NCBI RefSeq assembly: GCF_000737575.1
Contig: NZ_CP006270.1
Location: 809,163-873,162, forward strand
Source: Synechococcus sp. KORDI-49
GTDB lineage: Bacteria; Cyanobacteriota; Cyanobacteriia; PCC-6307; Cyanobiaceae
Direction of reading: 5' to 3'
Length of the DNA: 64,000 nucleotides
Shown here: positions 1 to 64,000 of the stretch, in pieces
Layout: each line of letters starts with the position of its first letter
Numbering within the stretch: position 1 is the first letter of the stretch
Translations under genes and position numbers: made by a program
The notes under the pieces: model-generated
The model's input: only the letters and a program-made list of their open reading frames with translations
What the model was told of the DNA's origin: nothing
Databases searched by the model: none

Positions 1-53
1 CGATCGTCGGAATCGCCGGGACCGCCGCCTCCGGGCCCCACTGAAACCGCCAT
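1..53 (-). CDS. gyrA: DNA gyrase subunit A, N-terminal fragment (runs off the window)
   Basis: Only the first 17 codons are visible, read leftwards from an ATG at 53. The peptide begins [16 protein letters not shown], a glycine-rich leader that I recall from marine Synechococcus GyrA, where gyrA lies beside the guaB-type gene and trxA. GyrA is the DNA-cleaving subunit of gyrase, which introduces negative supercoils. The identification rests on this short leader and on gene order, so it is probable rather than certain. The gene is divergent from the CAAD gene at 147. Confidence 0.6.
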
Positions 54-146
54 ACAAGGGTTTGTCTGCCTCGCTTCAGTTTATCTCGGCCTGCGGAACA
101 TCCCAAAAACCTCAGATAGGCTGCCGTTTCCAGATTCGCCGGTGTC

Positions 147-686
147 ATGGGACCGACTGACGAACCCCTCTCCGACGCTGCGGCGAGCGGCGGTCCGACA
201 CCCACACCGGCCCCCACTCCCACTGTGACGCCGGAGCCGACACCCGCTCCAACGCCGGCCCCAACCCCTGCCGTGACCCCGGAGCCGACACCGGCTCCAA
301 CACCAGCGCCTTCCGCAGACCCGACCATCACGGCCAGCGTGACGATCCCCGCTCAGGAGAACGCAGAAAGCGAGGGCGGCGAATGGAACCTGCTGCTGGA
401 GAAGCTGCGGGGCCTGATCGACGGAGATCAGCTCAAGGTCCTCTGGATCCAGCTGCGACTGCCGATCCGCCTGATCACCGCCCTGATCCTTCTGGTGGTG
501 GGCGTGCAGATCTACAGCGGTCTCATCCGCACGATCAACAGCGTGCCCGTCGGTTCAGGACTGCTGGAGCTGATCGGCCTGATCTGGCTGGTGCGGTTCA
601 GCCTGACCAACCTGATCCGCAGAAGTGATCGCGCCGAGGTGATCAGCTCGCTTCGGGCCCGCTGGGACAAGGTGATCGGACGCTGA
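147..686 (+). CDS. CAAD-domain membrane protein (CURT1-like)
   Basis: A 179-residue protein. Residues about 17-56 are an almost pure Pro/Thr/Ala tract. A short amphipathic stretch follows (residues 80-100), then two hydrophobic segments (about 107-124 and 138-153) and a basic helix at the C-terminus. This two-helix arrangement with flanking amphipathic helices is that of the CAAD domain, found in cyanobacterial aminoacyl-tRNA synthetases and in thylakoid CURT1 proteins that bend membranes. A role at the thylakoid membrane is inferred. The low-complexity tract is encoded by a 48-bp DNA unit beginning at 225 and repeated at 273. The ATG at 147 is the first start after an upstream gap and gives a full-length domain. 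Confidence 0.75.
225..320 (+). repeat. 48-bp tandem repeat encoding a Pro/Thr linker
   Basis: Two imperfect copies of a 48-bp unit start at 225 and 273. Each encodes 16 residues of the form [13 protein letters not shown]. They lie inside the CAAD-protein gene and keep the frame, so slippage could change linker length without breaking the gene. Confidence 0.7.
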
Positions 687-756
687 GTCCCCCCTGCCGA
701 GCGGCACTGCGGTCAATCCCGGTTGGTAGCTTGAACCGACTCGACCAGACCGCGCG

Positions 757-1920
757 GTGGACATTCAGCTCGGACGCTTCAAGACCGTTCGCCGGGCCTA
801 CGGAATTGATGAAATCGCCCTGGTGCCAGGGGGAAGGACCGTCGATCCCGACGTCACGGACACCCGTTGGAGCCTCGGGGGGATCGAGCGGGAGATTCCG
901 ATCATCGCCAGCGCCATGGACGGTGTTGTCGATGTCGCCATGGCTGCGAGGTTGTCGGAACTGGGAGCGCTGGGGGTTCTGAACCTCGAGGGCGTGCAGA
1001 CCCGTTATGAAGACCCCAACCCGATCCTGGATCGGATTGCAGCGGTCGGGAAGGACGCCTTTGTGCCGCTCATGCAGGAGCTTTACAGCGCTCCTGTACA
1101 GGAAGACCTGATCCGGCAGCGCATCAGGGAGATCAAGGAGAGGGGGGGCATCGCCGCGGTCAGCGGCACCCCTGTGGCCGCGATGCGCTTCGGGTCAGCG
1201 ATCGCGGAAGCCGGTGCTGATCTGTTCTTTGTTCAGGCGACCGTGGTGTCGACGGAGCACATCGGACCTGAGGGACGGGCCAGCCTTGACCTGGAAGCCC
1301 TTTGCCGCGACATGGGTGTTCCCGTTGTGATCGGCAACTGCGTCACCTACGAAGTCGCCCTGCAGCTGATGCGGGCCGGTGCCGCCGGCGTTCTGGTGGG
1401 AATCGGTCCGGGGGCCGCCTGCACATCCCGTGGGGTTCTGGGAGTCGGCATTCCCCAGGCCACGGCGGTGGCCGACTGTGCAGCCGCCCGCCGCGACTAC
1501 GAACAGGAGAGCGGCCGCCACGTGCCGATCGTGGCGGATGGTGGCATCGTCACCGGCGGAGACATCTGCAAGTGCATCGCCTGCGGAGCCGATGCGGTGA
1601 TGATCGGCTCCCCGATCGCCCGTGCTGACGAGGCGCCGGGTCGTGGGTTCCACTGGGGCATGGCGACCCCGAGCCCTGTTCTGCCCCGCGGAACGCGCAT
1701 CAACGTCGGCAGCACCGGAAGCATCGAGCGAATCCTGCGCGGACCCGCACTGCTCGACGACGGCACCCACAACCTGCTCGGTGCTCTGAAGACCTCGATG
1801 GGGACCCTGGGAGCCAAGACGCTCCGGGACATGCAGGAGGTGGAGGTGGTGGTGGCTCCATCCCTGCTGACGGAAGGAAAGGTGTATCAGAAAGCACAAC
1901 ATCTGGGGATGGGCAAGTAA
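757..1920 (+). CDS. guaB3: GuaB3-type IMP dehydrogenase family protein
   Basis: 387 residues, a (beta/alpha)8 barrel of the IMP dehydrogenase/GMP reductase family. The nucleophile loop GPGAACTSR (Cys222) is present, as are the phosphate-binding segments VADGGI and GADAVMIGSP. The pair of CBS domains inserted in standard GuaB is absent, which with the length matches the cyanobacterial GuaB3 group; the reaction expected is IMP to XMP in guanine nucleotide synthesis. The start is a GTG at 757, the first in-frame start that includes the conserved IQLGRFKTVRRAYG leader. The gene is followed by a long inverted repeat (1933-1978) and then Yfr1. Confidence 0.88.
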   Translation: MDIQLGRFKTVRRAYGIDEIALVPGGRTVDPDVTDTRWSLGGIEREIPIIASAMDGVVDVAMAARLSELGALGVLNLEGVQTRYEDPNPILDRIAAVGKDAFVPLMQELYSAPVQEDLIRQRIREIKERGGIAAVSGTPVAAMRFGSAIAEAGADLFFVQATVVSTEHIGPEGRASLDLEALCRDMGVPVVIGNCVTYEVALQLMRAGAAGVLVGIGPGAACTSRGVLGVGIPQATAVADCAAARRDYEQESGRHVPIVADGGIVTGGDICKCIACGADAVMIGSPIARADEAPGRGFHWGMATPSPVLPRGTRINVGSTGSIERILRGPALLDDGTHNLLGALKTSMGTLGAKTLRDMQEVEVVVAPSLLTEGKVYQKAQHLGMGK

Positions 1921-1932
1921 TCCGCAACAACT

Positions 1933-1978
1933 CCGACCCGGGAGCGGAGACGCAACCGGATCCCGGAGTTAGGGTCGG
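1933..1978 (+). other. Inverted repeat between guaB3 and Yfr1
   Basis: CCGACCC at 1933-1939 is complementary to GGGTCGG at 1972-1978, and inner CGGGA/TCCCG segments can also pair. No T-run follows, so it is not a classical terminator. It overlaps the expected promoter of Yfr1 (TAGGGT at 1970-1975 could be the -10 box). Confidence 0.45.
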
Positions 1979-1979
1979 G

Positions 1980-2050
1980 TTGTGTGCGGGCCTAGGTCCA
2001 CACACTCCTCACACCCCCCGGCCCGACGAGCTCGGGCTTTCTCTCTTTTT
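1980..2050 (+). ncRNA. yfr1: Yfr1 small regulatory RNA
   Basis: The ultraconserved single-stranded motif of cyanobacterial Yfr1, ACTCCTCACAC, is at 2004-2014. It is flanked on the left by a hairpin with GTGTG (1982-1986) pairing CACAC (1999-2003), and on the right by a GCCCGA/TCGGGC hairpin (2021-2037) followed by a T-rich tail to 2050 that acts as terminator. The position between the guaB-type gene and trxA is the known location in marine cyanobacteria. Yfr1 is a trans-acting antisense RNA that pairs with porin mRNAs through this motif. The exact 5' end is estimated from a possible -10 at 1970-1975. Confidence 0.88.
2021..2050 (+). terminator. Rho-independent terminator of Yfr1
   Basis: Perfect 6-bp stem GCCCGA/TCGGGC (2021-2026 and 2032-2037) with a 5-nt loop, followed by TTTCTCTCTTTTT. 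It also isolates trxA from upstream transcription. Confidence 0.75.
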
Positions 2051-2140
2051 GCGGAGCCATCGCTGATTCCAAGGGCGTCCACCGGATCTCTGAAAGGCCT
2101 GGATTTCGTTGCTACATTCCTCGCAATCCACTCCGGGTTT

Positions 2141-2464
2141 ATGTCCAGCGCCGCTCCGGTCACTGACGCTTCCTTCGAGCAGGACGTTCTCCAGAGTGAT
2201 GTGCCGGTTCTTGTTGATTTCTGGGCCCCATGGTGCGGACCCTGCCGCATGGTCGCTCCGATCGTTGACGAGATCGCCAAGGAATTCGAAGGTCAGATCA
2301 AGGTTTTCAAGCTGAACACCGACGAGAACCCCAACGTCGCCAGTCAGTACGGCATCCGCAGCATCCCCACGTTGATGGTGTTCAAGGGTGGGCAGAAGGT
2401 TGACACCGTCGTTGGTGCTGTTCCCAAGGCAACCCTCTCCGGCACCATCTCCAAGTACCTCTGA
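2141..2464 (+). CDS. trxA: Thioredoxin (m-type)
   Basis: 107 residues, the usual length of a thioredoxin. The redox-active WCGPC is at residues 31-35 and the conserved cis-proline lies in the IPTLMVF strand. It reduces disulfides on target enzymes with electrons from ferredoxin- or NADPH-dependent reductases. The ATG at 2141 gives the standard N-terminus; an upstream in-frame ATG would run through the Yfr1 gene and is not credible. The gene is transcribed alone after Yfr1 and is followed 24 nt later by hisH. Confidence 0.95.
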
Positions 2465-2488
2465 TCGGGGACGCGTTCCCTCTTTGAT

Positions 2489-3124
2489 TTGGAACTGGGA
2501 CTGATCGATTACGGCATGGGCAATCTGCACTCCGTGCGGAAAGCCCTTGAACGACTTGGTCAAAGCCTGCGCCCTGTTTCAGCTCCCCACCAGCTCCAGG
2601 GCTGCGATGCGCTCATCCTCCCGGGGGTCGGCGCCTTCGACCCCGCCATGGAGAACCTGGAGGCCACCGGGCTGGTTCCCCACCTGAAGCGCTGGGGTGA
2701 GGAGCAGCGTCCGATCCTCGGGATCTGTCTCGGGCTTCAATTGCTGTTCGACTCCAGCGCCGAAGGGGAACGCGACGGGCTCGGACTGCTGGAGGGTCGG
2801 ATTGAACGACTTCCGGTTCAGCAGGGGGAGCGGATCCCCCACATGGGCTGGGCTCCACTCTCCTGGCGACAGAGTTGTCCGCTGCTGCCTCCCGAGGAAC
2901 CGGCGCCCTGGGTGTATTTCGTGCACTCCTTCGCCGCCGTTCCGTCCGATCCGAAAACAACCGCCGCGACGGCACCCTTCGGTGCCACCGATGTGACGGC
3001 GATCGTCTGGGAGGGCAGGACCGGGGCCTGTCAGTTCCATCCGGAGAAATCGTCCGACGCAGGGACCGGGCTGCTGCGTCGATGGATCGAATGGCTCAGC
3101 GCCGGGGCCCCCCTGGTGCCATGA
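2489..3124 (+). CDS. hisH: Imidazole glycerol phosphate synthase, glutaminase subunit
   Basis: 211 residues, class I glutamine amidotransferase. The nucleophile is Cys80 in GICLGLQLL, and the His/Glu pair is in QFHPEKS near the C-terminus; the N-terminal DYGMGNLHSV segment is diagnostic of HisH. It supplies ammonia to HisF for imidazole ring formation in histidine synthesis. The start is a TTG at 2489; no ATG exists at the conserved N-terminus. The stop overlaps the start of rsmD (ATGA at 3121-3124), suggesting translational coupling. Confidence 0.93.
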   Translation: MELGLIDYGMGNLHSVRKALERLGQSLRPVSAPHQLQGCDALILPGVGAFDPAMENLEATGLVPHLKRWGEEQRPILGICLGLQLLFDSSAEGERDGLGLLEGRIERLPVQQGERIPHMGWAPLSWRQSCPLLPPEEPAPWVYFVHSFAAVPSDPKTTAATAPFGATDVTAIVWEGRTGACQFHPEKSSDAGTGLLRRWIEWLSAGAPLVP

Positions 3125-3732
3125 GCGGCCAACTGCGCCTCAGCGGGGGACGCAGACTCAAGAGTCCTCCGGGCCGAGGCACGCGCCCCACCACCGCCCG
3201 GGTGAGAGAAGCCGTGATGAACATGCTCGGCAGCCGTCTTGAGGGCTGTCGCTGGCTCGACCTCTGCAGTGGCAGCGGAATCATGGGCTGCGAGGCGCTG
3301 CTGCATGGAGCCGCCGCCGTTGTGGCGGTCGAACGGGACGCGAAGACGGCGGCCGTTTGCTCGGAGAACCTGGGCATCGCGGTTGAATCCGCGCCACAAC
3401 ACTGCGGGTTCGAGGTGATCCGTCAGGACCTGGCCAGCTGTCTGCGTCGCGGCTGGAAGCCGCCGGGATTCGACCTCGTCTACATCGATCCGCCCTATGC
3501 CTCGGGCCTCCTCACCATTGCCCTCACACTTCTGAGCGAAGGAACCTGGCTCAACCCGGATGCCCTGGTGATCTGCGAACACCCCGCAGATGCCAGCATC
3601 GAGCCGCCGCAAGGGTGGACCATCAAGGACCGCCGCCGCTACGGCATCAGCGGCCTGCTGCTGCTCAACCCTCCAGAGCGCCACCGCGGCGGTACTGGTT
3701 CCATGCCGCCACGAACAGACCCAGCAGCGTGA
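3121..3732 (+). CDS. rsmD: 16S rRNA (guanine966-N2)-methyltransferase
   Basis: 203 residues, RsmD family. The N-terminus carries the LKSPPG...[15 protein letters not shown] signature, then the SAM-binding motif [10 protein letters not shown] (about residues 46-55) and the catalytic DPPYA motif. It methylates G966 of 16S rRNA. The ATG at 3121 overlaps the hisH stop codon by 4 nt. Its last 68 bases lie over the 3' end of petG on the opposite strand. Confidence 0.92.
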
Positions 3733-3778
3733 CGGGAATCAGTCCCAGAACAATGCCGCAGAGAAGGGGTTCGATCAT
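3665..3778 (-). CDS. petG: Cytochrome b6f complex subunit 5 (PetG)
   Basis: 37 residues with one membrane helix: starts [20 protein letters not shown] and ends in the YRRGGALEG tail. This matches cyanobacterial and chloroplast PetG almost residue for residue. PetG is a small core subunit of the cytochrome b6f complex in the thylakoid membrane. The stop region overlaps the end of rsmD by 68 bp, tail to tail. It is divergent from the cytM-like gene at 3837, which also encodes a thylakoid electron-transport protein. Confidence 0.95.
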
Positions 3779-3836
3779 GACGACGCGTCGGCAGGGAGAA
3801 TCGAACACAATTCTTCCATGACCTGTTCATCCGAGC

Positions 3837-4235
3837 ATGGAGTCGACATCAACTGCTGCGGAAGAGGCTGCCGTCATCAAGGAGGGGGGCCGCGGACTGA
3901 TCACCGCCCTGGTGGTGCTCGCCGCCAGCGCCTGCATCGTGCTGCTGCTCTGGGTTCTGGGGAATGCCCGCCAGGATCCCTATATCCGGGCCACCCTGGA
4001 TCTGCAGGGCTCCACGGACCATGGCGGGCAGCTGTTCCGGATCAACTGCGCCGGCTGTCACGGTCTGGCCGGACAGGGATTGCTTGGGCCCACGCTCAAG
4101 GGCATCACCGAGCGAGTCGGTGATGCGCAGCTGATTCATCAGATCGTGAGCGGTGAGACCCCGCCGATGCCGAGTTTCCAGATGGAGCCGAAGGCCATGG
4201 CTGATCTTCTGGCCCATCTGCACCAGCTGAGTTGA
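3837..4235 (+). CDS. cytM: Membrane-anchored cytochrome c, CytM-like
   Basis: 132 residues. A single hydrophobic helix (about residues 22-42) anchors the protein and is followed by a class I cytochrome c domain with the haem-binding CAGCH motif (about residues 71-75). A methionine-rich PPMPSFQM segment supplies the axial Met. The layout matches cyanobacterial cytochrome cM, proposed to act in respiratory or photosynthetic electron balance. It lies head to head with petG. The stop overlaps the TTG start of the next gene. Confidence 0.78.
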   Translation: MESTSTAAEEAAVIKEGGRGLITALVVLAASACIVLLLWVLGNARQDPYIRATLDLQGSTDHGGQLFRINCAGCHGLAGQGLLGPTLKGITERVGDAQLIHQIVSGETPPMPSFQMEPKAMADLLAHLHQLS

Positions 4236-4975
4236 AGCGCCCGCAGACGGTGGTCGTCCTGGTGGAGCCGGCCGGGCCGATCAACGTGGGCAGCGTTGCG
4301 CGGCTGTGCGCCAATTTCGAGGTGCGGGAACTGCGTCTGGTCAGCCCCGTCTGCGACCCAATGGATCCGGAGGCTTGCCGGATGGCCGTCCATGGTCTGA
4401 AGCTGCTGAGAACAGCACGGAGCTGCACATCGCTGCTGGAGGCGGTGGCCGACTGCCGGCGCGTGGTGGCGAGCTGCGGACGCCTGGATCACGGCTCGAT
4501 CCCCCTGCATGCTCCGGAAGAGGCGCTGGGCTGGCTTCTCACCGGCAGGCAGGATCAGAGCGACGATCAACCCGTCGCCGTGGTGTTCGGCCGCGAGGAC
4601 CGGGGGCTCAGCAACGATGAGCTGCGGCTCTGCCAGCGCGTGCTGACCCTGCACAGCTCCTGCAGTTATCCCTCGCTCAACCTTTCGCATGCTGTCGCCG
4701 TGGTGCTGCACGAGCTGGCCCGACTGCAGACCCTGCCAGAGCATGACGGCGATGACGAGCCGGACCCGGCCCCGCCGCGCCAGCTGGATCACTGCCTGGA
4801 GGATGCTTCAGACCTCCTGCTGGACGTGGGCTTTCTGCTGCCTCACACCGCCGCGGCACGGATGAACAAGGTTCGCGATCTGCTGCAACGGGCTTCGATC
4901 CAGGCCGGGGAAGTGGCTCTGATCCGGGGAATGGTGCGTCAGCTTCGCTGGGCGCTCACCACCCGACGCCCCTAA
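4232..4975 (+). CDS. SPOUT-family tRNA/rRNA 2'-O-methyltransferase (TrmJ-like)
   Basis: 247 residues, TrmH/SpoU class. The N-terminal segment has VEPAGPINVGSVARLCANF (substrate side), then VVFGREDRGLSNDEL and a YPSLNLSHAVAVVLHEL motif forming the SAM-binding trefoil knot. Overall length and C-terminal helices resemble TrmJ, which methylates position 32 of tRNAs. The TTG at 4232 overlaps the cytM stop by 4 nt, indicating coupled translation. The exact RNA target cannot be told from sequence alone. Confidence 0.8.
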   Translation: MKRPQTVVVLVEPAGPINVGSVARLCANFEVRELRLVSPVCDPMDPEACRMAVHGLKLLRTARSCTSLLEAVADCRRVVASCGRLDHGSIPLHAPEEALGWLLTGRQDQSDDQPVAVVFGREDRGLSNDELRLCQRVLTLHSSCSYPSLNLSHAVAVVLHELARLQTLPEHDGDDEPDPAPPRQLDHCLEDASDLLLDVGFLLPHTAAARMNKVRDLLQRASIQAGEVALIRGMVRQLRWALTTRRP

Positions 4976-5004
4976 CCTCTGCCGATGATCCGCGAGCAAC
5001 AGGC

Positions 5005-6171
5005 GTGACGGGCCGACGTTCATCCCGTTCCAACCCTGGATGGCAGCAGCCGCTTTGGCTGCTGCTTCGTCTGATCCTGTTCGGCGTCGGGCTCGGCGTG
5101 CTCAGCGGCACGGCCCTCAAGATGCTGGCTCCGCAGGTGCGTCAGCAGACCCTGCCCGCACTCCCCTGGCTGAGCGACCTGATCGCCCTCACCAGCGACG
5201 ATCAGCCGGACGACACGAACACAACGGCGACCAGCGAGTCCGCTCCCTCCCAGGAGCAGCCGATCACGCCAGCTCTGCTGCCGGGACAGTTTCTTCCGAC
5301 CCAGGAGATCACCGCCCTGAGTCAGCGATGGACACAGTTGGCCGCAGCCCAGGACGACCTCGAAGCCAGTGCCTTTCTGCTGGTTCTCGATGACGGTCGC
5401 TACGCCCAGATGCAGGCGGACCGTGCGATGCCGGCCGCGAGTTCCATCAAGACGCCGATCCTGCTGGTCAGCCTGGAGCAGATCGACCGTGGGGATCTGC
5501 GCTGGAACGAACCTTTGACGCTCACCAAGCCGGTGGTGGGAGGCGGTGCCGGCTGGATGGCTTCCAAGCCTCTGGGAACGCGGTTCCCGACCTACGAGGT
5601 GGCGACCGAGATGATCCGCATCAGCGACAACACCGCCACCAATCTGCTGATTCAGAGAGCCGGCGGCAAGGAACGTCTCAACAGCCGCTTCCAGGCCCTG
5701 GGGCTGACCGCCACCAAGGTGAACAACTGGCTCCCGGATCTGGATGGCACCAACACCACGAGCGCCCGCGACCTGAGTCGTGCCATCGCCCTTGTCGATA
5801 CCGGAGGAACGCTCTCCCTGCGGACCCGGGATCTGTTCCGCGATGTGATGGGCACATCGGTCACCAACACGCTTCTGCCCAAGGGACTGATGCAGGGCCT
5901 TGGGGGAGAGCAGGGTCGGCCTGATCCAGCACTGAGCCGCAAGGGCTACCGCGTTTACAACAAAACCGGCGACATCGGCATCGCCTACGCCGATGCAGGA
6001 CTGATCGAACTGCCCGATGGACGTCGGGCCGTGGCAGGCTTTCTCGTGAAGGGACCGTTCAACGATCCGCGTTCCACCAACCTGATCCGAGCCATGGCTG
6101 CAGCGATGGCTCCCCATCTCAAGCCAGCGCCGAGCCCACCGCGAGCCGTCTCCGCCCAGCCTTCCCCATGA
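5005..6171 (+). CDS. Serine hydrolase of the class A beta-lactamase/PBP fold
   Basis: 388 residues. An N-terminal membrane helix (about 16-36) and a Ser/Thr/Gln-rich linker precede the catalytic domain. The active-site motifs are SSIK (146-149), SDN (207-209) and KTG (320-322). The omega-loop segment of class A beta-lactamases, which carries the deacylating glutamate, is replaced by NWLPDLDGTNTT, with no glutamate. It is therefore more likely a cell-wall-acting hydrolase or acyl-enzyme former than an antibiotic-destroying lactamase. The start is a GTG at 5005; the end overlaps the next gene by 4 nt (ATGA). Confidence 0.8.
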   Translation: MTGRRSSRSNPGWQQPLWLLLRLILFGVGLGVLSGTALKMLAPQVRQQTLPALPWLSDLIALTSDDQPDDTNTTATSESAPSQEQPITPALLPGQFLPTQEITALSQRWTQLAAAQDDLEASAFLLVLDDGRYAQMQADRAMPAASSIKTPILLVSLEQIDRGDLRWNEPLTLTKPVVGGGAGWMASKPLGTRFPTYEVATEMIRISDNTATNLLIQRAGGKERLNSRFQALGLTATKVNNWLPDLDGTNTTSARDLSRAIALVDTGGTLSLRTRDLFRDVMGTSVTNTLLPKGLMQGLGGEQGRPDPALSRKGYRVYNKTGDIGIAYADAGLIELPDGRRAVAGFLVKGPFNDPRSTNLIRAMAAAMAPHLKPAPSPPRAVSAQPSP

Positions 6172-7559
6172 GCCTGAGAGCCCTGCTGACCGCTGCCTTG
6201 ATCGCCCTGCCGGCCGCCGCGATCGCCACGGGACCCGCCTGCCCGGCCGTGCGGGCCGACGCCTTCGCGCGCCAACAGGAGATCCGTCCGCTGCCCGGCG
6301 CGCTGGACAAGGTGCTGATGGTGAACGACAACAATCCCGAGTTGATCCGGGACGAGGGCATCCTGCTGTCGACCTTTCCGGAGGGAGGCGCCGACGCGTT
6401 GGCGGTGCCGCTGAACGGTCGCTTCGATCTCTTCAGCCATCACGTCTACGCCGGCAACGACGACACGCTCGACTCGACCCTCTGGCTGGCGGTGATGGTC
6501 GCCCCTCTGGACGGCACCCCCGTGACCCTGGAACTGCTGGAGGGCAGCACATCGCTGTCGCAGGCCACCCGCCCCGGCCAGACCGCCGCCCCCTTCCTGC
6601 CCCTGCCGGCATTCATGCGCGAAACGACAGAGATCGTTGCCGCCGGGCCCGGCAGCCGGGTGGCCGGTGATCTGCTGGCGAAGCGTCGGGCTCCGGAACT
6701 GCACACGACGCGTTGGTCGCTGGAGCCGGGCGATGCGACGCCGATTGTGGTGCTGCCGATCCCCGTGGCCGGCCTCGACCCCCTGCTCAACGGACGCAAT
6801 CTGCAGCTGCGACTGCGCAGTTCCGCCCCCGTGGCCCTCGCCACCCTGGCGGCCTACGGCAGTGCCGACACCCCGCCTCCCACCAGCCGCTGGCAGGAGA
6901 TGCTCCACAGCGGGGAACTCAGCTCCAAGGAACACAGCCCAACACCGCGGGGCGCCAAGGGAAAGATGGTCTATTCCCGCGTCAGCGGTGTTCAGATCGG
7001 CAGCAGCTGGAGCACACGGATCACCGATCCTGGCAGCGCTCATCTGGCCATTCCGTCCCAACCGCTGTCGTGGCCGATCAGCAGCCTGGAACGGGGATCC
7101 CTCGGCACCGGACAGGTGCAGACCGCGGAGCTGCAGGCGTTCCATCCGGACACCGCCTGGGCCGCCCATGGCAACTATGGGGTCACCTATGACCTCAGCC
7201 TTCCTCTCAGCAACGATGGCGACCATCCCGCCAGCGTTGAACTGGCTCTGGAATCGCCGCTCAAATCCGATCAGCCCAGCGACAGCCTCAGGTTCAGAAC
7301 CTCGATGACCGGTCCGGTGATGTACCGCGGCCCGATCGAGGTCGCCGGCCTGGATGACCACGACGGACGTCCACTCGGCCGCCAGACCATTCACCTGGTG
7401 CTGCGTCAGGGACAGCAGGGACCGGCCCTCGGGCAACTGACCCTTGCCCCCGGTGAGCAGCGCAACGTGCGGGTTCGTCTGGTTTATCCAGCCGATGCCA
7501 CACCCCCGCAGGTGCTCACCCTCCGGCCTGTGAAACAATCCAGGACACCTGACACGTGA
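6168..7559 (+). CDS. DUF3370 family exported protein
   Basis: 463 residues with a signal peptide (hydrophobic residues about 4-22, cleaved near ATGPACP). The region LPGALDKVLMVNDNNPELIRDEGI followed by the FDLFSHHVYAG segment is typical of the cyanobacterial DUF3370 family. The remainder is rich in beta-strand patterns. Function is unknown; export to periplasm or cell surface is inferred. It is translationally coupled to the preceding serine hydrolase. Confidence 0.72.
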   Translation: MSLRALLTAALIALPAAAIATGPACPAVRADAFARQQEIRPLPGALDKVLMVNDNNPELIRDEGILLSTFPEGGADALAVPLNGRFDLFSHHVYAGNDDTLDSTLWLAVMVAPLDGTPVTLELLEGSTSLSQATRPGQTAAPFLPLPAFMRETTEIVAAGPGSRVAGDLLAKRRAPELHTTRWSLEPGDATPIVVLPIPVAGLDPLLNGRNLQLRLRSSAPVALATLAAYGSADTPPPTSRWQEMLHSGELSSKEHSPTPRGAKGKMVYSRVSGVQIGSSWSTRITDPGSAHLAIPSQPLSWPISSLERGSLGTGQVQTAELQAFHPDTAWAAHGNYGVTYDLSLPLSNDGDHPASVELALESPLKSDQPSDSLRFRTSMTGPVMYRGPIEVAGLDDHDGRPLGRQTIHLVLRQGQQGPALGQLTLAPGEQRNVRVRLVYPADATPPQVLTLRPVKQSRTPDT

Positions 7560-7563
7560 GTCT

Positions 7564-8652
7564 GTGAGTGCACCCCGGAAGCGCAGGGTCTTCCCCTTCA
7601 CCGCCGTGATCGGTCAGGAGGAGATGAAACTGGCGCTTCTGCTCAATGTGATCGATCCGCGCATCGGCGGCGTGATGATCATGGGGGATCGGGGCACAGG
7701 GAAATCCACCACCATCCGTGCCCTGGCGGATCTGCTGCCGGACATCGACGTGGTGGCGGGTGATCCTTACAACAGCTCGGCCACGGATCCAGACCTGCAG
7801 AGCAGCGAGGTGCGTCAGCGGCAGGAGCAGGGTGAAGCGCTGACCACCGAACCGCGCCAGGTGCCGATGGTGGATCTGCCTCTTGGCGCCACGGAGGATC
7901 GTCTCTGCGGAACCATCGACATCGAAAAAGCCCTCAGCGAAGGGGTGCGTGCCTTTGAACCGGGCCTTCTGGCCAAGGCCAACCGCGGGCTGCTCTATGT
8001 GGATGAGGTGAATCTGCTGGATGACCACCTGGTTGATGTGCTGCTGGATTCAGCCGCCTCCGGATGGAACACCGTGGAACGGGAAGGGGTCTCCGTCCGC
8101 CATCCTGCGCGCTTCGTGCTGATCGGCTCCGGAAACCCGGAAGAAGGGGAACTGCGTCCGCAGCTGCTGGATCGCTTCGGCATGAGCGTCGAGGTGCGCA
8201 CCGTGCGGGACCCGGAGCTGCGGGTGCAGGTTGTGGACCAGCGCACCGCGTTTGACAGTGATCCCGACCGGTTCAGCACCGCGATGGAGGAGAACCAGAA
8301 AGCCCTGCAGCAGAGGGTGGTGGAGGCTCAGCAACGGCTGGAGCAGGTGGTGATCGATGAGGATCTGCGCCTGCGCATCTCTTCGGTCTGCGGCGAACTG
8401 GATGTGGATGGCCTGCGCGGCGACATCGTCACCAACCGGGCAGCCCGCGCCCTCGCCGCTTTTGAAGGCCGCATCGAGGTGAGTGAAGACGATGTGGCGA
8501 GGGTGGCCTCCTGCTGTCTGCGCCACCGCCTGCGCAAGGACCCCCTGGAGCAGGTGGATTCCGGCGAGCGGGTGGTGAAGGTGTTCTGCAAGGTGTTCGA
8601 GCGCAGTGAGAGCAGCGACCGCGCCGGCTTCGAACTGGCCCTGGCGGCCTGA
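7564..8652 (+). CDS. chlI: Magnesium chelatase ATPase subunit I
   Basis: 362 residues, AAA+ ATPase. Walker A GDRGTGKS is at 41-48, Walker B around residue 145 (LLYVDEVNLL), and arginine fingers follow. It drives insertion of Mg2+ into protoporphyrin IX with ChlD and ChlH, the first committed step of chlorophyll synthesis. The GTG at 7564 is 5 nt after the DUF3370 stop. The length matches cyanobacterial ChlI. Confidence 0.97.
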   Translation: MSAPRKRRVFPFTAVIGQEEMKLALLLNVIDPRIGGVMIMGDRGTGKSTTIRALADLLPDIDVVAGDPYNSSATDPDLQSSEVRQRQEQGEALTTEPRQVPMVDLPLGATEDRLCGTIDIEKALSEGVRAFEPGLLAKANRGLLYVDEVNLLDDHLVDVLLDSAASGWNTVEREGVSVRHPARFVLIGSGNPEEGELRPQLLDRFGMSVEVRTVRDPELRVQVVDQRTAFDSDPDRFSTAMEENQKALQQRVVEAQQRLEQVVIDEDLRLRISSVCGELDVDGLRGDIVTNRAARALAAFEGRIEVSEDDVARVASCCLRHRLRKDPLEQVDSGERVVKVFCKVFERSESSDRAGFELALAA

Positions 8653-8667
8653 TCCGCCAGGAACTGC

Positions 8668-9132
8668 ATGCGGATCCTCGGCATCGATCCGGGCCTGGCC
8701 CGGGTGGGCTATGGGGTGATCGACACCACAGGCGGGCAGCAGCGGATGCTCGACTGCGGGATCATCCGTACCGATCCAGGCCGACCCGATGGTGAACGGA
8801 TGGTGGAGATCGCCGGGGATCTGCGCCAGCTGATCCGCCGCTGGCGACCGCAACTGGCTGCGGTGGAGAAGTTCTTTTTCTATCGCTCAAGCAACACCAT
8901 CAGCGTGGTGCAGGCCCGCGGTGTGGTGATGATGACCCTGGCGCGGTTCAAGGTGCCGGTGGTGGAGTTCCCGCCGATGCAGATCAAGCTTGCCCTCGCC
9001 GGATTCGGCCATGCCGACAAGGACGAGGTGCTGGAAGCCGTGATGCGGGAACTGAATCTCTCGGATCCTCCACGCCCCGATGATGCCGCCGACGCTCTGG
9101 CGGTGGCCCTCACCGGCTGGTTCCAGCGATAA
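8668..9132 (+). CDS. ruvC: Holliday junction endonuclease RuvC
   Basis: 154 residues, RNase H-like fold. The acidic residues are in [10 protein letters not shown] (Asp7), the EKFFF segment (about residue 69) and the C-terminal [12 protein letters not shown]. It resolves four-way junctions with RuvAB. It sits 15 nt after chlI, so co-transcription is likely. It is the last gene before the A+T-rich islet. Confidence 0.95.
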
Positions 9133-9249
9133 ACAAGCCCTGCCCGCCAGGCATCGATTCCTCGCAGAAAAAACACTGATTTCATCCGCCTGATGATGAA
9201 CCAAACGCCCCAATCGCTCTGCCGATGCCTGCGCAATCGAGGGGATTGA

Positions 9250-9595
9250 TTACGACGCTTTGCGGCGTCCTCTGCGACGGCTCGTTTTCTTCGCCGCGCC
9301 GGCTTCGATCGAAGTCACGTTATTGACTGGACCACCAGCTTGAGAGCTTGCCGTCACTGGGGCCTCTTGCTTCTGAGTGCCGGGACTGCTGGTTGCGGCT
9401 GAGGTCCGCGTGTCTCCGACAGCTTCGATGGGGATTCCACATTGCCTTGCCGCCTTCATCCACTGGCCCATGAATCGGGTGTCAAGGCTGATGGCGCGCG
9501 AAGTGGAAGGCCTGGAGCCATTCGCGACTCCAGTGGTGATCCGGAGTTGTCGTCCAGAGAAGGGCCCCATGTTTCGCTTGATCGCTAGCGCTCAC
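9250..9595 (-). pseudogene. Hypothetical gene, apparently split by a frameshift
   Basis: Reading leftwards, a GTG at 9595 is preceded by GGAG at a good spacing and opens 37 protein-like residues (MSASDQAKHGALLWTTTPDH...), stopping at 9482. A second frame open from 9570 continues to 9250; only its part after about 9485 (DTRFMGQWMKAARQCGIPIEAVGD) looks natural, ending in a basic KKTSRRRGRRKAS tail. Joining the two at about 9485 gives one coherent product of roughly 115 residues. Either a single-base frameshift or a sequencing error is likely. Function unknown; the basic tail could bind nucleic acid. Confidence 0.45.
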
Positions 9596-9970
9596 ATTGC
9601 GACTCCGGAGCAGCGATGAGAAGTGCCAATCAACAGTTCTTATTCAAGCAAAAGCTGCCTGGACCACCCCCCATCCACGGGTCAAGAACCAAAAAACATG
9701 CCCCGATCTCCACTGACGTTCAAGTCCTTTTCACCTGAATCCTCCAGTTGCAGAGATTGCTCTGGAACACTTGATTTTTGATCCGATTGAAATGATCTCC
9801 ATCGCACGACAAGCCACAGGCTCGCCGCCCTGCTCAGCACAACTAAGCAGATATGCTCAACCTTGACAAACTGTCTCATTCCTTACAAACACCCGGAAAA
9901 TCAGCAGCCAAAATCTCACTTAAACTGGAATAAAATTTTCGTGAATTCAGCGCCAAGCTGCCCGATACGA
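9596..9970. other. Gene-poor gap
   Basis: About 375 bases with no convincing gene. A 65-residue minus-strand frame (9682-9879) exists, but it lacks a spaced ribosome binding site and family resemblance. No strong hairpin or T-run terminator was found. Confidence 0.5.
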
Positions 9971-10114
9971 ATGGCTCTTGAGAGCATTGATGATCCAGAT
10001 TCACTTCAGGATCAATGCCTGACCGCCCACGAAATTGAGTGGCGACGATGGTCCACATGGCAACAAGAGAGGACTGCCAGAAAGAGATTGAAAAAGCTGT
10101 ACAGCATTGATTGA
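9971..10114 (+). CDS. Small hypothetical protein, 47 residues
   Basis: Starts MALESIDDPDS and ends ARKRLKKLYSID: an acidic first half and a strongly basic, probably helical second half. An in-frame start exists at 9863, but the added residues look unlike protein, so the ATG at 9971 was chosen. No clear ribosome binding site. Function unknown; it may be a real islet gene or chance. Confidence 0.4.
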   Translation: MALESIDDPDSLQDQCLTAHEIEWRRWSTWQQERTARKRLKKLYSID

Positions 10115-10157
10115 AGAACCACTTCTTCGTTTCAAAGCCTCTGCAGAACGTCCAAAT

Positions 10158-10250
10158 TCAGTGCGGCAACCCGCGCATCAACCAGGATTCATAGACAAAG
10201 AACAGAAAGAAGAAAATGACGATGCCAATGACAAGGAGCCTGCCGTTCAT
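10158..10250 (-). CDS. Candidate 30-residue single-helix membrane protein
   Basis: Reads MNGRLLVIGIVIFFFLFFVYES and ends WLMRGLPH. One hydrophobic helix (about residues 5-19) has a basic residue before it and a short charged tail. A GAGGG purine run ends 8 nt upstream of the ATG at 10250, a fair ribosome binding site. An upstream ATG (10265) would add five residues. Size and topology resemble the small subunits of photosynthetic and respiratory complexes, but I recognise no family. Confidence 0.5.
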   Translation of the reverse strand: MNGRLLVIGIVIFFFLFFVYESWLMRGLPH

Positions 10251-10328
10251 AACCCGAGCCCTCATTCGCACTTAGGCTAGACCGCATCAGCCATCGAGAC
10301 AAAGCCAAACCAAAGGTGATATTTGGAT

Positions 10329-10415
10329 ATGAAAACTCAATCTTGCGAAAGCGACCTCCGTTGGACGCGAGAACAGTCAGTTGTTAACATTCGCCAAGTC
10401 ATGCGTCTGCGATGA
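10329..10415 (+). CDS. Candidate upstream small ORF, 28 residues
   Basis: Starts at an ATG preceded by an AAGG run and ends at a TGA overlapping the ATG of the next gene (ATGA at 10412-10415). The peptide MKTQSCESDLRWTREQ... is hydrophilic. The overlap would couple translation of the secreted protein to this leader. Because the downstream gene lacks its own clear ribosome binding site, the arrangement is plausible, but chance is not excluded. Confidence 0.3.
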   Translation: MKTQSCESDLRWTREQSVVNIRQVMRLR

Positions 10416-10675
10416 AAGCGCTTGCCTCTGTCGCCACGACTCTTCTATTGATCGGGTTCGGCGCGACATCCGCACATTCACGCTGCCTTGCGTGGACTGC
10501 GATCAACGACGTTGAACAGAACATGGCAAAAGGAATGTCGATTTACTACGCACTATCCGACGCACAAGACAAAGGTCTGATTGATGGAAAAGGCGATTGC
10601 CTGACAAAAATGCGCCAAATCGCCGAGAAGTCAAGGACGTTATACCCCAACGCCTACGGAGCGATCTGGTACTAA
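10412..10675 (+). CDS. Small exported hypothetical protein
   Basis: 87 residues. A classical signal peptide (MKALASVATTLLLIGFGATSAHS) is followed by a mature domain with two cysteines (RCLAW and GDCLT) that could form a disulfide. It ends in aromatic residues (YPNAYGAIWY). I do not recognise the family. Export to the periplasm is inferred from the signal sequence. Confidence 0.62.
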   Translation: MKALASVATTLLLIGFGATSAHSRCLAWTAINDVEQNMAKGMSIYYALSDAQDKGLIDGKGDCLTKMRQIAEKSRTLYPNAYGAIWY

Positions 10676-10755
10676 GAGCCATCGGTCGATGGTCCATCCA
10701 GAAGGACAACAATGAACACCCGAAGACTCAAAACATCAACTTGAGTTGTCAACAC

Positions 10756-11046
10756 CTAACAGAAGTCGGTCACAGGGTGAGTGACAGAAATCAACACTCT
10801 TTGCACGCAGTCGGCATTGCACCAACGAAGAGCACCTGTATCCACATCCGCAACCTGGAAGAGCGAAGGAGACCGTGGATCACGGGCACTGCCTTCACAG
10901 AAGAGCACCTCTGCCAAGTACCAGCCGTTGGTATCGGTGTTGACCAGCTCGGGGTGCTCCCAGACAACGACGACATCACCTGGCTTGACATCCAGAAATG
11001 CAGGCCGAAGCGTTGATTGGAGCGGTTTGCTGTAGTCAACAGACAT
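10756..11046 (-). CDS. DUF3104 family protein
   Basis: 96 residues. The central segment VKPGDVVVVWEHPELVNTDTNGW and the later SLFQVADVDTGALRWCNADCV are typical of DUF3104, a family I know only from cyanobacteria and common in marine picocyanobacteria, of unknown function. It looks like a small beta-barrel, SH3-like fold. The ATG at 11046 has an AGGG about 10 nt upstream. It is divergent from the 61-residue gene at 11097. Confidence 0.72.
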   Translation of the reverse strand: MSVDYSKPLQSTLRPAFLDVKPGDVVVVWEHPELVNTDTNGWYLAEVLFCEGSARDPRSPSLFQVADVDTGALRWCNADCVQRVLISVTHPVTDFC

Positions 11047-11096
11047 CTGACCATTCCCTGATACATCTGTCCTAAGCCTGCTTAGAGGGAGAATCC

Positions 11097-11282
11097 ATGA
11101 GCACTCCTACTCAGGTCATAAAGTTTGCCGGGATACACAATGAGTCTGTCGGGTCGTTGGGGGCCCAGGCACTGGGCGAGTGGGAGGGCTTGCCCTTTTT
11201 TCATGTCCAGCAATCAGCGTTCAGCGTTCATGGCAGCTGGACCGCTGACACACGGGCCTGCGTTGAACTAGACCAGGAATGA
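11097..11282 (+). CDS. Small hypothetical protein, 61 residues
   Basis: Begins MSTPTQVIKFAGIHNESVG and has an aromatic/glycine-rich middle (EWEGLPFFHVQQSAF). The start has a strong AGAGGGAGA ribosome binding site about 5 nt upstream, the main support for reality. No family recognised and no signal or membrane segment. Confidence 0.45.
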   Translation: MSTPTQVIKFAGIHNESVGSLGAQALGEWEGLPFFHVQQSAFSVHGSWTADTRACVELDQE

Positions 11283-11301
11283 GATCTGGAAGTCCATAAC
11301 C

Positions 11302-11523
11302 ATGCAAGCGCTGCCAATGCTTGAGAAGCCAGCGGAAGAGACCCTGATCGACGCCTTACGTGGGTGCAAACAGGCCACACAGCTGAAGGAACTTGAGCAG
11401 CGACTGGCGTCAGTCGAGGATGCCCCACCACTGTTCGACTGGATCTGCGATCTGCTGGTGAAGCGTCGCCTGTCCAGGCAACGAGCAGCCACCTTGCTCT
11501 CGCAACTCCACAGCATCAACTGA
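11302..11523 (+). CDS. Small helical hypothetical protein, 73 residues
   Basis: Mostly amphipathic helix with charged heptads (KQATQLKELEQRLASVE) and a basic C-terminal half (LLVKRRLSRQRAATLL). No cysteines, signal or membrane segment. It lies 19 nt after the 61-residue gene on the same strand, so the two may be co-transcribed. Function unknown. Confidence 0.5.
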   Translation: MQALPMLEKPAEETLIDALRGCKQATQLKELEQRLASVEDAPPLFDWICDLLVKRRLSRQRAATLLSQLHSIN

Positions 11524-11749
11524 GGCAGCTGGAACGCGTCCGATCTGAACCCTCAGAACGCTCGGCCGACCATCGGAGCCATGCCGAGAAACCTCTTGAA
11601 CAGCTCTTAACAAAGCTGCTGACTGACGGTCTAATCCGCTACGAAAAAAGCAAAAAACAGTAGCAACCAGCACAATAATTCTGGATTAATCCTTAAATGG
11701 CGGCGCTGGCGATACAGATCGCGTTGAAAGCTAAAAAAAAGCCTGCATA

Positions 11750-11763
11750 GTTGCGCGTGCAAC
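11750..11763. promoter_or_regulatory. Palindrome upstream of the DUF4278-like gene
   Basis: GTTGC and GCAAC flank a 4-nt centre, 12 nt before the ATG at 11776. It could be an operator or a hairpin in the 5' leader. An A8 run lies just before it at about 11733-11740. Confidence 0.3.
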
Positions 11764-11775
11764 ACTTCCGCTCAC

Positions 11776-11928
11776 ATGCCTGTCTGCACCTATCGAGGCG
11801 TTCGCTACGAAACTTCTGTCGATCCGCAGACTCACACTCAAATTAAATACGAACGCAAACATTACAAGAACGCCATCAACGAGGCATCGAAAACAGGCCG
11901 CATGTCTTATCGCTGGGTCAGGTATTGA
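11776..11928 (+). CDS. DUF4278-like small protein, 50 residues
   Basis: Starts MPVCTYRGVRYETSVDP and ends MSYRWVRY. The opening YRGVRYE pattern and the closing YRW-RY repeat are those of the cyanobacterial DUF4278 family, short beta-rich proteins of unknown function. Many basic residues lie between. Assignment rests on these short motifs. Confidence 0.6.
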   Translation: MPVCTYRGVRYETSVDPQTHTQIKYERKHYKNAINEASKTGRMSYRWVRY

Positions 11929-11977
11929 GTCCAGCTGACTATGGTCATTCGCTAAATATCTGTACAATTAAGACGGA

Positions 11978-12253
11978 CTATTGATCTGTTCTAACGACAT
12001 CCTTGCACCTGCAGTGATCAACAAGCATTTTTTGGCCTTGATCAACCGGAGGACAACCAACATCCAGGGATGTCGAAGCTGAAAGCATTGGTGGAAGCCC
12101 CTCCATCAACAAAACGGAATCCAGATCGTTCCGCCGAAGATCACCGACTTCCCCGCCTTTGAACACGTGAATGCAAGAAGCCATTTGTTGTAGAATCACG
12201 ATTGAGCTATCAACTGCACCGTGGAGTTCACAATTGTCATTCTTGATAAGCAT
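11978..12253 (-). CDS. Hypothetical protein, 91 residues
   Basis: The ATG at 12253 is preceded by GGAGGG (12257-12262), an excellent ribosome binding site. The product is mixed in composition (CELHGAVDSSIVILQQMAS..., later CPPVDQGQKMLVDHCRC) with five cysteines and no signal peptide. No family recognised. The ribosome binding site and natural composition make it one of the better islet genes. Confidence 0.5.
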   Translation of the reverse strand: MLIKNDNCELHGAVDSSIVILQQMASCIHVFKGGEVGDLRRNDLDSVLLMEGLPPMLSASTSLDVGCPPVDQGQKMLVDHCRCKDVVRTDQ

Positions 12254-12487
12254 ATTCCCTCCTATTCACAACTGAAATGGACAGACTGGAAAGATGACAA
12301 CCGGAAGCAGATGATCAGCCAGGGTGACAACTGGTCCAAGACAACCTTGATAGGCAATGACATATGGGCATGCCTCGAAAGCAATCAAATTGATCCTCTA
12401 CATCTTGTGCAATGGAAGCCCGCATCCGAAGAGCTCCACAGGGTCAGCCTGCCACCCCATCCCCATCCTTTTGATCAGTCCAGATAA
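12221..12487 (+). CDS. Possible hypothetical protein, 88 residues
   Basis: GTG start without a visible ribosome binding site. It overlaps the first 33 bases of the divergent 91-residue gene. The sequence is Trp- and Asp-rich (KWTDWKDDNRKQ) and looks protein-like, but no family is recognised. The true start may lie further in. Confidence 0.32.
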   Translation: MEFTIVILDKHIPSYSQLKWTDWKDDNRKQMISQGDNWSKTTLIGNDIWACLESNQIDPLHLVQWKPASEELHRVSLPPHPHPFDQSR

Positions 12488-12702
12488 CGGCGTTCAGGCA
12501 CTCCGTGCATCGGGAAGACCTCCATGCATGACCTAAAAATGACAACCATTCTCATGCGTGATGTGGGGGGATACAAAAAGAATGCATTTGATTGACCCCT
12601 CGTCTTGATTATCATAAATTCCCAGCGGATGAGGAGGGGACTTGCAGAGCTGCATCCCTTCTCCATCCACCTCTTCCTTGCCTCAAAGAGTGAGATCTTC
12701 AT
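12475..12702 (-). CDS. Possible hypothetical protein, 75 residues
   Basis: ATG at 12702 opens MKISLFEARKRWMEKGCSS..., a basic protein. A competing plus-strand frame (12605-12844) covers much of the same region. Neither has a ribosome binding site or known family; this strand was preferred because its N-terminus has a natural helical pattern. Confidence 0.28.
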   Translation of the reverse strand: MKISLFEARKRWMEKGCSSASPLLIRWEFMIIKTRGQSNAFFLYPPTSRMRMVVIFRSCMEVFPMHGVPERRYLD

Positions 12703-13012
12703 CTTCAGGCACAGCAGTTCAGTGCTCAATCAACCTCCAGTGATCGAGGTTGAATCGCTACTTTCTGTTCATCACATTCCAAGACCAAAAATCAACGATG
12801 AAGGGCAGATTCGTGCGATTTTGTTCGTGCCATCAAGGAATTGAGACAAGCGCCTGATCAATCACGGCTCATGATGCGTTGCGGGAGTCCGAAGACCCAC
12901 GCTGAGGGCCCCTGGATCGAGGAACAGCCCGTTGCCTGACCTTCCGTTCGTCGCATCCCTCACCGCAACAATCCCGGAACAACACCAGAACTCTCACAAC
13001 CATTAGGTCGAC

Positions 13013-13621
13013 ATGCGTGATGAAGGCCTGGTTCCGGCGATCACCACCAAGCAGAAGCTTCGCCGTCACTTCCGGCAGCTGCGACGTGAGCAGTCCTGCC
13101 TCTTCCCCGCCATTCGCGCCGCCGTTGAAGCAGACATGGAGGCCGCCCATCGGCCGCTGTCCAGCGATCAGATGATCGGCATCTACTGGCCGCTGGCGGA
13201 TGAAGTGGATCTGCGTGCGCTGCGACAGCAGGGGCCCGTCGCGCTGCCGGTGGCGGATGGTCAGGGGGGGCTCGTCTACCGCCACTGGGCCGTGGACAGT
13301 GAGAACGCTCAGATCCTGAAACCTGACGGCTGCGGCATCCCTGCTCCCGCGGAAGGCCGGACTCTGCGGCCGGAGCAGCTGGCCTGCCTGCTGGTGCCGG
13401 CCCTTGCCATCGACCGCCAGGGAGTCCGCCTCGGCTACGGCGGCGGTTACTACGACCGGCTGCGGCAACAGACGCCCTGGCGGGCCGTGCGCGCCCTGGC
13501 GGTGCTGTCGTCGGCCTGCATCACCGACACGCCACTGCCACGGGATCCCTGGGACATCCCCTTCGATGGCTGGATCAGCGAGCAGGGACCTGGTCGTCCC
13601 CAGGGGACCACCGCATCATGA
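13013..13621 (+). CDS. 5-formyltetrahydrofolate cyclo-ligase family protein
   Basis: 202 residues, 5-FTHF cyclo-ligase (MTHFS) family. The N-terminal KQKLRRHFRQLRREQ helix, the IYWPLADEVDLRAL segment and the ATP/Mg-binding GVRLGYGGGYYDR motif are all present. It returns 5-formyl-THF to the folate pool as 5,10-methenyl-THF. It is the first core gene after the islet. Its stop overlaps the next start (ATGA at 13618-13621). Confidence 0.9.
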   Translation: MRDEGLVPAITTKQKLRRHFRQLRREQSCLFPAIRAAVEADMEAAHRPLSSDQMIGIYWPLADEVDLRALRQQGPVALPVADGQGGLVYRHWAVDSENAQILKPDGCGIPAPAEGRTLRPEQLACLLVPALAIDRQGVRLGYGGGYYDRLRQQTPWRAVRALAVLSSACITDTPLPRDPWDIPFDGWISEQGPGRPQGTTAS

Positions 13622-14064
13622 GCGTCACCTGCTACCCGGCTGCCATGCGTCCCCTGCTCGCCTTCCTGACTCTCTCAGCGGCGTGTCTCGCGGCAGGCAT
13701 CGCCTCCCCAGGACAGGCGCACCAGATCGAGTCGGCCCTGCAGTATCTCGATGGCGATCTGGAACTGAGTACGCGTTTTTCGAACGGTGAGCCGGCCAGC
13801 GGTGCCGTCGTGCGTCTGCTCAATCCAGATGGCACCCCTGGGGTCGAACTCGGTCGCACGGATGCCGATGGCCAGGTGAGGCTTGATCTGCAGGCCATCG
13901 AGGACGGTCGCTACGACCTTCAGGTGGACGGCGGGCCCGGGCACCGGGACTATCTGGACATTCCGGTCCAGCAGGGACGTGTCCGGCTGGATGAGGTGGT
14001 GCAGGCCCCCCTGACGCTGATGCTCGTCGGTTTGCTGGTTAGCGTGCGACGTCGATGTGACTGA
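13618..14064 (+). CDS. Exported protein with a carboxypeptidase-regulatory-like domain
   Basis: 148 residues. A signal peptide (hydrophobic stretch after MRPLLAFL, cleaved near GQAHQ) is followed by an Ig-like beta domain with GEPASGAVVRLLNPDGTPG and TDADGQVRLDL, and a hydrophobic C-terminal helix (LTLMLVGLLVSV) ending in RRR. It is probably membrane-tethered on the periplasmic side. The start may be the ATG at 13645 rather than 13618. Function unknown; similar domains accompany metal transporters. Confidence 0.6.
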   Translation: MSVTCYPAAMRPLLAFLTLSAACLAAGIASPGQAHQIESALQYLDGDLELSTRFSNGEPASGAVVRLLNPDGTPGVELGRTDADGQVRLDLQAIEDGRYDLQVDGGPGHRDYLDIPVQQGRVRLDEVVQAPLTLMLVGLLVSVRRRCD

Positions 14065-14072
14065 TCGCAACG

Positions 14073-14516
14073 ATGGCCGCCAGCACCGGCAGTGAGGCTC
14101 TTGACCGGATGGTGGAACGACTCGGGGGAACAGCGGATCCCCGACGTCGGTATGAGTACGTCCTCTGGCTGGCCAAGAAACTGACGCCACTGCCTGTGGA
14201 GCAGCAGACCGACAACCTGCGGGTGCGGGGATGTGTGTCCCAGGTCTTCGTGCGGGGGGAACTGGATCAGGGTGTGATGCGCTGGCAGGGAGACTCCGAC
14301 GCGCTGATCACCAAAGGACTGCTGGCGTTTCTGATCGAGGGTCTGAATGGACTGACCCCACCACAGGTCAAGGCCATCGACCCCGGCTTCATCGAAGCCA
14401 CCGGACTGCAGGCGAGCCTGACCCCCTCCCGGGCCAACGGCTTCCTGAACATCCTTCGGATGATGCAGGCCCAGGCGGCCGCCCTGGACAGTTCCGGCGG
14501 CCCCGCTGATTCATAG
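14073..14516 (+). CDS. sufE: Cysteine desulfuration protein SufE
   Basis: 147 residues. The sulfur-accepting cysteine is Cys54 in VRGCVSQVFV, within the standard SufE fold. It takes persulfide sulfur from SufS and passes it to the Fe-S scaffold. It is separated by 8 nt from the preceding gene, with hom 37 nt downstream. Confidence 0.93.
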   Translation: MAASTGSEALDRMVERLGGTADPRRRYEYVLWLAKKLTPLPVEQQTDNLRVRGCVSQVFVRGELDQGVMRWQGDSDALITKGLLAFLIEGLNGLTPPQVKAIDPGFIEATGLQASLTPSRANGFLNILRMMQAQAAALDSSGGPADS

Positions 14517-14553
14517 AGTCAGGTTTGATCGTTCAGTGGGCGGATCGACGGGA

Positions 14554-15870
14554 ATGGGTGCACGGATCGGCGTCGGCTTGCTAGGCCTCGGCACGGTGGG
14601 TGGCGGGGTCGCCTCAATCCTGCTGTCCCCGCAGGAACGTCATCCTCTGGTCGCTGATCTTGAGCTGATCCGTGTGGCCGTGCGTGATCTGGAGCGGCCC
14701 CGACCGGTCGATCTGTCGCCCGAACAACTCACCACAGATCCTCAGACCGTGGTCGATGATCCGCGCGTGGACGTCGTGGTGGAGGTGATCGGAGGGATCG
14801 AACCGGCTCGCTCTCTGATCCTGGCGGCGATCAAAGCGGGCAAATCGGTGGTGACCGCCAACAAAGCGGTGATCGCCCGTCACGGCGGAGAGATTGCAGA
14901 GGCCGCCGCAGCCGCAGGTGTGTACGTGCTGATCGAAGCCGCCGTCGGCGGGGGGATCCCGATCATCGAACCGCTGAAGCAGTCCCTCGGTGGCAACCGG
15001 ATCAACCGGGTCAGCGGAATCATCAACGGAACCACCAATTACATCCTCACCCGCATGGCCGATGAGGGCGCGGCCTATGAAGATGTTCTGGCGGAAGCCC
15101 AGCGACTCGGCTACGCCGAAGCCGACCCCGCAGCGGATGTGGACGGTCTCGATGCGGCGGACAAGATCGCCATTCTCTCGACCCTCGCCTTCGGCGGAGG
15201 CGTGGATCGCCAGAGCATCCCGACCGAGGGCATCAGCCGGCTTCAGGGAGAAGACGTGGATTACGCACGCCAGCTGGGCTATGGCGTGAAGCTGCTGGCG
15301 GTGGCCGAACGGATGGCGACATCCGATGCCAGCGCAGAAGTGCTGGCACTGTCACTGAGGGTGCAGCCGACCCTGGTGCCCAGTCACCATCCCCTGGCGG
15401 GCGTTCAGGGCGTCAACAACGCCATCCTGGTCGAGGGCGATCCCATCGGGCAGGTGATGTTCTACGGCCCGGGAGCCGGAGCAGGACCGACCGCATCGGC
15501 GGTGGTCGCCGACATTCTCAACATCGCCGGGATCCGCCAGGCCAGTGGTGGTGACGGCCGGCTGGATCCGCTGCTGGCGGCTGGCAGCTGGAGGACTTGC
15601 AGCCTTGTTGACCCGGGGAATGTCCGCCAGAGGCACTACGTCCGTTTCAACACACAGGATGCTCCGGGTGTGATCGGACGTATCGGCGGCTGCTTCGGCG
15701 ATCGCGACATCTCGATCCAGTCGATCGTGCAGTTCAACGCCACCTCTGCCGGAGCTGAAATCGTCGTGATCACCCACGAAGTCGACCAGCGGCGCATGGA
15801 CGAGGCCCTGGCGGCGATCCGCGCCCTGCCGGACGTTTCGGGACTCGCCGCCCATCTCGGGTGTCTCTGA
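14554..15870 (+). CDS. hom: Homoserine dehydrogenase
   Basis: 438 residues. N-terminal Rossmann fold (GLLGLGTVGGGV), then the catalytic region with VTANKAVIARHG, GGGIPIIEPLKQSL and GIINGTTNYILTRM, and a C-terminal ACT domain (DAPGVIGRIGGCFGDRDISIQ) expected to bind threonine for feedback control. It reduces aspartate semialdehyde to homoserine, feeding Thr and Met synthesis. The ATG at 14554 was chosen over a GTG at 14536 because the added residues are not family-like. Confidence 0.95.
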   Translation: MGARIGVGLLGLGTVGGGVASILLSPQERHPLVADLELIRVAVRDLERPRPVDLSPEQLTTDPQTVVDDPRVDVVVEVIGGIEPARSLILAAIKAGKSVVTANKAVIARHGGEIAEAAAAAGVYVLIEAAVGGGIPIIEPLKQSLGGNRINRVSGIINGTTNYILTRMADEGAAYEDVLAEAQRLGYAEADPAADVDGLDAADKIAILSTLAFGGGVDRQSIPTEGISRLQGEDVDYARQLGYGVKLLAVAERMATSDASAEVLALSLRVQPTLVPSHHPLAGVQGVNNAILVEGDPIGQVMFYGPGAGAGPTASAVVADILNIAGIRQASGGDGRLDPLLAAGSWRTCSLVDPGNVRQRHYVRFNTQDAPGVIGRIGGCFGDRDISIQSIVQFNATSAGAEIVVITHEVDQRRMDEALAAIRALPDVSGLAAHLGCL

Positions 15871-15980
15871 AGCCCTGACCGAGCCAAGGCGGACTGGCGG
15901 GAACAGCGCTGGATGGTCCAGAGTGTCAATAATCACGACAGCTCTGATTTGAAGTTGCTGATCTGTGTTGGGTCCCGTTC

Positions 15981-16220
15981 ATGACGAACGTCACCATGAC
16001 CAACGGTGTTTCAGGCTGCAGCCTCCTGGACCCCCCTCCGACGATGGATGTGCATCAGGGCGACTGCGTGAACCTTCGCAGTGATCAGGGCACCTTCCAG
16101 GTGATCGGTGTCGACGGAGAACACAATCGCTGCTGGGTGCGGCGCTGGCCGATCGAGGCGAAGGGTGGCTCCCCGGTGTTCGAGATCTCCATGCAGCAGA
16201 TCGAGCCGGTCGCGGCCTGA
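15981..16220 (+). CDS. Conserved small protein of marine cyanobacteria (unknown function)
   Basis: 79 residues, probably a small beta-barrel: MDVHQGDCVNLRSDQGTFQVIGVDGEHNRCWVRR is a strand-turn-strand pattern like an SH3 or KOW fold. No signal peptide. The gap before it (about 110 nt) is ordinary intergenic sequence. Recognition as a picocyanobacterial hypothetical is by general resemblance only. Confidence 0.6.
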   Translation: MTNVTMTNGVSGCSLLDPPPTMDVHQGDCVNLRSDQGTFQVIGVDGEHNRCWVRRWPIEAKGGSPVFEISMQQIEPVAA

Positions 16221-16286
16221 GAGGAACGTTGATTGGCGTCAGGGTTCTTTCGCTGTTGAATAAGCCGCGAGAGCGCTTCGGAGCGG

Positions 16287-17873
16287 ATGTCAGCAGAACG
16301 GCCATGGCGCCAGCCACTGGTGATGGCGTTCGCGCTGATCAGCGTCTGCTTCAGTCAGCTGTCCTGCCAGCCCCGCCGCGCGGACCAGCAATTGACGGTT
16401 GCTTCAGCGGGAAAGATCAGTTCGCTGGATCCCGCTCAGGCCAGCACCGTCAACACGATCCAGCTGTTGAGCGCCCTCGGCGACCCTCTTTACAGCCTCT
16501 CCGAAGACGGCGAGCTGGAACCCCGTCTCGCAGCGGCATCTCCTGAGATCAGCGCCGACGGAACGACCGTCACGATCCCGTTGCGCACCGACGTCCGCTT
16601 CCATGACGGCAGCCGCTTCGATGCGGCCGCCATGGCCTTCAGCCTGCGGCGCTTCCTGCGCATCGGCACCCTCAGCTATGTCGTCGGAGACCGCATCGCC
16701 GCCGTGGAGGTGGCCGCCCCCGACCGGCTGCGGCTGCGGCTGAGCCGCCCGTCCACATCCCTCGAAGGACTGCTCACCTCGGTGAACCTCACCCCGGTCT
16801 CGCCGCAGGCTTACCGGGACCACCGCGATCGCTTCCTGACGGACCGGTTCGTCGGCACCGGACCGTACCGCCTGAGCAGCTTCAGCGAACACCAGCAGCG
16901 ACTGGAACCCTTCGAGGCTTACTGGGGAGAGGCCCCCCGCAACAGCGGACTCGACCTGATCACCCTGAGCAACTCCACTGCTCTCTACGGCGCCCTGCGC
17001 AGCGGTGAAGTGGATGTGCTGCTCTCTGCTTCCATCGATGAGGACCAGAGGTATGCGCTGCACCGCAAGGCGGAGGCGGGACAGCTGCATGAGGCGGTGG
17101 GGCAGGCCATGGAGATCGGCTACATCACCCTGCTCAGCAACGCCATGCCGCTGCAGGATCCGCGGTTGCGTCGTGCCCTGTCGCTGAGTCTGAACCGCAC
17201 GGAGCTGAGTGCACGGGTGAGCTACGGCCTGCGTCGCCCCCTGCGTGCCCTGGTCCCTCCCAGCCTCGCCGGGGGAGGCGGCCCGATCTGGCCGGCGCAC
17301 GATCCCATGCAGGCCAGGGCCCTGCTCAGCAGCGCCGGGTACTGCGACGGCAGGCTCCTGCAGGTGCCACTCACCTTCCGATCCAATGTGCCGGCAGACA
17401 AGCTGCTGGCCCTCACCTGGCAGGCGCAGGTGAAGCGCGATCTGTCCGACTGCCTCGTGCTGGAACTGGATGGAGTGGAATCCACCACCGTCTACCGCCA
17501 GCTCGGAGAAGGTGCTTTCAAGGCCGTGATGCTCGACTGGCGCGGCACGTATCCCGATCCGGAGGCCTATCTGACGCCGCTGCTCAGCTGCAGCAATCCA
17601 TCAGGCGAGATCTGCCTCGACGGCGAAGCAGCGATCAGCGGCAGCTTCTGGTCCACCTCCGGGCTGCAGGAGGCCCTGCGCAGCAGCGATGAGCTCAGGG
17701 GTGCCGCCCGTCACGCTGAGCTGAAGCGCATCGAACGCATGTCCGCGCTTGGAGCGGCCTACATCCCGGTCTGGCTCGAATCACCGCGCGCCTGGGGGCA
17801 GACCGATCTCTCGGTGCCCGAATTCGACGGCAGCGGCCACGTGCGGCTGAACCGGCTTCGGAGGACTCGCTGA
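16287..17873 (+). CDS. ABC transporter solute-binding protein, family 5 (peptide/nickel type)
   Basis: 528 residues. A signal sequence ends at a cysteine (SQLSCQPRR, Cys27), probably a lipoprotein though the lipobox is imperfect. The SLDPAQASTVNTIQLLSALGDPL and RFHDGSRFDAAAMAFSL segments define SBP family 5. It should bind a short peptide or similar ligand in the periplasm. The stop overlaps the permease start by one base (TGATG at 17871-17875). Confidence 0.87.
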   Translation: MSAERPWRQPLVMAFALISVCFSQLSCQPRRADQQLTVASAGKISSLDPAQASTVNTIQLLSALGDPLYSLSEDGELEPRLAAASPEISADGTTVTIPLRTDVRFHDGSRFDAAAMAFSLRRFLRIGTLSYVVGDRIAAVEVAAPDRLRLRLSRPSTSLEGLLTSVNLTPVSPQAYRDHRDRFLTDRFVGTGPYRLSSFSEHQQRLEPFEAYWGEAPRNSGLDLITLSNSTALYGALRSGEVDVLLSASIDEDQRYALHRKAEAGQLHEAVGQAMEIGYITLLSNAMPLQDPRLRRALSLSLNRTELSARVSYGLRRPLRALVPPSLAGGGGPIWPAHDPMQARALLSSAGYCDGRLLQVPLTFRSNVPADKLLALTWQAQVKRDLSDCLVLELDGVESTTVYRQLGEGAFKAVMLDWRGTYPDPEAYLTPLLSCSNPSGEICLDGEAAISGSFWSTSGLQEALRSSDELRGAARHAELKRIERMSALGAAYIPVWLESPRAWGQTDLSVPEFDGSGHVRLNRLRRTR

Positions 17874-18892
17874 TGGGACGCGCCCGCGCACTGCTCACCT
17901 ACAGCGCCACACGGCTGGGGCTGGCACCTCTGATGCTCTGGCTGATCGCCAGCCTGGTGTTCCTGCTGCTGCGACTCGCCCCTGGAGATCCGGTGGATGC
18001 GGTGCTCGGCAGTCGGGCTCCCGCAGCGGCGAAGGCGGCGATGCGGGCCCGGCTCGGCCTGGATCAATCCCTGTTGCAGCAGTATCTGGACTACCTCAAC
18101 GGCCTGCTGCACGGCGATCTCGGCCAGGCCCTGATCAACCAGGAACCGGTGAGCACGATCATCGGGCGCACACTTCCGGCCAGCCTCGAGCTGAGTTCGA
18201 TCGCGCTGCTGGTGGCAGCGATCGTGGGTCTGAGCGTCGGGTTTAGCGGTATCGCACGCCCTGAGGGCAAGCTCGATCTCGCCGGGCGGCTCTACGGACT
18301 GGGCACCTACGCCCTGCCCCCCTTCTGGGTGGCGATGCTGGTGCAGCTGCTGTTCGCGGTGAGTCTGGGCTGGCTGCCGGTGGGAGGACGCTTCCCCCCC
18401 AGCCTCCTCCCCCCGGAGGGCAGCGGCTTCTATTTGCTGGACAGCATCCGACAGGCCGACTGGATGGCGCTGCGCGGCACCATCCGGCATCTGCTGCTTC
18501 CGGCGGGGACCCTGGCCCTGCTGCTCAGCGGCACGTTCACAACAGCCCTGCGCCTGAACCTGCGCCGCACGCTGAGGAGCGACTACATCGAATCGGCCCG
18601 AAGCCGGGGACTGATGGAATCCCGGGTGGTGCTGCGGCATGGGCTGCCCAATGCACTGCTGCCGGTGCTCACCATCGCCGGCATCACCGTGGCCTCCCTG
18701 ATCGGTGGCGCGCTGCTGATCGAGGTGACCTTCTCATGGCCCGGCATCGCCCTGCGGCTGCAGGAAGCGATCAACCAACGGGACTACCCGGTGGTTCAGG
18801 GCATCGTGGTGGTGATCGCCGCGTTGGTGGTGCTGGTGAGTGTGGCGGTGGACCTGCTGGTGGCAGCTCTCGACCCGCGGATCCGCTACTGA
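17873..18892 (+). CDS. ABC transporter permease, DppB/OppB type
   Basis: 339 residues with about six membrane helices. N-terminal FLLLRLAPGDPVDAVLG and the cytoplasmic coupling loop YIESARSRGLMESRVVLRHGLPNAL (EAA motif) are diagnostic. It pairs with the preceding binding protein. A second permease and the ATPases are not adjacent, so the rest of the transporter must be elsewhere. The last 7 bases overlap the convergent hydrolase gene. Confidence 0.9.
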   Translation: MGRARALLTYSATRLGLAPLMLWLIASLVFLLLRLAPGDPVDAVLGSRAPAAAKAAMRARLGLDQSLLQQYLDYLNGLLHGDLGQALINQEPVSTIIGRTLPASLELSSIALLVAAIVGLSVGFSGIARPEGKLDLAGRLYGLGTYALPPFWVAMLVQLLFAVSLGWLPVGGRFPPSLLPPEGSGFYLLDSIRQADWMALRGTIRHLLLPAGTLALLLSGTFTTALRLNLRRTLRSDYIESARSRGLMESRVVLRHGLPNALLPVLTIAGITVASLIGGALLIEVTFSWPGIALRLQEAINQRDYPVVQGIVVVIAALVVLVSVAVDLLVAALDPRIRY

Positions 18893-20490
18893 AGCGCCGA
18901 CTCCAGCGCGGCGGCATCCCTGCTGCTGAAGCGGTGCCAGCGAACGGAACCCTCCTGGTAATGGTGCGAAGCCGTGGCCTCAGCGGGCCCCTCGAGCTGC
19001 TCGAGGAACGCGATCAGTTCGCGACGCAGCAGCTCCTGAACTGCCAGGGGATTGACCCCCACCAGCTCCTCGCCCAGACGGAACAGATCATCTCCGTCGC
19101 CGCTGCTGCTCTGGCCCTCAACCCGGATGGCGGAGAAATGACTGCCCCCCTCCACAATCACCGCCCGACTGAAGGGGTGCTGTCCGAAGGAGGCGAGCAT
19201 CCTCAGCTGCTCGGCCAGCGGCGGGGTGATCAGATCCAGCGTGCCGCCCATCAGCAGCACCGGGATCGAAGCGGGGCGCGACGGGCCGGGGGGCCAGATC
19301 AGGCTGCCGAAACTGTTGAGACCCACCACAGCTGCCAGCTCCGGAACTGAGATCCGCGCCTCCAGAGCACCCTCCTTGGCCAGCTCACACTGCAGCAGCA
19401 GGGAGAGGTTGGTGAGCGGCAGTTCATCGAGAGCCTGCCGACATCGCTGCGGCAGGCCTGGCTGCGGTGCCCGACCCGTGGCCATCAAGGCCGTGAAGGC
19501 TCCGAGGGAATGGCCGATCAGCACCACGCGATCCCCCGGCACATCGAGGGTGCCGCGGCGCTGGGCCAGCAGGACAGCCTGGAGATCCTGCATCCGCTGA
19601 CGCAGAGCCTCTGCACCCGCCAACGGCTCGCGACCTTCCAGCAAGGCCTGCACGGCGGCGGAGTCGCTGCCTGGATGCTCCATCAGCACGACAGACCACC
19701 CGGCTGATGCCAGCCCGCGGGCCAACCATTGGAAATGATCCGGATCGCCTCCGAGCCCAGGCATCACCAGGATCCAGGGCCGGCGACGATCGGAGCGGAC
19801 CGCTGACCAGCTCTGCAGTTCCAGATCCTCGACACGATGGGGAACCGACAGCCGGATGCGTCGAGGTCCCGGCCTGGAGCGCTCCACCCCTGATGCGACC
19901 GGGTCCAGCACCTCGACCGGCTGGCGGGACAGATGACTGGTGAGCCGCTGCTGGCGTTCCACCTGAGTTTTCCAGCGCCCTGCAGCCAGCAGCAACGCAT
20001 CGAGGTTCACCCTCAGACGCTCGGCGGGCAGGGCCTCCAGCAGATCGAGGGTCGAAACCTGCGGTGCCTCCGTCAGCAGCTTCTCCATGGTGGAGAGAAT
20101 CCGCTCACTGCTGATCCGTTCCGTGCCCTTGACGCTGTCGACCTGGATCAGATCACCGAGCGCATCGATCAGCGGTTGGGCCGCCCAGCTGCGCAGAAGC
20201 TGCTGGCCCAGGCTCCTGCGGGTCAGCACCGGCGCGTTCAACAGACGGATCAACCCAGACCGGCTGTCCTGGTCCAGCAGCCTCAACCAGGTCGTGAGCT
20301 CGGATCGCTCGCCAGCGCCGGCGCCAGCCAGACCCTGAAGCTCATCCACGGTGATCGGCAACGTGATGCCGTCGATCACCACCTCGAGCCGTTCAGCAGC
20401 CCGGACGGGCCACGGTGCGAGGGGAGAGAGCAGCAGACTGCCGACAAGTCCTATCGCGAGTCTTCGCCCTGTTAAGCGTCCGCGCAGCAA
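18886..20490 (-). CDS. DUF1400-containing alpha/beta hydrolase, exported
   Basis: 534 residues. A signal peptide (about 1-31) precedes a DUF1400 region (residues about 32-180, with LTRRSLGQQLL and RVNLDALLLAAG), a domain attached to cyanobacterial hydrolases. The catalytic alpha/beta hydrolase domain follows, with nucleophile GHSLGAF and a late GGSHFS histidine. Substrate unknown; a lipid or polymer ester outside the cytoplasm is plausible. It diverges from the MFS gene with only 11 nt between. Confidence 0.8.
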   Translation of the reverse strand: MLRGRLTGRRLAIGLVGSLLLSPLAPWPVRAAERLEVVIDGITLPITVDELQGLAGAGAGERSELTTWLRLLDQDSRSGLIRLLNAPVLTRRSLGQQLLRSWAAQPLIDALGDLIQVDSVKGTERISSERILSTMEKLLTEAPQVSTLDLLEALPAERLRVNLDALLLAAGRWKTQVERQQRLTSHLSRQPVEVLDPVASGVERSRPGPRRIRLSVPHRVEDLELQSWSAVRSDRRRPWILVMPGLGGDPDHFQWLARGLASAGWSVVLMEHPGSDSAAVQALLEGREPLAGAEALRQRMQDLQAVLLAQRRGTLDVPGDRVVLIGHSLGAFTALMATGRAPQPGLPQRCRQALDELPLTNLSLLLQCELAKEGALEARISVPELAAVVGLNSFGSLIWPPGPSRPASIPVLLMGGTLDLITPPLAEQLRMLASFGQHPFSRAVIVEGGSHFSAIRVEGQSSSGDGDDLFRLGEELVGVNPLAVQELLRRELIAFLEQLEGPAEATASHHYQEGSVRWHRFSSRDAAALESALQ

Positions 20491-20501
20491 CGCCTGACCC
20501 C

Positions 20502-21779
20502 ATGCGGTGGTGGAACCAGTTTCCTTCAGGCCTGCGAAATGTCACCCGGCTGAGGCTGCTCGCATCCATCGGGGCTGGCGGAGTCATCTTCATGACCCCG
20601 TTGATCTTCCATGCCATCGATTTCTCCGCCAGTCAGGTCGGCAGCGGGCTTGCGGTCTCCGCGCTGATCGGCACGGCCGTCCGCCTGCTCAGTGGGTCGC
20701 TGCTGGATCGGGGTCTCCGCTGCTCATGGCCGGTGCGCGCCACCACGCTGCTGGCGGTGCTGGCTGATCTGACCCTGTTTCGGGCCGACACCTACGGCGG
20801 ATACCTGCTCGGCCAGCTGCTGCTGGGCACTGCGGCAGGGCTCTACTGGCCGGCGATCGAACTTGCTGTACCGCTGAGCTGCGGCAGTGTTCCCTCCGGT
20901 CGGGGGTATGCCCTGGTCCGCAGTGCTGATGCCCTCGGCATCGGCCTGGGCGCTCTGCTGGGCACCGTGGCCGCCCTGGTGGGACAGCTGCGCCTCGTCT
21001 ACGGGGTGGAAGCGCTGTGCATGACGGCTGTGCTGATTCTGATCAGCCTCCATCCACTCGAGGATTCCCGCGCTCGCCCCGGGAAGGACAGCACCAGACC
21101 GACCGAACGGGAAGCCGGATCCAGCGGCCTGCGCTGGCTCGGTCCACTGCTGCCCGTTCTGGCGGTCAGCGTGATCGCCACAGGCATCCTGGCGCTTCAG
21201 CAGAGTGCCCTGCCCCTGGATCTGGTGAAGGGAGGCCTGCAGCGCCCCGGTCTGAGCGAAAGCCAGAGTGGCGGCCTGATCGCTCTGCAGCTCAGCCTTC
21301 TGGTCGTGCTGCAGTGGCCAGTCGGCCGCTGGCTTTCGGATCGCAGCGTGATGTTCGGCCTGAGCGTCAGTGTGGCGGGTTTCAGCGTCGGTTCGGTGCT
21401 GCTGGCGCTCTCCTCCCTCTCCGAACACGGCCTCCACTTCGTTCTGGCGGCCCTGATGCCGATGGCCCTGGCACAGGCTGCCTTTCTGCCCACCGCCACG
21501 GAGGCGGTGATCGAGGAGACGCCGCCCGGCCATCGGGGGCTGGCGATGGCACTGTTCTCCCAGTGTTTCGCCATCAGTGCGATGGCGGCACCTCTGATCG
21601 GAGGTGCCCTCCTGGACCGTCAGGGGCATGGATTGCTGCTCTGGCTGCTCACGGCAGCGGCCTGCCTGCTGATGCTTCCGGTGGTGCGCAGCATCCAACC
21701 CCGCTTCACCGACTCATCGGGGGCTCTCGAAGAGACGGTCGATGGCGTAACAGGGAACCCAGGCTTTCTCGGGGACTGA
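20502..21779 (+). CDS. Major facilitator superfamily transporter
   Basis: 425 residues with about twelve membrane helices. The first loop has RLLSGSLLDRG, the MFS motif A position, and the second half repeats it as GRWLSDRSVMFG. It is a drug- or metabolite-exporter-like MFS protein without assignable substrate. The ATG at 20502 avoids overlap with the divergent hydrolase gene; a start at 20415 would add a hydrophilic extension over that gene. Its last 66 bases overlap the convergent small gene below. Confidence 0.82.
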   Translation: MRWWNQFPSGLRNVTRLRLLASIGAGGVIFMTPLIFHAIDFSASQVGSGLAVSALIGTAVRLLSGSLLDRGLRCSWPVRATTLLAVLADLTLFRADTYGGYLLGQLLLGTAAGLYWPAIELAVPLSCGSVPSGRGYALVRSADALGIGLGALLGTVAALVGQLRLVYGVEALCMTAVLILISLHPLEDSRARPGKDSTRPTEREAGSSGLRWLGPLLPVLAVSVIATGILALQQSALPLDLVKGGLQRPGLSESQSGGLIALQLSLLVVLQWPVGRWLSDRSVMFGLSVSVAGFSVGSVLLALSSLSEHGLHFVLAALMPMALAQAAFLPTATEAVIEETPPGHRGLAMALFSQCFAISAMAAPLIGGALLDRQGHGLLLWLLTAAACLLMLPVVRSIQPRFTDSSGALEETVDGVTGNPGFLGD

Positions 21780-22016
21780 CGGTCGTCCGGATCGGTCCAG
21801 CAGGCGGTAGAGGCAGAACTGCTCGCTCTGCTCGATCGCCGGGCCTTCCACCACAATTTCCTCGCTGCGCAGATCCAGCCGATGGGTCATCCGGAAGCCA
21901 GGCCTGGAATACAGACTGGTTCCAGGGCGCAACGTGAACATCGCGGCCATCGACGCTGGCGCCGCCAGCAGCATGAAACCCATCAGAAGTGTCTGACGAA
22001 GCCGGCTGCGTGGCAT
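21714..22016 (-). CDS. Exported small protein, SH3-like
   Basis: 100 residues. Signal peptide (MPRSRLRQTLLMGFMLLAAPASMAA), then a short beta-rich domain (FTLRPGTSLYSRPGF..., WVPCYAIDRLF) that resembles a bacterial SH3 repeat. The two cysteines (QFCLY and VPCYA) could pair. It overlaps the MFS gene tail to tail by 66 bp. Function unknown. Confidence 0.62.
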   Translation of the reverse strand: MPRSRLRQTLLMGFMLLAAPASMAAMFTLRPGTSLYSRPGFRMTHRLDLRSEEIVVEGPAIEQSEQFCLYRLLDRSGRPSVPEKAWVPCYAIDRLFESPR

Positions 22017-22110
22017 CGAGCAGTCCCTGGAGGATCGCCAGTGTCACACGTGCGCGATGCATCGGACCGGCACCGATCCGAACCGGACGGGACGCTCGGC
22101 GAGCGGTGAT

Positions 22111-23202
22111 TCAGACGTTGAAGAGGAACTCCATCACATCCCCTTCCGCCACCTCGTACTCCTTGCCTTCACTGCGCAGCCACCCCTTGCTCTTGGCTTC
22201 CACCAGGGATCCGGCTTCCAGCAGCTTCTCCCAGCCGATGGTCTGCGCCCGGATGAAGCCGCGCTCGAAATCCGTGTGGATGACGCCGGCGGCCTGAGGC
22301 GCTGTCATGCCGGCCTTGAAGGTCCAGGCACGGGTCTCCTTCTCGCCGGTGGTGAAGTAGGTGCGCAGGCCCAGCAGGCGGTACGTCGCCCGGATCAGAC
22401 TCTGCAATCCACCTTCTTCGACACCCAGTCCGGAGAGGTAGTCGGCCCGTTCCTCCTCCCCGAGCTCGATCAGTTCCGCCTCCACCTGAGCGGAGATCCG
22501 CACGGTTTCCGCGCCCTCCTTTTCGGCCAGTGCGATCACCTCGGTGCAGAAGGCGTTGCCGCCAGCGAGATCCTCCTCGCTGACGTTGGTGGCGTAGATG
22601 ATCGGTTTGCCGGTGAGCAGACCGAGCGGCTTGATCAGAGGCGCCTCCTCCTCGGTCAACGCAACGCTGCGCGCCGCACCCCCTTCTTCAAGAACGCACT
22701 GGATGCGCTCGAGGGCGGCGTCTTCGGTCTGGGCCTCCTTGCTGGTGCGAACCTGCTTCTTGAGTCGCTCGCGGCGCTTCTCGATCTGAGCGAGATCCGC
22801 AAGCCCCAGCTCCAGGTTGATCACCTCAGCGTCACGGGACGGTCCCACGGAACCGGACACGTGAATGACGTCATCGTCCTCGAAGCAACGGATCACGTGA
22901 ACGATCGCGTCGACCTCGCGGATGTTGGAGAGAAATTTGTTGCCCAGGCCTTCACCCTGACTGGCACCCTTCACCAGGCCAGCGATGTCGACGAACTCCA
23001 TCCGGGTGGGAATCGTGTTCAGACTGCTGCTGAGCTCCGTGAGCCGGTCCAGGCGTTCATCCGGCACGGCGACGCTGCCGACGTTGGGCTCGATCGTGCA
23101 GAAAGGGAAGTTCGCCGCCTGGGCCTGAGCGTTGGCCACAAGCGCATTGAACAGGGTGGACTTGCCGACGTTGGGCAGCCCGACAATTCCAGCTTTGAGC
23201 AT
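22111..23202 (-). CDS. ychF: Ribosome-binding GTPase YchF
   Basis: 363 residues, Obg-related P-loop ATPase/GTPase. The G1 motif is GLPNVGKST near the N-terminus (MLKAGIVGLPNVGKS), followed by the YchF-specific NFPFCTIEPNVG and a C-terminal TGS-like domain ending FLFNV. It binds ribosomes and is linked to translation and stress control. An in-frame start 54 bases upstream is not supported by family length; the ATG at 23202 is standard. It is divergent from the efflux adaptor. Confidence 0.96.
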   Translation of the reverse strand: MLKAGIVGLPNVGKSTLFNALVANAQAQAANFPFCTIEPNVGSVAVPDERLDRLTELSSSLNTIPTRMEFVDIAGLVKGASQGEGLGNKFLSNIREVDAIVHVIRCFEDDDVIHVSGSVGPSRDAEVINLELGLADLAQIEKRRERLKKQVRTSKEAQTEDAALERIQCVLEEGGAARSVALTEEEAPLIKPLGLLTGKPIIYATNVSEEDLAGGNAFCTEVIALAEKEGAETVRISAQVEAELIELGEEERADYLSGLGVEEGGLQSLIRATYRLLGLRTYFTTGEKETRAWTFKAGMTAPQAAGVIHTDFERGFIRAQTIGWEKLLEAGSLVEAKSKGWLRSEGKEYEVAEGDVMEFLFNV

Positions 23203-23254
23203 GCGCCGGAATCTACCGGCAAGCGGCGAGACTGTTGTGAACTTTTGTTGGCCC

Positions 23255-24430
23255 ATGCTGAAGACCGAGCAGCGCCCTGCGCTTCAGCCCACCCCAACCG
23301 TGCCGGACAGCCCTCCTCCACAGCGATCCTTCCTCCAGCGCAACCGACTTCTTGGGCTCGGCCTGCTGCTGGCCCTGCTGGCGAGCGGAACGGCGCTGCT
23401 GCGATTCGCCCCCTGGAGCGCACGGGAACGTGATCTGACGCCCTACACCGTGCTGGCCGAAACCGGCTCCCTGTCCGGTGTGATCACCGCCAGTGGCGAA
23501 CTGCAGGCCGACCGCCGCGTGAACATCAGCCCCCGCAAACAGGGGCTTCTCAAGGAGCTGATGGTGGATGAGGGGGATGTCGTCGAGGCCGGCCAGGTCG
23601 TGGCGCTGATGGATCCGGGGGATTACGGCGACCGCCTCGACGAACGCCGTGCGCTGCTGCGCCAGGCGGAAGCCAACTTCCTCGGCAAACGGGATGAATT
23701 CGAGCGGCGACGCCAGCTCCATGAGCAGGAGGTGGTGAGCGCTGATGACTTCAGTCGCGTGCGCAATCAGATGCTGGCCAGCCAGGCGGCCGTCATCGCC
23801 GCACGGGAACGGATCCAGCAGCTGGAGGAAGAAGGCCGGGAACTGCGGATCCGCGCCCCCTTCAGCGGCACGATCACCGCCCGTTTCGCCGAACCCGGCG
23901 CCTTCGTGACGCCGACAACCACGGCCTCGGCCAACGCAGGGGCCACCAGCTCCTCGATCGTCGAGCTGTCCCAGGGACGCGAGGTGGCCGCCAAGGTTCC
24001 GGAGAGCGACATCGGACGGATCGCCTTGGGGCAGCAGGCGGAGATCCGGGTGGATGCCTTCCCTGACGAACGCTTTCAGGCGACGGTGAATGAAATCGCG
24101 CCACGGGCCGAGAAACGCGACAACGTCACCTCGTTCACGGTGAAGCTGCAGCTGAAGGATCCTCCGGAGCGGCTGCGGATCGGCATGACGGCCGATATCA
24201 ATTTCCAGACCGGTCGCAGCGCACCGAAAACCCTCGTTCCCACCGTTGCGATCGTCACGGAGAACGGCAAACCCGGCGTGCTGCTGGTGGGCGAACAGCA
24301 GCAGCCCAGTTTCCAGGCGGTGGAGCTGGGCAGCAGCAGCGGCGATCGCACGGCGATCTTGAATGGCCTGCCATCCGGCACTCGCGTGTTCATCGACCTG
24401 CCCCCCTGGGCGAAGCGTGAGCGCAACTGA
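23255..24430 (+). CDS. HlyD-family membrane fusion protein
   Basis: 391 residues. An N-terminal membrane helix (about 31-47) is followed by a biotinyl-lipoyl-like region (GLLKELMVDEGDVVEAGQVVALM), a helical hairpin (residues about 130-200, LDERRALLRQAEANF...) and a beta-barrel domain (REVAAKVPESDIGRIALGQQAEI). It bridges inner-membrane ABC or RND pumps to the outer membrane. No partner pump lies next to it; polA follows 21 nt downstream. The ATG at 23255 gives the normal N-terminus. Confidence 0.88.
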   Translation: MLKTEQRPALQPTPTVPDSPPPQRSFLQRNRLLGLGLLLALLASGTALLRFAPWSARERDLTPYTVLAETGSLSGVITASGELQADRRVNISPRKQGLLKELMVDEGDVVEAGQVVALMDPGDYGDRLDERRALLRQAEANFLGKRDEFERRRQLHEQEVVSADDFSRVRNQMLASQAAVIAARERIQQLEEEGRELRIRAPFSGTITARFAEPGAFVTPTTTASANAGATSSSIVELSQGREVAAKVPESDIGRIALGQQAEIRVDAFPDERFQATVNEIAPRAEKRDNVTSFTVKLQLKDPPERLRIGMTADINFQTGRSAPKTLVPTVAIVTENGKPGVLLVGEQQQPSFQAVELGSSSGDRTAILNGLPSGTRVFIDLPPWAKRERN

Positions 24431-24451
24431 CCCTGATCACCCCTGCTGAGA

Positions 24452-27403
24452 ATGCCCGAGGCCGCCGACAAGCCCCTGCTGCTGCTCGTGGACGGCCACT
24501 CGCTGGCCTTCCGCAGCTTCTACGCCTTCAGCAAGGGAGGTGAAGGGGGTCTGGCCACCAAGGACGGTCGACCGACCAGCGTCACCTACGGCTTCCTCAA
24601 ATCCCTGCTGGATATCGGTAGAAGCCTGACCCCCCAGGGCGTCGCCATCGCCTTCGACACCGCTGAGCCCACCTTCCGGCATGTCGCGGATGCGAACTAC
24701 AAGGCACACCGGGATGTCGCCCCGGAGGTGTTCTTCCAGGATCTCGAGCAGCTGCAGGAGATCCTGCGGGAGCAGCTGCAGCTGCCCCTGTGCATGGCTC
24801 CGGGGTATGAGGCCGATGACGTGCTCGGCACGCTGGCGAACCGCTCAGCTGAGCAGGGTTGGCGGGTGCGGATCCTCTCCGGCGACCGCGACCTGTTCCA
24901 GCTTGTCGACGACCGGCGGGACATCGCCGTTCTGTACATGGGAGGCGGCCCCTACGCCAAGAACAGCGGCCCGACCCTGATCGATGAGGAGGGTGTGGTC
25001 GGCAAGCTCGGGGTGATGCCGGAGAAGGTGGTGGACCTGAAGGCCCTCACCGGCGACAGCTCCGACAACATCCCCGGCGTTCGTGGGGTGGGGCCCAAAA
25101 CCGCCATCAACCTGCTCAAGGAGAACGGCGACCTCGATGCCATCTATGCGGCTCTCTCCGAGGTGGAGGCGGAGGGTCCGAAGGCCAGCCGCGGTGCGAT
25201 CAAGGGAGCCCTGAAGGGAAAGCTGAGCAGCGATCGGGACAACGCCTATCTCTCCCGCAAGCTGGCCGAGATCCTGGTGGACATCCCGCTGCCGGAGGAA
25301 CCTCGCCTGCCGCTGGCGGCCGTGAATGCCGCCGCTCTCAGCAGCAGCCTGGAGGATCTGGAACTCAACAGCCTGCTGCGGCAGGTGAACGGTTTCACCG
25401 TCACCTTCTCCGCCGCAGGCACGGCGGCAGCCCCGACAGGCGGTGACGATGACGGTGCCAAGGACGGCAAGGTCAGGGCAGACATTGTTGAGGACGCCGG
25501 TGCTGACGACCGGACTCCGATGCTGCGGCCCCAGCTGATCAGCACAGCAGCCGACCTCGCTGCCCTGATGCAACGGCTGATGGCCATCACCGACGCCGCC
25601 ACACCGGTTGCACTCGACACCGAGACCACGGCCCTGAACCCGTTCCAGGCCGAGCTGGTGGGCATCGGTGTCTGCTGGGGAGACGAGCCGGAAGCCCTCG
25701 CCTACATCCCGATCGGCCATCGGCCGGCGGAGGATCTCACCTCGGAACAGATCCAGCAGTTGCCGCTGGAGAGCGTGCTCACCGCCCTGGCCCCGTGGCT
25801 GGCCAGCGGCGATCACCCCAAAGCGCTGCAGAACGCCAAGTACGACCGGCTGATCCTGCTGCGCCACGGCCTGGCCCTCGAGGGCGTGGTGATCGACACA
25901 CTGCTGGCCGACTACCTGCGTGATGCCGCGGCCAAGCATGGCCTGGAGGTGATGGCTGAGCGGGAATTCGGGTTTTCGCCCACTGCCTACAGCGATCTGG
26001 TGGGAAAGAAGCAGACCTTCGCCGATGTGGCGATCGAACCCGCCAGCCTGTACTGCGGCATGGATGTGCACGTGACCCGGCGTCTGGCCCTGCGGCTGCG
26101 CGGGCAGCTCGAAGCCATGGGCCCCCAGATGGTTCAGCTGCTGATGCAGGTGGAACAACCGCTGGAACCGGTGCTGGCCCTGATGGAAGCCACCGGCATC
26201 CGCATCGATGTTCCCTACCTGGCGGAACTCTCCAGTGAGATGGGCAGCACCCTGGAGCGGCTGGAGGCCGACGCGAAACAGGCGGCCGGCACCGACTTCA
26301 ACCTGGGTTCGCCGAAACAGCTCGGTGAACTGCTGTTCGGCACCCTGGGACTCGACCGCAGGAAATCCCGGCGCACCAAAACCGGCTTCAGCACAGATGC
26401 CACCGTGCTGGAGAAGCTCGAAAACGATCATCCGGTGGTGCCGCTGGTGCTGGAGCACCGGGTGCTCAGCAAGCTCAAGAGCACCTATGTGGATGCGCTT
26501 CCCCAGCTGGTGGAAGCAGAGACCGGACGGGTGCACACCGATTTCAACCAGGCGGTCACAGCCACGGGTCGCCTCAGCAGCAGCAACCCGAATCTGCAGA
26601 ACATCCCGGTTCGCACCGAGTACAGCCGACGCATCCGCAAGGCCTTCCTGCCCCAGAAGGGATGGACGCTGATCAGCGCCGACTATTCCCAGATCGAGCT
26701 GCGCATCCTCACCCACCTCTCCGGAGAAGACGTGCTGCAGGAGGCCTATCGCTCAGGAGACGACGTGCACGCTCTCACCGCGCGGCTTCTGCTCGAGAAG
26801 GATGAGATCTCCTCCGATGAACGACGCCTCGGGAAGACGATCAATTTCGGTGTGATCTACGGCATGGGGGCGCAGCGTTTCGCACGGGAGACCGGCGTCT
26901 CCCAGGCGGAGGCCAAGGAGTTCCTAACGAAGTACAAGCAGCGCTACCCGAACGTGTTCGCCTTCCTGGAGCTGCAGGAACGGCTGGCCCTGAGCCGCGG
27001 TTACGTGGAGACGATCCTGGGTCGCCGCCGCCCGTTCCACTTCGACCGCAACGGTCTGGGTCGGTTGCTCGGGAAGGATCCGCTGGAGATCGATCTGGAT
27101 GTGGCCCGGCGAGGCGGCATGGAGGCACAGCAGCTGCGGGCCGCCGCCAATGCTCCGATCCAGGGTTCCAGCGCCGACATCATCAAGGTGGCGATGGTGC
27201 AGCTTCAGGCGGCGCTGCAGAGCCAGGCACTGCCGGCGCGGCTGCTGTTGCAGGTGCACGACGAACTGGTGCTGGAAGTGGAGCCGGACGCGTTGGAAGC
27301 CACCCGCAACCTGGTGGTGACCACCATGGAAAACGCCGTGCAGCTCAGTGTTCCTCTGGTGGCGGAAACAGGGGTCGGCGCCAACTGGATGGAAGCGAAA
27401 TAG
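24452..27403 (+). CDS. polA: DNA polymerase I
   Basis: 983 residues with three domains. The N-terminal 5'-nuclease spans about 1-300. The 3'-5' proofreading domain keeps all acidic motifs: DTETT near 388, NAKYD and YCGMD. The polymerase domain has motif A SADYSQIELR (about 742), motif B KTINFGVIYG (about 794) and motif C VHDELVLE (about 934). A charged Gly/Asp-rich linker (about 325-355) joins nuclease and exonuclease parts and explains the length over the usual 930. It fills gaps and removes RNA primers. Confidence 0.97.
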   Translation: MPEAADKPLLLLVDGHSLAFRSFYAFSKGGEGGLATKDGRPTSVTYGFLKSLLDIGRSLTPQGVAIAFDTAEPTFRHVADANYKAHRDVAPEVFFQDLEQLQEILREQLQLPLCMAPGYEADDVLGTLANRSAEQGWRVRILSGDRDLFQLVDDRRDIAVLYMGGGPYAKNSGPTLIDEEGVVGKLGVMPEKVVDLKALTGDSSDNIPGVRGVGPKTAINLLKENGDLDAIYAALSEVEAEGPKASRGAIKGALKGKLSSDRDNAYLSRKLAEILVDIPLPEEPRLPLAAVNAAALSSSLEDLELNSLLRQVNGFTVTFSAAGTAAAPTGGDDDGAKDGKVRADIVEDAGADDRTPMLRPQLISTAADLAALMQRLMAITDAATPVALDTETTALNPFQAELVGIGVCWGDEPEALAYIPIGHRPAEDLTSEQIQQLPLESVLTALAPWLASGDHPKALQNAKYDRLILLRHGLALEGVVIDTLLADYLRDAAAKHGLEVMAEREFGFSPTAYSDLVGKKQTFADVAIEPASLYCGMDVHVTRRLALRLRGQLEAMGPQMVQLLMQVEQPLEPVLALMEATGIRIDVPYLAELSSEMGSTLERLEADAKQAAGTDFNLGSPKQLGELLFGTLGLDRRKSRRTKTGFSTDATVLEKLENDHPVVPLVLEHRVLSKLKSTYVDALPQLVEAETGRVHTDFNQAVTATGRLSSSNPNLQNIPVRTEYSRRIRKAFLPQKGWTLISADYSQIELRILTHLSGEDVLQEAYRSGDDVHALTARLLLEKDEISSDERRLGKTINFGVIYGMGAQRFARETGVSQAEAKEFLTKYKQRYPNVFAFLELQERLALSRGYVETILGRRRPFHFDRNGLGRLLGKDPLEIDLDVARRGGMEAQQLRAAANAPIQGSSADIIKVAMVQLQAALQSQALPARLLLQVHDELVLEVEPDALEATRNLVVTTMENAVQLSVPLVAETGVGANWMEAK

Positions 27404-27449
27404 CTCCTGCAGGGAACGCCGTAATCTCAGCTTCAGCTCTTGAACAGCT

Positions 27450-28931
27450 GTGTCGCTGCGGCTCACCAACACTCTCACCCGCCGCACGGAGCCGTTCACA
27501 CCGCTGACCCCAGGCAAAGCGAGCATCTACTGCTGCGGTGTCACGGTCTACGACCTCTGCCATCTGGGCCATGCCCGCAGTTACATCAACTGGGACGTCC
27601 TGCGTCGGTTTCTGATCTGGCGCGGACTGGAGGTGACCTTCGTTCAGAACTTCACCGACATCGACGACAAGATCCTTAAACGGGCCTCCGAGCAGAACAG
27701 CTCGATGACGGAGGTGAGCGAACGCAACATCGACGCCTTCCACCAGGACATGGATGCGCTGGGGATCCTGAGGCCGGACCGGATGCCCCGCGCCACTCAG
27801 TGCCTCGATGGCATCCGCAATCTGATCAGCGAACTTGAGGCCAAAGGAGCCGCCTACAGCGCCGGCGGCGATGTCTATTTCGCTGTGATGAAACATGCCG
27901 GCTACGGCAAGCTGAGCGGCCGCGACCTCAGCGAGCAGCAGGACAATGCCGCCGGTCGGATCGCGGATGCCGAGGAGGCTCGCAAGCAGCATCCTTTCGA
28001 CTTCGCGCTCTGGAAAGGGGCCAAGCCGGAGGAGCCGAGCTTCCCCTCGCCCTGGGGAGACGGGCGTCCGGGCTGGCACATCGAATGCTCCGCCATGGTG
28101 CGGGCGGAACTGGGCGACACGATCGACATCCATCTGGGCGGTGCCGATCTGGTGTTCCCCCACCACGAGAACGAGATCGCTCAGTCGGAAGCCGCCACCG
28201 GCCGCCAGCTGGCCCAGGTGTGGATGCACAACGGCATGGTCAATGTGGGCGGACAGAAGATGAGCAAATCGCTCGGGAACTTCACCACCATCCGCGCCCT
28301 TCTGGAGAGCGGTGTCTCCGCCATGACCCTGCGCCTGTTCGTGCTGCAGGCGCATTACCGCAAACCGCTTGATTTCACCGCTGAAGCCCTGGAAGCCGCC
28401 GCCACCGGCTGGAAGGGGCTCAATGCAGCCCTTGGCCTGGGCGACCGTCACGGTGTTCCCCTCGGCTGGGGCAGTCCCTCTCCCTTGCCGGATGGGGCGC
28501 TCCAGAGCGGCAGCGGCTCCGCCGACCAGGCTCTGCAGGGCCTGGAACAACGCTTCATCGAAGCGATGGACGATGACCTGAACAGCTCAGGTGCTCTCGC
28601 TGTGCTCTTTGATCTGGCCAAGCCCCTGCGGGCTCTGGCCAACCGGCTGGAGCGCGGCGATGCCGCCGGCCTGCCCGGCGAGGAAGTGCAGACCCTGGCG
28701 ACCCGCTGGCTGCTGCTGCGCGATCTGGCTGCAGTCCTGGGGCTGCGCCATGAAGCGGAGGCCGCTGCGGCACTGGATGACACGGCCATCGATGCGGCGA
28801 TCGCCGACCGGACGGCAGCCAAGGCAGCGAAGAACTATGCCGAAGCGGATCGGATCCGGGCCGAACTGACGGCCCAGGGCATCGAACTGATCGACAAACC
28901 CGGTGGCATCACCGAGTGGATCCGTTCCTGA
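27450..28931 (+). CDS. cysS: Cysteinyl-tRNA synthetase
   Basis: 493 residues, class I synthetase. The HIGH signature appears as HLGH (about 39-42, after CGVTVYDLC), KMSKS is at about 269-273, and the zinc ligands include the Cys of YCCGVTV and GWHIECSAM. It charges tRNA-Cys. The GTG at 27450 fits the family N-terminus. polA ends 46 nt upstream. Confidence 0.97.
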
Positions 28932-28965
28932 TGCGGGCAGACTGTCGAGCCCTTCCATCACTCCG

Positions 28966-29196
28966 ATGCTCTGGCTGAAGCGCCTCAATTTCATGGAGAC
29001 CGCCAAGCTGGAGATGGAGCTGATGAAGGCGTTCGAAGCGGGAGAGGATCTCGACGCCAAACTGGACGCTCAGGCCCAGATCGCCGGTGGTGGAGATGCC
29101 GAGGAGATCTGGAGGCTTGAGGTGTGGCAAAAGATGCTGCTGCGGATCCGCAAGATGCAGGACCTGATGAAGGACAAACCCGATCCGAAGGGCTGA
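28966..29196 (+). CDS. Conserved small cyanobacterial protein (unknown function)
   Basis: 76 residues, highly helical and charged: MLWLKRLNFMETAKLEMELMKAFEAGEDL, ending KMQDLMKDKPDPKG. No signal or membrane segment. It lies 34 nt after cysS and ends 6 nt before the convergent transporter gene. The ATG at 28966 was chosen because the upstream extension is low-complexity and overlaps cysS. Confidence 0.6.
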   Translation: MLWLKRLNFMETAKLEMELMKAFEAGEDLDAKLDAQAQIAGGGDAEEIWRLEVWQKMLLRIRKMQDLMKDKPDPKG

Positions 29197-29202
29197 GTCG
29201 GT

Positions 29203-30522
29203 TCAGCTCTTCAGCAGATCCACCACGCTGATCACCAATCCGGTGGCGATCACCGGCGGCGACACCCAGCGCAGCATCACGAGCAGCAGACGTCGCAACG
29301 GCGGCGGCGTCAGCGACCGGGCGAGATCGTCCTCGAAGCGATTGGGAACCACCCAGCCCAGCAGCAGGGCCAGCAGCAGTCCACCGAGGATCAGAAGCAA
29401 TCCGCCGAAGACGGAATCCATCCAACCGAGCACCTCCATCGACGTGGCGGCAGGCAGCCCCGCCACGAAGATCAGGGCCGCTGAAAGCCAGACGGCCCGC
29501 GATCGGCTCCAGCCGAGGCGGTCGATCAGGCAGGCGACAGGCACCTCCAGCAGCGAGACCGCCGAGGTGATCGCCGCGATCAAAGCGAGCGCGAAGAACA
29601 GCACCGCCACCACCTGTCCAGCTGCTCCGAGCGAGGCCAGGCCGGTGGGCAGGGCGATGAAGATCGTGCCGAGAGTGGATCCACTGATCACCTCCTCCAG
29701 CCCGAAACTCATCACCACCGGGAAGGTCACCATGCCGGCCAGGATGCCGACGGCCGTATCCATGCCCACGACCGCGACGGCCTCACGGGGCAGGTGAGCC
29801 CGGCGATCGAGATAGGCCGCATAGGCCAGGATGCAGCCGATTCCAGTGCCGATCGAGAAGAAGGCCTGCGTGAAGGCGTTGCGGATGGTGGTGGGATTGA
29901 TCAGTTCCGCGCTGTCCCAGCGCAGCAGAAACGTGCGGTAGCCCTCAGCTGCGCTGTCCAGCCCGGCGGCCCACACAGCCAGACCGATCAGCAGCAGGAA
30001 CAGCAGCGGCAGCCCCCAGCGGGAGAGGCGCTCGATCCCGTCCCGGACGCCGGCAGCCACCACCGCAGCGGTGACGATCAGGCTGAGCAGCTGACCGATC
30101 AGTGCCGTGCGACCTCCGCTCAGCCCGGCAAAGAAGGCTTCGGCGGCATCGATATCGCTCGGGAGGCCCTGGGTGAGGGTCTGCACCAGCGTGGCGCCGG
30201 TCCAGCCCATGAGCACGGCGTAGAAGGCCAGGATGCCGCTGGCCGCCAGCACGAACAGCCACCCCATCGGCTGCCAGCGACTGCCCGCAGCGGTCACCGG
30301 TGCCAGCAGGGGGCTGTGCCCCGTGCTGCGGCCCAGGACCATCTCAGCCACCAGCACCGGCAGGCAGACCAGCAGCACGATCAGGACGTACAGCAGCAGA
30401 AAGGCGCCACCGCCGCCCTGGGAGGCGCGGTAAGCGAATCCCCAGAGATTGCCGAGGCCAACGGCACTGCCCGCCGCTGCCAGCACAAAGCCCAGCCCTG
30501 ATCTCCACTGCTCCTTCGCCAA
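29203..30522 (-). CDS. Sodium-dependent transporter, NSS (SNF) family
   Basis: 439 residues with 11-12 membrane helices. The N-terminal helix 1 has the sodium/substrate site [18 protein letters not shown], the family signature of bacterial LeuT-like transporters. It probably imports an amino acid or similar solute with sodium, in keeping with a marine habitat. Substrate not assignable. It diverges from dxr at 30602. Confidence 0.92.
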
Positions 30523-30601
30523 CGGCTCTGATCACGCTGTGGGCCAGCTTGCCAGCGTTTGCCGGTCCTGGTGGGAGACTTGTCGCAACTGCCGGATCAG
30601 C

Positions 30602-31855
30602 GTGAAAGCCATCAGCGTGCTGGGCTCCACGGGCTCGATCGGCACCCAGACCCTTCAGATCGCCGAGGAGTTCCCCGATCAGTTCCGGGTGGTTGCCCTC
30701 ACAGCAGGGCGCAATCTCGATCTCCTCGTTGAGCAGATCCAACGCCACCAGCCTGAGCTCGTGGCCCTCGCCGATGCCGAGCGGCTGCCGGAACTGCAGC
30801 AGCGTCTCGACGCCCTCGACCCCTCCCAAAAGCCGGGTCAGCCCCCTCAGCTGGTGGGCGGTCCGGATGGACTGAACGTGGCGGCCTCTTGGGACACAGC
30901 CGATCTGGTGGTCACCGGAATCGTGGGCTGCGCGGGGCTGCTGCCGACTCTGGCCGCCGTACGCGCCGGAAAGGATCTGGCCCTGGCCAACAAGGAGACG
31001 CTGATCGCGGCCGGACCGGTGGTGCTGCCGGAACTCAAGAAGAGCGGCAGCCGGCTGCTGCCGGCGGATTCCGAACACTCCGCCATCTTCCAGTGCCTGC
31101 AGGGAACCCCCTGGGCCGAGAACGCCCGCCTGTCCACCGGCGTGCCCACCCCTGGCCTGCGGCGGATTCAACTCACCGCCTCCGGCGGCGCCTTCCGGGA
31201 CTGGCAGGCGGCCGACCTGGAGAACGCGACCGTGGCCGATGCCACCAGCCATCCCAACTGGAGCATGGGGCGCAAGATCACGGTCGACTCAGCCACCCTG
31301 ATGAACAAGGGCCTGGAAGTGATTGAGGCCCATTACCTGTTCGGCCTTGATTACGACCACATCGAGATCGTGATCCACCCGCAGAGCATCATCCACTCGA
31401 TGATCGAGCTGGCGGACTCTTCTGTGCTGGCCCAGCTGGGCTGGCCGGACATGAAACTGCCGATCCTGTACTGCCTCTCCTGGCCCTCCCGCCTGGAGAC
31501 CCCATGGCGACGACTTGATCTCACCGAGGTTGGACAGCTGACCTTCCGCGCTCCTGACACCACCAAATATCCCTGCATGGAACTGGCCTACGCCGCCGGG
31601 CGAGCGGGTGGCACCATGCCTGCCGTGCTGAATGCGGCCAACGAGGAAGCCGTCGCTCAATTCCTCGAGGAACGCATCCACTTCCTGGATATCCCGGAGG
31701 TGATCGAGGCTGCCTGTGAACGCCACAAACCGGATCTGATGAACCATCCCCAGCTCGAGGATGTGCTGAGCGTCGACCGCTGGGCCCGCGAGGCCGTCCG
31801 TGAGCAGGTCAGCCGAGGCACCCGGCGCGTGCCGGTCGCCGCCCTGGCGGCATGA
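30602..31855 (+). CDS. dxr: 1-deoxy-D-xylulose 5-phosphate reductoisomerase
   Basis: 417 residues. The N-terminal NADPH site is [16 protein letters not shown] and the catalytic metal segment is [17 protein letters not shown], followed by [10 protein letters not shown] and [18 protein letters not shown]. It makes methylerythritol 4-phosphate in the plastid-type isoprenoid route supplying carotenoids and phytol. The GTG at 30602 is the only start compatible with the conserved N-terminus. The stop overlaps the next gene by 4 nt (ATGA at 31852-31855). Confidence 0.97.
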
Positions 31856-32187
31856 GCACCCACCAGGTCAGCCACCATCTGCTGCTCTGCGCGACTCCCA
31901 CCAAGGCAAAATGCTGCGACCCGGAAGCAGGCCTGGCGACCTGGAATGAATTGAAAAGGCTCGTCAGGGAGCTTGGACTGGAACACAGTGATCGACCGGA
32001 AGGAGTCGTCCTCAGAAGCAAAGTTGACTGCCTGAGGATCTGCGAGAAAGGTCCGATCCTTCTGGTTTGGCCTGATGGCGTGTGGTACTCGGAAGTGACC
32101 GTCGAGAGGATCAATCAAATCATTCATCAACACATCATTAACAGGCAACCCATTCAGGAGTGGATCCTCAGAACATCGAGCTTTTAA
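31852..32187 (+). CDS. Thioredoxin-like [2Fe-2S] ferredoxin
   Basis: 111 residues. Cysteines at 13, 21, 22, 60 and 64 ([13 protein letters not shown] and [11 protein letters not shown]) follow the C-x(8)-C ... C-x(3)-C layout of the thioredoxin-like 2Fe-2S ferredoxins, with the [13 protein letters not shown] strand that follows in that family. Redox partner unknown. It is coupled to dxr by overlap. Its base composition is already more A+T-rich than dxr. Confidence 0.82.
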
Positions 32188-32301
32188 ACATGAACGTCTG
32201 ATCTGCTTTTCTCTGGCGTCCACAGCAACCAGGAGCGCTACCTAGACTGCCGGAGCGTTTTAAACAGACCAGGCATTTCTTGGCCTGCCTGATCTTTTCA
32301 T

Positions 32302-33486
32302 TTGACACTCACTTCTCCCTCGCCACCGTTTGAGGGCGCGTTAGCGACAACCACCGCAGCCCCAAGCTATCCAAGCAAGAAAGAGCTTCTGAGCGTCTTA
32401 CCCACTGACCTCACCACCTTCAATCCTCGCAAAGCCTGGGGAAGTCTGGCGATGTCGGTGAGCCTTTCCCTTGCAGCTGTTGGCATTGGTACAACCATTC
32501 CGCTGACGCTCACGGCCATCCCACTTTGGGTGATCTACGCCGCTGTCACCGGCACCATCGCCATGGGCTGCTGGGTGCTGGCTCATGAATGCGGCCATAA
32601 CGCTTTTCACCCGAACAGGCGGATTGAAGGAGTCGTCGGATTTGTTCTGCACAGCACCTTGCTGGTTCCTTACTACAGCTGGGCGCGCAGTCATGCCGTT
32701 CACCATGCTCACTGCAACCATCTCGAGGGCGGCGAAACCCATGTTCCACCGCGAGCAAGCTCACCTCAGGGGCAGGCAATGGAACATCTGCAGCGCAAGC
32801 TCAACAGGCGATTGTTTGGCATCATTTCGCTGTTTAATCACTTGATCATCGGCTGGCAGATTTATCTTTTTTCAGGCGCTACTGGAGGTGAAGACTACGG
32901 CTTTCCCACCTCTCACTTCTGGAATGGAGCTCCATTCACAAACGGCAAACGTGAACTCTTTCCAGCTTCTTTTCGCCATCTGATGGTGCGCTCGAACCTG
33001 GGCCTGATTGCGATGATCATGCTTCTGATCACAGCGGGGAGTTATTTTTCACCTTTGCGGATTCTATGCCTCTACGGACTTCCCTACGTTGTCATCAATA
33101 TCTGGCTGACGACATACACCTGGCTGCAACACACTGATCGCAACATTCCTCATTTCTCTGACGAGACATGGAGCTGGTCGAAAGGCGCGCTGCAAACAGT
33201 TGATCGCCCTTACGGCGGCATTCTGAACTTGTTGCACCATGGCATCGGATCAACTCATGTCTGTCATCACATCAATTCCACGATCCCTCACTACAACGCC
33301 TGGCGCGGCACAGCCCTGCTGAGGCAACGTTTTCCCGATCTCGTTCGTTACGACTCAACCCCGATTCCTCAAGCCCTTTGGCGTATTGCCACAACGTGTG
33401 GAACTGTCTATCAGGATGCAACCGATCAGGCCTTTTATTACCGCACATCTAAGGACGACAAACCGCAGATGGAATGCTGCGGTTGA
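32302..33486 (+). CDS. Membrane fatty acid desaturase, FAD2-like (delta-12/omega-3 type)
   Basis: 394 residues. Three histidine boxes: HECGHNAF, HAVHHAH and HVCHH. Flanking sequence resembles plant/fungal FAD2: LLVPYYSWARSH before box 2, TYTWLQHTDRNIPHF and ALQTVDRPYGGILNLLHHGI before box 3, then IPHYNA. The di-iron enzyme would insert a double bond into membrane-lipid acyl chains. The start is a TTG at 32302; no ATG lies at the N-terminus. The gene is distinctly more A+T-rich than its neighbours. Its 3' end overlaps the convergent hydrolase gene by 38 bp. Confidence 0.88.
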   Translation: MTLTSPSPPFEGALATTTAAPSYPSKKELLSVLPTDLTTFNPRKAWGSLAMSVSLSLAAVGIGTTIPLTLTAIPLWVIYAAVTGTIAMGCWVLAHECGHNAFHPNRRIEGVVGFVLHSTLLVPYYSWARSHAVHHAHCNHLEGGETHVPPRASSPQGQAMEHLQRKLNRRLFGIISLFNHLIIGWQIYLFSGATGGEDYGFPTSHFWNGAPFTNGKRELFPASFRHLMVRSNLGLIAMIMLLITAGSYFSPLRILCLYGLPYVVINIWLTTYTWLQHTDRNIPHFSDETWSWSKGALQTVDRPYGGILNLLHHGIGSTHVCHHINSTIPHYNAWRGTALLRQRFPDLVRYDSTPIPQALWRIATTCGTVYQDATDQAFYYRTSKDDKPQMECCG

Positions 33487-34606
33487 ACCATGCGAGAGCC
33501 AACCGATCCGACCAGCAACCGAGACTGAGATTGTCCCCGGGGCCATGGAAGCCGTTGTGTCCACCACGGGCCGTCAACAGAATCTCCACGGGCGTCTGCG
33601 ATCCCTGTGCCGAACGCTCAGCCAGCGACGATTGCAACTGCCGTGCTGAAGCTGCCGGAACCCAGGGATCATCAAGGGCCTGCAACAGCAACGTCGGAGG
33701 AAGTCCCTGCGGCGATTTGGCCAGACGCTGCAGGGGAGAAGCACTGAGGTAATACTCATCCACCGAAGAAAATCCCCAGCGCGGCGCCGTGACAGCCGCA
33801 TCAAACGCGCGGATCGAGCGTGGAGGATTGCCACCCAGCTGACGCTCTTCTGAAGCACTCACCCCGAAGGGATCGGCGAGGGTCTGTCGCACCAAACGCT
33901 GCAGCAGCCAGCGTTGATAAACCCTGTTGCGCGGGCGTTCGATCGAGGCGCTGCAGGCAGCCAGATCCAGAGGGCTGCTGGCACAAAACAACGCATCCAG
34001 AGCCCCGGCTTGATCCAGACAGGCGTTCAGCAGCATCGTTCCCCCCAGGGAGATCCCTGCGCCCAGCAGAGGCACCGGCTGGGACAGGCCAGCCTCCAGG
34101 GCCAAGGCCGCGGCCAGATGCCGAGCCCGCTCCAGCACCGGCAGCAGATCGCTGTTGCAAGCGGCGGCATAGGTGCCACCGGCCAGATGGCGGCCAGGGT
34201 CAGCACCGCGCAGATTCAGCCGCAACACAGCAAACCCAGCCCCTTGAAGGCTGAGTGTCAACCTGCGCAACCCCTGTCTGCGGCTCGAGCCCCCCAGGCC
34301 GTGCAACACCACCACCAGTGCTTTCGGCGCGATCGCTGCGTGCGTCGCTGAACCACCTTCACCCGTTCGGAGCGGACGATCGAGATAGGCCAGCAGCTCT
34401 CCTGCATCAGCAGCACCACTCGCCAGCGGAGGCACAGGAATCTGAACGGGCTCCCCCCCATCAACGGGGAAAGCCGCCGGCCGGAGCGTGTCCCTCAGGG
34501 TCTGCAGATCGCCCCCCAACCAAGGCCAGCGCTGCCGATAGACAGAAACCCCCAGCTGCATAAGCAGCTGGGGGTCATCGATGACATTGACGGCCCGATC
34601 GTTCAC
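33449..34606 (-). CDS. YheT-type alpha/beta hydrolase
   Basis: 385 residues from the GTG at 34606, or 370 from the ATG at 34561. The conserved YRQRWPWLGGDLQTLRDTL opening, the VVVLHGLGGSSRRQGLRRL oxyanion region, the nucleophile GISLGG and a late GGHNGF histidine place it in the COG0429 (YheT) hydrolases. Substrate unknown. The GTG overlaps the pntB stop by 4 nt; the ATG sits in the loop of an 11-bp hairpin (34549-34574). Which start is used is unclear. Confidence 0.8.
   Translation of the reverse strand: MNDRAVNVIDDPQLLMQLGVSVYRQRWPWLGGDLQTLRDTLRPAAFPVDGGEPVQIPVPPLASGAADAGELLAYLDRPLRTGEGGSATHAAIAPKALVVVLHGLGGSSRRQGLRRLTLSLQGAGFAVLRLNLRGADPGRHLAGGTYAAACNSDLLPVLERARHLAAALALEAGLSQPVPLLGAGISLGGTMLLNACLDQAGALDALFCASSPLDLAACSASIERPRNRVYQRWLLQRLVRQTLADPFGVSASEERQLGGNPPRSIRAFDAAVTAPRWGFSSVDEYYLSASPLQRLAKSPQGLPPTLLLQALDDPWVPAASARQLQSSLAERSAQGSQTPVEILLTARGGHNGFHGPGDNLSLGCWSDRLALAWFNRSIPSAVCRP
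34549..34574 (-). terminator. Strong hairpin after pntB
   Basis: Perfect 11-bp stem (34549-34559 with 34564-34574, CCCCCAGCTGC pairing GCAGCTGGGGG) and a 4-nt loop. In the leftward transcript it is followed by TTTCTGTC. It may terminate or attenuate the pnt operon, and its loop contains an ATG in the frame of the downstream hydrolase. Confidence 0.5.
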
Positions 34607-36024
34607 GTCTTGCCGAGTCCGAGATCCTTCAACTCGACCAGCAGATCCCCGAGCACCTTTTTGGCATCGCCGAACACCATCGAGGTGTTGGCCAGCTCGA
34701 ACAGATCATTCTTGATTCCTGAGTAACCGGCGCTCATGCCGCGCTTGACCACAAAGACCGTGCGGGCCTCCTGTACATCCAGCACCGGCATGCCATAGAG
34801 AGGAGAGCTTGGATCGCTCTTGGCCTGAGGGTTCACCACATCGTTGGCCCCGAGCACCAGCACCACATCGGTGGCCGGAAACTCAGGATTGATCTGGTCC
34901 ATCTCGATCAGCTGCTCGTAGGGAACGTCCGCCTCGGCCAGCAGAACGTTCATATGACCGGGCATGCGGCCGGCGACCGGATGAATCGCGTAGGTGACGT
35001 CGATTCCGGCACTCTCCAGCACCCGTGTCACCTCCCGCAGGGTGTGCTGGGCCTGGGCGACGGCGAGGCCGTAGCCAGGCACAATCACCACCCGTTCAGC
35101 GGCTTCGAGAGTGAGGGCGCACTCCTCGGTGCTGCAGCTGGTGATGTTGGTGTATTCACCACCGCCGCCACCGGAGGTCGCCGAGGCGCCGAGTGCGCCG
35201 CCGAACAGCACCGACAGCAGCGAACGGTTCATGCCGTCGCACATCACCTGGGTGAGGATCAGGCCAGCGGCCCCGACCATGGCACCCGCCACGATCAGAA
35301 GCTGGCTGCCCACCACAAAGCCTGCTGCAGCGGCCGCAACGCCGGAATAACTGTTGAGCAGGGAAATGACGACGGGCATGTCGGCACCGCCGATGGGCAG
35401 GGTGACGCCGATGCCCAGCAGACCTGAGGCGATCACCACAATCCAGAGACCGGTGGCACCACCGGAGGTGCGCAACATCTCGATCGCGCCGATCAGGGCC
35501 AGCACGGCGAGAGCGATGTTCACCGCATGTCGCAGCCGGCTCTGCATCCAGCCCGGCGTGGAGAGCCAGCCCTGGAGCTTGGCCATGGCCACGATCGAAC
35601 CGGTGAAGGTGATCGCTCCGACGAACACCGAGACGACGATCGAAACCAGAGCCACAGCCCCGGTGGCCTCCAGGGCCTGGGGATACAGCGCTGCCGCCAG
35701 AGCCACCAGCAACGACGACATGCCACCGCAGCCGTTGAACAGCGCAACGGTCTCGGGCATCGATGTCATCGGGACCCGCTGGGCCGTGATGGCGCCGAGC
35801 ACACCACCGGCCAGCGTGCCGAGAAGAATCCAGATCCAGGCAGAGGCACTGATCCCGCTGGTGGCCAGGGAATTGAACAGCAGACCCAGCACCGCAAGGG
35901 CCATGGCCACGGCGGCAAGCTGGTTGGCCCCGCGGGCGGAACGCACCTTGGAGAGTCCCTTGATGCCGAGCGCCAGCAGCAGGACGGCGCCGAGTTCGAT
36001 GGCGTAGCGAAGGATGTCGGTCAT
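34603..36024 (-). CDS. pntB: NAD(P) transhydrogenase subunit beta
   Basis: 473 residues: about eight to nine membrane helices in the first 280 residues, then the NADP-binding domain III with VIVPGYGLAVAQAQ, YAIHPVAGRMPGHMNVLLAEA and LGANDVVNPQA. With PntA1/PntA2 it couples proton flow to hydride transfer from NADH to NADP+. It overlaps pntA2 by one base at 36024. Confidence 0.97.
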   Translation of the reverse strand: MTDILRYAIELGAVLLLALGIKGLSKVRSARGANQLAAVAMALAVLGLLFNSLATSGISASAWIWILLGTLAGGVLGAITAQRVPMTSMPETVALFNGCGGMSSLLVALAAALYPQALEATGAVALVSIVVSVFVGAITFTGSIVAMAKLQGWLSTPGWMQSRLRHAVNIALAVLALIGAIEMLRTSGGATGLWIVVIASGLLGIGVTLPIGGADMPVVISLLNSYSGVAAAAAGFVVGSQLLIVAGAMVGAAGLILTQVMCDGMNRSLLSVLFGGALGASATSGGGGGEYTNITSCSTEECALTLEAAERVVIVPGYGLAVAQAQHTLREVTRVLESAGIDVTYAIHPVAGRMPGHMNVLLAEADVPYEQLIEMDQINPEFPATDVVLVLGANDVVNPQAKSDPSSPLYGMPVLDVQEARTVFVVKRGMSAGYSGIKNDLFELANTSMVFGDAKKVLGDLLVELKDLGLGKT

Positions 36025-36329
36025 CAGCGGTTCTCCTTGCGGGCAGGCTTGCGGCTGAACATGGCCAGCATGCGGTCGGTGACCAGAAAGCCACCGATCA
36101 CGTTGAAGAGAGCGAAGCCGAGGGACACCGAACCCAGCAGCAGCAGAACGATGTTGTCGCCGGCCTTGATGATGGCGGTGAGCGCTGCCAGCACGGTGAT
36201 GCCGGAGATCGCATTGGCGCCGCTCATCAGAGGCGTATGCAGGGTGGGAGGCACCTTGCCGATCAGTTCCAGACCGAGAAGGCTGCCCAGCAGAAGCACC
36301 CAGAGGAATTCAACAAAGGTGGGATCCAT
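36024..36329 (-). CDS. pntAB: NAD(P) transhydrogenase subunit alpha part 2 (membrane)
   Basis: 101 residues with three membrane helices, starting MDPTFVEFLWVLLLGSLLG and containing TPLMSGANAISGI. This is domain II of the alpha chain, encoded separately as in many cyanobacteria. The ATG at 36329 overlaps the pntA1 stop (TGATG); a GTG 3 bases upstream is also possible. Confidence 0.95.
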   Translation of the reverse strand: MDPTFVEFLWVLLLGSLLGLELIGKVPPTLHTPLMSGANAISGITVLAALTAIIKAGDNIVLLLLGSVSLGFALFNVIGGFLVTDRMLAMFSRKPARKENR

Positions 36330-37483
36330 CACTTGGCTCCTGGTGTGAGAACGTCACCACGGCGGATGCCACCGTCCTGAGCGACGAGACAACCGGCGAT
36401 CAATTCATCCTCGGTGTCGAGGGTCAGCACGCCATCGGCGAGGGTGGGCTTGAGCAGTGCCACCAGGTTGCGGGCATAAAGGGCACTGGCGTGGTTGGCC
36501 ACGGTGCAGGGCAGATCATTGCCGCCGATCAGCTTGACGCCGTTGCGGTCCACGGTTCGGCCGGGAACGGTGTCGGCGCAGTTGCCGCCCTGGGCCACCG
36601 CCAGATCAACAACCACGGCACCGGGACGCATGCGATCGAGCATGTCCTCGCTGATCAGGCGCGGCGCGCGCCGGCCTGGAACCTGAGCGGTGCAGATGGC
36701 CACATCCGCCTCCGCCAGCTGATCCGAGAGCTGCTGGCGCTGGGCTGCCAGGAAGGCATCGGAGGCCTGCTTGGCATAGCCACCGGACTCCGCCGGCTTG
36801 TCGTCCATCTCAGGGGGATCGATGAAGCGGGCTCCCAGTGACTCCACCTGCTCCTTCACCGCAGGACGGATATCGCTCACGTAGACCACCGCTCCCAGGC
36901 GTCGGGCTGTGGCCACCGCCTGCAGACCGGCGACACCGGCACCGAGGATCACCACCTTCGCCGGCTGAACCGTGCCCGCCGCCGTCATCAGCATCGGGAA
37001 ATAGCGATCGAGCGCCCCGGAGGCCAGCAGCACGGCTTTGTAGCCGGCGATGTTGGCCTGGGACGACAGCGCATCGGCGGCCTGAGCCCGGCTGATCCGC
37101 GGCAGCAGCTCCAGCGCCATGGCGGACAATCCACCGCGCTCGAGGGCAGCGGAGAGAGCTTCGTTCGCATAGGGCTCCAGCAGACCCACCACGAGGGCGC
37201 CGCGGCGCAGCCGTCCCAGGGCGTCGCTGCTGGGCGTCTGAACGCACAGGAGCACATCGGCACCGGACCAGGCATCCGCATCACCTGGCGACACCAGGTC
37301 AGCCCCCTGATCGGCATAGGCGGCATCGAGATAACCGGCAGGGGTACCGGCACCCCGCTCAAGGCAGACACTGCAGCCGAGAGAGACGAACGTCTTGACC
37401 GTCTCGGGCGTGGCCGACACCCGGGTTTCACCCGGCGTTGCCTCCACAGGAATGAGAAGTCTGGGCAAGGTGAGCAGATCCAC
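36329..37483 (-). CDS. pntAA: NAD(P) transhydrogenase subunit alpha part 1 (NAD-binding)
   Basis: 384 residues, soluble domain I. It resembles alanine dehydrogenase: N-terminal PGETRVSATPETVKTF, the NAD-binding VVILGAGVAGLQAVATARRLGA and PGRRAPRLISEDML. It is the first gene of the pntA1-pntA2-pntB operon, each gene overlapping the next. Divergent from the gene at 37586. Confidence 0.96.
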   Translation of the reverse strand: MDLLTLPRLLIPVEATPGETRVSATPETVKTFVSLGCSVCLERGAGTPAGYLDAAYADQGADLVSPGDADAWSGADVLLCVQTPSSDALGRLRRGALVVGLLEPYANEALSAALERGGLSAMALELLPRISRAQAADALSSQANIAGYKAVLLASGALDRYFPMLMTAAGTVQPAKVVILGAGVAGLQAVATARRLGAVVYVSDIRPAVKEQVESLGARFIDPPEMDDKPAESGGYAKQASDAFLAAQRQQLSDQLAEADVAICTAQVPGRRAPRLISEDMLDRMRPGAVVVDLAVAQGGNCADTVPGRTVDRNGVKLIGGNDLPCTVANHASALYARNLVALLKPTLADGVLTLDTEDELIAGCLVAQDGGIRRGDVLTPGAK

Positions 37484-37585
37484 CGACCCGAGCGAGACTA
37501 CGAGGTCACCCCCGGGAGACCGGGAGGTTTCCTGAAGAAAACCGAGCGACGACAGGACCTCTGGCTACGTGAGGAAAACACCACC

Positions 37586-38173
37586 GTGCTTTCCATGGGC
37601 CTCACCGCGATCGAATGTCCTGACGGCGTCTGCCACAGCCATCACGGTGGCCATGCGGTCGAGCGGCAAACCATGCAGTCGACCCTGGAGAGCCATGGGA
37701 AGGACTGGTGCGAGCGCCTGGCCGAACGGATTTACGAGATCTCCGTCGACACCTTCTCCCAGAGCGTGATGCCGAGCCTGCATTCCGCGGGCTGGCAGCG
37801 CCGGCATCTCGACTGGGAGTTCAAGCTCAACGAGCAGGAATCGGAACCGGACCGCACCCTGGTCGACGGGATCATCAACGCCACCGAGAGCTTCCTGCGC
37901 AGCAGTGAGGTGCACCGTCTGTTCATCCAGGAACTGGTGCAGGGAACCTTCGCCGAAGCAGCGGCTGATGACCTCCGGATCCAGGCCGTCCGCACCCTGG
38001 TGGAGACGGAGATCGTGGCGATGCTGGAAGAGAGGCGTCAGGAGCTTCTCGACCGGCTGGCTCAGCAGCTTCTGGTCACGGCCAAAGGAGATTTCCAGGC
38101 CGCACTCGGAGCGGCCGAGGATGCCCTGATGGAGGTGGAGCGTCTTGTGGTGAACCACGCCGAAGCGCTCTGA
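37586..38173 (+). CDS. Conserved cyanobacterial protein (unknown function)
   Basis: 195 residues, mostly acidic helices. A His-rich N-terminal motif (CPDGVCHSHHGGH) could bind metal. The middle reads LAERIYEISVDTFSQSVMPSLHSAGW and the C-terminal half is a long helix (VETEIVAMLEERRQELLDRLAQQLL). No signal peptide. The start is a GTG at 37586 with GAGG upstream; an ATG at 37595 is an alternative. Function unknown. Confidence 0.65.
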   Translation: MLSMGLTAIECPDGVCHSHHGGHAVERQTMQSTLESHGKDWCERLAERIYEISVDTFSQSVMPSLHSAGWQRRHLDWEFKLNEQESEPDRTLVDGIINATESFLRSSEVHRLFIQELVQGTFAEAAADDLRIQAVRTLVETEIVAMLEERRQELLDRLAQQLLVTAKGDFQAALGAAEDALMEVERLVVNHAEAL

Positions 38174-38180
38174 AAGGGCT

Positions 38181-38357
38181 TCAGACGATCGGAAGCACCT
38201 CCTGATCCACACAGCGCGCCAGCCGGAAACGTCCGAGCCGGCGCAGCTGTCGTGCGCGAAGAATCAAGGGATCGATATCGCAATCGTTCTGCCAGCAGCG
38301 ATCAAGCTGCTGGCGCAACTGATCTCGGAATTCAGGTGAGGGACGACGCTTGGCCAT
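38181..38357 (-). CDS. Small basic hypothetical protein, 58 residues
   Basis: Starts MAKRRPSPEFRDQLRQQLDRCW and ends RLARCVDQEVLPIV. It is strongly Arg-rich with a helical pattern, suggesting binding to nucleic acid or an acidic partner. It converges on the gene at 37586, with 7 nt between stops. Size and composition are those of small conserved hypotheticals of this group; family not recognised with confidence. Confidence 0.55.
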   Translation of the reverse strand: MAKRRPSPEFRDQLRQQLDRCWQNDCDIDPLILRARQLRRLGRFRLARCVDQEVLPIV

Positions 38358-38587
38358 GGCGGTGACGGGAAAGGACCCGACGGATGCCGATGGCCGGACC
38401 GTAGAGATGCCGCTGCCGAAAGGAATGGTTAAAAAGACTCATCTTCCCCAGGCACGCCATCGCCGCGCCGTCCTTTGATCTGCCGCGTGCTGCGGCCCCC
38501 TCCTCCCTGCGGCCGCGACGCTGGCAGCAGCAGCTGATCCAGCTGCTGCGGCGACGTCTGCTGACGACGGCCGAGCGCGAACAGGAT

Positions 38588-39910
38588 GTGCTGGTGTTCG
38601 CCGGTCCGGGAGCCGGCAAGACCCTCGGTGCCCTGCTGGCATTCCGGACGTTCCAGCAGGACAGACAGCTGGAGCGCTGCCTGGTGTTCTGCCACCGCAC
38701 CTCGATCCTTCATCAGTGGCTGAGCGCTGGGGAGCGGCTCGGGCTGAACCTGCAGGAGTGGCCATGGCCAGCCGACGGCGAAGGCCCCGATGGCAAGCCC
38801 CCCGACGGTCTGGTGCTGACCTACCAGGGGGCACGCCGGCAGCTGGGCCATCTCAGCGAGACCCTGGAACCCTGGATGGGCACCTCCTGTCTGGCGATCG
38901 CGGACGAAGCCCATCACCTCGGGGTGGATCCCGACGAGCCCGACGGTCTGGCCTGGGGGCAGACATTCCTTGATCTGACGGGCCGCAGCCGCCTGCGGCT
39001 GGGGTTGACCGGCACGCCGTTCCGGGCGGACAACCTCGCCTTCTGTGCCGCACGCCGGGTACGGAGCGTCCAGGGCGGAATGCCGGTGGAGCTGATCAGT
39101 CCCGACCTGTGCGTGGAGCCGCGCGAACTGATCGCCGCCGGAGACGTGCGTCCCCTGGAGTTCCATTTCCAGGACGGTTGGGTGGAGCACGGTCGTGAGG
39201 GGGTGCCGGACCGGGATGTCTCCCCGCTGTCCGGCGAACGGCGGGAGAGCTGGCGGGCCCGCAACCTGCGTCGCGCGATCCGGCTGGCGGACAGCAGCTG
39301 CATCGGTCAGCAGGTGCTGCTGCGGGCCCAGAGAAAACTCGAGCAGATCCGCCGCTGCCATCCCCAGGCTGCCGGCCTGGTCATCGCCAGAGACATCGCC
39401 CATGCCGAAGCGATCACCCAGATCCTCGAGGACGACGGCAACCGGGTGGATCTGGTGCACTCCCAGGAGCGTGAGGCCTCCGATCGACTGCGGCTGTTCC
39501 AGACGGGACAGGCCGACTGGCTGGTGAGCATCGACATGTGTGCGGAGGGATTCGACGCACCTCGGTTGCGGGTGGTCGCCTATCTCACGACGGTGGTGAC
39601 CCGCAGCCGCTTCGTGCAGGGCATCACCCGGGCCGTGCGGATGACGGCGGACCTGGCCGCTGCGGAACCGATTCCGCGCCACCCCTCCTATGTCTATGCA
39701 CCGGCTGACCCTCTGCTGATGGGTTACGCCCGCACCTGGTCCGTGGCGGAGCCTTACGTCCTCCGCCATCCGGCGGAGGAGGGAGACGCAGCTGATCCCA
39801 GCACCGCATCCGGCGCAACACTGCAGCTGCCCCTGGAGGCAGTGGAGGACGGGGCTGGTGAGGTGATCCGCCTGAAAACTCCGCAACTGCCTACATTTCT
39901 GCAGCGCTGA
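38588..39910 (+). CDS. DEAD/DEAH-box (SF2) helicase; real N-terminus lies upstream
   Basis: 440 residues from the first canonical start (GTG 38588). Walker A is GPGAGKT at residues 6-12, then ADEAHH (DEAH-type box II), TGTPF (motif III region) and QGITRAVR (motif VI). Helicases need sequence before Walker A, and the same frame upstream encodes SSLRPRRWQQQLIQLLRRRL, a typical Q-motif-like helix. This frame is open back to the stop at 38402-38404, but has no ATG, GTG or TTG. An ATC at 38459, with CAGG 6 nt before, could serve as start, or a frameshift exists. Function probably DNA/RNA unwinding, target unknown. Confidence 0.8.
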   Translation: MLVFAGPGAGKTLGALLAFRTFQQDRQLERCLVFCHRTSILHQWLSAGERLGLNLQEWPWPADGEGPDGKPPDGLVLTYQGARRQLGHLSETLEPWMGTSCLAIADEAHHLGVDPDEPDGLAWGQTFLDLTGRSRLRLGLTGTPFRADNLAFCAARRVRSVQGGMPVELISPDLCVEPRELIAAGDVRPLEFHFQDGWVEHGREGVPDRDVSPLSGERRESWRARNLRRAIRLADSSCIGQQVLLRAQRKLEQIRRCHPQAAGLVIARDIAHAEAITQILEDDGNRVDLVHSQEREASDRLRLFQTGQADWLVSIDMCAEGFDAPRLRVVAYLTTVVTRSRFVQGITRAVRMTADLAAAEPIPRHPSYVYAPADPLLMGYARTWSVAEPYVLRHPAEEGDAADPSTASGATLQLPLEAVEDGAGEVIRLKTPQLPTFLQR

Positions 39911-40006
39911 CGACATCTTTATCGGTAGAAAAATGCGAATTTCTGCGAAATCAGGTCTTTCCCTGGACCTCGATCCTTCAACCTGTACCTCGGCAAAGGA
40001 GTGAAC

Positions 40007-40255
40007 ATGGACGCAGCAATGGAACGCCGGGTGAGCGTTGCCACCGGCTGGGCGTCCACCAGGATCGCCGTTCTGGACAGCGAAGAGCGCTATGAGGACA
40101 GTTATGCGGTGACCCAGGAATTCCGCGAGTGGATCACCTGTTTGGGAGAAAACAGCGACATGCTCGAAGAGAGCGTGCACGCCGTTCCTCGCAATCCCGA
40201 CAAGCGATACAGGCTGCTTGGCCAGAACAGCACCGACAATCCCCTCGAAATCTGA
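40007..40255 (+). CDS. Small hypothetical protein, 82 residues
   Basis: Starts MDAAMERRVSVATGWASTR and is acidic and soluble. An excellent ribosome binding site (AAAGGAG) precedes the ATG at 40007 by the usual spacing, favouring it over a GTG at 40001. Family not recognised. It lies between the helicase and NTRC genes. Confidence 0.55.
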   Translation: MDAAMERRVSVATGWASTRIAVLDSEERYEDSYAVTQEFREWITCLGENSDMLEESVHAVPRNPDKRYRLLGQNSTDNPLEI

Positions 40256-40367
40256 ACAGATCCTTAAATTCCTGGAATCATTGTCCGCAGATTTTTTCTT
40301 GACCGGCCTGCGCGCGGTGAGCGGCTCCTCCTTTTAAAGTCAACTCATATTCATTCCGTATAAGGCC

Positions 40368-41750
40368 ATGGCAGCCGGCAGCGCCTCGGAGACTGTCGAG
40401 AATCTCGTGATTGTCGGTTCGGGCCCGGCCGGCTACACCGCAGCGATCTACGCGGCCAGGGCCAACCTGCAACCGCTGCTGATCACAGGCTTTCAACGCG
40501 GCGGTATTCCTGGCGGTCAGTTGATGACCACCACCGATGTCGAAAATTTCCCTGGTTTTCCCGACGGAGTCCTGGGCCCGGACCTGATGGATCTGATGCG
40601 TGCCCAGGCCGTGCGCTGGGGAACACACCTGCTGGAAGCGGATGCCGATGAGATCGATCTCAGTCAGCGGCCCTTCCGGATCAAGGCGGATGGACGCACT
40701 CTGCTGACCCATGCCCTGGTGATCGCCACGGGCGCAAGCGCGAACCGACTCGGCCTGCCCTCAGAGGAGCGCTTCTGGAGCAGCGGCATCAGTGCATGCG
40801 CCATCTGCGACGGAGCGACTCCTCAGTTCCGCAACGCTGAACTGGCCGTGGTGGGAGGAGGCGACTCCGCCTGCGAAGAAGCGGTTTATCTCACCAAATA
40901 CGGCAGTCACGTTCACCAGATCGTGCGCTCCGAGCAACTCAGGGCCAGCGCCGCCATGGCCGACCGGGTTCGGGCCAACCCCGCCATCACCCTTCACTGG
41001 AACAGCGAAGTGGTGGACGTGAGCGGCAACGGCTGGATGGAGAGCCTGACCCTGCGCGACCGTTCCACCGGAGATCAGGCCAGCCTTGCTGCCAAGGGCC
41101 TGTTCTATGCGATCGGCCACACACCGAACACGGATCTGCTGAAGGAGCAGCTGTCTCTGGATGCCAAGGGGTATGTGATCACCGAGCCAGGCCGACCGGA
41201 AACCTCCATCGAAGGTGTCTTCGCTGCCGGAGATGTCGCTGATGCCGAATGGCGGCAGGGGATCACAGCAGCCGGCAGCGGTTGCAAGGCGGCCCTGGCC
41301 GCTGAGCGCTGGCTGACCCATCACGATCTGGCGCAACGGGTGCAGAGACGCTCGGTTGACCCCGCGAAGGCGGAGATGCCGGTGAATGTGGCCGTCACGA
41401 CCGAGGAGACCTATGCCCCGGATGCTCCCTGGCAGAAAGGCAGCTATGCCCTGCGCAAGCTGTATCACGACAGCAGCCGCCCGCTGCTTGTGATCTACAC
41501 CTCACCCTCGTGCGGACCCTGCCACGTGCTCAAACCGCAGTTGAAGCGGGTGATCACCGAGTTGGAAGGCCGGGCACAGGCCGTGGTGATCGACATCGAG
41601 GCCGATCAGGACATTGCTGAACAGGCCGGCGTGAACGGAACCCCGACAGTCCAGCTCTTCCACCGGAAATCGATGGTGGAACAGTGGCGCGGTGTCAAAC
41701 AGCGCAGCACGTTCAAATCGGCGATCGAAGCGCTGCTGGAACCAGCCTGA
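40368..41750 (+). CDS. ntrC-type trxB: NADPH-thioredoxin reductase with fused thioredoxin domain (NTRC)
   Basis: 460 residues. FAD site [10 protein letters not shown] (residues 17-26), redox CAIC (144-147) and an NADPH site with [10 protein letters not shown] make up the reductase. A C-terminal thioredoxin domain carries SCGPC at about 381-385 in the segment [14 protein letters not shown], the form typical of NTRC rather than of free thioredoxins. NTRC passes NADPH electrons to 2-Cys peroxiredoxins and chlorophyll-synthesis enzymes. The ATG at 40368 fits the family. It converges on infA. Confidence 0.93.
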
Positions 41751-41753
41751 AGA

Positions 41754-42023
41754 TCAGCGGCGGCGGGGCCCACCGGGACGGTTGCCACCCGGGCGCCCGC
41801 CGGGGGCTCCAGCGTTCCGCTCGCGGTACGTGATCCGACCGCGGGTGAGGTCGTAGGGGCTGATCTCCACCAGCACCTTGTCACCGGCGAGCAGTTTGAT
41901 CCTGAACTTCGTGAGCTTGCCTGCTGCTCGGCAAAGGCACTGGTGACCGGCAGGCTGCTCGAGCGTGACCAGATAGAACCCGTTTCCCTGTTCCTTCTCG
42001 ATCACTCCCGAGGTTTCAATCAT
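41754..42023 (-). CDS. infA: Translation initiation factor IF-1
   Basis: 89 residues. The OB-fold core (MIETSGVIEKEQGNGFYLV ... VEISPYDLTRGRITYR) matches IF-1. It is longer than the usual 71-72 residues because of a C-terminal Gly/Pro/Arg tail (RNAGAPGGRPGGNRPGGPRR) that could touch rRNA. IF-1 closes the ribosomal A site during initiation. It lies alone, convergent to NTRC with only 3 nt between stops. Confidence 0.95.
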   Translation of the reverse strand: MIETSGVIEKEQGNGFYLVTLEQPAGHQCLCRAAGKLTKFRIKLLAGDKVLVEISPYDLTRGRITYRERNAGAPGGRPGGNRPGGPRRR

Positions 42024-42124
42024 TCGCCCTTAAACGGTTTGCCTCAAACCACTTTACGAGGGTGGGTCGCAGGCCCGTCCGTATTGAAAGCCCTTTAGGG
42101 TGCCCCACCGTTGAGTGTGCAGCC

Positions 42125-42217
42125 ATGATTCTTCCTCCCCTGACGATGGATCTCGGGCTGCTGCTGATCTCGATCGGTGTCGTGAACCTGTGGAGAGCAC
42201 GCGAGAACGCCGGTTGA
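42125..42217 (+). CDS. Candidate 30-residue single-helix membrane peptide
   Basis: Reads MILPPLTMDLGLLLISIGVV, ending NLWRARENAG. One hydrophobic helix and a basic tail. Its TGA (42215-42217) overlaps the TTG start (42214) of the pseudouridine synthase, so translation could be coupled. No clear ribosome binding site. It may be real or simply a leader that positions ribosomes. Confidence 0.35.
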   Translation: MILPPLTMDLGLLLISIGVVNLWRARENAG

Positions 42218-42855
42218 CCACCCTGCTGCTGCACAAGCCCTACGGCGTGCTCAGCCAGTTCACCCGTGAATCCGGCAGCCGCTGGGGATGCCTGGCTGAG
42301 TTTGTGGACGTTCCTGATGTGTATGCCGCAGGTCGCCTGGACGCAGACAGTGAGGGCCTGCTGCTGCTCACCAGCAACGGGCGCCTCCAGCAGCAGCTGA
42401 CCGATCCGCGTTTCGGACATTGGCGGACCTACTGGGTTCAGGTGGAAGGGGTGCCTGATGAGCAGCGATTGCAGCAGCTCCGTGACGGCGTGGTGATCCA
42501 GGAGAAGCTGACCCGGCCCGCAAAGGCGCGCTGGCTCCAGGGAGATGCCATCCCCGCCCTGCAGGAGCGAACACCGCCGGTGCGCTGGCGAGCCTCCATT
42601 CCCACCAGCTGGATCGAGCTCTCCCTGCGGGAGGGACGCAACCGCCAGGTGCGCCGGATGACCGCCGCAGTGGGGCTGCCGACACTGCGGCTGGTCCGCA
42701 GCAGCATCGACCTGATGGATGGAGGCCCGCGCCTGAACCTTGAGGGACTGGCTCAGGGCTGCTGGCGGCCGACAACAGCGGAGGAGCAGAAGCGGTTGAC
42801 ACGCCTGATCAGCAACAGGCGCGGCCGGCCGAGGGATGGGTCGCCACCAGGGTGA
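42214..42855 (+). CDS. RsuA/RluE-family pseudouridine synthase
   Basis: 213 residues. The LLLHKPYGVLSQFT opening, the catalytic aspartate in AAGRLDADSEGLLLLTSNG and the RQVRRMTAAVGLPTLRLVR segment mark the RsuA group, without an S4 domain, as in RluE. It probably makes a single pseudouridine in 23S rRNA. The start is a TTG at 42214; no later ATG preserves the conserved opening. The last 47 bases overlap the convergent methyltransferase gene. Confidence 0.88.
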   Translation: MTTLLLHKPYGVLSQFTRESGSRWGCLAEFVDVPDVYAAGRLDADSEGLLLLTSNGRLQQQLTDPRFGHWRTYWVQVEGVPDEQRLQQLRDGVVIQEKLTRPAKARWLQGDAIPALQERTPPVRWRASIPTSWIELSLREGRNRQVRRMTAAVGLPTLRLVRSSIDLMDGGPRLNLEGLAQGCWRPTTAEEQKRLTRLISNRRGRPRDGSPPG

Positions 42856-43612
42856 CGGCGCGAAACGCAATCCCTTCCAGCTCCCGCCAGGGATCAAGGC
42901 TGCGATCGGCGTAGCGCACATCCTGAAACCCGCGTTGCCGGAAGGCCTCCAAAAAAGCCTCTTCCTGCCAGGCGCCGCTGATGCAGCCACTCCACAGCTC
43001 CGGATCCTCCTGAAGATGCCGGGGCACAGGACGATCACAGACGATGTCACTGATGGCGACCCGGCCCCCGGGTGCCAGAACACGCTGAATGTTGCCGAGC
43101 AACCGATCCCGGGCGGAGGGATTCACCAGATTCAGAACACAGTTGCTCAGAACCACATCAACGCTGGCATCCGCAACAAGCGGCGCCCCATCCGATCCGG
43201 GAGCATCCAGCGCCTCGATCGCCCCGTCCAGGAACCGGACGTTGGCGTAGCCGACTGCCTCAGCAACCCGTGCGGCCGCCTCCCTCGACAGGGCCAGCAT
43301 GCTGGCGTTCCGGTCCACACCCGTCACCCATCCATCAGCACCGACGACCTGGGAACAGATGAAGGCGTTCTTGCCACTGCCGCTGCCGAGGTCAAGAACC
43401 CTGTCACCGCTGCGAACCCAGCGGGTGGGATCGCCGCAGCCGTAGTCCCGCTCAACCACCTCCTCAGGGATGACCTTCAGCAGCTCGGCGTCAAAGCCGA
43501 CCGGTGTGCAGAGACAGGTCTCCAACTCCTGGGCAGCAGCGCCGTAGCGATCCTCCACCGCCCTGGTCTGATCCAGTGGAGCAGAGCCACAGCAGCCGGG
43601 GTCATCGATCAT
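42809..43612 (-). CDS. SAM-dependent methyltransferase, arsenite methyltransferase (ArsM)-like
   Basis: 267 residues. SAM-binding DLGSGSGKNAF, then VDRNASMLALSREAA and a DVVLSNCVLNLVNPSARDRLL segment that resembles ArsM. Cysteines at DPGCCGSAP, LETCLCTPVG, SNCVL and the C-terminal RACC could bind As(III). It would methylate arsenite or a related thiol-bound metalloid; a different small-molecule role is possible. The ATG at 43612 overlaps the stop of the 71-residue gene (ATGA). Confidence 0.75.
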   Translation of the reverse strand: MIDDPGCCGSAPLDQTRAVEDRYGAAAQELETCLCTPVGFDAELLKVIPEEVVERDYGCGDPTRWVRSGDRVLDLGSGSGKNAFICSQVVGADGWVTGVDRNASMLALSREAAARVAEAVGYANVRFLDGAIEALDAPGSDGAPLVADASVDVVLSNCVLNLVNPSARDRLLGNIQRVLAPGGRVAISDIVCDRPVPRHLQEDPELWSGCISGAWQEEAFLEAFRQRGFQDVRYADRSLDPWRELEGIAFRAVTLVATHPSAGRACC

Positions 43613-43824
43613 CCGATCGCCTCCTGCAGTTCCCGAACCACGTTCCACTGCCCATACCAGTAGTTCGCTTCAGCACGGCGGGCGGGATCCTCCAGACCAT
43701 CGATGGCGTCAGGCCCGAGGGATTTCCAGAGCTCATGCCCGCAGGCACGGTTGAGACCCTGCTCCGCCTCATCGGAGAGCAGCAGCAGTCGCCGCTGCAG
43801 ATTCTTGAGCTGGGCGACGGACAT
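43609..43824 (-). CDS. Small conserved protein preceding the methyltransferase
   Basis: 71 residues, soluble and helical (MSVAQLKNLQRRLLLLSDEAEQGLNRACG..., NYWYGQWNVVRELQEAIG). It is coupled to the methyltransferase by a 4-nt overlap, so the two are probably co-translated and functionally linked. Family unknown. Confidence 0.6.
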   Translation of the reverse strand: MSVAQLKNLQRRLLLLSDEAEQGLNRACGHELWKSLGPDAIDGLEDPARRAEANYWYGQWNVVRELQEAIG

Positions 43825-43871
43825 GGAACAACAGGGACTCGTTCAATAGTACAAAGGAACCATCGACCTGG

Positions 43872-44846
43872 TCAGAACGGCAGCTTTTTCTTCGCGTCCT
43901 TGTCCAGATCCGCCTCCATCTCCCTCAGCCGCTTCAGGATCGTGTCGTAGTACTCACGGATGTAGGCCTCCATCGACGTGGTCTGCTCGGGATCGAGCCC
44001 GAAAGCCGCATAGCAGGTGTCCATGGGTGCGTTGAGTTCCTGCCCCCCTCCGGTCACCTCCGCGAAGGCCAGACGTTCCGCAACATTCACCGAAGGCTCG
44101 AAGAACGACGCGACGCCCTGCATCAAACGGATCAGCAACGGTTGAACCCGGAACACCCGGGCCGTCTTGCCGCTGTAGCGCTCGCAGAGCTGCACCAGCT
44201 CACCGGTGTTCCATGCCTTGGGGCCGACGACCGGGTAACTGCCACGGATGGTTTCCGGACGCCCCAGGGCCGACACGGCAAAACGCGCCATGTCCTGGGT
44301 GTTCATGTAGGCGATGGCCGTTGGAGTGCCACTCACCCAGACCGTCTGACTCTCCAGAACCGGAATGGCGAACTGGCTGATGACGCCCTGCATGAAGGCA
44401 GCGCCCTGCAGGATCGTGTAGTCGAGATCGGACGATTCGAGCAGGTTCTCCGTGCAGGCCTTGATGTCCATCAGAGGAACATCGCGGTGACGGTGAGCAC
44501 CGAGCAGCGACACGAAAACGAAGCGGGAGACACCTGCCCGTTCACAGGCCCTCAGCAGATTCAGCTTCCCGTCCCAGTCGGTGACGTAAACGCTCTGTGG
44601 ATCGGTGGGCCGGCTGGTGGCGGCGTCGATGACGGCATCCACGCCATCCAGGGCGTAGTCGAGGCTGTCGGGCTCCAGCAGATCGCCGCGGGTGAGCTCG
44701 CAGCCCCATTCCTGCAGAAAGGACGCCTTGCGCGGCGCTCGGACCATGCAGCGGACCTGGTGACCGGCATCAAGAGCGTTCCGAGCGATCTGCCGCCCCA
44801 GGGTGCCCGTGCCACCCACCACAAGAACCTGCATGGGGCCCAACAT
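43872..44846 (-). CDS. ycf39: Ycf39/HCF244-type photosystem II assembly protein
   Basis: 324 residues, atypical short-chain dehydrogenase. NAD(P) site MQVLVVGGTGTLGRQIAR, then ARDA-type segment AATSRPTDPQSVYVTDWDGKLNLLRACERAGVSRFVFVSLLGA typical of Ycf39. In Synechocystis it helps D1 synthesis and chlorophyll delivery to PSII. It is the second gene after petM on this strand, as in other cyanobacteria. The start may be the inner ATG, 12 bases into the gene. Confidence 0.88.
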   Translation of the reverse strand: MLGPMQVLVVGGTGTLGRQIARNALDAGHQVRCMVRAPRKASFLQEWGCELTRGDLLEPDSLDYALDGVDAVIDAATSRPTDPQSVYVTDWDGKLNLLRACERAGVSRFVFVSLLGAHRHRDVPLMDIKACTENLLESSDLDYTILQGAAFMQGVISQFAIPVLESQTVWVSGTPTAIAYMNTQDMARFAVSALGRPETIRGSYPVVGPKAWNTGELVQLCERYSGKTARVFRVQPLLIRLMQGVASFFEPSVNVAERLAFAEVTGGGQELNAPMDTCYAAFGLDPEQTTSMEAYIREYYDTILKRLREMEADLDKDAKKKLPF

Positions 44847-44890
44847 TCAAGGTGGGAGCTTAATGGTCCCGGGATGGAACCTGTCGCGGC

Positions 44891-44989
44891 TCAGTCGCCC
44901 TGAAGCTTGAGAAGCAGGGCACCACCGGCCAGACCGACCGGGATCAGAACCCAGAAAACGGCTGCAATACCGAAGATCTCAGAAGCCAT
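44891..44989 (-). CDS. petM: Cytochrome b6f complex subunit 7 (PetM)
   Basis: 32 residues with one membrane helix: [20 protein letters not shown] followed by [12 protein letters not shown]. This is the standard PetM sequence. It is a small peripheral subunit of the thylakoid cytochrome b6f complex. The gene lies 44 nt upstream of ycf39 and is probably co-transcribed with it. Confidence 0.95.
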
Positions 44990-45017
44990 GGTCAGGGCTC
45001 AATGTTCACCGACCCAT

Positions 45018-46139
45018 TTAAGGACCTTCCGAGCGAAGCCCGGCACAGAGCTGTAACAGCTCGGGAAGATCGGCATCGGTCCGCACCTGACCAGCCATGA
45101 CGGCACTCGGCCAGGCCTGATGCCCCGCACGCCTGAGCGTCTCCACCAGATCAGCAACCCCTGGAGGACCATCCATGCCGAGCCGCCGGGACAGTTCATC
45201 CGTGGGCCAGACGCGGGCAGGGACACCGGGATCAGCCTGAAGGCGCTGGATCAGGCGTTGGGTCCTGGTCTCCAGGTCCTCCCTGGGATCCATCAGCGCT
45301 TGGAGCGCTGATGGATCCTGCAGCGCTCCAAGCCAGAGAGGTCCGCTGATCGCCCAGCGACCGGCCCCGTCCGGACAGTGACAGCGGGGCCAGCCCTGCA
45401 ACCGCAGCAGCGGCTGCAGCTGCTGATCGCCGCAGCGCTCACAGCGGGCGACCAGTCCGAGGTGCTCCTCCTCCGCAGCGGTCGGGCGCCGCGCAAGCCT
45501 CACCGCCAGGCGGAACGTGCGGCCTTCGCTGAAGGCGAGCAAGGGCTGCACCCCCCGCCCCAGCATCCAGGCCTGCCGGGCCAGCAGACCCAGCTGCAGC
45601 CGCAGCGCCAGCTCCCAGCTGGCTGGATGGGCCCGGGCTGCGGCGCCGAAACTGCGGATGGCTCCCGGACGGTCATGGCCGGTGGGGGAACGGCCGTCGG
45701 TGCTGGCCAGCAGGAGCACACCGTCGAACGCCAACACCTGCAGCACGGGCTGGATCAGGGCCGAGGGGCTGCCGAAGGCATCCAGGTCGATCAGATCGAA
45801 GAAGCGCTTCTCCGCGAAGGCACGCGCCAGCAGCACCTCGGCAGGCATCGCGCTGAGCTTCAGAACCTGAACCCGTGAAGCCAGCGGTGCGAGGTTGGTC
45901 TTCAGCAACGGCAGACGGTCTGGGTCGGCGTCGTTGACCCACAGCTCCACCCCGGAACCGACCTCCGGAAGCGCTTCGAGCCCCCAGCGCAGAGCCCGGA
46001 TGCCGCAGCCTGCCATCAGATCCAGCCAGCGCTGGCCGCCTTCTCCACGGGGACGCCGGGCCAGAGACCGGGCCAGCAGCACCGAGATGTCCCGGGCCGG
46101 TCGCGATTGCGCCCGGAAGAATCCGTCGCCGAGCGACAA
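45018..46139 (-). CDS. tRNA (guanine26-N2)-dimethyltransferase, Trm1 type; N-terminus uncertain
   Basis: About 373 residues from the TTG at 46139. The FFRAQSRPARDISVLLARSL opening, the SAM site DLMAGCGIRALRWGLEAL, the catalytic DLIDLDAFGSP and a Cys-rich zinc module (ARCERCG ... RCHC) are those of Trm1, which methylates G26 of tRNAs. The family motif Y-EGRARLSLGDG begins upstream of this TTG, and coding similarity extends to about 46193, yet no ATG, GTG or TTG lies there. The next GTG (46361) would run far under the divergent hydrolase gene. Trm1 is chiefly archaeal and eukaryotic. Confidence 0.82.
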   Translation of the reverse strand: MSLGDGFFRAQSRPARDISVLLARSLARRPRGEGGQRWLDLMAGCGIRALRWGLEALPEVGSGVELWVNDADPDRLPLLKTNLAPLASRVQVLKLSAMPAEVLLARAFAEKRFFDLIDLDAFGSPSALIQPVLQVLAFDGVLLLASTDGRSPTGHDRPGAIRSFGAAARAHPASWELALRLQLGLLARQAWMLGRGVQPLLAFSEGRTFRLAVRLARRPTAAEEEHLGLVARCERCGDQQLQPLLRLQGWPRCHCPDGAGRWAISGPLWLGALQDPSALQALMDPREDLETRTQRLIQRLQADPGVPARVWPTDELSRRLGMDGPPGVADLVETLRRAGHQAWPSAVMAGQVRTDADLPELLQLCAGLRSEGP

Positions 46140-46185
46140 CCGGGCCCGCCCTTCGCAATAGTGAGCAGAAGAACTCTCCAGAGCC

Positions 46186-47145
46186 GTGATGACCTCTGCT
46201 CTCCAGAGTGCCCACTGGGGAGAGCATGGCCGCTGGTTCTGGCAGGGCCATGGTTGCCACTGGCGTTGCCTCGGCCCTGAGCACGGTCCGGCCGTGCTGC
46301 TGCTCCACGGTTTCGGAGCCAGCAGTGCGCACTGGCGTCGCTGTGCCCCCCTGCTGGCCACCCGCGGCTATCGGGTCTACGCGCTGGACCTGATCGGCTT
46401 CGGAGCGTCATCACAACCCGGCTATCACTCCTCCCGCCCCGTGGACAACCGACTGTGGGGACGTCAGGTGATCGGCTTCATGCAGGAGGTCGTCCAGCGT
46501 CCCTGCGTGCTGATGGGCAACTCACTCGGGGGGCTGACCGCTCTGACCGCAGCGCTGCTGAAGCCTGAACTGGTGACAGCGGTGGTGGCCGCGCCACTGC
46601 CGGATCCTGCCCTGATGCAACCGGTGCCGCGCCGGCGGCCACCTGCCTCCCGGCGTCTGCAGCGTCTTCTGGTGGTGGGCCTGCTGCGGCTGCTGCCTCT
46701 GGAGCTGATCGTGCCGTTGATCAGCCGCACCCCGCTGCTGCGGGCCGGACTGCAAGGGGCCTATCGCCGTTCGGTTGCCAACGACCGCGAACTTCTTCAA
46801 CTCATCGCCGCCCCGGCCCGTCGAGCCACCGCCGCACGATCACTGCGGGCGATGAGCATCGGCATGGCGCTGAGGCCGAGGGGAGCCACCGCACCGGCCC
46901 TGCTCGGACAACTCAACGGCCGACTGCCGCTGCTGCTGGTCTGGGGGCGGCAGGACCGCTTCGTTCCGCTCGCGATCGGCCGGACAACCGCCGAACGGCA
47001 CCCCTGGCTGTCGCTGCAGGTGATCGATCAGACCGGGCATTGCCCGCATGACGAAACGCCGGACGCCTTTCTTCAGGCAGTGCTGCCCTGGCTGGACCGT
47101 AGTTTGGATGAAAGCAGCCCGGCAGGGGACAAACAGCGGAGATGA
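46186..47145 (+). CDS. Alpha/beta hydrolase
   Basis: 319 residues. Oxyanion segment [15 protein letters not shown], nucleophile GNSLGG, acid in WGRQDRFVP and histidine in [10 protein letters not shown] complete the catalytic set. The cap region is Arg/Leu-rich. It resembles plant and cyanobacterial chloroplast hydrolases of unknown substrate. A GTG (46186) and an ATG (46189) are adjacent starts. The stop overlaps ilvN by 4 nt. Confidence 0.85.
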
Positions 47146-47672
47146 AGCACACCCTTTCCGTGCTGGTGGAAGATGAATCCGGCGCTCTCAGCCGGATCTC
47201 GGGCCTGTTCGCCCGACGCGGCTTCAACATCGACAGCCTGGCTGTCGGCCCGGCCGAAAGCGGTGGGCAGTCACGCCTGACGATGGTGGTGGAGGGAGAT
47301 GACCAGACCCTGCAGCAGATGACCAAGCAGCTGGACAAGCTGGTGAATGTGCTGCAGGTGCTCGATCTCACCCAGAGACCTGCCGTGGAGCGGGAACTGA
47401 TGCTGCTGAAGGTGGCCGCCCCCCCGGAGACGCGCAGCGCCGTGTTCGACCTGGTGCAGGTGTTCCGGGCCAAGGTGGTGGATGTGGCCGACGAAGCTCT
47501 GACACTGGAGGTGGTCGGGGACCCTGGAAAGCTGGTGGCTCTGGAGCGACTGATGACGGCCTTCGGCATTCTCGAGATCGCCCGCACCGGCAAGGTGGCC
47601 CTGGAACGGGCCTCGGGTGTGAACACCGAGCTGCTCAAGGTGTCGCCAAGCGACAGCAGAGTTCCTGCCTGA
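47142..47672 (+). CDS. ilvN: Acetolactate synthase small (regulatory) subunit
   Basis: 176 residues. N-terminal ACT domain ([32 protein letters not shown]) followed by the conserved C-terminal region ([25 protein letters not shown]). It binds valine and modulates the large subunit, the first step of branched-chain amino acid synthesis. The ATG at 47142 overlaps the hydrolase stop (ATGA). Confidence 0.95.
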
Positions 47673-47684
47673 GCGCAGAGGCGA

Positions 47685-48380
47685 TCAGGAGGGAGCCAGG
47701 GTGGCTTTGGTGATGCGGTCCCCCTGACGGATGGCGTCCACCACCTCCAGCCCCTCACTCACCCGGCCGAAGACGGCATAACGACCATCGAGTTCCGGCA
47801 GTGGCTTGAGCGCGATGTAGAACTGGGCGCTGGCCGAATTGGGAGCCTGGGAACGGGCCATGGCCACAGCGCCGCGATCGTGCCGGAGCGCCAGTTTGTT
47901 CAGCTCGCTCGGATTGGTGCTGACGCGGCCGTAACGGGGGCCGTCCTCACCCTCGAAGCTGATCTCCAGCGGGATCAGACGTGCCTGACCGGTGGCTGGA
48001 TCCACGAAACTGCCGGTTCCGAGCTGGCTCAGAGGAACAGAGCGGTCGCTGGACTGGGGGTCACCACCCTGCACGACAAAGGGCACCGGCTCGCGCACAA
48101 CCCTGTGAAACAGGGTTCCGTTGTAGGTACCGCGACGCACCAGATCAACGAAATTGCCCGCCGTCAGAGGAGCCGCATCCCCATCCACCTCGATGGTGAT
48201 GTCGCCGCGGCTGGTGCTCATCAGAACGGTGGCCTTGCCCTGCAGACAGGCGGAATCTGCCTCGGCGCAGCCCTGTGCCACCGCAGCCGTCGGGGACGGA
48301 CTGCAACTGACGACCAGAGGGGTCAGCAGCAGCAGCAGACACCAGAGAAGGGAACGGGTCAGCGCACGCATGGGATTCAA
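47685..48380 (-). CDS. Peptidyl-prolyl cis-trans isomerase (cyclophilin), lipoprotein-like
   Basis: 231 residues. Signal peptide with lipobox VVSC (Cys about 26), so probably anchored on the outer face of the membrane or in the thylakoid lumen. The cyclophilin domain has [26 protein letters not shown] and SAQFYI. The usual active-site Arg is present in FHRVV. It accelerates folding of exported proteins. The start may be either of two ATGs (48380 or 48371). Coupled by 4 nt to ycf4 upstream on the same strand. Confidence 0.88.
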
Positions 48381-48937
48381 AGACCTTCGAGGTTGACGCC
48401 GAGAAAACGGGCCAGCTCGGCACCGTCCTGCTCGAGCTGGGCAAGAGGGAGTGGCTCTCCGACACGGGTCAGAGGCATGTCGCGACGTCCCTGAATGCGC
48501 AGGGACACCCGGCGGCGGGCATTGAAACCATCCCGCACCTCCACCTTCACCGCCTTCACATCCCGCATCGGGATCTCAACGCTGATCGGCTTGCGGAAGC
48601 CTCGGCGGCTGATGGTCACCAACCCGGCCTTCCGATCGAAGCGGTTGCTGCCGGAGCCGACATCCACAGCGATCACATACCAGAGGTAGGTGGCGAGCAG
48701 GGCGGCCGCGATGCTGTAGAGACCCATCACCACACCCTGAGGCACGAAGATCAACGCCGCCGGATGGCCGATCGGCAGCAGATCTCGGCCCAGATAGCTG
48801 GAGAGAGATGCCAGCAGGAAACCGATGCCACCGATGCTGACGGCGGCGGCGACGAGAAAGTTGGAAATGCGCCGGGAGCCGAGCACGGATTGCTCGAGCA
48901 CATCGGTGGACATGGCCGACCCTGAGGGAAGCGTCAT
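48377..48937 (-). CDS. ycf4: Photosystem I assembly protein Ycf4
   Basis: 186 residues. Two membrane helices lie near the N-terminus ([18 protein letters not shown] and [15 protein letters not shown]), followed by a conserved hydrophilic domain with [20 protein letters not shown] and the terminal [12 protein letters not shown]. Ycf4 scaffolds PSI subunits during assembly. The ATG at 48937 is set by a strong GGAGGTC ribosome binding site (48941-48947); an inner ATG at 48913 and an outer start at 48991 lack one. It is divergent from psbD. Confidence 0.95.
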
Positions 48938-49100
48938 TGTGACCTCCGGCAGGCCGCCGCGGCCAAACAGGAAGAAATCCCAAAGAAACAAAGCGATACA
49001 AGGGATTTCAGCTGAAGCAAACAGGCCCCGCGCTCCGCTTCAGGATTGTTAAGGTCGCCCGGTATCCCACAGCCTGCGGCTCTTCCGCTCCGTTTCCTCC
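48938..49100. promoter_or_regulatory. Divergent ycf4 / psbD control region
   Basis: 163 bases between two genes for photosystem proteins read in opposite directions. It must hold the psbD promoter and leader and the ycf4 promoter. An A-rich stretch at about 48969-48985 and an AAGGTC/TTGTTAAGG tract near 49047 are visible, but no -10/-35 pair can be assigned with confidence. Confidence 0.4.
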
Positions 49101-50156
49101 ATGACGATCGCTGTAGGACGCGCGCCTCAGCGGGGATGGTTTGACATCCTCGATGACTGGCTCAAGCGCGACCGCTTCGTTTTTGTCGGCTGGTCCGGCA
49201 TTCTCCTCTTCCCAACGGCCTATATGGCCATCGGTGGCTGGCTGACAGGCACCACCTTCGTCACCTCCTGGTACACCCACGGCATCGCCTCCTCGTACCT
49301 GGAAGGCTGCAACTTCCTCACCGCAGCTGTCTCCACCCCCGCTGATGCGATGGGTCACAGCCTGCTGCTGCTCTGGGGCCCTGAGGCCCAGGGCGACTTC
49401 GTTCGCTGGTGTCAGCTCGGCGGCCTCTGGGCCTTCGTGGCCCTGCACGGTGCCTTCGCGCTGATCGGCTTCATGCTGCGTCAGTTCGAGATCGCCCGTC
49501 TGGTGGGCATCCGCCCCTACAACGCCATCGCCTTCTCCGGTCCGATCGCGGTGTTCGTCAGTGTCTTCCTGATGTACCCCCTCGGCCAGAGCAGCTGGTT
49601 CTTCGCGCCAAGCTTCGGCGTGGCGGCGATCTTCCGCTTCCTCCTCTTCCTTCAGGGCTTCCATAACTGGACCCTGAATCCTTTCCACATGATGGGCGTG
49701 GCCGGCATCCTCGGCGGCGCACTGCTCTGCGCCATCCATGGCGCCACCGTGGAAAACACCCTGTTTGAGGACGGCGAGCAGGCCAACACCTTCAAGGCGT
49801 TCGAGCCCACTCAGGAAGAAGAGACCTATTCCATGGTCACGGCCAACCGCTTCTGGAGTCAGATCTTCGGGATCGCCTTCTCCAACAAGCGCTGGCTGCA
49901 CTTCTTCATGCTGTTCGTGCCTGTGATGGGCCTGTGGACCAGCTCCATCGGCATCATCGGCCTCGCCCTCAACCTGCGCGCCTACGACTTCGTGTCGCAG
50001 GAGATCCGCGCAGCAGAAGATCCCGAATTCGAGACCTTCTACACCAAGAACATCCTTCTGAATGAAGGTCTGCGTGCCTGGATGGCACCGGCTGACCAGC
50101 CGCACGAAAACTTCGTCTTCCCTGAAGAGGTTCTGCCCCGTGGTAACGCTCTCTAA
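49101..50156 (+). CDS. psbD: Photosystem II D2 reaction-centre protein
   Basis: 351 residues, five membrane helices. The opening [26 protein letters not shown], the chlorophyll/iron histidines ([22 protein letters not shown]) and the C-terminal [15 protein letters not shown] are standard D2. With D1 it holds the special pair, pheophytin and quinone QA. psbC begins inside its last 17 bases. Confidence 0.99.
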
Positions 50157-51528
50157 TCCCGGTCTTGGCGCCACTGGCGGCAAAGATCTCGACTCCACCG
50201 GCTACGCCTGGTGGTCCGGTAACGCCCGTCTGATCAACCTTTCAGGCCGTCTGCTTGGTGCCCATGTGGCCCATGCCGGTCTGATGGTGTTCTGGGCCGG
50301 CGCCATGATGCTGTTCGAGGTGAGTCACTTCACCTACGACAAGCCCATGTACGAGCAGGGCTTCATCTGCATGCCCCACGTCGCCACTCTTGGCTACGGC
50401 GTGGGTCCCGGCGGTGAGGTCACTGATCTCTTCCCCTTCTTCGTGGTCGGTGTTCTGCACCTGATCAGTTCCGCCGTGCTCGGCCTCGGCGGTCTGTACC
50501 ACGCCCTGCGCGGTCCGGAGATCCTGGAGAACTACTCCTCCTTCTTCTCTCAGGACTGGCGCGACAAGAACCAGATGACCAACATCATTGGTTATCACCT
50601 GATCCTGCTGGGCGTCGGCTGCCTGCTGCTGGTCTTCAAGGCCATGTTCTTCGGCGGCGTCTACGACACCTGGGCCCCCGGCGGCGGAGATGTCCGCCTG
50701 ATCACCAACCCGACTCTCGATCCGGGCGTGATCTTCGGTTACCTGTTCCGCGCCCCCTTCGGTGGCGAGGGCTGGATCATCGGTGTGAACTCGATGGAGG
50801 ACATCATCGGTGGCCACATCTGGCTCGGCCTGACCTGCATCTTCGGAGGCATCTGGCACGTGATCACCAAGCCCTTCGGCTGGGTGCGTCGCGCCTTCAT
50901 CTGGAACGGTGAGGCCTACCTCAGCTACAGCCTGGGCGCCCTGAGCTTCATGAGCTTCATCGCCTCGGCCTACATCTGGTTCAACAACACCGCCTACCCC
51001 TCCGAGTTCTGGGGTCCCACCAACGCTGAGGCCTCCCAGGCCCAGAGTTTCACCTTCCTGGTGCGTGACCAACGCCTCGGCGCCAACATCGGTTCCGCCA
51101 TGGGCCCGACCGGTCTGGGTAAGTACCTGATGCGCTCACCCACCGGTGAGATCATCTTCGGTGGAGAAACCATGCGTTTCTGGGATTTCCGCGGTCCCTG
51201 GCTGGAGCCTCTGCGCGGTCCCAACGGTCTCAGCCTCGACAAGCTGCAGAACGACATTCAGCCCTGGCAGGTTCGCCGCGCCGCTGAATACATGACCCAC
51301 GCTCCCAACGCGTCGATCAACTCCGTGGGCGGCATCATCACCGAGCCCAACTCGGTGAACTACGTGAACCTCCGCCAGTGGCTGGGTGCAACGCAGTTCG
51401 TGCTCGCCTTCTTCTTCCTGATCGGTCACCTCTGGCATGCAGGCCGCGCCCGCGCCGCCGCTGCCGGTTTCGAGAAAGGCATCGATCGCCAGGCCGAGCC
51501 CGTTCTGGGCATGCCCGACCTCGACTGA
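50140..51528 (+). CDS. psbC: Photosystem II CP43 chlorophyll-binding protein
   Basis: 462 residues, six membrane helices. The sequence runs from [19 protein letters not shown] through the large lumenal loop with the manganese-cluster ligand region ([20 protein letters not shown], Glu and Arg) to [19 protein letters not shown]. The start is the GTG at 50140, read within the psbD end in another frame, the known arrangement in cyanobacteria; a GAAGAGG about 10 nt upstream is the ribosome binding site. A terminator follows at 51561. Confidence 0.98.
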
Positions 51529-51560
51529 TCCTTCAACGGTTCAGTCTGCGATCGTCCATC

Positions 51561-51588
51561 AGCCCTCGCCCAACGGCGAGGGCTTTTT
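51561..51588 (+). terminator. Rho-independent terminator of psbD-psbC
   Basis: Perfect 10-bp stem AGCCCTCGCC/GGCGAGGGCT with a CAAC loop, followed by TTTT. The clearest terminator of the window. Confidence 0.92.
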
Positions 51589-51591
51589 GCT

Positions 51592-51640
51592 GGCACGAAA
51601 TCGTGAAGATTCCGGGTGCATTTATTCACGAAATCGTGCC
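51592..51640. promoter_or_regulatory. Twin palindromic operator upstream of the Met/Cys gene block
   Basis: CACGAAATCGTG occurs twice, at 51594-51605 and 51627-51638, centres 33 bp apart (about three helical turns). Each copy is CACGA-AA-TCGTG, a near-perfect dyad; flanks extend the outer inverted repeat (GGCACGA ... TCGTGCC). They lie just before the GTG at 51666. A dimeric transcription factor bound to both sites is the natural reading; the factor is unknown. Confidence 0.65.
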
Positions 51641-51665
51641 GACCTTGATTTCTTAGCCTGTCACT

Positions 51666-52835
51666 GTGGCTTCAGTGGCATTGAAGGAAGGCGGCAACGA
51701 AGGTCTGAACACCCGGGTGATCCATCACGGCGACAGCTTCGCTGGGGACACCGGCACCGTGATGCCGCCGATCTTTCCAACCTCCACCTTTGCCCACGGC
51801 AATTCCGCCGGCTTCGACTACACCCGTTCCGGCAATCCCAATTTCCGCATCCTCGACGCTGTGCTCGCCTCGGTGGAGGGCTGCAGCCATGCCACCGTGT
51901 TCGCCTCCGGCGTCAGCGCCATCACCGCCGTGGTCTCCCAGTTGAAGCAGGGAGATCTGGTGCTGTGCGAAGAGAACCTCTACGGCTGCACCGTGCGTCT
52001 GTTCGAGCAGGTGTTCGCCAAGTTCGGCCTGCGCACCGCCTGGGTGGATTTCACCCGCCCGGAGGCCCTGCAGGAGGTCCGATCCCATAAGCCTGCGATG
52101 GTCTGGCTGGAGAGTCCCACCAACCCCCTGCTCAAGGTGATCGACCTCCAGGAGGTCTGCGCCGTGACCCAGTCCCTCGGTATCCCCGTGCTGGTGGACA
52201 ACACCTTTGCCACGGCCCTGGTGCAGCGACCGCTTGAGCTGGGAGCCACCCTGTCACTCACCAGCACCACCAAATACATCAACGGTCACTCCGATGCTCT
52301 GGGTGGAGCCGTCTGCACCAACGACCCCGACTGGCACCAGAAAATGGTGTTCTCCCAGAAGGCGCTGGGTCTGCAGCCCTCGCCGTTCGACTGCTGGCTG
52401 ATCACCCGGGGCATCAAGACCCTGCCGCTGCGGCTGCGGCAGCAGATGGCCAACGCTGCCGCTCTTGCCGACCAGCTAGCGGAGCACCCCAGGGTGAACT
52501 GGGTGCGCTACCCCCACCGAGCGGATCACCCTCAGCATGCGGTTGCCAGCCGGCAGATGGCCGCCGGAGGCGCCATCGTGACGGTGAGCTTCGATGCCAG
52601 CCAGGAGCAGACCTACGCCCTGTGCAAACGGCTGCGCTGGTTCACCATGGCCGAGAGCCTGGGAGGCATCGAGAGCCTGATCTGCCATCCGGCCACCATG
52701 ACCCACGCCGCTGTCTCTTCAGAGGTGAAGGCCAAGCTGGGCATCGACGACGGGCTGGTGCGCTTCTCCGTTGGCTGCGAGGACCTGGTGGATCTGCAGA
52801 CGGATCTGCAGCAGGCCCTGGAGCAGCTGGTGTGA
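51666..52835 (+). CDS. Cys/Met-metabolism PLP enzyme (cystathionine gamma-synthase/lyase family)
   Basis: 389 residues. PLP lysine in LTSTTKYINGHSDALGG; phosphate-binding FASGVSAITAV and YTRSGNPNFRILDAVLA. It belongs to the trans-sulfuration family; synthase, lyase and O-acyl-homoserine sulfhydrylase cannot be separated by eye. The start is a GTG at 51666, immediately downstream of the twin palindromes. The stop overlaps the next gene's GTG by 4 nt, so the two enzymes are made together. Confidence 0.85.
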   Translation: MASVALKEGGNEGLNTRVIHHGDSFAGDTGTVMPPIFPTSTFAHGNSAGFDYTRSGNPNFRILDAVLASVEGCSHATVFASGVSAITAVVSQLKQGDLVLCEENLYGCTVRLFEQVFAKFGLRTAWVDFTRPEALQEVRSHKPAMVWLESPTNPLLKVIDLQEVCAVTQSLGIPVLVDNTFATALVQRPLELGATLSLTSTTKYINGHSDALGGAVCTNDPDWHQKMVFSQKALGLQPSPFDCWLITRGIKTLPLRLRQQMANAAALADQLAEHPRVNWVRYPHRADHPQHAVASRQMAAGGAIVTVSFDASQEQTYALCKRLRWFTMAESLGGIESLICHPATMTHAAVSSEVKAKLGIDDGLVRFSVGCEDLVDLQTDLQQALEQLV

Positions 52836-54286
52836 GTCCCCGCGATCTGCTGCACGATCCCTGCTGGCAGGGGAAGGATCTGGGGCAACCGCTCCCCGAC
52901 GCGACCCATGCCGTCTCGATGACACTGCCGCGCTGGCAGGACGTGATCGCCTACGAGGAGAAGGATCCCGCCTGTCGCAAGGCCCTGCAGACGATTTATC
53001 CCCGCTTCGGGCTGCACCCACTGCTGCAGGAGCTGTCCGTCCAGATGGCCGTGGATGGTTTGACCGCATGGCCGTTTTCCACAGAAGCAGCCGCCCGTGC
53101 AGCCCAGGCCCACTGCCAACGCCAGGAACCGGATGGTCACACCCGGCTGACCCGTGACGAGACGCTTGTGGCCCTGCACACCGACGCCAGCACCAGCCCC
53201 CACGCCAAGGCCTTCTGGCAGCACACGGGTCTGGGGGCCTCCTCCCGTCAGGCCGCCGTTGCGCTGAGAAGGGAATCAGCTCCGGCGCCAGCAACGGCTG
53301 AAGCGGCCCGCACAGCGGTGCGACAGCGGTTAGCCGCCATCCACGGCATCGAGGCCCATCGGATCAGCCTGCACCCAGCCGGCATGGCCGGACTGCATGC
53401 GGCGCTCTCCGCCATCCAAAGCCTCAAGCCGAATCGCCCCACCCTGCAGCTGGGCTTCCCCTACGTGGATGTGCTCAAGCAGCCGCAGGTGGTGTTCCAC
53501 GGCGGCGAGCTGCTGCAGGGGAACAACCTGGAGGAGCTGAAGGATGCCCTGGAGCGTCGCGATCCCGCAGCTGTGATCGTTGAACTGCCCAGCAATCCCT
53601 TGCTGCGCTGTGTGGATCTGCCGGCCGTGGCTGAGCTGGCCCACCGCCATGGCATTCCCGTGATCGCCGACGACACCATCGGCACCGGCCTCAACCTCAG
53701 GGCCCTGCCCCATGTGGATCTGATCTTCACCTCGCTCACCAAGAGCTTCGCCGGCCGTGGCGATGTGATGGCCGGCAGCCTGCTCGTGAGCCCCCATTCC
53801 CCCTGGAGTGATCAACTGTTGACGGCCATCTCCCCGGTTGCCCGGCTGGCGGATGGCGATGCCATCGCCCTGGAGGAGGCGAGCCGCGACGTTGACCAGC
53901 GGGTGCCGCAGCTGGATGCCAATGCCCTTGCGCTGGCGGAACGGCTGGAGAGACACCCGGCGGTGGCGCGCGTGCAGCACCCGAAGGACTGCCCCCATTT
54001 CCTGGCCTTGATGCGCCCGGATGGAGGCCACGGCTGCCTGCTGTCCCTTGAGCTGAAGCAGGGGGAAGCCAAGGCATCGAGGGTGTACGACGCCCTGAGG
54101 GTCTGCAAGGGACCCAGCCTGGGCACCTCATTCACCCTGGCCTGTCCCTACACCCAGTTGGCGCACTACGACGAACTCGGATGGGCCGCGGAGTGCGGCG
54201 TGCCCTCCCACCTGCTGCGCGTTTCGGTGGGACTGGAGGACCCCGGGGAACTCTGGGAACGCTTCCGCGACGCCCTGGACGACTGA
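52832..54286 (+). CDS. Fungal-type cystathionine gamma-synthase-like PLP enzyme
   Basis: 484 residues, about 100 longer than ordinary MetB. The N-terminal extension reads LGQPLPDATHAVSMTLPRWQ and YEEKDPACRKALQTIYPRFG, which recalls fungal STR2-like cystathionine gamma-synthases. The PLP lysine is in SLTKSFAGRGDVMAG. It probably joins cysteine and an activated homoserine to cystathionine. The GTG at 52832 overlaps the previous stop; cysK follows after 93 nt. Confidence 0.75.
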   Translation: MSPRDLLHDPCWQGKDLGQPLPDATHAVSMTLPRWQDVIAYEEKDPACRKALQTIYPRFGLHPLLQELSVQMAVDGLTAWPFSTEAAARAAQAHCQRQEPDGHTRLTRDETLVALHTDASTSPHAKAFWQHTGLGASSRQAAVALRRESAPAPATAEAARTAVRQRLAAIHGIEAHRISLHPAGMAGLHAALSAIQSLKPNRPTLQLGFPYVDVLKQPQVVFHGGELLQGNNLEELKDALERRDPAAVIVELPSNPLLRCVDLPAVAELAHRHGIPVIADDTIGTGLNLRALPHVDLIFTSLTKSFAGRGDVMAGSLLVSPHSPWSDQLLTAISPVARLADGDAIALEEASRDVDQRVPQLDANALALAERLERHPAVARVQHPKDCPHFLALMRPDGGHGCLLSLELKQGEAKASRVYDALRVCKGPSLGTSFTLACPYTQLAHYDELGWAAECGVPSHLLRVSVGLEDPGELWERFRDALDD

Positions 54287-54379
54287 GAGCGGGAGGGAAG
54301 CCTGAAAAAGCCCTTAACAACCAGGCTCCCGAGCGGGTTGTGTTTCTAGGTTGACCTTTCGGGCCCTTACAGACGCTTC

Positions 54380-55366
<987 letters not shown>

Positions 55367-55372
55367 GATCGA

Positions 55373-56473
55373 TCAGCGCGTCGGGGGTCTGGCTGCATCC
55401 AGCACCGCCTCCGGCGCGATCCACATCGCATCGCCATAGGAAAAGAAGCGGTAGTTCCTGCTGATCGCTTCGCTGTAGAGCCCCAGCAGCGTCTCCCGGC
55501 CAATCAGTGCGCTCACCAACAACAGCAGCGAACTCTTCGGCAGATGAAAGTTGGTGATCAGCCCCTGCACCACGCGGAAGCGATAGCCGGGCTGAATCAC
55601 CAGATCCACGGGGCCGGTGAACGGCTTCAGCTCTCCGCCATGGACCTGCGCTGCTCCCTCGAGGGCCCGCACGCTGGTGGTGCCGACGGCGATCACCCGA
55701 CCTGAGCAGTGGCGGATCGTCTCCACCACCGCCGGACTGACCTCGATCCACTCGCTGTGCAGTTCGAGCGTGGTGAGATCCTCCGTCTCCACGGGGCGGA
55801 ACGTGCCGAGTCCCACATGCAGGGTGATCCGGGCCAGTTCCACTCCCTTGCGGGCCAACGCGTCCAGCAGTGCATCACTGAAATGCAGCCCCGCCGTCGG
55901 GGCTGCGACGGCTCCGGGTCGCTCGGCGTAGCGGGTCTGATACCGCTCGGCATCTCCGGGGTCGTGCCGTTCGATGTAGGGCGGCAGCGGCACCTCACCG
56001 CACCGGTTGAGCAGGGTCTCGATCGTCGCCGCATCGGTGCAGTCGTCCGGAAACTGAACGATGCGCCCGCCGCTGGCGGCATCCTCTGCCGCCACGGTGA
56101 GCCTGATCTCAGTTCCATCGATGGTGAGAACGTCCCCAGCCCGCATCCGCTTGGCCGGCCGGGCCAGACAGAGCCACAACCCCTGACCGCGGGGCTCCAG
56201 CACCAGCAGTTCCGACAGTCCGCCACCGGCGCGGCGCACCCTCAGACGCGCCTTGAGCACCCGGGTGTCATTGACCACCAGCAGATCACCGGACTGCAGT
56301 TCCTCGAGCAGATCCCAGACCTGACGATGCCGGGGCGACGCCACGCCGCTGCCCGCAGGAGGCACCATCAGCAACCGGGCGCTGTGCCGTGGCTCGACCG
56401 GGGCCTGCGCGATGCGCTCAGGCGGCAGTGGATAGTCGTAGCTGCTGAGCTGCCGGTCCCTGGGATCGGACAC
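55373..56473 (-). CDS. queA: S-adenosylmethionine:tRNA ribosyltransferase-isomerase
   Basis: 366 residues. [24 protein letters not shown] opening, then [23 protein letters not shown] and [17 protein letters not shown] identify QueA. It transfers the ribosyl part of SAM to preQ1 in tRNA, making epoxyqueuosine. It is 5 nt downstream of the E2 gene on the same strand, so co-transcription is likely. Confidence 0.96.
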
Positions 56474-56478
56474 TCCGA

Positions 56479-57813
56479 TCAGAGCGCCAGACTCTCGGGG
56501 CGGGTCTCGATCAGCTCCGCCAGATCCTTCAGGAAGGCCGCACCGTCAGCCCCGTAGATCACCCGGTGATCGGCGGTCAGATTCACCTGCATCTGACGCT
56601 TCACGGCGATGGAACCGTCCTTGCCGGCCACCACGGTGGGGCGTGATGCCGCCACCGCCAGGATCGCGCCGGTGCCGGGAGGAAGGATCGCATCGAAGCG
56701 ATCGACACCGAACATGCCGAGATTGGAGAGGGTGAAGGTACCGGTGCTGTATTCCTCCGGCTGCAGCTGCTTGCTGCGGGAGCGCTTCACCAGATCACCC
56801 CACTGGCGTGACATCTCATAGAGATCGGTGCGGTCGGCATTGCGCAGCACCGGCGTGATCAGGCCGCCGTCCTCCATGGCCACGGCCACGGCCACGTTCA
56901 CGTCGGCGGGGTAGGCCATACCGGCCGCCGTGGTGGCGGCATTCACCTGGGGATGGCGAGCCAGCGTGACGGCCACGGCCTTGGCCAGCAGGGCGGTCAT
57001 GGTGACGCCCTTGGGCTTCACCTGTTTGTAGAAGGCATCCAGCTTGTCGGTGGTGATCGTGTACCCGACACGGAAGCAGGGCACCGCCAGGCTGGCTTCC
57101 ATATTGCGGTTGACCGCCCCCTGCAGGGTGTTGAAGGGCACGGTCTCACCGGGTCGCCCGAAGCTGCTGCCAGCCGGTGCGGCCGGTGCCGCTGCAGCAG
57201 AGGACGCGCCTCCAGTGACGGCAGGAGCTGTGCCCTCGGCGACCCTCGGAACGGAGATCGGTTGACCGCTCGCCTTCTCCACGTCCTCTGCCTGGATCCG
57301 GCCGTGGGGGCCGCTGCCGCGCACGGTGGCCAGATCCACGCCCATCTGAGACGCCAGCTTCTTGGCACGGGGGCTGGCGACGATGCGGCCGTCGTTGACA
57401 ACCGGAGCAGACGGCTGAATGGCTGCCGGAGGCGGAGCTGCCACGGGAGCTGCCGCAGCCACCGGTGCGGGGGCAGGCGTCGGTGCGGGAGCAGGAGCTG
57501 TGGCCGTCGGTGCAGGAGCAGCGGCAGCGGGGGCTGCCGGAGCCGAGGCCTTGGCATCAGCGATCTCCGCCTCGCTTTCCACGATCAGTCCGATCGTCTC
57601 GCCCACCGGCGCGGTGCTGCCGGCCGGCATCAGCACCGCGGCCAGATAGCCGTCCTGAAAGGACTCCACATCCATGTCGGCCTTGTCGGACTCGACCACG
57701 AGCACCGACTCCCCCCGTCCGACCTTGTCGCCGGGTTGCTTCAGCCATTCCACGATCTTGCCCTCCGTCATGGTGGAGCTGAGGGCAGGCATGAAGATGT
57801 CGTGGGTTGCCAA
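56479..57813 (-). CDS. pdhC: Pyruvate dehydrogenase E2 (dihydrolipoamide acetyltransferase)
   Basis: 444 residues. One lipoyl domain (residues 1-80, lipoyl Lys in [11 protein letters not shown]), an Ala/Pro-rich linker (about 88-145), an E1/E3-binding domain ([28 protein letters not shown]) and the catalytic domain ending in [16 protein letters not shown] (active-site His, Asp). It acetylates CoA in the pyruvate dehydrogenase complex. The linker coding region is rich in short repeats. Confidence 0.94.
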
Positions 57814-57869
57814 AACCGTCTCCGAGAGGGCAGATCAGGGGAGTTTACGAGTCAGCTGATGGCTGCTGA

Positions 57870-58313
57870 TCAGGCCTCCTCAATGGCCTGAACGACACCG
57901 TCCCGCACGACGATCGACACCTGCATCTTCTGCACCAGGTTGTCGCCGACGGCGAGCTCACAGGTGCTCTCCAACTGGCCCTGCTCCACGATCTGCTCCA
58001 GCTCGAGCTCACGCACCTGAGCCTGCTGCTGCAGCAACCCGCGTTTCTGCTCCTCGATCTCGGAACGCTTGGCGGCGACCTGCTGCTGAATCTGAGCCAC
58101 CTGCTCCTGCACCCGGGGATCGAGCGGGTTGGCGCTCTGACGGCGCACCTCATCCACGACCTGCTGACCCTCCTGCTCCAGCTGGGCCAGCTGCTGATCG
58201 CAGTTGGCGATGCCGTTGCTGATCTCCCGCTCCGCTTCCTCCTTCCAGGTGGGGGTCACCACGGCACGAACGGTGATCGGGCGCTTGATCGTCAGGATGG
58301 TGCCGTCGGCCAT
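57870..58313 (-). CDS. YlqD-like coiled-coil protein
   Basis: 147 residues. A short N-terminal strand region (LTIKRPITVRAVVTP) and a C-terminal one (VGDNLVQKMQVSIVVRDGVVQAIEE) flank a long charged coiled coil (residues about 35-105). This layout is that of the YlqD family, function unknown. It lies 56 nt upstream of the E2 gene on the same strand. Confidence 0.72.
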   Translation of the reverse strand: MADGTILTIKRPITVRAVVTPTWKEEAEREISNGIANCDQQLAQLEQEGQQVVDEVRRQSANPLDPRVQEQVAQIQQQVAAKRSEIEEQKRGLLQQQAQVRELELEQIVEQGQLESTCELAVGDNLVQKMQVSIVVRDGVVQAIEEA

Positions 58314-58383
58314 GGGACTGCTTGAGAAGCAGCAAGCGTCTCAGCCGTGCGGCCTCAGGTCAATCACCTCCATGATCATCCCC

Positions 58384-60309
58384 TCATCGGCCGTACAGCT
58401 GCTCGATCAGGGCAGCATCCCGGGCCGTGATGCGATCGCGACGCTGCTTGAGCGTCTGCGTGAGCAGACCGTTCTCGATGCTGAAGGGATCCACCAGCAC
58501 CACCCCGGCCAAGCGCTCATCCCCGCGGGACCCGGATCGTCCCTTGAGCAACCGGTTGCACTCCTGCATCAGCCGTTTCAACAACAGTGCATCCCCCGGG
58601 CGCCCTCCGAGATCCTCCGCCAGGGCCATCCCCTGCTCCGAGGCCCAGGTCTGAAGCGCTTCCACCCGGGGCACCACCAGTGCTCCGAGCTGGCGTTCGT
58701 CCTGACCCACCAGCATCACCTGCTCGATCAGCGGACTGGCCACCAGAGCCTCCTCCAGTGGACCGGGCTCGATGTTCTCACCGCTGCTCAGCACGATCGT
58801 GTCCTTGGCGCGGCCGGTCAACGCCAGCGAACCATCCGCGAGCAGCAGTCCCAGATCACCGGTGTCGAACCAGCCCTCAGCATCGAGCACCTTGGCGCTG
58901 GCCTCCGGCCGGCCCAGATAGCCCCCCATCACCTGGGGACCACGCACCAGCACCCGGCCCCTGCGGCGCAGTCCCAGATCCTCCCCGGACTCCGGATCCA
59001 CGATGCGGAACTCGGTCTCCGGCATCGGCAGGCCTGCACTGCCGCGGATGTTGCGCCACGGTCGGCGACAGCTCACCACCGGACTGGTCTCCGTGAGTCC
59101 GTACCCCACCAGCAGCTCGATCCCCACCGCTTCGAAGAACGCATCGATGTGAGGGGCGATGGCTCCGCCACCGCTGATGGGATACCGCAGCTGTCCGCCG
59201 CTGAGCTGAAGCCGCAGCTTCGGCCAGATCAGCGTGGAGGCAAGGGCGTGCAGAGGCCAGCGAAGCCCCGCTTCCGCAGCCGCCGCCAGCCGGGCGGCCG
59301 GAGCCATCGGTTCCAGCAGCAGGTTGCGCGCGGTCCGGATCGCACGCCGCTGGGCCGCACTGTTGGCCAGGGCCGCTCTCAACAGCCGCTGTCGCGACGG
59401 CGGAAAGGTTTTCAGCACATCCTCGAACCCAGCTTGCACCGCTTCCCACAGACGCGGCACCGTGGCCATGGCGATCGGCCGCACCCGCGGCAGATCCTTC
59501 TTCAGCTGCTTGATCGTGGTGTAGGTCTGCGTGCAGGCGCAGGACAGGAAGTAGTAACTGGCACTGCGCTCATAGGCGTGCCAGATCGGCAACACGCTGA
59601 GCACAGGCGAGCCCGGTGCCGGATAGGCCACACAGGCCAGAGAGTGCATCTGATGCAGCAGGTTGGCGTGGGTCAGCGGCACCCCCTTGGGCTGGCCGGT
59701 GGTGCCGGAGGTGTATAGCACCGTGGCCACCGCCTGACGTGACGGCTCACGATCCGCGTCGCATGGCACCGACGGGCGACCACGCCCGCTTGCCAGGAAG
59801 GCGTCCCAGCTCATCACCCCGTCCTGAGGCTCCCCTTCCAGCTGCAGCACGAAGCGAAGCGGGGCTCGCTGCTCCGGTGTCAACGCCAGGCGTCGCCACA
59901 CCTCCGCGTTCTGCACCACCAGGGCAGTGGCCCGACAGTCCGACAGGATGTAACGCAGCTCTTCCACCGGAGCGGACGCCCCCCGAACGGCATCGGCAGC
60001 TCCGGCCCGCATCAGCCCCTGATCCGCCACCAGCCAGCGGGGGCTGTTCTCGGCGAACAGCGCCACCACCTCGCCGGCTTCCAGACCCTGCTCCCGGAAA
60101 GCCGCAGCCGCCGTGGCGATGCACTGAGCCAGTTCCGCGAAGCTGAGCCGTTCCGGATGTGCCACATGGGGCGCATCCAGGGCCGTCAGGGTGCCGTGGT
60201 GATCCGCCAGCCAGGGCCAGATCGCATCAACCCGCTGCAGCTCGAGGACGTGCTGATGGCGTCGAAGCGAGTCCTGCTCCTGGCGTGTCGGGGTCCAGCT
60301 GGCCGTCAT
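58384..60309 (-). CDS. Long-chain acyl-CoA/acyl-ACP synthetase
   Basis: 641 residues, ANL superfamily. AMP-binding TVLYTSGTTGQPKGVPLTH, then VGYGLTETSPVVSCR, GWFDTGDLG and the C-terminal lysine loop after GRAKDTIVLSSGENIEPG. In cyanobacteria this single enzyme usually activates free fatty acids to acyl-ACP for recycling (Aas). The adjacent lipB suggests a lipid/lipoate theme, though linkage is unproven. Confidence 0.9.
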   Translation of the reverse strand: MTASWTPTRQEQDSLRRHQHVLELQRVDAIWPWLADHHGTLTALDAPHVAHPERLSFAELAQCIATAAAAFREQGLEAGEVVALFAENSPRWLVADQGLMRAGAADAVRGASAPVEELRYILSDCRATALVVQNAEVWRRLALTPEQRAPLRFVLQLEGEPQDGVMSWDAFLASGRGRPSVPCDADREPSRQAVATVLYTSGTTGQPKGVPLTHANLLHQMHSLACVAYPAPGSPVLSVLPIWHAYERSASYYFLSCACTQTYTTIKQLKKDLPRVRPIAMATVPRLWEAVQAGFEDVLKTFPPSRQRLLRAALANSAAQRRAIRTARNLLLEPMAPAARLAAAAEAGLRWPLHALASTLIWPKLRLQLSGGQLRYPISGGGAIAPHIDAFFEAVGIELLVGYGLTETSPVVSCRRPWRNIRGSAGLPMPETEFRIVDPESGEDLGLRRRGRVLVRGPQVMGGYLGRPEASAKVLDAEGWFDTGDLGLLLADGSLALTGRAKDTIVLSSGENIEPGPLEEALVASPLIEQVMLVGQDERQLGALVVPRVEALQTWASEQGMALAEDLGGRPGDALLLKRLMQECNRLLKGRSGSRGDERLAGVVLVDPFSIENGLLTQTLKQRRDRITARDAALIEQLYGR

Positions 60310-60340
60310 CGGAGGCGATCCATCGATGGGCTCAGGCCTA

Positions 60341-61036
60341 TCACGCTTCCGCGGACCAGACCAGATCGAAACGTCGGCGCAGGGCTTCCCGCAGCCGGGG
60401 CTGAACCTGTTCCACCGTCAACCCAGGCCGCCAGTCGCACAGACGACCCACCCGGCTGCCCCGGAGACCGCAGGGGGTGATGAGCTCAAACCCGCTCAGC
60501 GCACAGGACACATTCAGAGCGAGACCGTGCTGGGTGATCCAGCGACGGCATCCGGTTCCGATGGCCGCCACCTTGCGACCCTCCAGCCAGATCCCTGTGA
60601 AACCCGGGATGCGCTCTCCCACCAGGTCGAACTCCGCAAGCACATCCAGCAGCACCTGTTCCAGCTGACGCAGATACCAGTGCAGGTCCGGCTGGTGACG
60701 ACGCAGATCCAGCACCGGATAAGCCACCAGCTGGCCTGGCAGATGGTGCGTCACCTCCCCTCCGCGATCGATCCGGTGCAGCGGAGCCGGCGGAACCTGC
60801 GGATCGAAGTGAAGATGCTCAGCGCTGGCACCGCGACCGAGGGTGTAACAGGCCGGATGCTGCAGCAACCAGACCGCCTGCGGCTGGCAGGGATTCTCCA
60901 GAAGACGCTGCTGCCAGCGCCGCTGAGCGCTCCAGGCCTGCTCGAACGGCACCGGCTCCGCAGGCTCAAAAAGAATTGCACCGGAGGACTGTGCCGAATC
61001 GCCAACCGTTCCTAATTTGCCGTCAACAATCGGCAC
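60341..61036 (-). CDS. lipB: Octanoyl-[ACP]:protein N-octanoyltransferase
   Basis: 231 residues. [40 protein letters not shown] and the nucleophile in ELITPCGL are LipB signatures. It starts lipoate synthesis, needed by the E2 enzyme encoded at 56479. The GTG at 61036 is the only start before the conserved region. Only 11 nt separate it from the divergent hpf start. Confidence 0.93.
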
Positions 61037-61047
61037 AGGAGCGTTGC

Positions 61048-61635
61048 ATGAAGTTGCTGATCCATGGTCGCAACCTCGAGATCACGCCTGCCCTGCGGGA
61101 CTACACCCAGACCAAGCTCGAACGGGCGACGCATCACTTCGCTGAGGCGGTGCGCGAGGCGGATGTGCATCTCTCAGTGGCCCGCAACCCCCGTGTTCCT
61201 CAGCAGACCGCGGAGGTGACGGTCTTCGCCAACGGCACCGTGATCCGGGCTCAGGAGCGCAGTGAGAACCTCTACGCCAGCATCGACATGGCCGCTGGGA
61301 AGCTGGCGCGTCAGCTGCGGCGCTGGAAGGAGCGCCACAGCGATCACCACCACAGCCACGGCCACAGCGCCAGCCTGACGCCCGGCACCGAATCGATCAC
61401 CGATGACGAACCGGTGGACGGCTCACTGCTGAAGGGCCGCCATGCCGAGCTCCCCGACCCCGGCGTGCGCCGCAAATATTTCGCGATGCCGCCGATGAGC
61501 CTGGAGGAGGCCCGTCATCAGCTCGATCTGATCGATCACGACTTCTACCTCTTCCGCGACAGTGACAGCGGTGAGCTGCAGGTGATCTACCGGCGCAACC
61601 ATGGGGGCTACGGCGTGATTCAGGCTCGGGACTGA
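61048..61635 (+). CDS. hpf: Ribosome hibernation promoting factor (long form)
   Basis: 195 residues. N-terminal HPF/YfiA domain ([27 protein letters not shown]) and C-terminal dimerising domain ([29 protein letters not shown] ... [12 protein letters not shown]), as in cyanobacterial LrtA. It pairs ribosomes into inactive 100S particles in the dark or in starvation. The linker holds a His-rich patch ([10 protein letters not shown], residues 97-106). An AGGAG lies 6 nt before the ATG. Confidence 0.94.
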
Positions 61636-61649
61636 AGACCGCAACCGCC

Positions 61650-62327
61650 ATGGCCGATCCCCTTCAGGACCTTCCGGATCTGCCTCCCCTTCTGGACCAG
61701 GCCATCCTCGACCCGCTGCTGAATACCGAGCAGCTGATCGAATGCTGCGATGCCAGCCGGGAACGCAACATCCGGGCCATCTGCGGCACCCTGGCCAGGC
61801 TACCGGCCCTGCGCCATCGACTCGGGGGTGGTGACGGTCCACGACTGATCGCCGCCATCGACTTTCCGTTCGGCACCCTCCCCGCCGGTCTGCGACTGGC
61901 TGAGGCCCAGTGGGCGGCAGCCAACGGCGCCGACGAGCTGGATGTGGTGCCGGATTTCAGCGCCCTGGCCGATGGCGACTCCGGCCGCTTCGCCGAGGAC
62001 CTGGCCGCTCTGTGTGACCTGGGCCTCCCCCTGCGGGTGGTGCTCGACATGGCCAGGCTCAGCGACGCGCAGCTGGAACTGGCGGTGGAGGCGGCGATCG
62101 ATGCCGGGGCCAGCGGTGTGCAGACGGGAAACGGTTTCGGCCCCGCCTGCCATCCCGATCAGGTGAGCCAGCTGAAACAGCTCTGTCGCGGCCGCTGCGC
62201 GATCAAGGCCGCTGGCGGGATCCACAGCCTGGAGCTGGTGCACGATCTGGTTGCCGCCGGCGCCAACCTGCTCGGCACCAGCAGTGCGCCTCAACTGCTC
62301 CAGTCCCAGCGCCAGCCCATCGGTTGA
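61650..62327 (+). CDS. DeoC-like aldolase-fold protein lacking the Schiff-base lysine
   Basis: 225 residues, deoxyribose-phosphate aldolase family (LDQAILDPLLNTEQL, GADELDVVPDFSAL, AIKAAGGIHS). Asp98 and Lys186 correspond to Asp102 and Lys201 of the E. coli enzyme. The Schiff-base lysine (Lys167, in IKTSTG) is replaced by Gln158 in GVQTGNGFG. Aldolase chemistry by the usual route is therefore doubtful; a changed activity or structural role is possible. Located 14 nt after hpf; recO follows 4 nt later. Confidence 0.82.
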   Translation: MADPLQDLPDLPPLLDQAILDPLLNTEQLIECCDASRERNIRAICGTLARLPALRHRLGGGDGPRLIAAIDFPFGTLPAGLRLAEAQWAAANGADELDVVPDFSALADGDSGRFAEDLAALCDLGLPLRVVLDMARLSDAQLELAVEAAIDAGASGVQTGNGFGPACHPDQVSQLKQLCRGRCAIKAAGGIHSLELVHDLVAAGANLLGTSSAPQLLQSQRQPIG

Positions 62328-62331
62328 CCCC

Positions 62332-63141
62332 ATGGCGGAACGACGGCTGGAAGGGCTCGTCCTGAAGGTGGGTCCCCTGGGGGAGCACGACCGGCTGCTC
62401 ACTCTGCTCAGCGAGGCGGAGGGGGTGAGCCGGCTGGCGGTCCCTGGGGCGCGACGACCAAAAAGCAGCCTGGCCGCCGCTGCCCCGCTCACCCTCCTGG
62501 AGCTTCAGGTGGGAGGCCGCAGCGGACTGGCCCGGGTGCGGCAACTGCGCGTCCAGCGCAGTTTCAGCGGTCTGGGCCGGCGGCTGGAGACCCTGGCCGC
62601 CGCTCAGGCCCTCAGTGATCTCTGCCTGCTGATGGGCGCTGATGACGATCCGATCACCGGAATGCTGGCGACCCTGATGTTGCATCTGGAGCGGCTCGAG
62701 CAACGGGCCGAGGCCCCGACCATGGTGCTGGCGAGCACCGTTCAGGGCTGTGTCCACCTGCTGAGCCTCGGGGGCTACGGGCTGCCGCTGCAGAGCTGCT
62801 GCCGCAGCGGCGCCCCGCTGGATCCCCCCATCGGTCAGTGGGACTGGCGCTGCAGCCTTCTGCCCGAGGACGGCTTCGCCATCGGGGCGGAACCCACGGC
62901 GAGGCTGATGCTGAATCCGTCGGAGCTGGCCCTGCTGCAGCGGCTGCCCCGCCCGGATCTGCCCTGCCGACGCTCCGGGGAGCTGATGGGCCCCGAACCG
63001 GTTTGGCTCAGGCTGCTCTCCGTCGTGGAGCTCTGGATCCGCAGCCATCTGCCGAGAGGCAGCCGGGCGTTGCCGATGCTGCGGGAATCGCTGGCTCACC
63101 CTGCGGTGAGCGATCATGTGCCCGACGCGGGCGAATCTTGA
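62332..63141 (+). CDS. recO: DNA repair protein RecO
   Basis: 269 residues. N-terminal OB-fold (LEGLVLKVGPLGEHDRLLTLLSEAEG) and the LAVPGARRPKSSL segment are RecO signatures, followed by a helical domain. The usual C-terminal zinc cysteines are largely missing (only the QSCCRSG pair is seen). It helps RecR load RecA on gapped DNA. The ATG at 62332 gives the standard N-terminus. The stop overlaps the TTG of the next gene. Confidence 0.92.
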   Translation: MAERRLEGLVLKVGPLGEHDRLLTLLSEAEGVSRLAVPGARRPKSSLAAAAPLTLLELQVGGRSGLARVRQLRVQRSFSGLGRRLETLAAAQALSDLCLLMGADDDPITGMLATLMLHLERLEQRAEAPTMVLASTVQGCVHLLSLGGYGLPLQSCCRSGAPLDPPIGQWDWRCSLLPEDGFAIGAEPTARLMLNPSELALLQRLPRPDLPCRRSGELMGPEPVWLRLLSVVELWIRSHLPRGSRALPMLRESLAHPAVSDHVPDAGES

Positions 63142-64000
63142 GCGGCACGGTTTCCAGCGCGCGGGAGGAGGGACGCCAGGGTCTGATGGCCGTGGTGCGG
63201 CTCGAGGACTTCCGCCGGCTCTGGATCGGCCAGATCTTCTCCCAGCTGGCGGACAAGTTCTACATCGTGCTGATGGTGTTCCTGATCGCCCAGCACTGGG
63301 TGAGTCAGGACGCTCAGAGCAGCGGCGCCATGGCGGAGGTCGCCTCCGCCATCCGCATGGACATCGAGACCAGAGCTCAGCGCATCACCCTGCTGGCGAC
63401 AGGCATCTACGTGGCCAACACCGTGCCCGCCGTGCTGCTGGGAATGCTGGCGGGGGTCTGGGCCGACCGCTGGCCGAAACGGCGGGTGATGGTGGCCTCC
63501 AACGCCATGCGGGCCCTGCTGGTGCTGCTGGCCCCTGTCTGTCTCCTGCCGGGTCCTGAACTGCTCGGGCTCAGCTGGGGGTACTGGGCCCTGCTGCTGA
63601 TGACCTTCCTGGAGTCGGTGCTCACCCAGTTCTTCGCCCCGGCGGAACAGGCGGCCATTCCGCTGCTGGTGCCGAACAAACTGCTGCTGGCGGCCAATTC
63701 GCTTTACCAGGCCACCAGCATGGCAGCCACCATCGTGGGCTTCGCCCTCGGTCAACCGATCCTGCGACTGCTCAATCAGAGCCTCGCCAGCCTGGGACTG
63801 TCGGGAGGTGAATTCCTACTGCTGCCGTTCTGCTACGGCATGGCGGCTCTCAGCCTCAGCACCATCCGTCTGCGCGAGACCCCCTCGCGGCCGAACAACA
63901 TCGGCATCGGGGAAGAGATCCGTGAAGGACTGCAGGTGCTGGTGAAACGGCCGACCGTGCGGCGGGCCATGCGCAATCTGGTGCTGCTCTACAGCCTGCT
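63138..64000 (+). CDS. Major facilitator superfamily transporter, 5' part (runs off the window)
   Basis: The frame is open from a TTG at 63138 to the window end (287 residues). It begins MSGTVSSAREEGRQGLMAVV and has several membrane helices, with the MFS motif A region as GMLAGVWADRWPKRRVMVASN and the FESVLTQFF-like segment TFLESVLTQFFAPAEQAA. It resembles the LplT/enterobactin-exporter-like MFS group. An insertion rich in Ser/Gln/Ala between helices 1 and 2 (residues about 55-80) is unusual. The TTG overlaps the recO stop by 4 nt. Confidence 0.85.
   Translation, partial: MSGTVSSAREEGRQGLMAVVRLEDFRRLWIGQIFSQLADKFYIVLMVFLIAQHWVSQDAQSSGAMAEVASAIRMDIETRAQRITLLATGIYVANTVPAVLLGMLAGVWADRWPKRRVMVASNAMRALLVLLAPVCLLPGPELLGLSWGYWALLLMTFLESVLTQFFAPAEQAAIPLLVPNKLLLAANSLYQATSMAATIVGFALGQPILRLLNQSLASLGLSGGEFLLLPFCYGMAALSLSTIRLRETPSRPNNIGIGEEIREGLQVLVKRPTVRRAMRNLVLLYSL

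Follow-up and report, generated by a model that had tools for sequence, protein, structure and literature searches.

Introduction

DERA (DeoC, EC 4.1.2.4, TIGR00126) is a class I aldolase in which, in E. coli numbering, K167 carries the covalent adduct and D102 and K201 assist (available text of PMC8403123); the accessible portion of PMC6244999 assigns the roles of K167 and K201 likewise, as does that of PMC7671976 for adduct formation at K167. In cyanobacteria, DERA has been described as conserved yet non-essential (available sections of PMC5464585). Two further kinds of protein bear comparison with the one analysed here. Pseudoenzymes are defined by the absence, judged by sequence, of a conserved catalytic residue (available text of PMC10211241), and PLPHP/YggS proteins (COG0325) are apparently non-catalytic and homeostatic around a phosphorylated ligand (extract of PMC9601805). 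Our literature search, whose coverage left most subscription journals outside, found no published account of a lysine-less DeoC.

Here we analyse a deoC-like gene of Synechococcus sp. KORDI-49, located within a stretch of 64,000 nucleotides (the window; positions 809163-873162 of the single contig that makes up this 2.59 Mb genome). The original prediction held that the gene product is a DeoC-family protein with Gln at the Schiff-base lysine position and with Asp98 and Lys186 still present, that ordinary class I aldolase activity should not be expected of it, and that its retention between hpf and recO suggests another role.

Results

A DERA homologue without the Schiff-base lysine

The features of the locus, in window coordinates, are as follows.

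60341..61036, minus strand: lipB, the divergent neighbour within the conserved locus (TIGR00214, 186.1 bits)
61048..61635, plus strand: hpf, ribosome hibernation factor (TIGR00741, 95.3 bits), ending 14 nt upstream of the deoC-like start
61650..62327, plus strand: deoC-like gene, lysine-less DERA homologue of 225 aa (TIGR00126, PDB sequence matches, AlphaFold model)
61698..61700, plus strand: Gln17 codon (E. coli has Leu17, Lys-type relatives have His)
61941..61943, plus strand: Asp98 codon GAT (equivalent of E. coli D102)
62121..62123, plus strand: Gln158 codon CAG (Schiff-base position, E. coli K167)
62130..62132, plus strand: Asn161 codon (Ser/Thr in Lys-type relatives, T170 in E. coli)
62205..62207, plus strand: Lys186 codon AAG (equivalent of E. 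coli K201)
62214..62219, plus strand: phosphate-loop glycines Gly189-Gly190 (E. coli G204-G205)
62274..62282, plus strand: Gly209-Thr210-Ser211, second conserved loop (putative match to E. coli S238/S239, in a poorly aligned region)
62332..63141, plus strand: recO (TIGR00613, 53.0 bits), starting 4 nt past the deoC-like stop

The translated product includes the motifs GVQTGNGFG and AIKAAGGI. Alignment with the E. coli DeoC sequence, retrieved under its accession, places Gln158 at K167, Asp98 at D102, Lys186 at K201 and Cys45 at C47, and the residue assignments of the original prediction were thereby confirmed. The DERA phosphate-binding glycines G171, G204 and G205 are present as Gly162, Gly189 and Gly190. 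The window protein matches TIGR00126 with E = 3e-33 and 115.1 bits, narrowly below the curated equivalog cut-off of 117.3, and its top PDB sequence matches are DERAs (E down to 5.5e-21). The AlphaFold model (pLDDT 92.8) is a DERA-type TIM barrel, and the best 48 PDB entries in a fold comparison are all DERA-type aldolases or DERA-based designs (Z 25.0-32.8; 19-30% identity to DERA-type entries). The first non-DERA row, MJ1099, follows at Z 19.0, and no solved non-DERA structure in the comparison indicates a function for the window protein.

Pfam PF01791 does not match the window protein. This was dropped as a sign of divergence, because the model misses Lys-type relatives as well: among 21 of these a single one matched at the deoC locus, below the cut-off, and in 57 genomes very few picocyanobacterial DeoC proteins of either type matched PF01791. 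A sequencing or assembly error behind Gln158 was ruled out, as Gln is found in 33 of the 33 genus genomes read, including that of the window.

The lysine was lost once at the base of a large clade

The Gln had already been seen in all 22 same-genus sequences of a first alignment. Position 158 was then read in 195 genomes of the family, representing 52 genera and drawn from 371 genomes with a match: Gln in 136, Lys in 58 and Ile in one. Gln158 occurs in 33 genera and Lys158 in 19, with Lys and non-Lys residues together in no genus. In a set of 81 rows (71 family members and 10 other cyanobacteria) the counts were 50 Gln, 30 Lys and one Ile. Non-Lys rows form a single clade in a deoC tree built without positions 157-162 (support 99), and again in a tree of hpf, recO and lipB from the same 71 genomes (support 100); both were quick searches with SH-aLRT support only. 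Because one non-Lys clade is recovered on the deoC and neighbour-gene trees alike, the change from Lys158 to Gln happened a single time, in place beside recO, in a vertically inherited gene. The clade comprises the genus of the window and many small-genome genera, with the loss at its base; relatives outside the family indicate that Lys is probably the older state. A recent mutation is thus ruled out as the origin of Gln158. The loss is ancestral to this clade, although Gln is not universal in the family, 58 of the 195 family genomes having Lys.

A deoC match was found in 371 of 400 family genomes, and in 249 of the 251 of good quality, including genomes as small as 1.5-1.8 Mb; this near-universal single-copy retention makes it unlikely that the gene is useless. 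Only five of the 371 have two matches, and each of 57 genomes searched with TIGR00126 has a single one, so that no second, working DeoC was seen hidden in any of them. Among the matches listed, no internal stops were flagged in Gln-type deoC. In g32, a divergent small-genome group, two matches (G317 and G400) show the gene in part. Separately, the deoC match of locus L186 (G278) contains one internal TGA, which may reflect a damaged gene or a fault in the assembly. A phage origin was rejected: 16 IMG/VR loci encode relatives at 21-30% identity. The 80 named loci (74 Lys, 6 Gln) are a biased sample owing to a search pattern that included the Lys186 motif, and other cyanobacteria were therefore sampled with a profile.

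The locus is shared by Lys-type and Gln-type genes

Throughout the family, lipB, hpf and recO adjoin deoC in nearly all loci, Lys and Gln types alike; the exceptions are L120, without recO in a short flank, and L145, without hpf. Lys-type DeoC proteins of the family thus occupy the same lipB<-hpf-deoC-recO locus and are 41-56% identical to the window protein (20 rows), differing from it in that they keep Lys158. Outside the family, recO is frequently found beside deoC, and hpf and lipB matches are not. The median gap between the matched stretches of deoC and recO is 14 nt in 79 non-Lys family genomes and a wide 127.5 nt at 70 loci outside the family. At L009 (G023), L158 (G055) and L182 (G098), approximately 200-340 bases separate the two matches, where there are usually few. 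A scan of 60800-63400 found no sigma-70-like promoter site, which is of little information since 0.2 were expected by chance.

The pocket was altered together with the lysine

Gln-type proteins differ from their Lys-type relatives at further positions, including 17, 46, 129, 156 and 161. Strong switches fall at 17 (His to Gln), 46 (Val/Leu to Thr), 129 (Lys to Arg or other), 133 (Glu to Asp/Asn), 156 (Phe to Gly), 161 (Ser/Thr to Asn), 183 (Ala/Val to Cys) and 188 (Ser to Ala/Val). His17 is found in 56 and Ser161 in 54 of the 58 Lys-type family genomes. The 136 Gln-type genomes carry Gln17 in 116, Asn161 in 112 and Thr46 in 122, the window protein itself having Gly46. An acid occupies position 98 in all 136 (Asp in 99, Glu in 37), and Lys186 is present in 134, being replaced in G065 and G090. 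In g32, all 18 genomes keep Gln158, Lys186 and Thr46, with Glu98, Ala17 and Asp161 instead of the usual residues. Gly162, Gly189, Gly190, Gly209 and Thr210 are invariant in the 41 non-Lys rows outside g32. Three Lys-type members retain Lys158 and have another residue at 186 (Gln in L273 of G203 and in L281 of G159, Glu in L152 of G042); the helper lysine is therefore occasionally lost too.

Conservation was compared between 35 pocket sites and 176 other sites. The pocket set combined E. coli residues named in reviews with strand ends of the model and was partly a matter of judgement; it includes structural glycines, which may be needed for barrel folding. Mean entropy was 0.77 bits in the pocket versus 1.58 elsewhere for 42 non-Lys rows, and 0.27 versus 0.97 bits for 24 Lys rows, with 0 of 10,000 permutations as low in either case. 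Pocket sites are thus less conserved in the non-Lys than in the Lys rows. In our reading, the pocket was refitted on losing its nucleophile, while its phosphate end was retained.

Selection continued after the loss

Purifying selection acts on Gln-type deoC. Nei-Gojobori dN/dS was calculated for unsaturated pairs, 1 to 77 per genus subgroup, with the window's own gene in none of them. Median values in five genus subgroups were 0.084-0.108 for deoC, 0.044-0.091 for recO and 0.014-0.076 for hpf; in g32 they were 0.203 (37 pairs), 0.086 and 0.138, respectively. Lys-type values, from few pairs, were 0.116-0.341 for deoC and 0.208-0.314 for recO, and by this measure the Gln-type genes are therefore no less constrained than the Lys-type. 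Purifying selection shows that there is some function, not which one.

Branch lengths fitted on a fixed neighbour-gene topology add a change of rate. Within the Lys part of the tree deoC is the slowest of the four genes (5.38, versus 6.52 for hpf, 8.10 for recO and 6.03 for lipB), whereas in the non-Lys part without g32 it is the fastest (18.0 versus 9.5, 14.2 and 14.3). On the stem of the non-Lys clade deoC accumulated 0.34, compared with 0.20 for hpf, 0.22 for recO and 0.10 for lipB; on the g32 stem the values were 1.68 versus 0.96, 0.55 and 1.11. An older constraint on deoC was lifted after the loss, yet selection continued. The acceleration fits relaxation as well as it fits a new function. 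The DeoC proteins of g32 (L148, L149, L187-L194) are 24-28% identical to the window protein, and their very long stem is followed by renewed conservation.

Lysine-less DeoC proteins occur in other cyanobacterial families

In a TIGR00126 profile search of the class, 138 of 145 genomes, a set that includes 14 family members, had a match. The seven without a match all lie outside the family (G031, G464, G468, G474, G476, G479, G485), and some are incomplete. Position 158 was read in 134 non-family genomes, made up of 112 of the 124 non-family profile matches and 22 more genomes of family f24; 12 non-family matches, including four of the Met-bearing genus g4, were left out of this count. Lys was found in 127, Gln in four and Met in three, the non-Lys residues falling in three families. 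The loss of the lysine is thus wider than the window's family, a finding new to this analysis. In f11, G428 (L362/L434) and G033 (L363/L412) combine Gln158 with K186H and D98N and have lost all three catalytic residues. Gln158 is also present in G500 and G536 of f24, where two congeners keep Lys, and Met158 in G026 (L431), G462 (L450) and G501 (L414) of f4, where G492 keeps Lys.

A tree of 185 rows, without g32, requires five changes between Lys and non-Lys, or four if f4 is taken as one; strongly supported branches alone force three, in an analysis that printed long-branch warnings. Values of dN/dS for deoC, rough since synonymous divergence is high, were 0.041 for the G428-G033 pair (recO 0.048), 0.036 for G026-G462 and 0.069 for G500-G536. 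The non-family lysine-less lineages retain His17 and Thr161, and the refitted pocket is therefore special to the window's clade.

Cellular context

In E. coli-like salvage, deoB and pyrimidine-nucleoside phosphorylase feed DERA. Neither deoB (TIGR01696) nor the phosphorylase (TIGR02644) scored above its cut-off in any of 57 genomes, Lys-type included, where both gave weak partial matches; each was found in 6 of 14 controls. As Lys-type genomes are without these genes too, loss of deo salvage as the trigger of the switch is unsupported.

In Prochlorococcus NATL2A, whose deoC is presumably of the Gln type given its clade membership, deoC transcripts are enriched in extended darkness in both axenic culture and co-culture (available text of PMC5974335). 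The same text describes hpf as regulated by the stringent response and as not enriched in co-culture, and this last observation is, as far as that text goes, evidence against a simple co-regulation of hpf and deoC.

Discussion

By descent, the gene is the deoC of the cyanobacterial deoC-recO pair, altered in place. By function, the protein has most likely ceased to be a DERA. It shares with DERA the TIM barrel, the equivalents of D102 and K201, the phosphate-loop glycines and the adjacency to recO that many other cyanobacteria also have, and it differs in carrying Gln in place of the Schiff-base lysine. Given how DERA is known to work, class I aldolase activity would not be expected, in line with what had been predicted.

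The explanation that we favour, with moderate confidence, is that the protein is a pseudo-DERA: it would bind a phosphorylated metabolite non-covalently and perform no class I aldol chemistry. A single replacement of the Schiff-base lysine by Gln lies at the base of the clade, and the gene was retained under purifying selection after its nucleophile was gone. The pocket gained the conserved polar residues Gln17, Thr46, Gln158 and Asn161, with the phosphate-loop residues, the acid at 98 and, nearly everywhere, Lys186 retained. With the nucleophile, class I aldol chemistry would have disappeared; most likely a sugar-phosphate-like phosphorylated metabolite is bound non-covalently, the protein acting as a sensor, a buffer or a partner protein. 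Several observations count against this reading: the acceleration after the loss and the raised deoC dN/dS of g32, the lower pocket conservation of non-Lys than of Lys rows, the lack of a new pocket common to the other lysine-less lineages, Gly46 in the window protein, and the description of cyanobacterial DERA as non-essential. The proposal that retention between hpf and recO points to another role gains support from purifying selection and from the presence of Gln in 33 genera. Gene order invites the guess of a functional tie to the adjoining recO and hpf. In Prochlorococcus NATL2A the dark enrichment of deoC and the stringent-response regulation of hpf would favour such a tie, and the lack of hpf enrichment in co-culture speaks against it.

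The main rival is a new lysine-free sugar-phosphate enzyme, an isomerase, lyase or similar, in which Asp/Glu98 and Lys186 would form an acid-base pair and Gln158, Gln17 and Asn161 would position the substrate. The near-invariance of Lys186 (134/136), the acid found at 98 in every Gln genome and the conservation of the new pocket residues speak for such an enzyme, but Lys186 has been lost in G065 and G090 and the Gln/His/Asn lineage has neither Lys186 nor Asp98. We know of no lysine-free reaction of this kind for this branch of the fold, and consider the idea rather unlikely. It is improbable that the protein does little and that its frame is kept by translational coupling to recO: the short deoC-recO gap in the non-Lys family genomes and the overlap of the recO start with the deoC stop in G428 would fit, but coupling would preserve neither pocket residues nor a dN/dS of ~0.04-0.1, and the gap outside the family is wide. 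Slightly more doubtful still is a class I aldolase that has turned to Lys186 as its nucleophile. Lys186 is the sole conserved pocket lysine remaining, and relocated lysines are known in pseudokinases (available text of PMC10211241). However, other pocket residues were switched simultaneously, two Gln genomes lack Lys186, and comparison of the Lys and Gln types revealed no new conserved pocket lysine among the switched positions; the suggestion that an alternative lysine forms the Schiff base thus found no support. Slow decay, with conservation as leftover folding constraint in a gene on its way out, would account for the acceleration after the loss and the very long g32 stem, and deoC can be missing (7/145 class genomes, all non-family), but it is highly improbable given that all but two of the 251 family genomes of good quality keep the gene and that dN/dS is well below 1 in every set tested.

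The protein counts as a pseudoenzyme under the sequence-based definition in the available text of PMC10211241, and as a DERA by descent and fold. It departs from other pseudoenzymes in that no second, intact DeoC was found in the genome for it to regulate. PLPHP/YggS offers a parallel by analogy only, since it belongs to a separate family and binds PLP.

In three further cyanobacterial families the lysine has also gone, which suggests that aldolase turnover is not what DeoC is retained for in these bacteria. We tentatively propose, as a possibility somewhat short of probable, that a second, non-aldolase function of cyanobacterial DeoC predates and survives loss of the lysine, and that the pocket of the Gln clade was later refitted for a new non-covalent ligand or reaction. 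The repeated losses under purifying selection (to Gln or Met, and once together with the Asp and second Lys) might, on this still uncertain proposal, be explained by that older function.

These results bear on annotation. Among family members tested against the NCBIfam deoC equivalog TIGR00126, 14 of 29 without the lysine and 21 of 21 of Lys type score above the cut-off, as do 7 of 7 other cyanobacteria, two of them lysine-less (G026 and G033). The enzyme name carried by the lysine-less proteins is probably undeserved. A Prochlorococcus pathway analysis files deoC under sugar degradation (available text of PMC5974335); if our reading of the Gln-type proteins holds, this listing and like statements would need correction. 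Looking forward, the repeated losses of the lysine are natural experiments that separate the enzyme role of DeoC from any other role that it may have in cyanobacteria.
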